Assembly: GCA_022827945.1 (NCBI GenBank)
Contig: JAJEIT010000010.1
Span: 1 to 39,903 of the forward strand
DNA length: 39,903 nucleotides
Direction: 5' to 3'
Origin: Dehalococcoidia bacterium
GTDB taxonomy: Bacteria; Chloroflexota; Dehalococcoidia; Tepidiformales; Tepidiformaceae
In this document: positions 1-39,903 of the stretch, piece after piece
How the letters are laid out: every line of letters begins with the position of its first letter
Position numbering within the stretch: position 1 is the stretch's first letter
Program-made: the position numbers and the translations under genes
Notes under the pieces: generated by a model
Seen by the model: only the letters and a program-made list of their open reading frames with translations
What the model was told of the DNA's origin: nothing
The model's database searches: none

Positions 1-693
<693 letters not shown>

Positions 694-696
694 CGG

Positions 697-1075
697 TTGG
701 CGATCCTGCCGGCGCTCTCGCTCAACCTCGGGAGTCCTGAGCCCGAGCGGTCGATCGCGTTCTACCGCGACACCCTCGGGCTCACCCCGGCCCCGGAGAT
801 GAGCCCCGGCGCCTTCGCGCTGGGCAGCAGCTTCCTCATTGTCAGCGGTCACAGCGAGGTCACCGGCCCCGCCACCGACCCCGTGCGCTACCTCATCAAA
901 CTTCGTCGTTGACGACCTCGACGCCGAGCAGGCACGCCTTGAGACCGCCGGCGTCGAGTTCGTGCGGCGCAAGGGCGAGGAGCCCTGGGGCGGACGCATC
1001 TCCACCTTCCTCGACCCCGACGGCAACTACTGCCAGCTCATCGAGACGCCGGAGACCCGGGCGCTCGGCGGCTAG
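697..1075 (+). pseudogene. Glyoxalase/VOC-family gene broken by a +1 frameshift
   Basis: Two frames join into one vicinal-oxygen-chelate domain. The first, from a TTG at 697, reads LSLNLGSPEPERSIAFYRDT and ends at 912. The second continues with FVVDDLDAEQARLETAG and FLDPDGNYCQLIE to 1075. Removing one A from the AAA at 898-900 would give a single protein of about 125 residues, the usual length for a one-domain VOC protein. Such proteins are metal-dependent and include glyoxalase I, fosfomycin or bleomycin resistance proteins and extradiol dioxygenases. This could be a real pseudogene or a homopolymer sequencing error. The gene lies four bases after the aldo/keto reductase and converges on the next minus-strand gene. 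Confidence 0.75.
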
Positions 1076-1087
1076 CGCAGCGCCGGG

Positions 1088-2038
1088 TCAGGGAACGTCG
1101 AGCTCGGCGATCCCGATGCCGCGCTCGCCCTGCACGGCGTACAGCAGGAAGACCCGTCCGTCTTCCTCGAAGATGGCGGGGTCGCGCAACTGGTTGACCG
1201 GCTCCGGGGCGTAGCCGCGCACGCTCGGGGCGAGCAGCAGCCCAGCTCCCTCCCAGTCGCGCTCCGGCCGCAGCACCTCCTCGGCCGGTCCCGCGGCCCA
1301 CTCCCGCCAGTCCCCCTCGAGCGATACCGGCGATACGAGAATCCGCTCCGGGGCGTCGCCCACGCTGCTCCAGAAGACCCACAGCGTGTCCTCCCGCCTG
1401 AGCAGTGCGCAGTGGCGCATGGTCTCGGGGAAGAGCTGTGGCCCGCGTTCGAACCCGCCCAGGCCGTCGTCCGAGCGGTACACGATTCCCGGCATCGACA
1501 TGCCGTACCAGCCCGGCTCCCCGACGTCGTCGAGCCTGATCATGCGCAGATAGCTGGTCGACAGGATCTCATCCCGCGCCTCGAAGTGAATCCCGTCCCC
1601 GGAAGTGGCCACCCGCGAGACCTGGCTGCCGTCTCGCAACTGCCCGTGGAAGTAGAGCCGGATTCGTCGCGCTTCGTCGTCGACGTGGACCTCCGGAGAG
1701 GCGATGTGCGGGTAGACCCACTCCGCGCCCACCTGCTCCGCCAGGCCCGGAACGAACTCTTCGAGCGCTGCCGGGAAATGCGACTCCTCCAGTTGGAGCG
1801 TTCCCGGCTCGTACGTCGTCCACGGGCCGTGGAGGTCGTCCGCATGGGCCAGCCGGATGTACCGCCCCTTGTGGTGTGCGAAGTAGAGGTAGTACTTCCC
1901 CAGACGCCCGGCGTCCGTCTCTGCGAGCCACTCCGGGGCGCGAATCAGCGACGGCCCGTTGACGTTGTCACCCATGTGGGCATCCATGCCGGGCCGCACG
2001 ATGGGCGCGTCAACGAGTCGGGTAGCGCGTATCGACAT
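1088..2038 (-). CDS. Five-bladed beta-propeller protein, GH43-like
   Basis: This 316-residue protein has the repeated blade features of the glycosyl hydrolase 43/62/68 five-bladed propeller fold: NGPSLIRAPEWL near residue 27, then GKYYLYFAHHKGRYIRLA, a mid-protein ASPEVHVDDEARRIRLYFHG, and a closing blade NQLRDPAIFEEDGRVFLLY. Full-length catalytic GH43 enzymes use one Asp and two Glu. I could not assign these with confidence, so activity on a glycan is only possible. There is no signal peptide, so a cytoplasmic location is likely. The start is an ATG 36 bases after the stop of the Thr-Pro linker gene on the same strand, with no clear ribosome binding site, so it may be a distal gene of that transcript. 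Confidence 0.75.
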   Translation of the reverse strand: MSIRATRLVDAPIVRPGMDAHMGDNVNGPSLIRAPEWLAETDAGRLGKYYLYFAHHKGRYIRLAHADDLHGPWTTYEPGTLQLEESHFPAALEEFVPGLAEQVGAEWVYPHIASPEVHVDDEARRIRLYFHGQLRDGSQVSRVATSGDGIHFEARDEILSTSYLRMIRLDDVGEPGWYGMSMPGIVYRSDDGLGGFERGPQLFPETMRHCALLRREDTLWVFWSSVGDAPERILVSPVSLEGDWREWAAGPAEEVLRPERDWEGAGLLLAPSVRGYAPEPVNQLRDPAIFEEDGRVFLLYAVQGERGIGIAELDVP

Positions 2039-2074
2039 CGGCAGTCGCCAGCCTGCTGTCCGGCGAGCGCCGGG

Positions 2075-4930
2075 TCAACGCCCGCGCCCGCCACGCCGCA
2101 TCAGGACGCGCCCGACAAGGCGCACCGCCAGTGACGTCGCTCCGGCGCTGACCGCAAAGGATGCGACCGCGGCAGCGATGTTCGTCGCCAGATCGCCCCC
2201 CGAGCCGGATTCCGCGACATAAATCTCCACGAAACCGGGTCGCGCAGTGCGACCTCCCGCCTCTGCCTCGGGCCGCTGAAGTGATGGCGCAGTCTCTGGT
2301 CGCGGCTCAGGGACGTGCTCGGGAAGGTCAGTCGGTGTCGGGGCTGGCGCCGGGGCGGGGGTGGGGATCCGGGCCGCTGTTGCTCTCGTCGTCGGCACTC
2401 GGGTCGGACCGGGAGAGGGTAGCGCTCTCTGTGCAGCCTCCGGCGCTGCTGTTGGCGTTCGAGAGGCCATTGCCGTAGATGCGGGTGCGGGGGTGGGGCT
2501 CGCGGTGGGCGTGGGCGTTGGAGTAGGACGGGGAGTTGGCGTGGGTGACGGGGTAGGCGTGGGAGTTGGTGTCGGGGTGGGCGTGGGGGTTGGAGTAGGC
2601 GTGGGAGTTGGAGTAGGCGTGGGAGTTGGTGTCGGGGTGGGCGTGGGAGTTGGAGTAGGCGTGGGGGTCGGCGTTGGAGTCGGTGTTGGTGTTGGTGTTG
2701 GTGTCGGTCTGGACGGCTGGACGTAGATGACCACCGGCCGAGTGCGCGGCCTCGGCGTTGGAGTAGGAGTTGGTGTGGGTGTAGGTGTGGGCGTTGGCGT
2801 TGGCGTGGGGGTCGGAGTGGGGGTCGGTGTCGGCGTTGGCGTGGGAGTCGGCGTTGGAGTCGGCGTTGGAGTCGGTGTCGGAGTGGGAGTTGGAGTTGGA
2901 GTTGGAGTGGGCGTCGGCGTGGGAGTTGGAGTGGGTGTCGGCGTAGCGAGTGGCGGCGGGTTGATGGCCACGGTGACAGTTCGCCACGACCGCTTCGTCA
3001 GTTCGGCGAATGAGAACTCGGCTGCCCCATTGTCGCCAGGAGACGTCAACAGTGAGTCGGCGGCCCCTGCCTGGACCCCTGTGCCTCCCCTGCTGCTGGC
3101 GGAAAACCGACCCTCTGTGTCCCTCGGCGCGCTGATGGTGCGGTCCCCGTCACCGATCGCGTAGATGTACAGGATGCGCGTACCAGTTGCCGCTTCCACG
3201 GCGGGAGCGACGGGTGCGTTCCCCTTCCCGGTGCTTGTCGCAATGGCGCCGATGGGAGCCGTGCGGTTGATGTTCCCGTAACGGAGGATGGCTCCCACGG
3301 CCTGGCTCTCCCCCCACAGCCAGTTCAGCGTGTGGCTCGTCAGCTCGGTCCCGTCGGCGAGGCGGTACCACACCGTCAGAGTCGCCTCCTTCTCGAAGGC
3401 CAGCCCGCTGTCGACCTCCGTCCAGCCCTCGGGCGCGCTCAGCGACCGCTCGTGGCGAGTCGTGAGGATGGCCACCAGCAGATCGCCCGGCTGTCCCTGC
3501 GGCGCCCTGATCGTGAGCTCCTGACTCCCTCCGCTGCGGTTCTTCGACGCGGACTCGCTACCGAGGAACTCTGGCCCCTCGACGGTCGGGGTTGGCGTGG
3601 GGGTAGGCGTCGCTGTGGGAGTCGGCGTCGGTGTGGGAGTCGGCGTCGGTGTGGGAGTGGGCGTAGGCGTGGGCGTAGGCGTCGGCGTGGGAGTCGGGGT
3701 CGGCGTGGGAGTAGGCGTCGGTGTGGGCGTAGGCGTCGCTGTGGGAGTGGGCGTCGGTGTGGGAGTGGGCGTCGGAGTGGGCGTAGGCGTCGGCGTGGGG
3801 GTAGGCGTCGGTGTGGGAGTAGGCGTCGGTGTGGGCGTAGGCGTCGGTGTGGGCGTAGGCGTCGGTGTGGGAGTAGGCGTCGGCGTTGGAGTAGGCGTCG
3901 GCGTGGGAGTAGGCGTCGGCGTTGGAGTAGGCGTCGGCGTTGGAGTAGGCGTCGGAGTGGGGGTAGGGGTCGGAGTGGGGGTAGGGGTCGGAGTGGGCGT
4001 AGGCGTCGGAGTGGGGGTAGGGGTCGGAGTGGGGGTAGGTGTCGGAGTGGGAGCAGGTGTCGGTGTGGGGGTAGGTGTCGGAGTGGGAGTGGGCGTCGGT
4101 GTGGGAGTGGGCGTCGGTGTGGGAGCAGGTGTCGGTGTGGGCGTCGGAGTGGGGGTAGGTGTAGGCGTGGGTGTGGGCTCGGGTGCTTGCGGTGGATTGA
4201 TCACCACCGTGCCGGTTCGCCAGGCCCTCCCTTTTGGCAGGTCCAGGTTGAAGACCGCGGAGCCGGTAGTGCCCGCACCTGTGAGGGCCGAGTCCGCCCC
4301 GCCCGCGACCACGCCGTTGCTGCCCTGGGCGCCCACGAAGAAGCGTTCGTCGTGGCCCGCCGGGGGACCGTCGGTCGCCCTGATTGAGGCCCCGAACACC
4401 GCGAAGACCCGCAGGACGCGGACCGCCCCGACCGCCGTGGTCACATCCGGCGCCGTTGGAGGGTCGCGCGTCTCGCCGGTGGCAAATCTGCTCGACCCCA
4501 GGGGGTTCGCCGGATCGACCCCGCGATACCGCAGGATGGCCGCCCCGCCCCGGGCCCGCCCCTCCCAGGTGAACGCAACCGCCTCGCCCTCAGAGCCGTC
4601 CGCGATGCGGTGCCAGACCCCGAGCCGCGCTTCGTCTTCGTCCGCGACCCCCGTGTCGACCAGCGTCCAGCCAGACGGGGCGACGATGGCCCGGTCTCGG
4701 GCCAATGCCACGATTGCGACGAGCAGGTCACCGATCTCGCCGGAGGGCGTGTCGACCTCGATGCGTTGCTGTCCGCCGCTCGTTCGTTTCTCCGTGGTCT
4801 TCACGTCGATGAACGCGGGCGCCGGAGAGTCGGCTCCTGCGCTGAACGGTGGCCGGACGCAGAGCGCCGCGGCTGCGACTCCCAGCGCAAGCGAGAGTCC
4901 GGCTGCTGCAACGAGGGCGCGGAGTTCCAC
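2075..4930 (-). CDS. Secreted, membrane-anchored protein: two repeat domains joined by long Thr-Pro linkers
   Basis: 951 residues with a GTG start preceded by AGGGA; the frame is closed by a TGA just upstream. Residues 1-32 look like a signal peptide. Domain 1 is about 40-250 and domain 2 about 450-662. They are clearly homologous: both have GDLLVAI, AP-GWT-VD, a Trp-[HY]-R-[IL]-A-D-G segment, AILRY and W-R-T-x-T-V-x-INPP. Between them is an almost pure Thr-Pro tract of about 99 dipeptides. A second tract (about 663-726), a basic motif [16 protein letters not shown] and a third tract (about 742-808) follow. Then comes a Pro/Ala-rich stretch, a hydrophobic helix near 915-940 and a basic tail RRGGRGR. 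Inference: a cell-surface stalk protein with rigid spacers and a C-terminal membrane anchor. The domain has no function I can name. Confidence 0.85.
2506..2707. repeat. Thr-Pro coding hexamer tract 3
   Basis: On the plus strand this is a run of GGNGTN hexamers, encoding Thr-Pro on the minus strand, with a few Arg, Ser and Ala replacements. It is the last of three such tracts in the surface protein. Confidence 0.85.
2753..2944. repeat. Thr-Pro coding hexamer tract 2
   Basis: This is an uninterrupted run of about 32 Thr-Pro dipeptides read from the minus strand. It lies between the second repeated domain and the basic motif [12 protein letters not shown]. The third codon base varies freely while the encoded dipeptide does not. 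Confidence 0.85.
3584..4177. repeat. Thr-Pro coding tract 1 with an 18-base higher-order period
   Basis: About 99 Thr-Pro dipeptides, with four Ala replacements, link the two homologous domains. Within the hexamer array there are stretches repeating with an 18-base period. Examples are CGGAGTGGGGGTAGGGGT around 3953-4040 and GCGTCGGTGTGGGCGTAG around 3830-3870. This points to slippage or unequal exchange of three-hexamer blocks. Edges are good to a base or two. Confidence 0.85.
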
Positions 4931-5108
4931 GAGACGTCCCTGGGAACGAGGCGGTCATTGCCGTCGGTTCCGTGCAGCGCAGCAGCATACATTTAAAGTA
5001 ACAACGGTTGTGTCTCCGGGAGCCGCGTTCCGGTCAGATTTCCGGGGAGCCCGGCCACACCGACTGGCCTCGCGTAGACTTCCCGAAACCTCTCGCAGGA
5101 GCGTGCGC

Positions 5109-5882
5109 ATGGGCATCCTCGATTTGTTCAGCCTGGAAGGAAAGATCGCGATGGTGACGGGCGGCGGCGGCGGCATTGGCCGCGGCATCGCCCTCGGCCT
5201 CGCGGAGGCAGGAGCCGACGTCGCCGTCGCCGGGCGCCGCGAGCAGCTCCTCAAGGACGTCGGCAAGGAGATCGAGGACCGCGGTCGCCGCACCCTCGCC
5301 CTCCCCACCGACGTTCGCGACTGGTCCAACGTCGAGGGCCTCGTCCAGTCGATGATGGACCACTTCGGCCGCATCGACGTCTGGGTTAGCAACGCCGGCG
5401 GCCTGCAGGAACAGAGCGTCAACTTCCTCGTCAAGACGCCCGAGGAGTCCTGGGACGCGACTACCACCCTCAACTTCAAAGCCCCCTGGATGTGCGCCAA
5501 GGCCGTCTGGCCGGCGATGCGAAGCACCGGGGGCGGCGCCATCATCAACGTCAGCTCCGTCGGGGCCATCTCCCGCGGGGCCCCCACGAACGGCGTCTAC
5601 ACGGCCTCCAAGGCCGGCCTCAACCACCTCACCAAAACGCTGGCTCTCGAGATGGCGCCCTTCAACATCCGCGTCAACGCCATCCTCCCCGGCTCCGTCC
5701 GCACGGAAGACTACGAGGACGCCTCCGGCGGCGACGACGACTACTTCGCGAAGATGGCCGAGAACGAACCTCTCAAGCGGCTCGGCAAGGAGGAAGACTT
5801 CGGCGCCGCCGCCGTCTACCTCGCCTCCGACGCCTCCAGCTGGGTGACCGGCACGCTCCTCATGGTGGCCGGACACCCGTAG
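5109..5882 (+). CDS. Short-chain dehydrogenase/reductase
   Basis: 257 residues, a standard classical SDR length. The Rossmann nucleotide motif is [10 protein letters not shown] near residue 15, the NNAG-like motif is SNAGG, the catalytic Ser lies in INVSSVG, and the active-site pair is YTASK. The C-terminus [18 protein letters not shown] is typical of the FabG-like and glucose-dehydrogenase-like group. The ATG at 5109 was chosen because AGGAG (5097-5101) sits seven bases upstream and the protein begins exactly where the family begins. The frame stays open for about 1.5 kb upstream only because it runs antisense through the Thr-Pro tract. A TAGACT box at 5075-5080 could be its -10. The substrate is unknown. 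Confidence 0.9.
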
Positions 5883-5915
5883 TCCGGACCCTTTGCGGAC
5901 GCGCCGCAGTCTGGC

Positions 5916-5921
5916 TACCGT
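5916..5921 (+). promoter_or_regulatory. Possible promoter of the PPOX-fold gene at 5948
   Basis: The -10 TACCGT is 17 bases after TTGCGG at 5893-5898. Transcription would begin near 5928, leaving a short leader that holds AAGGAGG. Confidence 0.4.
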
Positions 5922-5935
5922 ACGCGCCTGATTTC

Positions 5936-5942
5936 AAGGAGG
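5936..5942 (+). promoter_or_regulatory. Strong ribosome binding site fixing a GTG start
   Basis: AAGGAGG lies five bases before GTG at 5948. It would be 17 bases from the alternative ATG at 5960, so the GTG is preferred. Confidence 0.75.
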
Positions 5943-5947
5943 TTCCC

Positions 5948-6541
5948 GTGCCCGAAGGTATGCGCGACCACGAGGTCGTTTCCGTCTATCCCTACAGCGA
6001 TGAGCAGATCGACCAGCTCATGAACGACGCCAGCGAGTGCATCCTCATGTGGGGCACCAAGGACGGCTGGCCCGTCGGCGTCTACCACTCCTTCGTCTGG
6101 AGGGACGGCAAGTTCTGGATCACCTGCGCGGCGCACCGCCACCGCGTCGCCGCCATCCGTCGCGACGGCCGTGTTTCGGTGGCCGTCAGCGGCATCTCCG
6201 CGAAGAGCCCCGACTCCCCCCGCGGCGCCGCCACGGCCAAGTGCCGCGCCATCGTCCGCGAGGACCAGGAGACCAAGGACTGGTTCTATCGCGCCCTCGC
6301 ACACAAGGCGAACCCCGACGACAAGGCCGCCGAGGACGACTTCGTCGAGCGCCTCGACTCGCCTCTGCGCATCATCATCGAGGCCACCCCCGAGAAGTGG
6401 ATCACGTTCGACAGCGCCAAGTCCGGCAAGGACGTCGCGGGCACCCTCACCGACGAGGAGCGCGGCCCGCGCCTCGAGTCCGACGCTGTCCGCATGCGCG
6501 CCGAGCGCGAACGTCGCGGCCTCGACCCCGACGCCCGCTAG
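5948..6541 (+). CDS. Pyridoxamine 5'-phosphate oxidase-fold flavoprotein
   Basis: 197 residues. The order of elements fits the split-barrel FMN/F420-binding fold: an N-terminal helix (DEQIDQLMNDAS), a strand ILMWGTKDGWPVGVYHSFVW, then FWITCAAHRHRVAAIRRDGR, the flavin-phosphate contact region of such proteins, and a strand VSVAVSG. A charged C-terminal helix RMRAERERRGLDPDAR ends the protein. Members use FMN, F420 or heme to reduce or oxidise small molecules in the cytoplasm. The gene follows the SDR by 65 bases and converges on the P450 with only 12 bases between stops. The substrate and the choice between FMN and F420 are not visible. Confidence 0.75.
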   Translation: MPEGMRDHEVVSVYPYSDEQIDQLMNDASECILMWGTKDGWPVGVYHSFVWRDGKFWITCAAHRHRVAAIRRDGRVSVAVSGISAKSPDSPRGAATAKCRAIVREDQETKDWFYRALAHKANPDDKAAEDDFVERLDSPLRIIIEATPEKWITFDSAKSGKDVAGTLTDEERGPRLESDAVRMRAERERRGLDPDAR

Positions 6542-6553
6542 GGGGAGACGCCC

Positions 6554-7819
6554 TCACACCACGTCGAACTCGAGGTCCAGCCGCGGTTGCTCGTTCATCG
6601 GGCCGGCCACCTGGATGTGTGCCGCCCCGCCGGCCTTCACGCGTGGGTTCCCCATCGCCTTGAGCAGCGCCTTCGAGCCGATGACCGCCTCCGAACGGGC
6701 CAGCTGGTAACCCACGCAGAAGTGCTTCCCCAGGCCGAAGCCGAGGTGACCCGCGCGCCCGCCCTCGAAGTACCCGGAACGTAGCTCCCGGCCGAAGTAG
6801 AGGTCGTCCCGGAAGATGTCGAACTCGTCCGGGTGGTCGAACATGCGCTCGTCGTGGTTCGCCCCGAAGATCGAGAAGTGCGCCTCCGCCCCCACTGGGA
6901 TCGTCTGGCCGTACAGCTCGACCGGCTTCACCACGTCCCTCGACTGGCTCCCCGCCGGTGGCGTGATCCGCATCGTCTCCGTGAACACGCGGTCGAACAG
7001 GTCCGGGTCGCGCTTAACCTCCGCGAACTGATCGGGGTTCTCCATCATGTGCACCCACATGTTCCCGATCGCCTTGTCCGTCGTCTCGCCGCCCGCCACC
7101 AGCAGCAGGCTCGAGAACGCCTTGATGTCTTCCTTCGACATCCGCGCCCCGTCCACCTCCGCGGTGCAGAGTTTCGAGATCAGGTCCTCGCCCGGGTTCA
7201 CGCTGCGCTCGTCCACCAGCCTGTCGATGTAGGCGTGGAACTGCTGGTTGCACTCGATGCCGTAGGTGCGCTGCTCGGGCGTGCCCGTCAGGCCCGCCAT
7301 CATCGCCGGGTACCACTCGTGGAAGAGGTCGTGGTCCTCCTGCGGCAGCCCCAGCATGTCGATGATCACCATCACCGGCAGCCGCGAGCTGAACGCGTCG
7401 ATGAGCTCGACTTCGCCCTTGTCCGCGAACCCCTGCGCCAGCCGCTCCGCCGCCTGTGCCGTGATCCGGTCGACGAGGTCCTGCGTGTTCTTCTCGATGA
7501 TCGGGATAAGCGGCTCCATGCGCCGCCCCGAGAACTCCGGCGCGACGATGTTCCGCCGCTTCGTGTGCTCCTCCCCGTCGAACTGCATCATCGTCGTGCC
7601 GAACACGAGCGCCATCGAGCGCTCCAGGTTCTTGCTCGAGTAGTGCACGTTGTCCTTGAAGGCGCTGCACACGTCGTCGTAGCGCGTGATGTACCAGAGC
7701 CCGTGCATCTCGTCGTGGTACACGGGGAAGTGGTCGCGCAGCACCTTCAGGTGCGGATACGGGTCGCGCCAGTACTCCGGCGTGTCGAACACCGCCGGAT
7801 CGAAGCTCACGGCCGTCAT
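6554..7819 (-). CDS. Cytochrome P450 (first of two)
   Basis: 421 residues, full length for a soluble bacterial P450. It has the I-helix oxygen-binding motif AGGETT, the K-helix ETMR and a textbook heme loop FGLGKHFCVG with Cys368 as the axial ligand. An unusual block FRDDLYFGRELRSGYFEGG precedes the heme loop and is shared with the second P450 at 12806. It should hydroxylate a hydrophobic substrate using a separate ferredoxin and reductase, neither of which is next to it. It is the last gene of a minus-strand set with two SDRs (17-base gap), suggesting hydroxylation followed by alcohol oxidation. The CYP family cannot be assigned by eye. Confidence 0.95.
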   Translation of the reverse strand: MTAVSFDPAVFDTPEYWRDPYPHLKVLRDHFPVYHDEMHGLWYITRYDDVCSAFKDNVHYSSKNLERSMALVFGTTMMQFDGEEHTKRRNIVAPEFSGRRMEPLIPIIEKNTQDLVDRITAQAAERLAQGFADKGEVELIDAFSSRLPVMVIIDMLGLPQEDHDLFHEWYPAMMAGLTGTPEQRTYGIECNQQFHAYIDRLVDERSVNPGEDLISKLCTAEVDGARMSKEDIKAFSSLLLVAGGETTDKAIGNMWVHMMENPDQFAEVKRDPDLFDRVFTETMRITPPAGSQSRDVVKPVELYGQTIPVGAEAHFSIFGANHDERMFDHPDEFDIFRDDLYFGRELRSGYFEGGRAGHLGFGLGKHFCVGYQLARSEAVIGSKALLKAMGNPRVKAGGAAHIQVAGPMNEQPRLDLEFDVV

Positions 7820-7835
7820 CGCATTCCTCCTGGCG

Positions 7836-8705
7836 CTAGCTCGGCGGCTCCCAGATGGCCGGCTCGAGGCCCATGAGCCCGTGGTGGAACTGCTCGATCG
7901 GCAGGTTCGAGACCGGCTGCCCGTAGGCCGAGCGCGGCGGCAGCTCCACGGGATGTCCGGGCTCCGACGAGATCAGGTCGCCCGTGCGGCCGTCCTGCAG
8001 CAGGTCGAGCAGAAGCTGCGCCTGCTGCGCCGGTGTCATCCACCCCGCCACGATCTCGTCCGATGGACCGTCGCCCGGGAAGACGCCCCGCAGCATGGGC
8101 GTGTCCGTCGCGCCCATGCCGATGCCGTTCACGCGCACGTTGTGGCCCTGGGCGGCGAACCCCAGCGCCCACGCCTGGATGTACCCGTTGAGCACCCACT
8201 TCGACGAGTCGTAGAGGTCGCTCCCGGGCCCGCCGCGCGTGCCCCCGGGCTCCAGCGGCGGCAGCACGTGGTCCGTCGAGATGACGACGATGTCGCCCTC
8301 GCGCTCCACCAGCGAGGGCGCGAACGCCCGCTCCAGCAGGTACACGCTCTTCACGTTCGTGTCGTAAAAGCGCTGGTACTCGGCCAGCGCCTCCTCGCGC
8401 GACAGATCGAGCGGCGACGACCCGTAGATGGCGGCGTTCATCACGACCACGTCCACGCCGCCGAAGTCGCGCAGCACCCCGTCGACGAAGCCGCGGATGG
8501 CCTCCGCGTCCGAGACATCGCAGGGGTACGCGCGCACCGTCCGGCCGCTCGTCGCCGCGATCTCGTCGGCGACGGCGCTCACTTCCGGCTTCACGTCGCA
8601 GATGGCGACGTCCGCCCCTTCGCTCGCGAGGGCCCGCGCGTAGGCCGTCCCCAGCCCCTGCGCCGCCCCCGTGACGACTCCGACCTTTCCGTCCAGGAAT
8701 CCCAT
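7836..8705 (-). CDS. Short-chain dehydrogenase, paralogue of its neighbour
   Basis: 289 residues. It has TGAAQGLG for the cofactor, MNAA in place of NNAG, and YDSSK as the Tyr/Lys pair. The usual catalytic Ser position reads VVISTDH, so it appears to be Thr. About ten extra residues (PPLEPGGTRGGPGSD) lie between it and the Tyr. The N-terminus MGFLDGKV is the same as in the upstream SDR, so the pair arose by duplication. The preceding ATG context AGGACAGC gives a reasonable binding site. Nine bases separate it from the SDR before it and 16 from the P450 after it, so all three are likely one transcript. Confidence 0.9.
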   Translation of the reverse strand: MGFLDGKVGVVTGAAQGLGTAYARALASEGADVAICDVKPEVSAVADEIAATSGRTVRAYPCDVSDAEAIRGFVDGVLRDFGGVDVVVMNAAIYGSSPLDLSREEALAEYQRFYDTNVKSVYLLERAFAPSLVEREGDIVVISTDHVLPPLEPGGTRGGPGSDLYDSSKWVLNGYIQAWALGFAAQGHNVRVNGIGMGATDTPMLRGVFPGDGPSDEIVAGWMTPAQQAQLLLDLLQDGRTGDLISSEPGHPVELPPRSAYGQPVSNLPIEQFHHGLMGLEPAIWEPPS

Positions 8706-8714
8706 GCTGTCCTC

Positions 8715-9536
8715 CTACGCCGGGAAGGCCGACTTCATGATGCCGACCTTCATCGAGAAATCGTCGCTGCGCGGTGTCAGGACCACCGGGTCGTCGACCC
8801 ACACCGGGATGTTGTAGCCGCTGCGCCCGTCCTTGATCAGGTCCATCACGACCTGGGCCACGTCCCCCGGCTTCATCCAGCTCGCGATGATCTCCGGCGT
8901 CAGGTTCTCCTCGCCTGTGAACCCCCGCAGCATGTGCGAGTCCGTCGCCCCCAGGCAGATTCCGTTCACGCGGATGTTGTGCGGCTCTCCCGCCTTCGAC
9001 CAGCTCAGCAGGAACCCGTTCAGCCCCCACTTCGAGGCGTCGTAGGTGTCCATCACCCAGCCGCCGCCCGAGGGCCGGTTCTTCTGCGTGTAGATGTGGT
9101 CGGTGGCGATGTTGACGATGTCGCCCCCGCCCTGCTCCTGCATGATCGGGAAGACCGCCCGGCCGAACAGGTAGTACGCGCGGTTGTTCACGTTCATCAC
9201 CAGGTCGTAGTCCGCGATCGACTTCTCCCACGGGTCCGTCGGCGAGGTCATCGCGATCGTGCCCGCGTTGTTGATCAGCACGTCGATCCTTCCGAACCGC
9301 TCCATCGTCCCGTCGACCACTCGCCAGCAGTCCTCGGGGACGCCCGTGTCCGCGTGGAACGACGCCGTCTCGACCCCGTGCGCGTCGCCGATCTGGCTGG
9401 CGCGCTCGTCCACGTTGTCGCGGATGTCGCAGATTGCGACGTTCGCGCCCTCAGCCGCGACGGCGTTCGCGAACGCGACGCCGACGCCCTCGGCGGCGCC
9501 CGTCACGAGCGCCACCTTCCCGTCAAGAAATCCCAT
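8715..9536 (-). CDS. Short-chain dehydrogenase, first gene of the SDR-SDR-P450 set
   Basis: 273 residues from the ATG at 9536, chosen over an upstream in-frame ATG because GGAGG stands seven bases before it and the protein then opens with MGFLDGKVALVTG like its sister. Motifs are TGAAEGVG, INNAGTIA and YDASK. The catalytic Ser position reads NIATDH, again Thr in place of Ser, with an insert (TQKNRPSGGGWVMDT) before the Tyr. Members oxidise secondary alcohols or reduce ketones with NAD(P). Together with the second SDR and the P450 it could process hydroxylated cyclic substrates, which is an inference from context only. Confidence 0.9.
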   Translation of the reverse strand: MGFLDGKVALVTGAAEGVGVAFANAVAAEGANVAICDIRDNVDERASQIGDAHGVETASFHADTGVPEDCWRVVDGTMERFGRIDVLINNAGTIAMTSPTDPWEKSIADYDLVMNVNNRAYYLFGRAVFPIMQEQGGGDIVNIATDHIYTQKNRPSGGGWVMDTYDASKWGLNGFLLSWSKAGEPHNIRVNGICLGATDSHMLRGFTGEENLTPEIIASWMKPGDVAQVVMDLIKDGRSGYNIPVWVDDPVVLTPRSDDFSMKVGIMKSAFPA

Positions 9537-9634
9537 GACAGCCTCCGGTTCGCGCCCGCGGATGCATATCACCGAACGCGATGTAGGCGCATCCTACGAG
9601 CCTCGAAGAGCCCTCGCATGGTCGCCAGCCGGCT

Positions 9635-9671
9635 ACCGACCACCGGCCACCGATCACCAACCACCGGTCAC
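9635..9671. repeat. Five-copy heptamer tandem repeat, consensus ACCGRYC
   Basis: Reading from 9635 the units are ACCGACC, ACCGGCC, ACCGATC, ACCAACC and ACCGGTC, followed by AC. The array ends on the stop codon of the minus-strand PPOX gene, so it would form its 3' untranslated region. There are no spacers, so it is not CRISPR. Confidence 0.7.
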
Positions 9672-10114
9672 TAGCGATTCTTCTGAACGTGCTCCCGTCG
9701 GTCCGCCGACGAGCTCCAGGTCAGGATTCGCGTCGGCTTGTACGACACCACCACGCGATCCGGCGTGTTGGCGATGTGCTCGTAGCTGCTCTCCCAGTTG
9801 TCGCCGCCGTACTTGCGCGCGATTGTCTCCGTCACCGTCCCCAGCCCGGGTGTGATCGTGCAGGACTCTGCCGCCAGCACCACTGTGCGCTGGTCCGGGT
9901 CGCCCGGCTCGTCGACGCAGATCGAGACGCGCCCGTCGCGCTCCAGGTTGCGCGTCTTCAGGCGCGGCGCCGTCGTACTGAAGTAGACCGTCCCGTCCTC
10001 CCAGTGAAACCAGATCGGAGTCAGCTGGGGAAACCCGTCCGGGTTGACGGTCGCCACGATCGCGTTCCGCGGCTCGGCCAGGAACGCATCCATCTCCTCG
10101 CGGGACATCGGCAT
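9671..10114 (-). CDS. PPOX-class probable flavin/F420-dependent protein
   Basis: 147 residues from the ATG at 10114. A longer frame starts at 10138, but GGAGG (complement of 10123-10127) lies eight bases before the 10114 ATG, which decides the start. The split-barrel signature is clear: RNAIVATVNPDGFPQLTPIW, then VYFSTTAPRLKTRNLERDGR with the basic residues that contact the cofactor phosphate, then VSICVDE. This arrangement resembles the small F420- or FMN-binding PPOX proteins common in Actinobacteria and Chloroflexota. It stands alone, separated by 134 bases from the SDR operon and divergent from the ATPase gene. Confidence 0.85.
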   Translation of the reverse strand: MPMSREEMDAFLAEPRNAIVATVNPDGFPQLTPIWFHWEDGTVYFSTTAPRLKTRNLERDGRVSICVDEPGDPDQRTVVLAAESCTITPGLGTVTETIARKYGGDNWESSYEHIANTPDRVVVSYKPTRILTWSSSADRREHVQKNR

Positions 10115-10278
10115 CAGAACCACCTCCAGGGCCCCCATCGGGCCGCGCGCAAGTGTAGCGCGGGTCGTTGAATCAAGCCGCCAACATGCGTGCTCCAGCC
10201 TCAGTCAAGAGAGATGGCTGCCTAACCACTCTGTCGCTTGCGGGAAGAACGCCTTACGCTCGAACTGGAGCATCCACG

Positions 10279-11616
10279 ATGGAAACCCTGATCCTTGAGG
10301 ACTTTCGCTGCTTCGCTGGCAGGATGGAAGTGCCGGTGCGTCCCCTGACAGTCTTGGTCGGGGAGAACAGCACCGGCAAGACTTCCTTTCTCGCTGCCGC
10401 GAGGGCGGCCCACGATGCTCTTTTCCGAGCAGTACCGGACTTCAATGAGGACCCGTTCCGGCTTGGTAGCTATGACCAAATCGCAAACTACCGTCGGGGT
10501 CGCGCCAAGAGCTTCGTCGTCGGGCAGGAATTCACAACGGTATCTCCCCGCGTCTTCCGTACCGGTCGAAGCGCTCAAGGGCAGACAGTGCGGGTAGAGC
10601 CAGGCACGGCCCGGGAGACTACGCGGCTAGAGACGCGCTTTCATGCGTCAAAGTCTCAACCTGCAATCTCGTCCGTTACTGCTTCGCGGGGTGCATACAA
10701 ACTGAGCGCGGCCTTTGAAGGTGGCAAATCCCAGCTCTCGTTCTTGGTCAATGGGGAAGTTGTGAGTCGGCGCGAGACCGACATGAGTCTCGACGAGAGC
10801 GCCCTCGTTGCCGGAGGGCTCCAGTTCATATTCTATCGGGGCCAGTATGAGGCGCAGCGAACCGGAGAAGAAGATGAGCCGTGGGCGGAACACGAAGAGC
10901 ATTTTGACTCGCTGGCAAGCACGATAGCCTTCTTGCGAGGCCCCCGGCCCTATGCGTTTGCACCAATCCGCACCAGCCCACAGCGAACGTACGATCCCAC
11001 CACCGAAATTCGCGATGCTGAAGGAAGCCACATACCCATGATGCTGCAACGCCTTCTTGACAGCGACGATGTTGGGGAATTCCGGGGCCGCCTTGAAGAG
11101 TTTGGGGAGGCCAGTGGCCTCTATTCCACTCTGCGAGTGCGAAAACTTGGCAGGCGTGAGAGCAACCCGTTCCAGGTCGAAGTCAAACACCCAAAGGGGG
11201 GACGGGCTCGGAACCTTGTTGACGTCGGCTACGGAGTGAGTCAGGCCATCCCCATTATCGCCGATTGTGTATCTGCGGAGCCTGACTCCACGCTATTGAT
11301 TCAGCAACCAGAGGTACATCTCCACCCCCGGGCACAAGCAGCGATGGGGTCGTTCTTCGCTCAATTAGCAGAGAGCAGGCGGAACAGGGTTATTGTCGAG
11401 ACCCACAGCGACTACCTCCTGGATCGAATCCGTATTGATGTGCGAGAGGAGAAGATAAGCTGCGGCGATGTGAGCATCCTCTACTTCGAGCAGAGGCGTG
11501 ATGGAGTGAGGATTCACTCCATACAACTCGATGCGGCGGGCAACCTGATAGATGTTCCCGATGGATACAGGCGCTTCTTCCTTGAGGAGCAGCGCCGCTT
11601 CTTGGGCATCGACTAG
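10279..11616 (+). CDS. ABC/OLD-like ATPase (DUF3696-type), probable conflict-system motor
   Basis: 445 residues from the ATG at 10279, chosen because GGAG stands eight bases upstream and the protein then opens as the family does (METLILEDFRCFAG). The P-loop GENSTGKT is at 28-35. A signature-like loop VGYGVSQAIP precedes the Walker B region LLIQQPEVHLHP (339-350), and a His switch VETHSD is at 373-378. These are hallmarks of RecF/SMC-like ABC ATPases such as those of OLD, PtuA and AriA systems. Base composition is visibly lower in GC than its neighbours: one row (10441-10500) counts 53%, against 67% for 13441-13500. Two bases after its stop comes a PIN-like gene. Inference: a nucleic-acid-sensing ATPase that controls the nuclease. 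Confidence 0.85.
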   Translation: METLILEDFRCFAGRMEVPVRPLTVLVGENSTGKTSFLAAARAAHDALFRAVPDFNEDPFRLGSYDQIANYRRGRAKSFVVGQEFTTVSPRVFRTGRSAQGQTVRVEPGTARETTRLETRFHASKSQPAISSVTASRGAYKLSAAFEGGKSQLSFLVNGEVVSRRETDMSLDESALVAGGLQFIFYRGQYEAQRTGEEDEPWAEHEEHFDSLASTIAFLRGPRPYAFAPIRTSPQRTYDPTTEIRDAEGSHIPMMLQRLLDSDDVGEFRGRLEEFGEASGLYSTLRVRKLGRRESNPFQVEVKHPKGGRARNLVDVGYGVSQAIPIIADCVSAEPDSTLLIQQPEVHLHPRAQAAMGSFFAQLAESRRNRVIVETHSDYLLDRIRIDVREEKISCGDVSILYFEQRRDGVRIHSIQLDAAGNLIDVPDGYRRFFLEEQRRFLGID

Positions 11617-11618
11617 CT

Positions 11619-12074
11619 GTGTGCGCCATTGTCGACGCTAACATGGCAGGGAGGTTCTTTGGGGTTCCCGACACCGAACTGTTGCCGCTGTGGAAGTGGG
11701 TCGACGATGGGAAGGCAGCCTTGGTTGTAGGTGGGCGCCTAACCGAGGAACTTAGCAGGTACAGCGGTGCTGCGGACCAGATTCAGAAGTGGCAGCAGGC
11801 TGGTCTTGTTCACCGAGAGGTTGCTGGGGATGTCGAGGTCGAGAGTCGCAAGATCGAAGAGGATTGCACTTCGAATGACTCCCACATCGTTGCCCTTGCC
11901 AGACTGTCAGGTGCGCGACTGCTTTGCTCCAGCGACAAAGCTCTACACAGTGACTTCCGTGACAGCAACTTGGTCAACCACCCTCGAGGGGCGATCTACC
12001 AAGACAGCAGCCACACGCACCTCCTCCGTCATGAGGGACGGTGTGCGCTGAGGGGCCGGAAGCGGAGCCGCTGA
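11619..12074 (+). CDS. PIN-like nuclease, partner of the upstream ATPase
   Basis: 151 residues from a GTG two bases after the ATPase stop, so translation is probably coupled. The acidic residues of a PIN fold are in the expected order: D6 in IVDAN, E43/E44 in RLTEEL, D87 in SNDSHIVALA and D106 in LLCSSDKAL. The block ARLSGARLLCSSDKAL is very like the third and fourth acidic motifs of PIN RNases. PIN proteins cleave single-stranded RNA with Mg or Mn and serve as VapC toxins or as effectors. No VapB-like antitoxin gene is nearby; the ATPase is the only partner. The last 25 residues are basic and have no clear family match. Composition matches the ATPase rather than the flanks. Confidence 0.75.
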   Translation: MCAIVDANMAGRFFGVPDTELLPLWKWVDDGKAALVVGGRLTEELSRYSGAADQIQKWQQAGLVHREVAGDVEVESRKIEEDCTSNDSHIVALARLSGARLLCSSDKALHSDFRDSNLVNHPRGAIYQDSSHTHLLRHEGRCALRGRKRSR

Positions 12075-12105
12075 CCCTCCTCATTCAGCACGGCGCTCTC
12101 CTCGC

Positions 12106-12657
12106 CTACCCCACCGGCTGCTTCGGGAACTCGTAGACAGGCGGCTTGCCGCCACGCTTCGCCTTGCTCGCCGGTAGCGACTCCGTCCGCTTCGTCCACT
12201 GGTCCGGCGACCAGCCCCAGTTGCTGATGATGCGGTAGTGCGAGATCCGCCACTTGTCGCCGTCCGGCACGAACGTCCCCTGGTACAGGCCCCCGCCCAG
12301 GCCGCCATGGCCGCCCGACGTCATGAAGTAGGCGCTCAGCTCCGCGCTCGAGCAGTCCTCCGCCACGTTCACCTGCACGTTCGCCGAGTGGTGCCCGCCC
12401 GAGAGCGTCGGCTCCGCGCTCGAGTGCGGCCCGTACAGCTCCCGCATCGCCTCACGGCCCTCGAACCGGAGGTCGTCCATCGTCCCCGGCGGGAAGTTGA
12501 TGACCTCCAGCAGCGCGTCCTCGTGGAACACGTCGAGGATCCCGTCCGTGTACCCGATATCCATGTTGTAGAAGTACTCGTTGAAGGTGCTGATCACCGC
12601 TCGCTCCGCCTCCAGGCGGGCGACCCGTGCGCGCAGTTCCGCAAGCTCGTCCGACAT
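12106..12657 (-). CDS. SnoaL/NTF2-like polyketide-cyclase-fold protein
   Basis: 183 residues from the ATG at 12657, preceded by GGAG at nine bases. A short coiled-coil helix (ELAELRARVARLEAERAV) leads into the cone-shaped NTF2 fold: an N-terminal helix ending in NEYFYNMDIGYTDG, DVFHEDALLEV, a segment GREAMRELYG, and the closing strand DKWRISHYRIISNWGW. Members include polyketide cyclases, ketosteroid isomerase relatives and dioxygenase beta subunits, as well as many of unknown function. No catalytic residues could be assigned. The gene is divergent from the second P450, sharing a 148-base upstream region, which hints at joint control of a common pathway. Confidence 0.8.
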   Translation of the reverse strand: MSDELAELRARVARLEAERAVISTFNEYFYNMDIGYTDGILDVFHEDALLEVINFPPGTMDDLRFEGREAMRELYGPHSSAEPTLSGGHHSANVQVNVAEDCSSAELSAYFMTSGGHGGLGGGLYQGTFVPDGDKWRISHYRIISNWGWSPDQWTKRTESLPASKAKRGGKPPVYEFPKQPVG

Positions 12658-12742
12658 CGCGATTCGCTCCTGTTTCTGGTTGTCGGGGGAGGATGGACCG
12701 CCCGCAGACCCTTCGCAAGGCCCCCGCTCCTGACGCCCTGCG

Positions 12743-12770
12743 TTGACATGCCCCGTCCGCGGCCTAGACT
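12743..12770 (+). promoter_or_regulatory. Sigma-70-like promoter of the second P450
   Basis: TTGACA at 12743-12748 matches the -35 consensus exactly. TAGACT at 12765-12770 is the -10 after a 16-base spacer. Transcription would start near 12777, giving a leader of about 30 bases with a GAGG site before the ATG at 12806. Confidence 0.65.
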
Positions 12771-12805
12771 CGCTCTCAAGCCCATCCCGTGGCGGCGAGG
12801 CGACT

Positions 12806-14125
12806 ATGACGGCCCCAACCGAAGCCCCCATCATCGAACCCGGCGAGTTCCTCACCGAAGAGCACCGCCTCAACCCCTTCCCCCTCTACAAGAAGATTCG
12901 CGACTGGGAGCCCGTCTACCACGACCGCCTCCAGAACCGCTTCTTCGTCAGCCGCTACGAGGACATCTGGGACGTCTACAAGCGCAGCCGTCCCGGCGGC
13001 GACTTCACCCGCGGCGTGTACGACATGCAGGGGAAGTACGACTTCGGCTCCGAGTCGCCCCTCGGCGAGACCATCCTCGACATGGGCGAAGGTCCCGAAC
13101 ACCGCTGGAGCCGCGGCATCGTCGCCGGTGAGTTCGTCGGCAAGAAGCTGGTCACCTGGCTCCCCGTCATCGAACAGACGGCCGCCGAGATGATCGAGCA
13201 GTTCTCCCAGGAGGCCGCCGAGGATCTCGCCGCCGGAATCTCGAAGCAGGGCGAGATCGACCTCGTCACGCAGTTCAGCCAGCGCTTCCCCATCCGCGTC
13301 ATCGCCGGCATGCTCGGCCTGCCGCGCGAGGACTTCGACTACTTCGAGAGCATCTACAACACCCTCTTCGCCGGCATGGGCTACGGACGCGCCTACTTCC
13401 GCTCCGCCGAGAAGGCCAAATTCGCCCTGCACGACTACCTCACGCCCATCATCGCCGACCGCCGCGCCAACCCCAGGCAGGACCTCATCTCCAAGTTCGT
13501 GGAGGCGGAGATGTCCGGCGAGATGATGACCGACCACCAGATCAAGTCGTTTGTCGCCCTCCTCCTCGTCGGCGGCGGCGACACCACCCACAAGGCGATC
13601 GACTCCATGTGGTGGAACCTGCTCAGCAACTACGAGCAGTACGAAGCCGTCCGCGACGACCCCGAGCTGATGGACCGCGTCTTCACCGAGATGCTCCGCT
13701 TCGACGGCTCCAACCACTACCAGCCCCGCCGCGCCACCCGCGAAACCGAGCTCGGCAACCGCGTCATCCCCTACGGCGCCAACGTCGCCCTCTGCCTCGG
13801 CTCCGGGAACCGCGATGAGCGCGTCTTCAAGGATCCCGACCAGTTCAACATCTTCCGCGACGACCTCTACTTCGGGAAGGAGCTGCGCGTCGGCTACTGG
13901 CAGGATGGCGTCGCCAGCCACCTCGGTTTCGGTCAGGAGCGCCACTTCTGCATGGGCTACGCAATGGCCCGCCAGGAGGCCGTCATGGCCGGCAAGATGC
14001 TCCTCCAGGTTCTCAAGAACCCGCGCCTCAAGGACGTCCCCAACGACGGCATCGTCTTCCCGCCTCCGGGCAAGGGCGGCGTCCGCGGCGTCACCCACCT
14101 GGAGATCGAGTTCGACGTTTCCTGA
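12806..14125 (+). CDS. Cytochrome P450 (second of two)
   Basis: 439 residues from the ATG at 12806; GGCGAGG lies six bases upstream. The I-helix motif is GGGDTT and the heme loop is FGQERHFCMG with Cys382. The fourth position of the heme loop, normally Gly or Asp, is Glu here. The block NIFRDDLYFGKELRVGYWQDG before the loop matches the first P450, so the two are paralogues with a common insertion. A divergent SnoaL-like gene and a downstream ABM-type monooxygenase are its neighbours. No ferredoxin gene is adjacent. The substrate is unknown; the combination suggests oxidation of a cyclic hydrophobic compound. Confidence 0.95.
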   Translation: MTAPTEAPIIEPGEFLTEEHRLNPFPLYKKIRDWEPVYHDRLQNRFFVSRYEDIWDVYKRSRPGGDFTRGVYDMQGKYDFGSESPLGETILDMGEGPEHRWSRGIVAGEFVGKKLVTWLPVIEQTAAEMIEQFSQEAAEDLAAGISKQGEIDLVTQFSQRFPIRVIAGMLGLPREDFDYFESIYNTLFAGMGYGRAYFRSAEKAKFALHDYLTPIIADRRANPRQDLISKFVEAEMSGEMMTDHQIKSFVALLLVGGGDTTHKAIDSMWWNLLSNYEQYEAVRDDPELMDRVFTEMLRFDGSNHYQPRRATRETELGNRVIPYGANVALCLGSGNRDERVFKDPDQFNIFRDDLYFGKELRVGYWQDGVASHLGFGQERHFCMGYAMARQEAVMAGKMLLQVLKNPRLKDVPNDGIVFPPPGKGGVRGVTHLEIEFDVS

Positions 14126-14153
14126 GCCCGGCGGCGGCCGTGCCATTCCTCCC

Positions 14154-14170
14154 TCCTTGCGCCGCAAGGG
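14154..14170 (+). terminator. Weak hairpin after the second P450
   Basis: The arms TCCTTGC and GCAAGGG enclose a GCC loop, giving seven pairs including one G-T. No T-run follows, so intrinsic termination is doubtful. The rest of 14126-14306 shows nothing else I can name. Confidence 0.3.
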
Positions 14171-14306
14171 ATGAATTCGTGTCTGTTGGAAACGCATGAC
14201 GATCGTGGCCGGCCCAAAACGCCTGGAATGCGCCCCCGGCGCAGGCGTACTCCCCTCGCGGCGATAGCCGTCCGGACTCGCCAAATCCAGCCGACCCAGA
14301 GAACAA

Positions 14307-14714
14307 ATGGCGACGATTCTGGCCCACATCAAGATCAAGGAAGGCAAGGAAGCGCGCTTCGAGGAGCTCGAAGGCGAGCTCTGGCGCGACACCCACGCCA
14401 ACGAGAGCAACGTCCGCCGCTACGAGTTCTGGCGCGGCGCCGAGAAGGGCAGCTACTACGGCCTGCTCTCCTTCAACAGCTTCAACGGCTTCATTGAGCA
14501 CCAGGCCAGCCCTCACCACGAGGACTCCGGCCTGGGCGAGGTGATCGAGGGCATCCAGCTCGAATGGATCGACCCTGTCCCCAGCGCCTCCGACCTTGCC
14601 ACCACCGACACAGAGCCCCTCTTCGAGGGCGCCAACGACCTGCAGAAGCAGTACCACGCCAACTTCCAGCCCGACGTTCAGGACTGGTGGAGAGCCCTCC
14701 GCGCAGGGGCGTAA
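14307..14714 (+). CDS. ABM (antibiotic biosynthesis monooxygenase)-domain protein
   Basis: 135 residues. The N-terminal 90 residues have the ABM dimeric ferredoxin-like fold: MATILAHIKIKEGKEARFEE, a central RRYEFWRGAEKGSYYGLLSF and a helix HQASPHHEDSG. The remaining 45 residues (EPLFEGANDLQKQYHANF) are an extension rich in aromatic and charged residues. Such proteins are cofactor-free quinol monooxygenases or heme-degrading enzymes that act on aromatic substrates. The upstream ribosome binding site is weak (AGAG). It follows the P450 by 181 bases on the same strand and precedes the ABC permease genes. Confidence 0.7.
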   Translation: MATILAHIKIKEGKEARFEELEGELWRDTHANESNVRRYEFWRGAEKGSYYGLLSFNSFNGFIEHQASPHHEDSGLGEVIEGIQLEWIDPVPSASDLATTDTEPLFEGANDLQKQYHANFQPDVQDWWRALRAGA

Positions 14715-14728
14715 CCCCTCCGCACGTA

Positions 14729-14758
14729 TTGCCAAGCGGCATACGCATCCGCCAGAAT
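14729..14758 (+). promoter_or_regulatory. Possible promoter of the ABC transporter genes
   Basis: TTGCCA at 14729-14734 and CAGAAT at 14753-14758 are 18 bases apart and lie about 50 bases before the first permease ATG. Confidence 0.4.
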
Positions 14759-14809
14759 CGCCGCGGCCTGTGGTCGGCGCCGCCCGGCCACGGAGCGTGA
14801 GGGGGAGAC

Positions 14810-15754
14810 ATGCGGACTTACATCCTCCGCCGCCTCATCGCCATTCCCCTCATGCTGCTGCTCCTTTCCCTGGTCCTCTTCCTGCTCATCTGGACGCTGC
14901 CGGGCGACGCCTCCTTTTCCGCCGCTCTGAGCATCTCGGACGTCCCCAACCTCGAAGTCGCCCGCGAAAGGCTGGGGCTGGATCGCCCCTGGTACGTTCA
15001 GTACTTCGATTGGCTGGGAGGCATCTTCCAGGGTGATCTCGGCGAGTCGCTGACGCCCCCGCACGACTCCATCATGGGCTCCGTCAAGGAGCGCCTGCCG
15101 AAGACCCTCGAGGTTGGCCTGTTGACGATCCTCCTGTCCGCGGCCCTCAGCGTGCCCGTGGGCGTCATTTCAGCGGTGAGGCGCAACAAGCCGGAGGACT
15201 ACCTGCTGCGGGCCGGCACCATCCTTGGCATCTCCGTCCCCAACTTCTGGACGGGCACGCTGATCATCATCTACGCCTTTGTCTGGTTTGAGTGGAATCC
15301 GATCCAGGACTGGGTCGACTTTACCGAGGATCCCCTCAAGAACCTCGCCATCGTCATCTTTCCCGCAGGCGTCCTCGCCTACGCGGGCGCGGCCTACACG
15401 GCCCGCATCATGCGCTCGGCCATGCTCGAGGTGCTCCACTCCGACCACGTCCGCACGGCGCGCGCGAAGGGGCTGCGCGAGCGGGTCGTCATCTTCCGGC
15501 ACGTCTTCCGGAGCGCCCTCATCCCCGTGCTGACGGTGGTGGGTCTGCAACTCGGGACCATCCTCGGCGGCGCCATCGTGGCCGAGCAGATCTTCGCCAT
15601 CCCCGGGATGGGCCTCTTCGCGCTGGAGCGGCTAATAGCGCGGGACTACCCCGCCGTCCTCATGATCACGATGATCTTCGCCGCCATGTTCATGGTCGTC
15701 ACCCTCCTGGTCGACGTCCTCTACACCTACGTCGACCCGCGGATCAGGTACTAG
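14810..15754 (+). CDS. Oligopeptide-type ABC transporter permease, DppB/OppB-like
   Basis: 314 residues. A typical DppB start (MRTYILRRLIAIPLMLLLLSLVLF) is the first membrane segment. The periplasmic loop GDASFSAALSISDVPN leads to five more hydrophobic segments. The cytoplasmic EAA loop, which docks to the ATPase, reads VRTARAKGLRERVVIFRHV, followed by FRSALIPVLTVVGLQLG. The end DVLYTYVDPRIRY is characteristic of the family. GGGGGAG precedes the ATG. The second permease starts two bases after the stop. Transported solutes in this family range from peptides to nickel and plant-derived sugars; none is indicated here. Confidence 0.95.
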   Translation: MRTYILRRLIAIPLMLLLLSLVLFLLIWTLPGDASFSAALSISDVPNLEVARERLGLDRPWYVQYFDWLGGIFQGDLGESLTPPHDSIMGSVKERLPKTLEVGLLTILLSAALSVPVGVISAVRRNKPEDYLLRAGTILGISVPNFWTGTLIIIYAFVWFEWNPIQDWVDFTEDPLKNLAIVIFPAGVLAYAGAAYTARIMRSAMLEVLHSDHVRTARAKGLRERVVIFRHVFRSALIPVLTVVGLQLGTILGGAIVAEQIFAIPGMGLFALERLIARDYPAVLMITMIFAAMFMVVTLLVDVLYTYVDPRIRY

Positions 15755-15756
15755 CG

Positions 15757-16704
15757 ATGAGTGACGCGGCGGAAACGGTTCAGGCGCCGGTATCGGGCAC
15801 CCTCCTGGAGCAGGAGTACGCGATTCCCCCCCAGCAGCGGTTCAACCCGCTGCGCTGGGCCCGCCGCGAGCCCGCGGGCGCCCTCGGCATCGTCGTGATC
15901 GTCATCGTTGGCTTCATGGCTGGCGCGGCGCCCGTCCTGAACACAACGAACCCCGACACGCTGGAATCCTTCACACCCCACGTCCTTGTCGGCCCGAACA
16001 GTGACTACTACTTCGGCACCGATCGCCAGGGGAGGGACCTGTGGTCGAGCGTGCTCTACGGTGGCCGAATCTCGCTCAAGATCGGTATGGCCACCGTGCT
16101 CGTTGGGACGGTCGGAGGCACGCTGCTCGCCCTTGTCGCGGGCTTTCTCGCAGGGGCCGTCGACTTCGGCCTGAGCCGCGTGGCCGACATGCTCTTCGCT
16201 GTCCCCTCCCTCCTGTTAGCGATGATCATGGACATCGTCCTGGTGGATAAGCTGCCAGACTTACCGGCGTTGCCTGCGGAGGAGCTGGCGCGTGTGCTGG
16301 CCATCGCGTTCTTCTTCATGCCGGGTGCCTTCCGCATCATGCGCGGATCGGTGCTTGAGCAGCGCAGCGCCCAGTACGTGGAGGCGGCCACACTGATCGG
16401 CGCGGGCCAGTTCCGCATCATGCTGCGCCACATCCTGCCCAATATCACCGGCCTCATGATCGTGCTCACCACCATCAGCCTGCCCGCCGCCATCCTCACG
16501 GAGGCGACGCTCTCCTTCCTGCTCGGGTCTGACGCGCCGTCGTGGGGGGCCGAGCTCAGCGGGGACTCGCGCCAGTTCTTCAGGCGTGCCCCCTGGCTCG
16601 CAATCTTCCCCGGCGCGGCGCTGGCGTTGACGGTGTTCGCGTTCAACATGTTCGGTGACTCAATCCGCGATACGCTCGACCCCCGTCTGCGCGGACGCAT
16701 CTAA
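15757..16704 (+). CDS. Oligopeptide-type ABC transporter permease, DppC/OppC-like
   Basis: 315 residues. A cytoplasmic N-terminal tail of about 45 residues (RFNPLRWARREPAGALG) leads into the first membrane helix, then the DppC signature HVLVGPNSDYYFGTDRQGRD. The EAA loop is QYVEAATLIGAGQFRIMLRH, followed by LPNITGLMIVLTTISLPAAI. The typical end GDSIRDTLDPRLRGRI is present. It forms a heterodimer with the product of the gene two bases upstream. No ATP-binding subunit genes (DppD or DppF type) lie on either side in this window, so the ATPases must be encoded elsewhere. Confidence 0.95.
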   Translation: MSDAAETVQAPVSGTLLEQEYAIPPQQRFNPLRWARREPAGALGIVVIVIVGFMAGAAPVLNTTNPDTLESFTPHVLVGPNSDYYFGTDRQGRDLWSSVLYGGRISLKIGMATVLVGTVGGTLLALVAGFLAGAVDFGLSRVADMLFAVPSLLLAMIMDIVLVDKLPDLPALPAEELARVLAIAFFFMPGAFRIMRGSVLEQRSAQYVEAATLIGAGQFRIMLRHILPNITGLMIVLTTISLPAAILTEATLSFLLGSDAPSWGAELSGDSRQFFRRAPWLAIFPGAALALTVFAFNMFGDSIRDTLDPRLRGRI

Positions 16705-16729
16705 CCCCGAACTTCCCCCGGTGGACCCG

Positions 16730-16759
16730 TTGAAACGCGATCCCCGCAGGGAGTATTGT
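16730..16759 (+). promoter_or_regulatory. Promoter-like pair before the substrate-binding protein
   Basis: TTGAAA at 16730-16735 and TATTGT at 16754-16759 are separated by 18 bases. This would let the binding protein be made in excess over the permeases, as is usual for such transporters. Confidence 0.5.
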
Positions 16760-16819
16760 GCGCGCCACAGCATCGGCTGAACGCCCCGGCAAGCTATCGG
16801 GAGCGGGGAGGGCTTTGAG

Positions 16820-18742
16820 ATGCGCGATCGAGACAACTACTGGCTTCGCCTTCGTGGGCGTCGCCTCAGCCGTCGTGGCTTCCTGGCTGGAACCGGCGTA
16901 GCCGCCGCCGGGTCGGCGGCGATCCTCGCTGGCTGCGGCGACGACGACGATGACGACGACGACGCTGCTGCCCCGGCTGCCACGCAGGCCGCCGCCACGC
17001 AGGCCGCCGCCGCGACACAGGCCGCCGCTGATGACGACGACGCGGCCGCCGATGCTGACGCCGAAGCCGAAGCCACGCAGGCTGCCGCTGCAGCGGAGGA
17101 AGCGCCTGCGGGCGGTCCCAAGCGCGGTGGCACGTACCGCTCCTGGAAGCGGACGGAAGACATGGGTATGGATCCCGCCGTCTTCCACACCGACAACCAG
17201 GAAGTCGTCTACCAGGTCTACAACCACCTGCTCGACTTCCAGGTGAGCAAGGGCACCTTCTCGCTGGACGGCGTCGTCGGCTACGAGCAGGTCGACGACA
17301 CCACGCTCGTGTGGAGCCTGCGCGAGGGCATGCAGTTCCACAATGGCGACCCCGTCACCTCCGAGGATGTCGCCTTCACCATCGAGCGGCCCCCCGAGCT
17401 GCTCGCCTCCTTGGGCGCCACCCACGTGCCCGCCAGCATCTACAACTACTTCGACAGCATCGTGCCGGTCGACGCCACGCACGTCCAGGAGAACTGGACC
17501 GGGCCTCGCGCCGACGCCCTGCTCCATCGCTCCCGCCAGTACTTCGGCATGATCAACAAGAAGCTGGTGCTGGCCCAGCCCGACCAGACGGGCCAGGAGC
17601 ACGTGCGCGGCATGGCCGCCGGGCCGTACATCCTCTCCGAGCGCAGCGCCGAGGGAACCCACCTCGTCCGCAACCCGGACTACTACTCCCATCCCAACCC
17701 CGATGACGGCTTCGTCGAGGACGGGCCCTACATCGACGAGTACGACGTCCGTATCGTCGCCGACAACGTGACGGCGCGGTCCCTGCTCGAAAGCGGCGAC
17801 CTCGACGCCTACGGCTCCATCGACGCCCTCGAGGCGGAGGGGCTGGAGGGCAACCCGAACGTGGCGGTCGAGGGCGCGCCCGCCGGCGGCTGGGCCGTTC
17901 TCGGGTTCGACGGAGGCAAGTGGCGCGATGAGCGGGCACGGAAGGCGCTCCGCAACGCGTTCAACTACCAGGCCTTCATCAACAGCATCCACGCCGGCAA
18001 CGCAAGGTTGCAGGCGCCCCTCACCATCATCAACGCCCGCTTCCAGCGCCTCACCCAGGAGGACCTGGCTGGCTACTACAACTACGACCCCGACGAGGCC
18101 CGGGCTCTCTGGGAGGCCGCCAAGAGCGACGCTGCCTCCCGCGGCGAGGACCAGGCGAAGTACGACTCCATCTACGAGTACGTCGACATTCACACCATCC
18201 AGGGGCCGGCCTACCTCGCCATCGCCGAGTTCGCCGCCACCAACCTCACCGAGGTGCTCGGCACCACCTTCGAGGTGTCCAGCGCGGACATCCAGACTTG
18301 GGTGAGCGCCGCCAACGACAACACCGACGACGTGAAGCCCTGGGGCCTGCTCCAGAGCGGCACCGGCGTCGGTGGTGGTACCGACGGCGCTCCCGACGCG
18401 TCCTACCTCTCGTGGTTCGATCCCCAGCAGTACGGCAGTGTCGCGTTCAACTTCCGAACCGACTCGCCGCACCCCGAGATCGCCGAAGGCTCCGCCCACG
18501 TCGGCGAGCAGATGCTCGCGCAGACGCAGGAGCTGGACCACGAGACCCGCGTCCAGATCATCACCGACCTGCAGCGCTGGATTCTCGACCGCGCCTGGGG
18601 CATCTTCACGATGCCGATGGCCGCCGAGTCCTACCTCGCCGTCAGCTCGCGCCTGCGAGACTACGGCAAGGACGACTGGTTCAACGCCTACTCCGGCAAC
18701 AACACGCCGCGCCGCGAGGCGGCCTGGCTGGACGACGCCTAG
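16820..18742 (+). CDS. Tat-exported lipoprotein, family 5 extracellular solute-binding protein
   Basis: 640 residues. A twin-arginine signal (RRGFLAG, 18-24) and a lipobox LAGC (Cys39) show export in folded form and lipid anchoring. Residues 41-95 are an extended low-complexity spacer with eight consecutive Asp followed by Ala-Thr-Gln repeats. The SBP_bac_5 domain begins near residue 100 with KRGGTYRSW and includes YNHLLDF, TTLVWSLREGMQFHNGDPVT, the classic family motif, and GPYILSERSAEG. GGGGAGGG lies seven bases before the ATG. It captures a solute for the two upstream permeases; the ligand is not evident. Confidence 0.95.
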   Translation: MRDRDNYWLRLRGRRLSRRGFLAGTGVAAAGSAAILAGCGDDDDDDDDAAAPAATQAAATQAAAATQAAADDDDAAADADAEAEATQAAAAAEEAPAGGPKRGGTYRSWKRTEDMGMDPAVFHTDNQEVVYQVYNHLLDFQVSKGTFSLDGVVGYEQVDDTTLVWSLREGMQFHNGDPVTSEDVAFTIERPPELLASLGATHVPASIYNYFDSIVPVDATHVQENWTGPRADALLHRSRQYFGMINKKLVLAQPDQTGQEHVRGMAAGPYILSERSAEGTHLVRNPDYYSHPNPDDGFVEDGPYIDEYDVRIVADNVTARSLLESGDLDAYGSIDALEAEGLEGNPNVAVEGAPAGGWAVLGFDGGKWRDERARKALRNAFNYQAFINSIHAGNARLQAPLTIINARFQRLTQEDLAGYYNYDPDEARALWEAAKSDAASRGEDQAKYDSIYEYVDIHTIQGPAYLAIAEFAATNLTEVLGTTFEVSSADIQTWVSAANDNTDDVKPWGLLQSGTGVGGGTDGAPDASYLSWFDPQQYGSVAFNFRTDSPHPEIAEGSAHVGEQMLAQTQELDHETRVQIITDLQRWILDRAWGIFTMPMAAESYLAVSSRLRDYGKDDWFNAYSGNNTPRREAAWLDDA

Positions 18743-18777
18743 ACCGGCTCCCGCCGGTAGCGCCGGAACCGACCGAG

Positions 18778-18808
18778 GGCCCCGGGGAACATCCCCGGGG
18801 CCTTCTTT
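18778..18808 (+). terminator. Intrinsic terminator of the ABC transporter operon
   Basis: Arms GGCCCCGGGGA (18778-18788) and TCCCCGGGGCC (18792-18802) pair perfectly over 11 bases around an ACA loop, and TTCTTT follows. It separates the transporter operon from hisZ. Confidence 0.85.
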
Positions 18809-18864
18809 GCGCCCGCGAGTGTTGGCGGCGGCTACGTGGGAACCCGCTACACTGGCGAATAGCC

Positions 18865-20082
18865 ATGCCCGACCCGATAGCCCCTGTCGTGACCCCCTCC
18901 GCGGTCCCCGTCCCACGCGCCCGCGGTATGCGTGATCTGCTCCCCGACCAGATGCGCGCCTTCCGTCACGTCGAGGACGCGTTCCGCCAGGTCGCCCGGC
19001 ACTGGGGCTACGAGGAGATCCGCACGCCCACGGTCGAGAGCTACAGCCTTTTCACCTCCGCCGGCGCCCTCTCACCGGAGATGCTCGCCGGCGCCTACAC
19101 CTTCCTCGATTGGGACGGCTGGAGCGGCGAACGCGTCATGCTCCGCTACGACTCGACCATTCCCGTCGCCCGCGCCGCCGCCGATGCCGGCATCGAGCCC
19201 CCCGCCCGTCTCCTCTACGTCCAGAGCGTCTTCCGCGGCGCCGAGGGCGAGGACTGGCAGTGCGGCCTCGAGTACCTCGGCGCCCCGCCCGTCGTAGGCG
19301 ACCTCGAAGTGCTCGCCGTCGCCGCCGACACGTTCGCCGCGCTCTCCCTGCCCGTCGACCTCCGCCTCACCCACGCCGGCGTTGCCCGCGCCGCCGTCGA
19401 CGCGGCCGGTCTCACCGACGTGCTCGCCCGCCGCGCCCTCCTCGACGATGTCGCCGGAAACGGCCTCGCGGCCGTTCAGGGCGCCTTTGCCGGCGACCCT
19501 GCCGCTCTCGCCTTCGTCCAGGCGGCGCTTGGCGGCTCGGGCGAGCTCGCCCTCGTCGACAACCTGATCGCCCTCGCGCGGACCGGCCTCCCCGGTGCCT
19601 CCGCCCCGCTGCAGGAGCTGCGAGAGGTCGCCGCCGCCCTCGTTGCCACCGGTCGCGCTGTCGCCATCGACTTCACCCTCCCCTTCGACTTCGACTACTA
19701 CTCCGGCGTCACCTGGGAGTTGCGCGGCGACGGTGGCGCCTGGGGACGTGGTGGCCGCTACCAGCCCGCCGGCCCGGGAGCCCCCGAGAGCGCCTGCGGC
19801 TTCGCCCTCGACGCCGACCGGCTCTCGGGGCACTTCGCCGACGCACCCTCACGCGGCGCCTCCGTGGCCATCGTCGCCGAGCGCGAGGCCGGCCTTGCCG
19901 GCGCCCTCCGCCTGGCCAGTTCCCTGCACCGCCACGGCATCTCCGCCGCCCTCGGCGACGCCCGAGATGCCTCCATCCACCTCATCGTCGGGCCGGAAGG
20001 CATCTCCGCCTCGTCCTCCACCTCCTCTCTCGACCGCGCCACCCTCGACGAGGTGGTGCAGTTCGTGCTGCAGCACAAATGA
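18865..20082 (+). CDS. hisZ: ATP phosphoribosyltransferase regulatory subunit
   Basis: 405 residues related to histidyl-tRNA synthetase. It has the class II synthetase-like motif PRARGMRDLLPDQMRAF, YEEIRTPTVESYSLFTSA, the motif-2-like region LLYVQSVFRGAEGEDWQCGL and FDFDYYSGVTWELRG. It lacks the C-terminal anticodon-binding domain of a full HisS; only a short tail remains. With its partner this forms the hetero-octameric first enzyme of histidine synthesis and mediates feedback by histidine. Its stop overlaps the hisG start as ATGA, so the two subunits are translationally coupled. A TACACT box at 18848-18853 is a possible -10; with it the leader would be only a few bases. Confidence 0.92.
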   Translation: MPDPIAPVVTPSAVPVPRARGMRDLLPDQMRAFRHVEDAFRQVARHWGYEEIRTPTVESYSLFTSAGALSPEMLAGAYTFLDWDGWSGERVMLRYDSTIPVARAAADAGIEPPARLLYVQSVFRGAEGEDWQCGLEYLGAPPVVGDLEVLAVAADTFAALSLPVDLRLTHAGVARAAVDAAGLTDVLARRALLDDVAGNGLAAVQGAFAGDPAALAFVQAALGGSGELALVDNLIALARTGLPGASAPLQELREVAAALVATGRAVAIDFTLPFDFDYYSGVTWELRGDGGAWGRGGRYQPAGPGAPESACGFALDADRLSGHFADAPSRGASVAIVAEREAGLAGALRLASSLHRHGISAALGDARDASIHLIVGPEGISASSSTSSLDRATLDEVVQFVLQHK

Positions 20083-21545
20083 GCAGCCCCGGAGCCCCGC
20101 TCGGCCTCGCCGTGCCGACCGGTTCGCTGCGCGAGCCCGTGGGTGAGCTGCTTGCGGCGCGCGGTCTCGTGCTGGACGGCTACGAGGCCGGCTCCCGGCT
20201 CCTGCGCTCCGAGGTGAACGACCGCGGCTTCCGCTTCCGCGTCTTCCGCGAGCGCGACATCCCCATCCAGGTCGCCCTCGGCAACTACGACCTCGGCATC
20301 TGCAGCGATGTCTGGGTGGCCGAGCTGCAGGCACGCTTCCCCGGCCAGCAGGTCGTGCGCGTGGGAGCCCTGCCCGGACCCGCGACCGAGGTCTGGCTGT
20401 GCGCCTCCCCCGCCGCCGGGCTTGTCCCCGGCGAGGTCCCCGACCCCCGCTCCCTCGACGGCGTCCGCCTCGCGACCGAGCTCCCCAACCTCACCGACCT
20501 CCTCGCAGCCCGCCTCCGCCTTCCCCGCTACACCCTCCTCGACCTCTACGGCTCGGTCGAGGCCTATCCCCCCGAGGATGCCGACCTTGCCGTCGTCGCT
20601 GCGCCTGATGCTGCCGGTGTCGAGGCGCTCGGCCTCGTACCGCTCCACCGCCTCTTCCGCGGTGGCGTCGCCGTCGTGGCGAACGCCGACTCGCTCCGCA
20701 CGCGCGACTGCAGCGCCGTCGTCGAGCCGCTTACGCCGGCGTTCGTCCCCAGTGAGGCTGCCCTGACCCTCCCCGATCGCGCCACCGATGTGCCTCTTGG
20801 CCGCGTTGCGCGCGATACGAGCGTGCTCCGCCTCGCCCTTCCCGACGGGCACGCCCAGCGCCACACCTTCGCCGCCCTCGCCGATGCGGGCCTTGCGTTC
20901 GACGGCTACGGGGAACGCGACTTCGTTCGCCGCCCCACATCTCCCATCGAGGGCATCGAGGTGAAGGTGGTGCGCCCCCAGGACATGCCCGCCCTTGTCG
21001 CGATTGGCGCCTTCGATATCGCCGTCAGCGGCGTTGACCGCCTGCGCGAACACCTCGCCTTCTTCCCCGGCTCCCCCGTCGAGATGGCGCTCGACCTGCG
21101 CCGCAGCCGCTACCGCATCGGCCCCGTCGTCCACGACGACTTCCCCGCCGAGACCACGCAGGAAGCGCTCGCGATCTGGTCGCGTCTCGGTCGCCCGGTC
21201 CGCATCGCCAGCGAGTTCCCGGGCCTCGCCGAGGAGTGGGCGCGCGAGCTGCGCCTTCCCCACACCGCCATCATCCCCATCGCTGGCGCCAGCGAGGCGT
21301 TCGTGCCCGAAGACGCCGACATCCTCGTCGAGGGCACCGAGACCGGCACGAGCCTGCGCGTGAACAACCTCCGCATGCTCGACCCCTTCCTCGACTCCAC
21401 GAACTGCGTCATCGCCTCCACGAACCCGCGGACCTCCCGCCGTGACCTGCTCGACACGCTCCTCGACCGGCTCCGCGATGGCGTTCGCGCCGCTGCCCTG
21501 AAGGAGGCCGGGGCGGTGCCGCAGGGGGCCCAGGGAGGCGCCTGA
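20079..21545 (+). CDS. hisG: ATP phosphoribosyltransferase, two HisG domains in tandem
   Basis: 488 residues, more than twice the 210 or so of a short-form HisG. Residues 1 to about 230 form one HisG-like domain (LAVPTGSLREPVGELL, RERDIPIQVALGNYDLGI). Residues about 247-470 form a second (LRLALPDGHAQRHTFAALADAGL, DMPALVAIGAFDIAVSGVD). The PRPP-binding loop is intact in the second copy, GTETGTSL at 419-426. The equivalent place in the first copy reads DADLAVVAAPDAAG near 169 and has no such loop. The enzyme condenses ATP and PRPP in the first step of histidine synthesis. I infer that only the C-terminal copy is catalytic. It overlaps hisZ (ATGA) and the next gene (TGATG). Confidence 0.85.
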   Translation: MSSPGAPLGLAVPTGSLREPVGELLAARGLVLDGYEAGSRLLRSEVNDRGFRFRVFRERDIPIQVALGNYDLGICSDVWVAELQARFPGQQVVRVGALPGPATEVWLCASPAAGLVPGEVPDPRSLDGVRLATELPNLTDLLAARLRLPRYTLLDLYGSVEAYPPEDADLAVVAAPDAAGVEALGLVPLHRLFRGGVAVVANADSLRTRDCSAVVEPLTPAFVPSEAALTLPDRATDVPLGRVARDTSVLRLALPDGHAQRHTFAALADAGLAFDGYGERDFVRRPTSPIEGIEVKVVRPQDMPALVAIGAFDIAVSGVDRLREHLAFFPGSPVEMALDLRRSRYRIGPVVHDDFPAETTQEALAIWSRLGRPVRIASEFPGLAEEWARELRLPHTAIIPIAGASEAFVPEDADILVEGTETGTSLRVNNLRMLDPFLDSTNCVIASTNPRTSRRDLLDTLLDRLRDGVRAAALKEAGAVPQGAQGGA

Positions 21546-22303
21546 TGCCGCCCATCACCCTCCACATGATCCTCGCCCGGAGGCTCGGCGAGGCGGTCCC
21601 CGAAGATGCCCTTGCTTCGGATTCCGGGCACTACCTGCTGGGAGCCACGGCCCCCGACATCCGCATCCTCACCCGTGCCGACCGGCGCACGACCCACTTC
21701 TTCGACCTCTCCGTCTTCGAGCACCAGGACTCCGTCGCGGGCTTCTTCGAGGCGCACGGTCGCCTCGCCGACCCCGCCCGCCTTAACGAGGAAACACGCG
21801 CCTTCGTGGCCGGGTACCTCACCCATCTCGTCCTCGATGAACAGTACATAACGAGGATCTATCGCCGCTTCTTCTACCCCCACGACACGATGGGGGGCGC
21901 CCTGCGCGCGAATGTCATGGACCGCCTCCTCCAGTTCGAACTCGAGCGCGCCCACGGCGACGAGGAGCTCCGGACCGATATCTGCGATGCGCTCGCCTGC
22001 ACCATCGACACCATCGACGCTGGCTTCGTTGATGCCGAGACGCTCGAACGCTGGCGGCAGGTCGCCAGCGACATCACCGCCCGCGGCATGGACTGGGATC
22101 GCGCCCGGGGCATGATCGAGAACCACCTCCGCCGCAGCGGCGTCGACGAATCCGGGGGAGAGCTAACCGGCTTCCTCGATTCGCTCCCCGACCTGCTCGG
22201 TGAGACAATCGGCCACGTGACGAGCGCGGAGGTCGATGCCTTCATCGAGCGCTCCACCGAAGCCGCCGCCGCCGCCGTCGCGAGGTACCTCGAATGCGGA
22301 TAG
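21545..22303 (+). CDS. Zinc-dependent phospholipase C-like protein within the his operon
   Basis: 252 residues, helical throughout. It opens with ITLHMILARRLGE, then GHYLLGATAPDIR, RRTTHFFDLS and FVAGYLTHLVLDEQYI. His and Asp residues at these spacings resemble the metal-binding pattern of the zinc-dependent phospholipase C/S1-P1-like fold, often annotated as zinc-dependent phospholipase C family protein in Chloroflexota. There is no signal peptide, so it should act inside the cell. It starts on the last base of the hisG stop and overlaps hisD by ten bases, so it is locked into the operon. A role in histidine synthesis is not known for the family; a phosphatase role is speculative. Confidence 0.65.
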   Translation: MPPITLHMILARRLGEAVPEDALASDSGHYLLGATAPDIRILTRADRRTTHFFDLSVFEHQDSVAGFFEAHGRLADPARLNEETRAFVAGYLTHLVLDEQYITRIYRRFFYPHDTMGGALRANVMDRLLQFELERAHGDEELRTDICDALACTIDTIDAGFVDAETLERWRQVASDITARGMDWDRARGMIENHLRRSGVDESGGELTGFLDSLPDLLGETIGHVTSAEVDAFIERSTEAAAAAVARYLECG

Positions 22304-23619
22304 TCCGGAACGCCGAGGAAGGTCGCCGTACGCTCCTCGCCCGTGCCCCGCTCGAGGGCGACGACCTGCCGCTCGAGATGCGCGAGACCACCTTTCGCAC
22401 GTTCGGCAAGGAGCTCGAGCCCGACGAGGTCGTCCGCCGCATCATTCGCGACGTGCGCGAGGACGGCGATAACGCAATCCGTTACTACAACGGCCGCATC
22501 GATGGCGCCCAGGTCGAGGATCTGCGCGTCTCCGAGGACGAGATGCGCGCCGCCCACGACCAGGTCGCGCCCGAGGTTGTCGAAGCGCTCAACTTCGCTG
22601 CCGGACGCATCCGCGCCTACCACGAGCAGCAGCTCCGGGGCGCCGTCGTCGACTTCCAGCTGAACGGCCTCGGCCAGCTCACGCGCGCCATCCAGCGCGC
22701 CGCCATCTACGTGCCCGGCAGCGCCGCGCCCCTGCCCAGCACCGTGCTCATGTGCGCGATCCCGGCACGCATCGCGGGCGTCGACGAGGTCTACCTCGGC
22801 AGTCCCGTCCTGCCCGACGGCTCCGTGCCGCCCGTCAAGCTCGTGGCTGCCGAGATCGCCGGCGTCGACGGCGTCTTCAAGGCGGGTGGCGCGCAGGCCA
22901 TCGCCGCCTTCGCCTACGGCACCGAGACCATCCCGAAGGTCGACAAGATCTGCGGCCCCGGGAACCTCTTCGTCACCCTTGCGAAGAAGCAGGTCTACGG
23001 CGACGTCGGCATCGATGCCGTCTACGGCCCCACCGAGACGATGATCATCGCCGACGAGAGCGCCGACCCCGAGCTCGTCGCCTCCGACCTCCTCGCCCAG
23101 GCTGAGCACGACCGCCTCGCCAGCCCCATCCTGCTGACGCCCTCGCACCACCTCGCCGAGCAGGTGGGCGCGGCCATCCGCCGCCAGCTGCGTGACCTCG
23201 ACCGCAGCAAGATCGCGAACGAGGCCATCGAGACCCGGGGCGGCTGCATCCTCGTGAACGACATCGACCACGCCATCGAGCTCGCCAACGAGTACGCCCC
23301 CGAGCACCTCTGCCTGCTAGTCGAGCACGCGTCCGCCTACGCCATGAAGGTGCGGAACGCCGGCGGCCTCTTCCTCGGCGAGAACTCTCCCGAGGCGGTC
23401 GGCGACTACACCGCCGGACCGAGCCACACCATGCCCACCGGCGGCAGCGCCCGCTGGAGCTCGCCCCTGGGTGTGAGCGACTTCCTCAAGACCGTCAGCC
23501 TCGTGAACATCCCCCCCGAGGACGTGGAGGAGCTTGCCGAGGCCGCCCGCGTCATCGCCCGGGCCGAAGGGCTCGACGGACACGCCGCCTCCGTCGAGCG
23601 CCGCCTCCAGGGCCGCTAG
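22294..23619 (+). CDS. hisD: Histidinol dehydrogenase
   Basis: 441 residues, the normal length. The protein catalyses the last two steps of histidine synthesis, histidinol to histidine, with NAD and Zn. Diagnostic elements are YVPGSAAPLPSTVLM, the KVDKICGPGN segment, IADESADPELVASDLLAQAEHD with the zinc-binding Gln and His, EYAPEHLCL with the catalytic Glu-His, and GDYTAGPSHTMPTGGSARW. The ATG lies within the end of the preceding gene, a ten-base overlap. hisC follows after 11 bases. Confidence 0.97.
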   Translation: MRIVRNAEEGRRTLLARAPLEGDDLPLEMRETTFRTFGKELEPDEVVRRIIRDVREDGDNAIRYYNGRIDGAQVEDLRVSEDEMRAAHDQVAPEVVEALNFAAGRIRAYHEQQLRGAVVDFQLNGLGQLTRAIQRAAIYVPGSAAPLPSTVLMCAIPARIAGVDEVYLGSPVLPDGSVPPVKLVAAEIAGVDGVFKAGGAQAIAAFAYGTETIPKVDKICGPGNLFVTLAKKQVYGDVGIDAVYGPTETMIIADESADPELVASDLLAQAEHDRLASPILLTPSHHLAEQVGAAIRRQLRDLDRSKIANEAIETRGGCILVNDIDHAIELANEYAPEHLCLLVEHASAYAMKVRNAGGLFLGENSPEAVGDYTAGPSHTMPTGGSARWSSPLGVSDFLKTVSLVNIPPEDVEELAEAARVIARAEGLDGHAASVERRLQGR

Positions 23620-23630
23620 CGAGCCGCACC

Positions 23631-24710
23631 GTGGACCTCCGCCGCTACCTCCGGGACGACATCGACGATCTCGCGCATTACGCGCCCGTACAGCCCCTCG
23701 ACGTGCTCGCGGACGAGATCGGCGTGCCCGTCGACCAGCTCGTCAAGCTGGACGCCAACGAGAACCTCTACGGCGCCCCCGAGGCCGTCCGTGAGGCGGC
23801 CGCTGCTGCCCCCCTCCACATCTACCCCGACCCCGACCAGACCGGGCTCCGTTCCGACATTGCCGGGTACCTCGGCGTCCGCCCCGAGAACGTGGTCGCC
23901 GGCTCCGGCTCCGACGACTTGCTCGATGTCGTCCTGCGCCTCACCCTCCCTGACGCGACTGCCACGGCCACCCCGACGTTCGGCATGTACAGCTTCCTCA
24001 GCGGCGTCGCCGGTATCCGCCACGTTGAGGTGCCCCGCACAGCCGGCTACGCGCTCGACCTCCCCGGCCTCCGCGCCGCCGTCGAGAACGGCGCCGGCGT
24101 CGTCTTCATCGCCTCGCCCAACAACCCCACCGGGAACGCGGCCGGCCTCGAGGAGATCGAGGCGCTCTGCGCGCTCGACGCCCTCATCGTCGTCGACGAG
24201 GCCTACGCCGAGTTCGCAGGCACCAGCGCCGTCCCCCTGCTCGATGCTCACCCCAACCTCGTCGTCATGCGCACCTTCAGCAAGTGGGCCGGGCTCGCTG
24301 GCTTGCGCGTTGGCTACGCCGTCGCGCACGCTGACCTTGTGGAACCGATGCTCGCCATCAAACAGCCCTACAACGTCAACGCTGCCGCCGACGCCGCCGC
24401 GCGCGCCGCGCTCACCCACCGCGACGAGCTCCTTGCGAACGTGCGCACCATCGTCGCCGAGCGCGACCGCCTCTCCCGGGAGGTCGGCGCCCTTGGCTGG
24501 ATCGACCCCCACCCCTCCGACGCCAACTTCGTGCTCTTCGACGTGAAGGCTGGCGACTCTGGCGAGATCGCCGCCGCCCTCCGCCGGCGTGGCGTCCTCG
24601 TGCGTCGCTACGACCGCCCCGACCTCGCGAACAAGCTGCGCATCAGCGCCGGACGCCCCCGCGACACCGACCGCCTGCTCGAAGCCCTCAAGGAGGTCGC
24701 CCCCCGATGA
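23631..24710 (+). CDS. hisC: Histidinol-phosphate aminotransferase
   Basis: 359 residues with a GTG start, 11 bases after hisD. It belongs to class I/II PLP aminotransferases: VKLDANENLYGAPEAV is the substrate-binding N-terminus, SPNNPTGN and VVDEAYAEF contact the cofactor, and Lys218 in RTFSKWAGLAGLRVGYA forms the Schiff base. A late Arg in NKLRISAGRP binds the substrate phosphate or carboxylate. It converts imidazole-acetol phosphate to histidinol phosphate. Its stop overlaps the hisB start as ATGA. Confidence 0.95.
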   Translation: MDLRRYLRDDIDDLAHYAPVQPLDVLADEIGVPVDQLVKLDANENLYGAPEAVREAAAAAPLHIYPDPDQTGLRSDIAGYLGVRPENVVAGSGSDDLLDVVLRLTLPDATATATPTFGMYSFLSGVAGIRHVEVPRTAGYALDLPGLRAAVENGAGVVFIASPNNPTGNAAGLEEIEALCALDALIVVDEAYAEFAGTSAVPLLDAHPNLVVMRTFSKWAGLAGLRVGYAVAHADLVEPMLAIKQPYNVNAAADAAARAALTHRDELLANVRTIVAERDRLSREVGALGWIDPHPSDANFVLFDVKAGDSGEIAAALRRRGVLVRRYDRPDLANKLRISAGRPRDTDRLLEALKEVAPR

Positions 24711-25300
24711 GTGACCGCACCGCCACCGTCAGCCGTCAGACCGCGGAAACGACCATCGCCATCACCGTCGACCTCGACGGGACGGGCCAGTTCGAGATCG
24801 CGACGGGTCTGGGCTTCTTCGACCACATGCTCAGCCACATCGCCAAGCACGGCGTCTTCGACGTCTCCATCAAGGCCGAGGGCGACCTCCACGTCGATGC
24901 CCACCACACGGTCGAGGACACCGCCCTCGCGCTCGGCGAGGCCTTCCGTGAGGCCCTCGGTGACAAGGCGGGCATCGTGCGCGCCGGTTCGGCGCACATG
25001 CCCCTCGACGAGGCCCTCGCCTTCGCCGCCGTCGACCTGAGCGGCCGCCCCTACGCCGAGCTCGACCTGCGCCTGCTCGGCCGCACCGTCGGCGAGTTGC
25101 CCGCCGACTTGCTCGCGCACTTCCTCGAGTCGTTCGCCGCCTCCCTCGGTGCAAACCTGCACGTCCGCACCCTCGCCGGCGCCAACGACCACCACAAGGC
25201 CGAGGCCTGCTTCAAGGCGCTCGCTCGCGCCCTCGACGCCGCCACCCGCATCGACCCGCGCCGCGGCGGCGACCTGCCCTCCACCAAGGGCGCCCTCTAG
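24707..25300 (+). CDS. hisB: Imidazoleglycerol-phosphate dehydratase
   Basis: 197 residues, the size of the monofunctional plant/actinobacterial form, without the N-terminal phosphatase found in enterobacteria. The metal-binding His-rich motifs are clear: GFFDHMLSHIAKHG, DAHHTVEDTALALG and the C-terminal LAGANDHHKAEACFKALARA. Mn-dependent dehydration of imidazole-glycerol phosphate occurs in a 24-mer. It is the last his gene of this cluster; hisH, hisA, hisF and hisI/E are absent and must lie elsewhere. Confidence 0.97.
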   Translation: MSDRTATVSRQTAETTIAITVDLDGTGQFEIATGLGFFDHMLSHIAKHGVFDVSIKAEGDLHVDAHHTVEDTALALGEAFREALGDKAGIVRAGSAHMPLDEALAFAAVDLSGRPYAELDLRLLGRTVGELPADLLAHFLESFAASLGANLHVRTLAGANDHHKAEACFKALARALDAATRIDPRRGGDLPSTKGAL

Positions 25301-25324
25301 CCGTTCACGTTCGGTTGCATTCGT

Positions 25325-25353
25325 TTGACAGCCCGCGCGGGCGCGTTGACCAT
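25325..25353 (+). promoter_or_regulatory. Possible promoter of the NUDIX-MurE genes
   Basis: TTGACA at 25325-25330 is a perfect -35. GACCAT at 25348-25353 is a weak -10 at 17 bases. It lies between hisB and the NUDIX start at 25372. Confidence 0.4.
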
Positions 25354-25371
25354 GCCCCGCGAGTCGACTGC

Positions 25372-25968
25372 ATGGCCCTTCAGAACCGCACCGCCGCCTC
25401 GCTCCGGGAGCAGCTCCGCGACGCGCTCGCCGCGTACGATCCGGGCCGCACCGACCGTCCCGACGCGAAGCCTGCCGCCGCCTTGCTCCTCCTCTACGAG
25501 CGCGACGACGGCATCCACCTGCTCTTCCAGGAACGGTCCCACCTGGTCGAACACCACAAGGGCGAGATCAGCTTCCCCGGTGGCGCGCGCGACGAGGGTG
25601 ATACCGGCGCCGCCTTCACCGCCCTGCGCGAGACCCACGAGGAGGTCGGGGTGGCTCCCGAGGATGTTGACCTGCTGGGCGAGATCGACGAGATCTGGAC
25701 GCGCAGCGACTTCCGCCTGCGGCCCTTCGTCGGCTGGCTGCGCGAGTGGCCGTACACCTTCGAGTTCGCCCCCGAGGAGGTCGCCTCCCTCCTCGAGGTG
25801 CCCCTCGACCACCTCACCGACCCCGCCAACCTCGTCGACGACGTGCGCGAGATCGATGGTCGCCGCGTCGTCCTCCCCTCCTACCGCTGGGGTGAGCACC
25901 TCATCTGGGGCGCCACCGCCCGCGTGCTGACGAATTTCCTTGACCTGTGTCGTACCCTCGATGACTGA
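25372..25968 (+). CDS. NUDIX hydrolase, CoA pyrophosphatase-like
   Basis: 198 residues from the ATG at 25372; a longer frame begins at 25315 but its extra residues do not resemble the family. The NUDIX region reads ISFPGGARDEG followed by TALRETHEEVGV, which holds the metal-binding Glu residues. The SFPGG start and the ALRE form are typical of NudL-type CoA and acyl-CoA pyrophosphatases, which cleave CoA to 3',5'-ADP and phosphopantetheine. The CoA-specific UPF0035 motif cannot be confirmed by eye, so other nucleoside diphosphates remain possible. The MurE-like gene begins 24 bases downstream. Confidence 0.85.
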   Translation: MALQNRTAASLREQLRDALAAYDPGRTDRPDAKPAAALLLLYERDDGIHLLFQERSHLVEHHKGEISFPGGARDEGDTGAAFTALRETHEEVGVAPEDVDLLGEIDEIWTRSDFRLRPFVGWLREWPYTFEFAPEEVASLLEVPLDHLTDPANLVDDVREIDGRRVVLPSYRWGEHLIWGATARVLTNFLDLCRTLDD

Positions 25969-25992
25969 ACAGCTCGGCGCCGGACGCGACCT

Positions 25993-27531
25993 ATGAGTGA
26001 AGCTCGTGTGCTTGCTTCCCTCATCGAGGAGATTCCCGGCGCCGAGCTTGTGCGTGGCGACGGTGACGTCGTCATCGAGCACGTCGAGCACGACTCCCGC
26101 CGCGTCGCAACCGGCGCTCTCTTCGTCGCCGTCCCCGGCTTCACCGTCGATGGACACGCCTTCCTCACCGACGCCCTCGATGCCGGAGCCGCCGCCGTCG
26201 TCGTCGAGCGTGGCCGCCGGGGAACGTGGCGCCACCTGCCTGGAACCCAGCCCATCGTCGCCGTCGAGGACGCCCGCGCGGCGCTCGCGCAGGCCGCCGC
26301 CGCCCTCCACGGCCACCCGGGCCGCGAGCTCACCGTCATCGGCATCACCGGTACCGACGGCAAGACGACCACCGCCTACATCTTGACCTCCATCCTCGAA
26401 GCCGCCGGCGCCCGCGTTGGTCGCCTTGGGACCGTCGACGCCTACGTGCCCGGAACCGACATCGAGAGCCACACCCACCGCATGACCACCCCCGAGGCGC
26501 CCGAGGTGCAGCGCCTCCTCCGCGAGATGGTCGAGGCGGGCTGCGAGTACGCCATCGTCGAGGCCACCAGCCACGGCCTCGCTCTCCACCGCCTCGACGA
26601 GGTCGCCTTCGACGTCGCTGTCCTCACGAACCTCACCGGCGACCACCTCGACTTCCACGAGAGCTTCGAGGCCTACCGCGAGGCCAAGGGCCGGCTCTTC
26701 GCCTCCCTAGACCGCACTCCCGTCGCCCCCGGCCGCGCCGCCGTCGCCAATGCCGACGACCCCTCTACCAGCTTCCTGCTCGGCCTCACCTCGCAGCGCG
26801 CCACCCGCTACGGCCTCGAGACGCCCGGCGTCGATGTCACCGCCAGCCACATCGAGCTGCACGCCGACGGCAGCCGTTTCCGCCTCGCCCTCCCCGGCGC
26901 TGAGGTCGGCACCGAGATTCGCATGCCCGCCCTCTTCAACGTCGCCAACGCCCTCGCGGCCGCGGGAGCGGCCCTGGCCCTGGGCATCGAGCCCGAGGCG
27001 ATCGGGCGCGGTATCGCCGCCTGCCACGGCGTGCCCGGCCGCATGGAGCGCATCGACATGGGCCAGCCCTTCAGCGTCGTCGTCGACTACGCCCACACCG
27101 GCGACTCCGTTCGCAAGGTGCTCTCCGTCCTGCGCGAGCTTGCCGACCGTGACCTCATCATCGTGGCCGGCGCCGCGGGCGAGCGCGATCCCGGTCGCCG
27201 CTTCGGCGTCGGGCGCGCCGCCGCCGAGGGCGCCGACTTCGCCGTGTTCACGAACGAGGACCCGCGCGGCGAGGACCCCGCGACCATCGTCCGCGAGATC
27301 GGCCGTCACGCCGAGGAGGCCGGGCGCGTCCGCGGCAGTGACTTCATCGAGGTCGAGGACCGGCGTGAGGCCATCGCCGCCGCCCTCGCCCGCGCTGAGC
27401 CCGGCGACAGCATCGTCATCTGTGGGAAGGGCCACGAGCGCTCCATCGAGCTCGGCGGCGAATCCATCCCCTGGGACGACCGCGAGGTCACCCGCGAGGA
27501 GCTCGCGAAGCTCGGCCACACCGGCGCCTGA
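25993..27531 (+). CDS. murE: UDP-N-acetylmuramyl-tripeptide synthetase
   Basis: 512 residues with the three Mur-ligase domains: an N-terminal UDP-sugar domain (about 1-110), the ATPase domain with GTDGKTTT at 120-127 and EATSHGLALHRLD, and a C-terminal amino-acid domain with DYAHTGDSVRKVL. The amino-acid selecting motif reads EDPRGEDP at 422-429. The Arg here resembles the DNPR of diaminopimelate-adding enzymes, but the first two residues differ. It adds the third residue of the peptidoglycan stem peptide. No other mur gene is adjacent. Its presence argues that this organism makes peptidoglycan, unlike the wall-less Dehalococcoides. Confidence 0.9.
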   Translation: MSEARVLASLIEEIPGAELVRGDGDVVIEHVEHDSRRVATGALFVAVPGFTVDGHAFLTDALDAGAAAVVVERGRRGTWRHLPGTQPIVAVEDARAALAQAAAALHGHPGRELTVIGITGTDGKTTTAYILTSILEAAGARVGRLGTVDAYVPGTDIESHTHRMTTPEAPEVQRLLREMVEAGCEYAIVEATSHGLALHRLDEVAFDVAVLTNLTGDHLDFHESFEAYREAKGRLFASLDRTPVAPGRAAVANADDPSTSFLLGLTSQRATRYGLETPGVDVTASHIELHADGSRFRLALPGAEVGTEIRMPALFNVANALAAAGAALALGIEPEAIGRGIAACHGVPGRMERIDMGQPFSVVVDYAHTGDSVRKVLSVLRELADRDLIIVAGAAGERDPGRRFGVGRAAAEGADFAVFTNEDPRGEDPATIVREIGRHAEEAGRVRGSDFIEVEDRREAIAAALARAEPGDSIVICGKGHERSIELGGESIPWDDREVTREELAKLGHTGA

Positions 27532-27563
27532 GGCCGGCAAGTTTCGCCTAGCCCCCGCCTTCG

Positions 27564-27569
27564 TATACT
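27564..27569 (+). promoter_or_regulatory. Near-consensus -10 TATACT before the cyclophilin gene
   Basis: TATACT matches the -10 consensus at five of six bases; the -35 17 bases upstream (GTTTCG) is poor. Transcription would begin near 27576, leaving a leader of about 44 bases with AGAGG before the TTG start. Confidence 0.45.
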
Positions 27570-27619
27570 CGCAGCCGCAGCAATGACGCGAGTAGCACGC
27601 CCGCGCACAGAGGTTCGCC

Positions 27620-28537
27620 TTGCCCCCTAACCGACGCCGCCAGCAGCACCGGGGCCAGCGTCAACGCCGCCAGCGGCGCTATGTCAGCGGCGGCCAGGGA
27701 CAGTCGTTCAAGCCCGGCTTCCCCATGAACCTGTTCACGGGGCGAGCGGCCCTCGCGACGTTCGCTGCGGTTGGCGTCGTGCTCATGGTTGCCGGCATCT
27801 CGCTCGCGGCGTTCTTGCCGAACACCGGCGGCGATGCCGACATCGACGACCTGCCCACTGCCCCCGCTGCGGAAGAGACCGTTGCCGCCGAGCCGACCGA
27901 GGCCGAGGACCCCGCCGAGGTCATCGTGCGCAACTACGAGTTCGCCGAATTCGTCATCGAGCCTGAGTTCGAGCTCTACACCGCCACCATCTCCACGGCC
28001 AAGGGCGACATCGTCATCGAGCTGTTCGCCGACATCGCCCCGAACACCGTCAACAGCTTCGTCTTCCTCGCCGAGAACCGCTTCTTCGATGGCCTCGTCT
28101 TCCACCGCGTCGTCGAAAACTTCGTCGTCCAGGGCGGCGACCCCACCGGAACCGGCCGCGGCAGTCCCGGCTACATCACCGGCGACGAGCCCAACGAAGT
28201 CCGCAACGAGACCGGCACGGTCGCGATGGCGAAGGGCGCCGGACAGCCCTACTTCGGCAGCCAGTTTTTCATCAACCTGAAGGACAACCCCGCCCTCGAC
28301 TTCGATGCGGGAAACCGCGACAGCTTCTACCCCTTCGGTCGCGTCATCGAGGGGATGGATGTCGTCAACGCCATTGTCCAGGGCGACGTCATGGAGTCGG
28401 TTACCATCACCCGCGCTCCCAACCCCGACGCGCCCACGCCGGAAGCTGGGGAAGACGCCGAGGGTGACGAAGAGGGTGAGGGAGACGCCGAAGCCGCCGA
28501 AGGGGAAGAGGCCGGGGACGAGGACGCCGGGAACTAG
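27620..28537 (+). CDS. Membrane-anchored cyclophilin-type peptidyl-prolyl isomerase
   Basis: 305 residues from a TTG preceded by AGAGG at six bases. A basic, Gln/Arg-rich cytoplasmic tail (about 1-35) leads to one membrane helix (about 41-62), an acidic linker and the cyclophilin domain (about 112-270). Within it are ISTAKGDIVIELFADIAPNT, FFDGLVFHRVVENFVVQGGD with the catalytic Arg, and GSQFFINLKDNPALD. The final 35 residues are almost entirely Glu, Gly, Asp and Ala. It isomerises Xaa-Pro bonds on the outer face of the membrane. The stop TAG overlaps the stop of the convergent CoA-transferase in a shared CTAG. Confidence 0.93.
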   Translation: MPPNRRRQQHRGQRQRRQRRYVSGGQGQSFKPGFPMNLFTGRAALATFAAVGVVLMVAGISLAAFLPNTGGDADIDDLPTAPAAEETVAAEPTEAEDPAEVIVRNYEFAEFVIEPEFELYTATISTAKGDIVIELFADIAPNTVNSFVFLAENRFFDGLVFHRVVENFVVQGGDPTGTGRGSPGYITGDEPNEVRNETGTVAMAKGAGQPYFGSQFFINLKDNPALDFDAGNRDSFYPFGRVIEGMDVVNAIVQGDVMESVTITRAPNPDAPTPEAGEDAEGDEEGEGDAEAAEGEEAGDEDAGN

Positions 28538-29775
28538 GTGTGTGACTGCACGTTCGGCTCGTCGGCGGTGACCCCGTCGGCGTAGAGCCGCGCGATCGTC
28601 TCCTCGTCGAGCCCCAGCAGGTCGCGGAACACGTAGCCGTTGTGCTCGGCGAACCCGGGTGCGGGGATGCGTGCGTGACCGGGGGTGCGCGTCAGGTTCC
28701 AGGGAGGCGTTTCCACCTCCCACGTGCCCGCGTCCGGATGCACCTGCTCCGACCACGCCCCCCGAGTCCGCAGCTGCGGGTCGCTCATCACCTCGGGAAT
28801 CGTCAGCACCGCCCCCGCCGGCACCCCGTGACGCTGCAGGATGTGCATCGCCTCGTAGTGACCCCATCTCGCCGTCCACTCCCCGATGATCGTGTCCAGA
28901 TCCCGCTCGTTCGCCTTGCGCGCCGCCATCGTGGCGAAACGCTCGTCCGCGGCCAGCTCTTCCTGTTGCATGGCCCGGCAGAGCCCCGCGAACTGCTCGT
29001 CGTTCTCGCACGCGATCGTGAGCCAGCGATCCTCGCCGCCGCTCGGGTAGACGCCGTGCGGTGCGTTGTGCGGATGCGTGTTGCCCGCCGGCGCCCGCAG
29101 CTCACGGTTCATGCTGTAGTCGACCAGGTACTCGCCGACGAAACCGGTCAGGTTCTCGCGTTGCGCCAGGTCGATGTGGACGCCCTCGCCCGTACGGTTG
29201 CGCTGGCGCAACCCTAGCGCGACCGCCGCCGGCACCGCCAGCCCCGCCGTCGGATCGCCGTAGCTGAAGCCGGTCTTCAGCGGTTCCCCGCCCTCGTACC
29301 CCGAGACGGAAACGAGCCCCGCCAGCTGCTCGACGTTCGTTCCGTAAGTCACGTAGTGGGCCTCCGGTCCGGTCTTGCCGTGACCCGGCATCGACACATA
29401 GACGATGCGCGGGTTCACCGCCCGCACCTCCTCGAAGCTCAGCCCGAGGTTGTCCATCACGTTGGCGCGGTAGTTCTCGACCAGCACGTCGCTCTTCGCC
29501 AGCAGCTGGAGCAGCAGGTCGCGCCCCGCCTCCTGCCGCAGGTCGATCGCCGCCGAGTACTTGTTCCGGTTGTTGTGGTTGAAGTAGGCCGCCCGGTTGT
29601 ACCAGCGGTCGACCGTCCGCGGGATGCCCCCCAGCCCGCGCAGCAGGTCCCACTGCCCCGGCCCCTCGACCTTGATGACCTCCGCCCCGTAGTCGCCCAG
29701 CAGCCGCGTGCCGAACGGCCCCGCCCACACCATCGTCAGGTCGACCACGCGGATGCCTGCCAGCGGCGCCGTCAT
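28534..29775 (-). CDS. Class III (CaiB/BaiF family) CoA-transferase
   Basis: 413 residues from the ATG at 29775. The N-terminal motif LAGIRVVDLTMVWAGPFGTR and the CoA-site GDYGAEVIKVEGPG are diagnostic. The Asp that forms the acyl anhydride is in GFSYGDPTAGLA. It has EGVHIDLAQRENLTG and the usual end NGYVFRDLLGLDEETIARL. These enzymes move CoA between carboxylic acids such as carnitine, bile acids, formate/oxalate or racemised branched acids. It overlaps the next upstream gene by four bases (ATGA), and that gene overlaps the second CoA-transferase likewise, so all three are translated together. Confidence 0.95.
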   Translation of the reverse strand: MTAPLAGIRVVDLTMVWAGPFGTRLLGDYGAEVIKVEGPGQWDLLRGLGGIPRTVDRWYNRAAYFNHNNRNKYSAAIDLRQEAGRDLLLQLLAKSDVLVENYRANVMDNLGLSFEEVRAVNPRIVYVSMPGHGKTGPEAHYVTYGTNVEQLAGLVSVSGYEGGEPLKTGFSYGDPTAGLAVPAAVALGLRQRNRTGEGVHIDLAQRENLTGFVGEYLVDYSMNRELRAPAGNTHPHNAPHGVYPSGGEDRWLTIACENDEQFAGLCRAMQQEELAADERFATMAARKANERDLDTIIGEWTARWGHYEAMHILQRHGVPAGAVLTIPEVMSDPQLRTRGAWSEQVHPDAGTWEVETPPWNLTRTPGHARIPAPGFAEHNGYVFRDLLGLDEETIARLYADGVTADEPNVQSHT

Positions 29776-30239
29776 GCCGAGCCCGCCGGCCGTGCGAGGC
29801 TGGGGGGCCCCTCCCAGCGCTTCCCGCTGTCGAGCTCGACGCGAAGCATCGTGCCCGTCGCCTCGACCGTGCCCGCCACCCAGTCGTCCGGCGGCGGGAA
29901 GGCCACGTGCTTCGGCACCATGATCCGCGCCCCCGCCGGAAACTCCGCCGATGCCGCGATCTCGAGCGTCTCCGTTCGCCGTCCGATCGCGCGGGCGAGC
30001 GCCTGCAGCTCCGCGAAGTCCTTCGTGCCTTCGACCAGCCGCCGGGCGTCCCGTTCCCGCGCGGGCGAGGCGGGGACCGGCTCCTCCGCCGGCGCGGGGA
30101 TGGCGTCCTCCCCGCCCTGCGCCATCGCCTGTGCGACGAAGCGCTTCGTCCGCCGCGCCACGATCGCCAGCAGCCCGTGCAGCAGCACCGGGTCGTCGCA
30201 CTGCTCGAAGAAGGACACGGCCCGGGCCAGTTCGCTCAT
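29772..30239 (-). CDS. Unknown 155-residue protein locked between two CoA-transferases
   Basis: I do not recognise a family. The start at 30239 is an ATG overlapping the stop of the upstream CoA-transferase (ATGA), and its own stop overlaps the next start in the same way. The first 55 residues are helical (SELARAVSFFEQCDDPVLLH, then LLAIVARRTKRFVAQA). A Pro/Ala/Glu spacer follows. A third part (about 70-100) is helical and Arg-rich. The last 50 residues look like small beta strands (ARIMVPKHVAFPPPDDWVAG, then GTMLRVELDSGKRWEGPP), compatible with an SH3-like barrel. Double coupling suggests a fixed stoichiometry with the CoA-transferases, as an accessory subunit or substrate-acyl handler. Confidence 0.7.
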   Translation of the reverse strand: MSELARAVSFFEQCDDPVLLHGLLAIVARRTKRFVAQAMAQGGEDAIPAPAEEPVPASPARERDARRLVEGTKDFAELQALARAIGRRTETLEIAASAEFPAGARIMVPKHVAFPPPDDWVAGTVEATGTMLRVELDSGKRWEGPPSLARPAGSA

Positions 30240-31420
30240 GCTGGAGCTCCCGCAACGGCCGCAATCTCCGCCCGTGACAGCCCCGCCTCCGACAGCACCG
30301 CCTCCGTGTCCGCCCCGAGCAGGGGCGCGGGGCCGTCCCGCCACGCGTCCGGACCCATCCACCACGGCGGCCCCGGGTACGCTGCCTCCCCCGCGACCGG
30401 GTGCTCGATCCGCCGCAGGAAACCCCGTGCCTCAAGCTGCGGGCTCTCCAGCAGGTCCTCCATCGTGTGGATGAACGTGATCGGCGCCCGGAACTCCCCG
30501 CCGAGCGCATACGCCTCTTTCTTCGTGACGCCTGCCGCCCACGCGATCACCTCCGCCATCAGCACGTCGTCGTGTTCCCGCCGCGATTCCGCCGTCGCGA
30601 AGCGCTCGTCCTCGAGCCACTCCGGGTGGCCCGTCGCCTCCGCGAAGGGCGGCCAGTTGCGCGCCATCACGTGTACCCCCACCTGCCCGTCGAGGCACGG
30701 GTAGACCCCCATGAAGCTCGACATCAGGTTTCCCCGGCGCTGCCCCAGCCAGAGCCCGTTGTACGAGTAGAAGGGGACGCCCGCCTCGAGGATCGGCGCC
30801 ATGCAGTGCTGCACGCTGATGTCGACGTGCTGCCCCTCCCCGTCACGCTCCGCCGCCAGTAGGGCCAGGTTCGCCGCCGAGAACGCGTTCAGCCCGCCCT
30901 GGTAGTCGGCCTGGTAGCCCCCGTTCTTGACCGGCGGCTTGTCCGGGTCTCCCGTCAGGAACATCTGGCCGCCCATCGCGAACGCGATCAGGTTGTTCGA
31001 GCGGTACTCCGCGTACGGCCCCTCCTGCCCGTACGCCGTGATCGAGACCAGCACCAGCCGCGGGTTCAACGCCCGCAGACGCTCGTAGTCGAGCCCGAGG
31101 GCGCGGGCGTCGCTCGGGCGGTAGTTCTCGATAATGACGTCGGCGTCGGCAGCCAGCCGCAGGAAGGCGTCGCGCCCCGCCTGCGAGCCCAGGTCGAGCT
31201 CGACCGACCGCTTGCTCGTGTTCAGGTAGAGGAAGAGCGCACTTGTCTCCGGGTCGGGAACGGCGTCCTTGAAGGGACCGTGCGCCCGGGCGATGTCGCC
31301 GCCCGGCGGCTCCACCTTGATGACCTCTGCTCCGTAGCCCGCGAACAGCCGACCGCAGTAGGGCGCGGAGACGAACGTGCCCACCTCCAGCACGCGGATG
31401 CCTTCCAGCGGGAGGGGCAT
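30236..31420 (-). CDS. Class III (CaiB/BaiF family) CoA-transferase
   Basis: 394 residues. Family motifs are LEGIRVLEVGTFVSAPYCGR, YGAEVIKVEPPGGD, ENYRPSDARALGLDYERLR and SITAYGQEGPYAEYRSNNL. The catalytic Asp appears in GGYQADYQGGLNAF. It shares little beyond the core motifs with the downstream transferase, so the two probably act on different acids or form a mixed complex. It starts ten bases after the stop of the MaoC-like gene and ends inside the start of the 155-residue unknown. Confidence 0.95.
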   Translation of the reverse strand: MPLPLEGIRVLEVGTFVSAPYCGRLFAGYGAEVIKVEPPGGDIARAHGPFKDAVPDPETSALFLYLNTSKRSVELDLGSQAGRDAFLRLAADADVIIENYRPSDARALGLDYERLRALNPRLVLVSITAYGQEGPYAEYRSNNLIAFAMGGQMFLTGDPDKPPVKNGGYQADYQGGLNAFSAANLALLAAERDGEGQHVDISVQHCMAPILEAGVPFYSYNGLWLGQRRGNLMSSFMGVYPCLDGQVGVHVMARNWPPFAEATGHPEWLEDERFATAESRREHDDVLMAEVIAWAAGVTKKEAYALGGEFRAPITFIHTMEDLLESPQLEARGFLRRIEHPVAGEAAYPGPPWWMGPDAWRDGPAPLLGADTEAVLSEAGLSRAEIAAVAGAPA

Positions 31421-31430
31421 GCCGGCGCGC

Positions 31431-31856
31431 CTACGGTCGCGAGGGGATCTCGACCTGCACGTTCCCGCGCACGGTGGGCTGGTCGTCCGCCAGCGTCACT
31501 ACCTCGAGCTCGACGACGTTGACGCCGTCCTCCTGGCGCTTGTCGACCACGCGGCCCGCCAGCGTCAGCGGCCTGCCCGCGATGTCCGGGCGCCGGAACG
31601 CGACGCGCACGCTGCGCAGGTTCGCCTCCGAACCCGCCCACATGCCGACATAGTTCGTGATCCACGAGAGCTTGAGCAGGCCCGGCACGAGCGCGCCGCC
31701 GAACCCCATGCGCCGTCCCGCCTCGGCATCGCCGAACGCGGGGTTGGTGGGGTTGTCGCGCCCGAAGAACTCGACCGCCTTGTCCTCGGTCGGGAGCTGC
31801 TCGCGCGGCTCCAGCTCGTCGTCGGTTGCGATGTCCTCGAAGTAGCGCTGGCTCAT
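31431..31856 (-). CDS. MaoC-like hot-dog hydratase subunit
   Basis: 141 residues from the ATG at 31856, two bases after the stop of its partner. FEDIATDDELEP and MGFGGALVPGLLKLSWITNY fit the MaoC/R-hydratase fold. The hydratase-2 active site normally reads Gly-Asp-x-Asn-Pro-x-His. Here the region reads GRDNPTNPAFGD, so the His appears to be Asn. Later strands LTLAGRVVDKRQEDGVNVVE complete the hot dog. With the next gene it should form a heterodimeric enoyl-CoA hydratase, as in steroid-degrading ChsH1-ChsH2 or mycobacterial HadAB types. Whether it is catalytic is unclear. Confidence 0.8.
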   Translation of the reverse strand: MSQRYFEDIATDDELEPREQLPTEDKAVEFFGRDNPTNPAFGDAEAGRRMGFGGALVPGLLKLSWITNYVGMWAGSEANLRSVRVAFRRPDIAGRPLTLAGRVVDKRQEDGVNVVELEVVTLADDQPTVRGNVQVEIPSRP

Positions 31857-31858
31857 GG

Positions 31859-32308
31859 CTAGGACTCCGGCCGGTCGAACTGCGTAATCGTGCGCAGCGA
31901 GGCGGCCGCCTCCTCTCCGTCGCCGTTCAGGTACGAGGTCTGGAACATCACGAGCACGCTGTAGCCGTAGCGCCCCCCGAGCCGGTCGCGCACGTCGATC
32001 AGCTGCGTCACCGCCTGCAGCGGCTCCTCCAGCTTGATCGGCTGGCTGAACTTCCACTCCGTCTGCGTCAGGATGCCGCTGGAGAGCACCTGCGGCGAAA
32101 GCTCCGCCGGCAGCCGTGGCTCCAGCATCGCCAGGATGTACGGCGGCGCAATGCCCGTCCCGTCCGCCCAGCGCGGGTCCGTGTCGCCCAGCAGGTCGCG
32201 CATGCGCTGCGCGTCTTCGGTGTGCGGAACGACCTCGATGGGGTCGCTCCGCTGCCCGATCATGGCGCGGTGTTCGTCGGTGATCTTGCTCTCGGTTACG
32301 TCAGCCAC
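31859..32308 (-). CDS. MaoC N-terminal (FAS1-like) hydratase subunit
   Basis: 149 residues. The GTG at 32308 was chosen because AGGAG stands five bases before it; the frame extends slightly further upstream. The pattern GDTDPRWAD then GIAPPYILAMLEPRLP is typical of the FAS1_DH/MaoC_dehydrat_N domain, which pairs with a separate MaoC subunit. Later TEWKFSQPIKLEEPLQAVTQ and GYSVLVMFQTSYLNGDGEE give the remaining strands. It is the first gene of the block ending at 28534. The 63 bases before it contain no clear promoter. Confidence 0.85.
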   Translation of the reverse strand: MADVTESKITDEHRAMIGQRSDPIEVVPHTEDAQRMRDLLGDTDPRWADGTGIAPPYILAMLEPRLPAELSPQVLSSGILTQTEWKFSQPIKLEEPLQAVTQLIDVRDRLGGRYGYSVLVMFQTSYLNGDGEEAAASLRTITQFDRPES

Positions 32309-32371
32309 GGTCGCTCCTCGGCGGGAGAATAGCACGCTGCTCCGCGCGGGCGCGGAGCGGGAAAGGGCGGG

Positions 32372-33043
32372 CTAGCGGGGCAGCCCGACCAGGACCTCTT
32401 CGTTCTCGACGCGGACGGGATAGGTCTGGATGTCCTCCGCGCCCTTGTTCCAGAAGAACAGCTTCGACTGGAACGCCCCGAGGAACGGGTGGTTCGAGTT
32501 GAACTCGCTGGCGAACGGCTGGCGAACCACGCTCCCGTTCGAGACGTCGAAGCGCGCCCCGTGGAACGGGCACATCACGCAGCCGTCGCGAACCGGCTCC
32601 GCCTTGATCGGTGCGCCCGGGAAGCTGCCCAGCGGAAGCCGTGCATGGGGACACAGCGCCGCCATCGCGCTCACCTCTTCGCCCTGCCGTACGATCGCCA
32701 CGCGCAGGCTGCGAAGCCGCACCTCCGTGGCGATGCCGTCGGGGAAGCTGCGGAGGGGACCCGCGTTCGCCCATTCCTTCATGCGGTCGTGCGAGATGAT
32801 GCTGCTTGCCTTGATGGGTAGCGGCGGATCGAGGCCCATCAGCGGCATCGCCACGATCTGCATCAGGCCGCCCGAGATCAGGCCGACAATCAGCAGGAAG
32901 ATACCGACGGCCAAGCCGCTGGAGACGGTCTCGGCGTCGCCCGGAGCAACGATCAGGATGATCCCGCTCACGATGAGGGCGATCGTCGCGATCCCCCACG
33001 TCCCGAGGACCGAGACTCCGACCAGCGCCAGCGCTACCGACAC
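32372..33043 (-). CDS. Membrane-bound Rieske [2Fe-2S] protein
   Basis: 223 residues with a GTG start; GGAGGG stands six bases upstream. Two hydrophobic segments (about 5-33 and 40-70) anchor it, followed by a soluble domain. The cluster ligands are CPH near residue 132 and CPFH near 159. The 24 residues between them are more than the 15-17 usual in Rieske ferredoxins and oxygenases. An extra Cys three residues before the second motif gives CVMCPFHGARFD. It may transfer electrons to an oxygenase or respiratory partner. A flavin reductase gene lies upstream on the same strand, 80 bases away. Confidence 0.9.
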   Translation of the reverse strand: MSVALALVGVSVLGTWGIATIALIVSGIILIVAPGDAETVSSGLAVGIFLLIVGLISGGLMQIVAMPLMGLDPPLPIKASSIISHDRMKEWANAGPLRSFPDGIATEVRLRSLRVAIVRQGEEVSAMAALCPHARLPLGSFPGAPIKAEPVRDGCVMCPFHGARFDVSNGSVVRQPFASEFNSNHPFLGAFQSKLFFWNKGAEDIQTYPVRVENEEVLVGLPR

Positions 33044-33065
33044 GACCTACCCTCCCCGGAAGCGG

Positions 33066-33094
33066 ATCGTACGCGCCTGCCCGCGCCTGTGCAA
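33066..33094 (-). promoter_or_regulatory. Possible promoter of the Rieske gene
   Basis: On the minus strand TTGCAC (33094-33089) and TACGAT (33071-33066) are 17 bases apart, and the start codon lies about 22 bases further on. Confidence 0.4.
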
Positions 33095-33123
33095 AGTATC
33101 ACGAACGCCCGGATCGCCCCGTC

Positions 33124-33609
33124 TCAGTCGAGCCCGTGGTAGCCGCGCCGGAAGTACATCAGCGGCTCCTTGTCGGGGTCGGAGGCTGCCCCTACCACGC
33201 GCCCCAGCGCGATCACGTGGTCGCCGCCTGGCACGACCGCCTCCAGCTCGCAGTCGAGGTGGGCAATGGCGCCGGATACGATCGGGCAGCCGGTCTGGTC
33301 GGTGAACGTCTCGAAGCCGTCCAGGTCCGGTCCCGGGTCGCGCCCGGAGATGGCGAAGTGGTTGGAGACATCGTCCTGGCCCGTCGCCAGCACGCTCACC
33401 GCGAACTTCCCCGAGGCCGGTACCATCCGCTCCAGGTGGTTCCCGTTCTGGATGCACACCAGCACCAGCAGCGGGTCCATCGAGAGCGTCGAGAAGCTCG
33501 AGGCGGTGATCCCGTAGACCTGCCCCTCGTGCTCCGTCGTCAGGACCGTGACGCCCGAGGCCCAGGAAGCGAGTGCGTCTTTGAAGGTATCCGCGTCAAC
33601 TGGCGACAT
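33124..33609 (-). CDS. Flavin reductase-like, FMN-binding split barrel protein
   Basis: 161 residues. FKDALASWASGVTVLTTEHE then YGITASSFSTLSMDPLLVLV are the standard flavin-reductase opening. NGNHLERMVPASGKFAVSVL and PIVSGAIAHLDCELEAVVPG, then GDHVIALGRVVGA complete the domain. Such proteins use NADH or NADPH to supply reduced FMN to a monooxygenase, or act as the reductase of a two-component system. It starts five bases after the muconolactone-isomerase-like gene. The oxygenase partner is not certain; the Rieske protein or a P450 elsewhere are candidates. Confidence 0.92.
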   Translation of the reverse strand: MSPVDADTFKDALASWASGVTVLTTEHEGQVYGITASSFSTLSMDPLLVLVCIQNGNHLERMVPASGKFAVSVLATGQDDVSNHFAISGRDPGPDLDGFETFTDQTGCPIVSGAIAHLDCELEAVVPGGDHVIALGRVVGAASDPDKEPLMYFRRGYHGLD

Positions 33610-33614
33610 CGGCG

Positions 33615-33908
33615 TTACGCATTCTCAAGGGCGGGACCCATGTCCCAGATGGCGTTCGCCGAGACGCTGCTGAAGTAGCGGCCCATCGGCAGTCCGGCCA
33701 GGATCTGGTCCATCTCCGCCGCGTCCGCCACGTCGAAGATGGCCAGCACGCCGATGCCCGTCTCCCGGTAGATGGCCTTGATCTTGCCCTCGTCCCGGAG
33801 CGCTTTCGTCGCTGCCAGCTGCTGGGCGACGACACCCTGCCAGGCCTCCGCATCGAGGTCCGCGGGCTGCCTCGAAACCAGCCGTACCGAAAAGAGCACT
33901 CCTGCCAC
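33615..33908 (-). CDS. Muconolactone delta-isomerase-like protein
   Basis: 97 residues, the size of the family. VLFSVRLVSRQPADLDAE and KALRDEGKIKAIYRETG then IGVLAIFDVADAAEMDQILAGLP match the muconolactone isomerase fold, a ferredoxin-like dimer. The enzyme proper shifts a double bond in muconolactone in the catechol branch of the beta-ketoadipate pathway, but many relatives have other roles. The GTG at 33908 has GGAG six bases before it. It is the first gene before the flavin reductase on the minus strand. Confidence 0.8.
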   Translation of the reverse strand: MAGVLFSVRLVSRQPADLDAEAWQGVVAQQLAATKALRDEGKIKAIYRETGIGVLAIFDVADAAEMDQILAGLPMGRYFSSVSANAIWDMGPALENA

Positions 33909-33992
33909 CCCCCGCTCCGGGCCCGTTGCGCCCGGCGTGATGCCGGAAGGCTACCGTACGGGCGGCGTGAAGCGCCAGACGCGGACCCGCCG

Positions 33993-34005
33993 TAGCATTC
34001 ACCCT
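33993..34005 (+). promoter_or_regulatory. Leaderless-type -10 before the HAD-like gene
   Basis: TAGCAT (33993-33998) is followed after seven bases by GTG at 34006. Transcription from such a box would begin at or next to the start codon. Confidence 0.5.
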
Positions 34006-34563
34006 GTGGCTCGCTCCCGACCCCTCGTCACCTTCGACATGGACGGCGTCCTCTGCCGCAACCCCCTCGGCATCAATCCCGGCGGCCTGAGCGCCGACGC
34101 CACCTCCCCCTCCCGCCTTCCCCGCCCCACCTGGCCCCTCGAGCGCTGGCTCTACCTTCGCCGCAAGCCCATGCCCGGCGCCGTCGAGGGGTTCCACGCG
34201 ATCGCCGAGCGCTTCGACTGCGCCGTCGTCTCCGCCCGCGGCGAAGGCTCCCGCCCTCTCACCGAGGACTGGCTCGCCCGCACCTTCGGGGCCTCCCCCC
34301 CGGTGCGCCTGCGCTCCTCCTGGCGCGAGCGCTCCTCCGCTTTCAAGGCGCGCGTTATCCCCCCGCTGCAGCCCCTCGCCCACTTCGAGGACGACCCCAA
34401 CACCGCCCTGCTCGTGGCCGAGCGCATCCCCCACGTGTTCCTCGTCGACTGGCCCCGCAACCGCGGTGTCGAACGCGACAACATCCATCGCATCGAACGC
34501 ATCGCCGATGCCCTCCCCATCCTCGAGGAGGTCGCAGGGGACTCGGGAGTGCCCGGCTCCTAG
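34006..34563 (+). CDS. HAD-like hydrolase
   Basis: 185 residues from the GTG at 34006. This start places the family motif I, VTFDMDGVLC with nucleophile D11, at the usual distance from the N-terminus. SARGEGSRP is likely motif II, Lys in SSAFKARVIP motif III, and HFEDDPNTALLVAE motif IV with the acidic metal ligands. The cap between motifs I and II is short. HAD proteins are mostly phosphatases; the substrate is not evident. No ribosome binding site precedes it. Its stop shares CTAG with the convergent epoxide-hydrolase-like gene. Confidence 0.85.
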   Translation: MARSRPLVTFDMDGVLCRNPLGINPGGLSADATSPSRLPRPTWPLERWLYLRRKPMPGAVEGFHAIAERFDCAVVSARGEGSRPLTEDWLARTFGASPPVRLRSSWRERSSAFKARVIPPLQPLAHFEDDPNTALLVAERIPHVFLVDWPRNRGVERDNIHRIERIADALPILEEVAGDSGVPGS

Positions 34564-34937
34564 CCCCCCGACATCTGCTTCTGGAACGTCCCCAGGTCGA
34601 AGTAGTCCCGCCAGGACGCGATCTTCCCGTCTCGCAACTCGAACACGCCCATCACGGGCAGCGCCACCTGGTTCCCGCCCGCGTCGAACTTGTCGACCCG
34701 CTCCGTCATCACGACGTCGCCCTCGGCCACGATGGTGAGCACGTCCCAGCCCTTGCTCACCATCGCTCCGGCCATGCCCCCGAGCGCGTTCTTGATGTTG
34801 TCGCGCCCGCTGATCGGGTCCATCGGAACGTTGTGGTAGAACGCGTCCTCGGTGAAGTACGAGGCGAGCGTGTCCCCGTCCGGAGCGGGCGCGTCCCACT
34901 CCGCGCAGAAGTTCCGCACGATCTCGGCGTTGTCCAT
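34560..34937 (-). CDS. Limonene-1,2-epoxide hydrolase-like protein
   Basis: 125 residues of the SnoaL/NTF2 fold. The three residues used by Rhodococcus limonene-1,2-epoxide hydrolase for water activation, Asp-Arg-Asp, have matches: R80 and D82 in MTERVDKF and D111 in ASWRDYFDL. The segment YFTEDAFYHNVPMDP near 27-41 is also typical. The enzyme opens epoxides to diols in a single step without a covalent intermediate. It starts five bases after the stop of cinA, on the same transcript. Taken with two P450s in the window, epoxidised terpenoids are a reasonable but untested substrate. Confidence 0.8.
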   Translation of the reverse strand: MDNAEIVRNFCAEWDAPAPDGDTLASYFTEDAFYHNVPMDPISGRDNIKNALGGMAGAMVSKGWDVLTIVAEGDVVMTERVDKFDAGGNQVALPVMGVFELRDGKIASWRDYFDLGTFQKQMSGG

Positions 34938-34942
34938 GGTGG

Positions 34943-36136
34943 TTACTCCTCTTCCAGGATGCTGGTTCGCAGCAGCATCAATGCTGTCGTGATGGCGCGC
35001 CGCTTCGTCGCCGCGCGCCCCTGGGCCATGACCATCTTCATCGAGCGCCGGTCCCCGGACGGACTCGTGACCGCCACGAAGAACGTCCCCGGCTGCTCGA
35101 CCGTCGGGTCCCCGTCGAGCGCGGCCGTGATGCCGACCCCGTAGTCGCTCCCGAGCCGCTCGCGGGTGGCGGCAGCCATCGCCTCCGCCGCCTCCGCCGA
35201 GACGTCCGTGAACTCTTCCGCCGAGCGCGGCGAGACGAGCCCGCCCGCGAACGAGCCTCCCGCCTCGGGCGCGTCGCTGAGCGTGCTCGCCAGCAGCCCG
35301 CCCGTCGCCGTCTCCAGCGTCCCCACCGTCTGGCCGCGTTCCCGCAGCGTCCTCGCGATGAAGCCCTCGAGCGTGTCCTCGTCGCGGCCCCAGATGGAGT
35401 TCCCGAAGATCGCGTCCAGCTCCCGCTCCACCGGCTCGATGAGCCGCTGCGCCTCCTCGTGCGTCGCCGCCTTCGCGCCGATGCGCAGGTGGACGCCGTC
35501 GGCGCGCGCGTACGTTCCCACGCCGATGCCCGGCATGTCGAACACCGGCCGCGCCATCTCGTCGACCGTCCCCTCGCCGATGCCCGCGGTCTTCAGCGTG
35601 CGCGTCACCAGCACCGACCCCGAGCGTCCCTCGAGCTGCGGTGAAACCTCGTGGATCCACATCCGCTCCATCTCAGGGGGAACGCCCGGCATCGAGACGA
35701 TCACGCGGCCGTCCCGCTCCGTCCACCAACCCGGCGCCGTCCCGCGCGGGTTGTCGATCACCCGCGCGCTCGGGATGAGCCACGCCTGCTTGATGTTCGT
35801 CTCCGGCATCTCAATGCCCCGCCGCGAGAAGAACGACCGCAGCCGCTCCTCCAGCTCGGGCACGACGTGCGGCTCCTCGCCCAGCAGGTTGGCGATCGAC
35901 TCCCGCGTGAGGTCGTCCTCGGTCGGACCGAGCCCGCCCGTCGTGATCACGAGGTCCGAGCGCTCCCACGCCCGCCGCAGCGTCCCCGTCACGCGCTCGA
36001 GGTTGTCGCCCACGACGCTCGTGTGGTTCAGGTCGATGCCAAGGGCGGGGAGCTGCTGTGCGATCCAGGCGCTGTTCGTGTCGACGATCTCGCCAAGCAG
36101 GATCTCGGTGCCGATCGCGACAATCTCCGCCTTCAC
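34943..36136 (-). CDS. cinA: CinA family protein (competence/damage-inducible, NMN deamidase type)
   Basis: 397 residues with the two known domains. The N-terminal MoaB-like/COG1058 domain (about 1-250) includes IVAIGTEILLGEIVDTNSAW and the signature TTGGLGPTEDDLTRE, then MPGVPPEMERMW. The C-terminal CinA domain (about 260-397) has LETATGGLLASTLSD, where the usual form is Ala-Glu-Ser-x-Thr-Gly-Gly-Leu, and later LGSDYGVGITAALDGD. Full CinA couples ADP-ribose pyrophosphatase and nicotinamide-mononucleotide deamidase activities for NAD salvage. The GTG start follows a TAGACT box by seven bases without a ribosome binding site, so the message may be leaderless. Confidence 0.95.
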   Translation of the reverse strand: MKAEIVAIGTEILLGEIVDTNSAWIAQQLPALGIDLNHTSVVGDNLERVTGTLRRAWERSDLVITTGGLGPTEDDLTRESIANLLGEEPHVVPELEERLRSFFSRRGIEMPETNIKQAWLIPSARVIDNPRGTAPGWWTERDGRVIVSMPGVPPEMERMWIHEVSPQLEGRSGSVLVTRTLKTAGIGEGTVDEMARPVFDMPGIGVGTYARADGVHLRIGAKAATHEEAQRLIEPVERELDAIFGNSIWGRDEDTLEGFIARTLRERGQTVGTLETATGGLLASTLSDAPEAGGSFAGGLVSPRSAEEFTDVSAEAAEAMAAATRERLGSDYGVGITAALDGDPTVEQPGTFFVAVTSPSGDRRSMKMVMAQGRAATKRRAITTALMLLRTSILEEE

Positions 36137-36149
36137 CCGCGCGAGTCTA
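36137..36149 (-). promoter_or_regulatory. Leaderless-type -10 before cinA
   Basis: On the minus strand TAGACT (36149-36144) is followed after seven bases by the GTG at 36136. Confidence 0.5.
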
Positions 36150-36211
36150 TCAGCCCACCCGAAACAGGGGCTGTGCCCGTTTGCCGATAAGAGGAGATCG
36201 ATGCCACTGAG

Positions 36212-36237
36212 GCCCCTCCGGTACTGCCGGTAGGGGC
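36212..36237. other. Strong hairpin between a small minus-strand gene and cinA
   Basis: Outer arms GCCCCT (36212-36217) and AGGGGC (36232-36237), with inner CCGG (36218-36221) and CCGG (36227-36230), form a ten-pair stem with one bulged T. No T-run follows in either direction. A second small hairpin (GGGC-TGT-GCCC) is at 36168-36178, and CGCGG/CCGCG pair at 36241-36258. Together they may slow or end transcription from the small gene at 36265. Confidence 0.45.
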
Positions 36238-36264
36238 GTCCGCGGTTCCAGGGCCGCGTTGGGC

Positions 36265-36525
36265 CTAGTGCAAGGGGCCCCCTCGGAATGGACGTTGGCG
36301 CGCTGCCTTCTCGACGTCCTCGACGGTCTCGTCGTCTGGCGGCAGAATCGCGTCCGCGATCGCCTTGGCCACTCGCCCTATTCCCCTGAGGAGACCCCCG
36401 AGGGCCTTTCCGACGGATGCCAGGCGTCCGGGGGGCGCAGGCTCGACTCGCTCGGGCTTCTCTCCATAGGCGATCTGACGCAGCCCCGCATCGAGTTCCT
36501 CGCTGGTCCGCTGCCTCCTGGGCAT
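36265..36525 (-). CDS. Small basic unknown protein, 86 residues
   Basis: I do not recognise it. The ATG at 36525 has AGGTGG six bases upstream. The protein begins with a basic, Arg/Gln-rich segment (MPRRQRTSEELDAGLRQIAY), has a hydrophobic amphipathic middle (VGKALGGLLRGIGRVAKAIA, about 38-58) and an acidic to basic end (DDETVEDVEKAARQRPF). The opposite strand is also open in frame with the nitrilase, so codon evidence is ambiguous. It could be a small membrane-associated or DNA-binding protein. The ribosome binding site and the hairpin after it favour a real gene. Confidence 0.5.
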   Translation of the reverse strand: MPRRQRTSEELDAGLRQIAYGEKPERVEPAPPGRLASVGKALGGLLRGIGRVAKAIADAILPPDDETVEDVEKAARQRPFRGGPLH

Positions 36526-36591
36526 TTCAGGCCACCTGCCCTGTTGGGTGCTGGTCGTAGTCTAGCGGACTCTCCACCCCTTCCACCCCTG

Positions 36592-36603
36592 TACAGTGAG
36601 CCC
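36592..36603 (+). promoter_or_regulatory. Leaderless-type -10 before the nitrilase
   Basis: TACAGT (36592-36597) is followed after six bases by ATG at 36604, with no ribosome binding site in between. Confidence 0.5.
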
Positions 36604-37536
36604 ATGCCCAGCGCCCTCCCCGAGCCCTACGTCGCTGCCGCCGTGCAGCGCGCCCCTGCCTGGGGCGACCTGCAGGCCGGACTCGCGCTGGCCATCGACG
36701 CCATCGAGGAGGCGGCGCGCGAGGGCGCGAGCCTCATCGTCCTGCCCGAGGCGTGGCTGCCCGGCTATCCCTACTGGTGTACGGAACAGCGCCCCAACCG
36801 CGCCGTCCGCGACCTCTTCCGGAACCTCACCGAGAACGGCGTCGAGATTCCCGGCCCCGAGATCGCTGCCCTCGGCCAAGCCGCCAAGCGTGCGAACGCC
36901 ACCGTCGTCATCGGCGTGACCGAGCGCGCCGGCGGCACCCTCTACAACACCCTCTGCTACTTCGGCCCTGATGGCGCCCTCCTCGGGAGCCACCGCAAGC
37001 TCGTGCCGACGCTCTCCGAGCGCACGGTCTGGGGCATGGGCGACGGCTCCGACCTCGACGCCTGCGACACGCCCGCCGGTCGCCTCAGTGGCCTCATCTG
37101 CTACGAGCACTTCATGGCGCCCGCCCGCTACGCCCTTGCCGGGCTCGGCGTGCAGGCCCACGCCTCCGTCTGGCCCGGCTACCCCTCGCTTCACGCCAAC
37201 ATCGACGCCGCCACCCGCATGCTCGCCGTCGAGAACGCCTGCGCCGTCGTCGTCGCCCGCGAAGTCATGTCCGCCGACCGCCTCCCGCCCGGGACGCCCT
37301 TCGCCGAGCACCCGCGCATGTGGGAGATGAACGGCGGCAGCGCCGTCATCGCCCCCGGCGGAAAGTATCTCGCCGGGCCCGTCTACGACGACGAGACCAT
37401 CGTCTACGCCGAGATCGACCCCGCCGACCTCGTCGAGGCGAAGCGCTGGGTCGACGGCGTCGGCCACTACAGCCGCCCCGACGTCTTCCGCCTGCACTGG
37501 GACCGCAGCCCCAGGCCCCCCGTCGTCCCGGAGTAG
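36604..37536 (+). CDS. Nitrilase
   Basis: 310 residues from the ATG at 36604. The Glu-Lys-Cys triad is complete: E49 in VLPEAWLPGYPYW, K132 in SHRKLVPTLSERTVW and C166 in GLICYEHFMAPARYAL. The GYPYW after the Glu, the SER-x-VWG-x-G-DGSDL stretch after the Lys and the end of the protein resemble true nitrilases (EC 3.5.5), which hydrolyse aliphatic or aryl nitriles to acids and ammonia, rather than amidases. No nitrile hydratase or aldoxime dehydratase gene is nearby. The substrate range is not readable. The CoA-transferase that follows could handle the acid product, which is a guess. Confidence 0.93.
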   Translation: MPSALPEPYVAAAVQRAPAWGDLQAGLALAIDAIEEAAREGASLIVLPEAWLPGYPYWCTEQRPNRAVRDLFRNLTENGVEIPGPEIAALGQAAKRANATVVIGVTERAGGTLYNTLCYFGPDGALLGSHRKLVPTLSERTVWGMGDGSDLDACDTPAGRLSGLICYEHFMAPARYALAGLGVQAHASVWPGYPSLHANIDAATRMLAVENACAVVVAREVMSADRLPPGTPFAEHPRMWEMNGGSAVIAPGGKYLAGPVYDDETIVYAEIDPADLVEAKRWVDGVGHYSRPDVFRLHWDRSPRPPVVPE

Positions 37537-37568
37537 CCCCGCCCCGCCTCACGCCCCGCCCGGCGTTG

Positions 37569-37581
37569 TAGAGTGCCCCGC
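37569..37581 (+). promoter_or_regulatory. Leaderless-type -10 before the two-domain CoA-transferase
   Basis: TAGAGT (37569-37574) is followed after seven bases by ATG at 37582. No ribosome binding site is seen. Confidence 0.5.
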
Positions 37582-39903
37582 ATGCCTGACGGGACCCCTC
37601 CCCTCGACTTCCGGGTGCTCAACCTCGCCCGTGGCGTCGCGGGGGCCTACGCCACCCGCCTGCTCGCCGACCTCGGCGCGCAATGCTCCTGGTGGCGCTG
37701 GACCGATCCGCGTCCCGGCGACTGGCCTCCCAGCGACCTCATGTACGCCTACTTCGAGGACGGCGTCGAGCTTTGGGATGAGCGGCTGAACCAGGAGGCG
37801 CTCCTTGCCGCCCTTCCCGCCCTCGCCCCCCATTTCGACCTCGTCCTCACCGACTTCTCCCTCCCCGAGCTCGAGCAGGACGCGCTCTTCGAGCTCCTCC
37901 GCCCCGCCAACCCCGCCATCGTCGTCGCCAACGCCGACCACTACGGCCGCAGCGGCCCCTACGCCCGCTGGGCCGGCGACGAGCTGACCGACTACGCCCT
38001 CGGCGGTTACTGGTCGATCGCCGGCCACCCTGAGCGCGTCCCCCTCCGCGTCCCCGGCCACCAGGCCCAGTTCCACGCCGGCCTCCAGCTCGCCTTCGCC
38101 TCCCTCGCCGCCCTCCGCCACGCCCGCCGCACCGGCGAGGGCCAGGAGATCGAGGTCAGCGCCGCCGAGGCCATGCTTGGCGCCCACTGGAGCACCACCG
38201 TCGCCTGGACCCACGAGGGCCGCGTATTCATGCGCACCGGCTCCGACCTCGTTCGGGCGAAGGACGGCTGGGTCCACTTCTTCTCCTTCATCGTCCACCA
38301 GAACGTCCTCCTCCTCTGCGGCCGCCCCGACCTCGCAAGCCACGAGGACTACCAGACCATCCTCGGACGCCGCGACCGCATCGACGAGATCGAGCCCATC
38401 GTCCGCGGGTGGTGCGCGACCCACACCGTGAAGGAGATCGCGGAGAAGGGGCAGTCCCTGCGCGTCCCCGTCGTCTTCATGGCCGACGCCCCCGGCCTCC
38501 TCGCCGACGACCACCTCGCCGACCGCGAGTACTTCCGCGACTGCCGCGGCAAGCCCATGCCCGGCCGCCCCTACCGCTGGACTGACCCCTGGCACGACGC
38601 GGGAGTCCCCGACACGCTCTCCCGCGCACTCGCCGGCGATGCCGCGCCGGATCCCGCCGCCCAGCGAACCCCCTCGGCCTCCCCTTTCGAGGGACTGCGC
38701 GTTATCGAGGTCACGAACAACTGGGCCGGACCCATCGCCTGTCGCCACCTCGCCGACCTGGGCGCCGAGGTCATCAAGGTCGAGCTGGCCACGCGCCCCG
38801 CCACCCGCGGCAGCCACTACGCCGGCCTCGACCCCGGCAAGTACCACTACAACCGCTCCGGCTACTTCAACCAGATGAACCGCAACAAGCGGGACATCGC
38901 CCTCAACATGGCCACGGACGAGGGCCGCCAGGTCTTCCTCGACCTCGCCGCGAAGGCCGATGTCGTCATCGAGAACAACAGCGCCCGTGTCATGCCCAAC
39001 CTCGGACTCGCCTACGAGAAGCTGGCCGAGGTCAATCCCGGCCTCGTCATGGTCTCCATCAGCGGTTTCGGCGCGACCGGCAAGCGTCGCGACTGGATCG
39101 CCTACGGGTCAAACATCGAGGCCGCCAGCGGCCTCGCCTCGACGACCGGCTATCCCGGCGACGAGCGCCCCTACCGCACCGGCTCCTTCATCGCCGACCC
39201 CATCGCCGGCGCCCACGCAGCCATCGCCGCCGCCGCCGGCCTCGAGCGGCTCGAACGCACCGGTCGCGGCTCGCACGTCGATATGGCCCTGACCGAGTCC
39301 GCCATGACCTTCATGGTCGCCGCCTTCGCCCACGTCCACGAGCACGGCGCGCCCATGCCCCGCCAGGGCAACATCGAACCCGCCGACGCCCCCACCGGCG
39401 CCTACCCCGTCGACGGCCGCGACGACTGGGTCGCCATCGCCGTCCGTTCCGACGAGCAGTGGCGCGCCCTCTGCGGGGTCGCCGGCCTCGACGACCTCGC
39501 CTCGCTCGACGCCCCCGCCCGCGTCGCCCGCCGGGAGGAGATCGACGAGCGCCTGGCCGCCTGGACGAAGCCCCTCACCCGCTTCGAGGTCGTCCGCGAG
39601 CTGCAGGCGGTGGGCGTCCCCGCCGCCTCCATCCTCCACAACTGGCAGCTCCACGCCGACCCCCACTTCCACGCCCGCGGCGCCTGGGTCGACATCGACC
39701 ACCCCGACACCGGCGTCTACCCCTATCCCGGCTTCATGTGGCGCTTCTCAAGGACGGCCCCGGCCGTCCGCAGCCACGCCCCCCGCTTCGCCGAGGCCAA
39801 CGACTACGTCTTCGGCGAGCTGCTCGGCCTCGACGCCGAGGCCATCGCCCGCCTCTACGAGGTGGGCGCCACCGCCGACGAGCCCGCCGTCCCCGCCCCG
39901 CCC
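37582..39903 (+). CDS. Two-domain class III CoA-transferase, 3' truncated by window edge
   Basis: The frame is open to the last base, giving at least 774 residues. Residues 1 to about 350 form a divergent CaiB-like domain (LNLARGVAGAYATRLLADLG, GRSGPYARWAGDELTDYALG). The catalytic Asp position, judged against the other transferases here, reads GHQAQFHAGLQLAF, with Gln replacing Asp. From about 370 a second, canonical domain begins: EGLRVIEVTNNWAGPIAC, LGAEVIKVELATRP, and Asp in GSFIADPIAGAHAA. Fused forms of around 800 residues are known in the family; here I infer that only the second half is catalytic. It starts 45 bases after the nitrilase. Confidence 0.9.
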   Translation, partial: MPDGTPPLDFRVLNLARGVAGAYATRLLADLGAQCSWWRWTDPRPGDWPPSDLMYAYFEDGVELWDERLNQEALLAALPALAPHFDLVLTDFSLPELEQDALFELLRPANPAIVVANADHYGRSGPYARWAGDELTDYALGGYWSIAGHPERVPLRVPGHQAQFHAGLQLAFASLAALRHARRTGEGQEIEVSAAEAMLGAHWSTTVAWTHEGRVFMRTGSDLVRAKDGWVHFFSFIVHQNVLLLCGRPDLASHEDYQTILGRRDRIDEIEPIVRGWCATHTVKEIAEKGQSLRVPVVFMADAPGLLADDHLADREYFRDCRGKPMPGRPYRWTDPWHDAGVPDTLSRALAGDAAPDPAAQRTPSASPFEGLRVIEVTNNWAGPIACRHLADLGAEVIKVELATRPATRGSHYAGLDPGKYHYNRSGYFNQMNRNKRDIALNMATDEGRQVFLDLAAKADVVIENNSARVMPNLGLAYEKLAEVNPGLVMVSISGFGATGKRRDWIAYGSNIEAASGLASTTGYPGDERPYRTGSFIADPIAGAHAAIAAAAGLERLERTGRGSHVDMALTESAMTFMVAAFAHVHEHGAPMPRQGNIEPADAPTGAYPVDGRDDWVAIAVRSDEQWRALCGVAGLDDLASLDAPARVARREEIDERLAAWTKPLTRFEVVRELQAVGVPAASILHNWQLHADPHFHARGAWVDIDHPDTGVYPYPGFMWRFSRTAPAVRSHAPRFAEANDYVFGELLGLDAEAIARLYEVGATADEPAVPAPP

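Follow-up and report, generated by a model that had tools for sequence, protein, structure and literature searches.

A horizontally acquired gene pair encoding an SMC/OLD-like ATPase and a PIN-fold protein: a candidate immunity module in a Dehalococcoidia bacterium

What might an ABC-type ATPase and a small PIN-like protein do together, encoded side by side in a block of DNA whose composition differs from that of its surroundings? The question is raised by two genes in the window analysed here, a stretch of 39,903 nucleotides from a Dehalococcoidia bacterium. A sequence-only reading of the window had placed the two reading frames next to each other, and an ORF check recovered both in the same positions, with a 2 bp gap between the ATPase stop and the GTG of the PIN gene (Table 1). 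The low GC content that it had remarked upon is also real: the pair is at 0.585 compared with 0.694 in the remainder of the window, and equal-size flanking windows in the 40 kb are all at least 0.650. Nor is there an antitoxin gene beside the pair, both adjoining genes being minus-strand genes that are conserved in the genus. The reading that we favour, with reasonable rather than high confidence, is that the pair is a horizontally acquired immunity module of two genes, in which a PIN RNase gated by the ATPase would halt translation upon infection.

Table 1. Positions in the window of the gene pair, its predicted catalytic residues and its insertion site
Feature	Position	Strand	Evidence or remark
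Left border gene of the hotspot	9671..10138	-	In all nine genus genomes
Acquired cassette	10165..12092	+	Inserted in DNA that is otherwise collinear within the genus (blastn, eight same-genus genomes)
SMC/OLD-like ABC ATPase, 445 aa	10279..11616	+	ATG start; Pfam, alignment, AF2 model
Walker A GENSTGKTS, K34	10360..10386	+	G33/K34 invariant in 16 members
Walker B TLLIQQPE, E345	11290..11313	+	E345 invariant in 16
His switch H376 (ETHSD)	11404..11406	+	Invariant in 16
PIN-fold nuclease, 151 aa, proposed effector	11619..12074	+	GTG start; AF2 model, 17-row alignment
Predicted catalytic acid D6	11634..11636	+	17/17
Predicted catalytic acid E44	11748..11750	+	17/17
Predicted catalytic acid D87	11877..11879	+	16/17, G in L014
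Predicted catalytic acid D106	11934..11936	+	17/17
Right border gene of the hotspot	12106..12660	-	In all nine genus genomes

The low-GC block that carries the two genes is horizontally acquired DNA, a cassette of 1.93 kb, and the pair is absent from all eight same-genus genomes (ATPase query, 60 related genomes). In the six closest siblings, blastn homology (90-93% identity) runs up to 10163-10166 and resumes from 12092-12093; in G004 and G008 (75-86%) it breaks further out, at 10113-10114 and 12122-12130. The border genes, of which, from their translations, the left looks like a pyridoxamine-oxidase/F420-type protein and the right looks SnoaL-like, neighbour each other in 9/9 genus genomes. 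The spot between them is near-empty in five siblings, with 113-187 bp in G002, G005, G007 and G008 and 330 bp in G004, where a short protein could be encoded. In G006 the spot is occupied by one gene in which an N6/N4 methyltransferase is fused to an Mrr-type restriction domain, and G001 and G003 have a gene for a LuxR-type HTH protein with a large C-terminal part. Within the genus, this interval (10138-12106 in the window, L050-L057 in the siblings) is a hotspot of exchange. Given the gene in G006, a restriction gene is one of three kinds of cargo found at the spot, besides the empty state; the LuxR-type gene has no known defence role and is present in two of the eight siblings, so that the hotspot is not exclusively defensive. 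Three of the near-empty spacers (L053, L054 and L055) are made up for the most part of short palindromic repeats (CTCAGCnnCGCGnCAGCGnnGCGCTC-like), a repeat type that is absent from the window; these repeats may flag the site of insertion or favour insertion there. A search of the junction stretches for direct repeats marking the end of a mobile element found none, and inverted repeats there were limited to two pairs, both at the left end. A consensus scan for promoters and terminators gave no match above chance.

Outside the genus, the two genes are found together. ATPase and PIN are adjacent, in the same order, at 20 of the 20 loci with both sides visible, the window included, and these loci come from Chloroflexota, Planctomycetota and Pseudomonadota; a twenty-first locus, L082, was left out of the count because a contig end cuts it. 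The outcome is the same with either gene as query: a PIN gene lies directly downstream at every close relative of the ATPase (L012-L021), and an ATPase gene directly upstream at every testable relative of the PIN protein (L006-L011 and L079-L081). The sequence-only reading had been ready to give way if the homologues did not co-occur, or if they were limited to close relatives among syntenic housekeeping genes; instead they keep company in several phyla. Where both ends can be read in the gene tables, the two genes overlap by 1 bp at one extreme and are 16 bp apart at the other, and the distances among the ATPases are correlated with those among the PIN proteins (Mantel r 0.85, p 5e-5, 16 pairs). 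ATPase and PIN are one conserved two-gene unit, obligately paired. The distant ATPases L022-L024 gave no match to the family PIN model.

Relatives are rare and widely scattered. Scanning genome contigs with a pattern made from the window ATPase as a single sequence yielded no confirmed relative, and the ATPase query against the 60 related genomes yielded one, in G012 (47% identity), on the same contig that the PIN query reached by itself. A two-row ATPase alignment recovered 13 loci from a bacterial and archaeal genome collection, comprising the ten close relatives and the three distant ones. A PIN profile added six further genomes in the host phylum, where the pair is present in 7/400 genomes, and a Planctomycetota sample contained it in 6/392, four of them new and two already known; the frequency is approximately 2% of sampled genomes. 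The ATPase tree intermixes Chloroflexota, Planctomycetota and Pseudomonadota, and in 11/11 loci tested the GC content of the pair is below that of its flanks. The two genes are transferred together, as one cassette, among unrelated bacteria. Plasmids searched by tblastn with the window proteins gave no match, and with the relatives as queries matches were confined to three Aeromonas records, which share one and the same HEC-03-type ATPase. The phages searched contained partial ATPase matches only, none covering 80% of the query, and the E. coli genomes searched with the Pseudomonadales pair contained none.

The P-loop, signature-like loop, Walker B and His switch read from the window ATPase are all present and are invariant in the 16 aligned members, the signature as DVGYG.SQ (S321) and the Walker B in the context QQPEVHLHP. 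A family motif, AP.R..P.RTY, is also invariant across the 16. Pfam identified AAA_21 (2e-20) and AAA_15 (3e-20); DUF3696, which had been suggested for this protein, stayed below threshold (14.9 against a cut-off of 22). The sequence matches stop at the core and a weak DUF3696-like tail, and the C-terminus lies about 70 aa past the His switch. No Pfam match to a Toprim domain was obtained on the ATPase chain, so that the PIN partner would have to supply whatever nuclease activity the pair has. The AF2 model reaches a moderate pLDDT of 75, with a weak central region; its structural matches include SMC and Rad50 heads, at Z up to 20.3, and PtuA from Septu and retron systems, at Z 16-17.6. Among PADLOC models the ATPase matched NsnB (1e-46), PDC-M55A (8e-34), HEC-03B as third best (3e-28) and AriA (7e-23). 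By its sequence the protein is kin to defence ATPases, and we propose it as the sensor or holder subunit of the pair. Two of the systems matched were considered as identifications and rejected. Menshen, to which NsnB and the best ATPase score belong, involves a DUF262 protein and an OLD-type nuclease (PMC10952713). The B protein model of PDC-M55 has 315 positions and matched one of 151 genomes, so that the B protein is not the window PIN.

For the second protein, a PDB sequence search with the PIN profile returned nothing meaningful, and a fold comparison was therefore needed. At the level of HMM searches the PIN assignment is supported by the family rather than by the window protein: alone, the latter has a sub-threshold Pfam PIN match (E 0.037), while PF01850 is matched with an E-value of 0.01 or below by seven of the 17 aligned members (1.8e-6 for the strongest). 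The AlphaFold model, built from an 11-row alignment, has a pLDDT of 89.9 and a PIN/VapC fold. Its best structural match is the VapC 5x3t (Z 11.1, rmsd 2.5 Å, 117 residues); VapC20, which cuts the sarcin-ricin loop, scores Z 9.8, and other RNA-cutting PINs are also among the closest solved folds. The acidic residues picked out from the sequence alone are conserved at D6, D87 and D106 and, of the adjoining E43 and E44, at E44 and not at E43. H89 and Y127 are likewise invariant in the family alignment. As modelled, the protein is a PIN fold that retains an intact acidic pocket, in keeping with the initial assignment. One member departs from this pattern: in L014 (Phycisphaerae, 5901-6365) the PIN frame runs on in frame past the ATPase stop, there is no usual start codon ahead of the first Asp, and D87 is replaced by Gly. 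Decay of this copy, or fusion by readthrough, is the probable explanation.

We propose that the ATPase, itself lacking a nuclease domain, most probably forms a complex with the PIN protein and keeps it inactive. Upon infection, an ATP-dependent rearrangement would activate or release the PIN RNase, the RNase would cut tRNA or ribosomal RNA so that translation stops, and the infected cell would arrest or die ahead of phage release. Complex formation, a trigger by infection, an RNA target and phage resistance are properties that we infer for the pair, and we are less sure of tRNA or rRNA as the exact target than of the module as a whole. The proposed mechanism follows that of PARIS (AriA/AriB) and Septu (PtuA/PtuB), but the nuclease here has a fold unrelated to theirs. 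In PARIS, a hexameric ring of the ABC ATPase AriA sequesters the small tRNase AriB (PMC12409363), and phage proteins trigger the tRNase (PMC12409363; PMC11455837). The window pair likewise has a separate, AriA-like ATPase (7e-23) and a small nuclease encoded alongside, although AriB is a Toprim/DUF4435 nuclease and the window partner has a PIN fold. PtuAB of Septu and retron-Eco7 cleaves tRNA-Tyr, and Septu needs ATPase and nuclease both (PMC11555353; PMC13096335); here too a PtuA-like ATPase fold is combined with a nuclease as a separate protein, but PtuB is an HNH nuclease, whereas the window pair has PIN and no retron. The sequence-only reading had presented a PIN effector as an RNase-based version of such systems. 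The PIN partner stands, but RNase action as the distinction does not: Septu/retron-Eco7 and PARIS are themselves tRNases (PMC13096335; PMC11555353; PMC12409363), and the contrast is therefore one of nuclease fold. A PIN nuclease without an antitoxin gene also has precedents as a validated anti-phage effector in DS-3 and DS-5, in which the PIN ribonuclease is essential to phage defence. DS-3 is one protein, DS-5 pairs with a DUF5830/AcrIF4-like protein, and in the passages on them no ABC ATPase partner is described for either (PMC13092281). With PARIS, PtuAB and DS-3/DS-5 as precedents, an ATPase-gated PIN RNase is the most economical reading. Two further systems with such ATPases are built differently: an OLD nuclease carries a C-terminal Toprim on the ATPase chain, which the window ATPase lacks, and Gabija consists of GajA with Toprim and the UvrD-like GajB, whereas the window pair has neither Toprim nor an adjoining helicase gene.

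The genomic settings of the relatives give a mixed picture. Most stand alone among ordinary-looking genes, identified by reading their translations (ruvC/ruvA/ruvB, rpsB/tsf, topA, methionine synthase and others), and no recognisable defence gene is present in the few kb visible at L012, L014, L015, L017-L021 and L025-L028. Residence in defence islands, which had been suggested as a check, is therefore the exception, found in a few cases: at L029 (2740-4531) a low-GC gene for a CAP12/Pycsar-type TIR effector begins about 170 bp after the pair, and at L016 type I restriction and methylation genes lie 3.6 kb from it. The insertion site of the window pair holds a restriction gene in one sibling, G006. 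In three genomes of one genus (L026-L028) the pair is kept at one fixed chromosomal site, with 69-70% identity between the ATPases and 57-67% between the PIN proteins, compared with 79-93% for six neighbouring genes. Where vertically kept, the pair diverges faster than most of its neighbours; the neighbours CPBP and RdgB (69-76%) diverge about as much as the ATPase, which counts against this argument. It is from the hotspot cargo, the TIR and type I restriction genes beside two relatives, the kinship of the ATPase and the fast evolution that we infer a defensive role for the pair. Against such a role, PIN proteins may also act as housekeeping enzymes that cut DNA or process RNA.

One alternative explanation, which we consider unlikely, is that the cassette is a selfish unit of the toxin-antitoxin type, with a VapC-type PIN toxin and an ATPase that serves as a mere antitoxin, senses nothing and persists by addiction. 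This would be consistent with the VapC-like fold, with a solitary cassette of its own composition and with the position of most copies outside defence islands. However, the catalytic motifs of the ATPase are all invariant in 16 members, which would be needless for a mere antitoxin; and VapBC, whose VapC shares its fold and acidic residues with the window PIN, has a VapB-type antitoxin, whereas the only conserved partner of the window PIN is the ATPase. Since the PARIS ATPase can be holder and sensor at once (PMC12409363), addiction is better regarded as a limiting case of an ATPase-gated module than as its opposite. Another possibility, distinctly improbable in our view, is a defence module whose PIN protein cuts invading DNA, as a flap or single-strand nuclease, and not RNA. 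PIN-like folds do include the FEN/5' nucleases, which speaks for it. Related ATPase systems such as Gabija also cut DNA (PMC10568477), but the closest solved folds of the window PIN are VapC-type RNases, including VapC20, and other RNA-cutting PINs, and the PIN effectors of defence systems have been described as ribonucleases (PMC13092281). Least probable is a pair for RNA or DNA maintenance outside conflict (RNA quality control, or a flap/repair nuclease with a RecF/Rad50-like ATPase), to which the SMC/Rad50-like ATPase fold and the fixed site in L026-L028 would be suited, but which is hard to square with a rare and patchy distribution, absence from all same-genus genomes, low GC and the mixing of phyla in the ATPase tree.

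An ATPase-gated PIN RNase would add a PIN ribonuclease to the nucleases paired with SMC/OLD-type ATPases; whether the ATPase serves these systems as a shared sensing chassis, onto which effectors can be swapped, could then be put to a clean natural test. Spreading as an isolated 1.9-kb cassette among housekeeping genes, this defence-like unit occupies settings that guilt-by-association searches miss, and in this genus both an empty site and an exchange hotspot are available to work with. More tentatively, and with rather more doubt than conviction, the family could be an undescribed immune family in which an infection-sensing ATPase sets a VapC-like PIN ribonuclease loose on tRNA or rRNA; PIN would then be a third interchangeable nuclease on one ATPase chassis, next to Toprim (PARIS) and HNH (Septu).

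The pairing itself, which had been set against the known conflict systems, has a precedent in the PADLOC candidate HEC-03 (HEC-03A and HEC-03B), the nearest known system in architecture, which belongs to the 'Hma-embedded candidates' (preprint of Payne et al., 2024, as cited in PMC12988326). Gene order is identical, an ATPase followed by a short PIN-like protein; HEC-03A carries a PIN-like D..E..D..D pattern, as the window family does, and in the eleven HEC-03A genomes fetched 11 of the 12 places have an ATPase gene immediately upstream. The families nevertheless differ. The HEC-03A model misses the window PIN (E up to 1) and five other members tested, none of the PADLOC models matches the window PIN, and a profile comparison of HEC-03A with the window PIN family gave a weak alignment (E 6e-4, probability 28%). 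Each has conserved features of its own, GQPGVGD, FDxSDRKFVAVA and DTDW in HEC-03A and MC.I.DAN, SNDPH.LALA.SGARLL and PRG..Y in the window PIN family. In the ATPase tree a 100/100 branch of length 3.4 splits the two groups, and the window ATPase falls outside the HEC-03B clade. The window family is therefore a distinct, unlisted ATPase-PIN clade beside HEC-03, familiar in its logic and not categorically new. On the more tentative reading of an undescribed immune family, PADLOC would have missed it for two reasons: the PIN differs from HEC-03A, and the lone two-gene cassette travels mostly outside defence islands.

The host genome also contains a second, HEC-03-like pair (G000:C75, 73580 region; L002 1044-2778, L031 9126-15194), with 25% and 21% identity to the window ATPase and PIN, respectively. 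It groups with HEC-03 in the ATPase tree, and its PIN protein matches HEC-03A weakly (4e-5). A CBASS-type oligonucleotide cyclase (PADLOC 250 bits) lies about 3.5 kb away, accompanied by a gene of the DUF7002 family and by a short ORF that corresponds to part of a type III methyltransferase model. On an Aeromonas veronii plasmid (NZ_AP022291.1; L083 3989-6617), an HEC-03 ATPase gene and a PIN-like gene are immediately followed by a gene annotated as an RNA ligase family protein; such a cut-and-reseal combination would fit an RNA target for the HEC-03 PINs.
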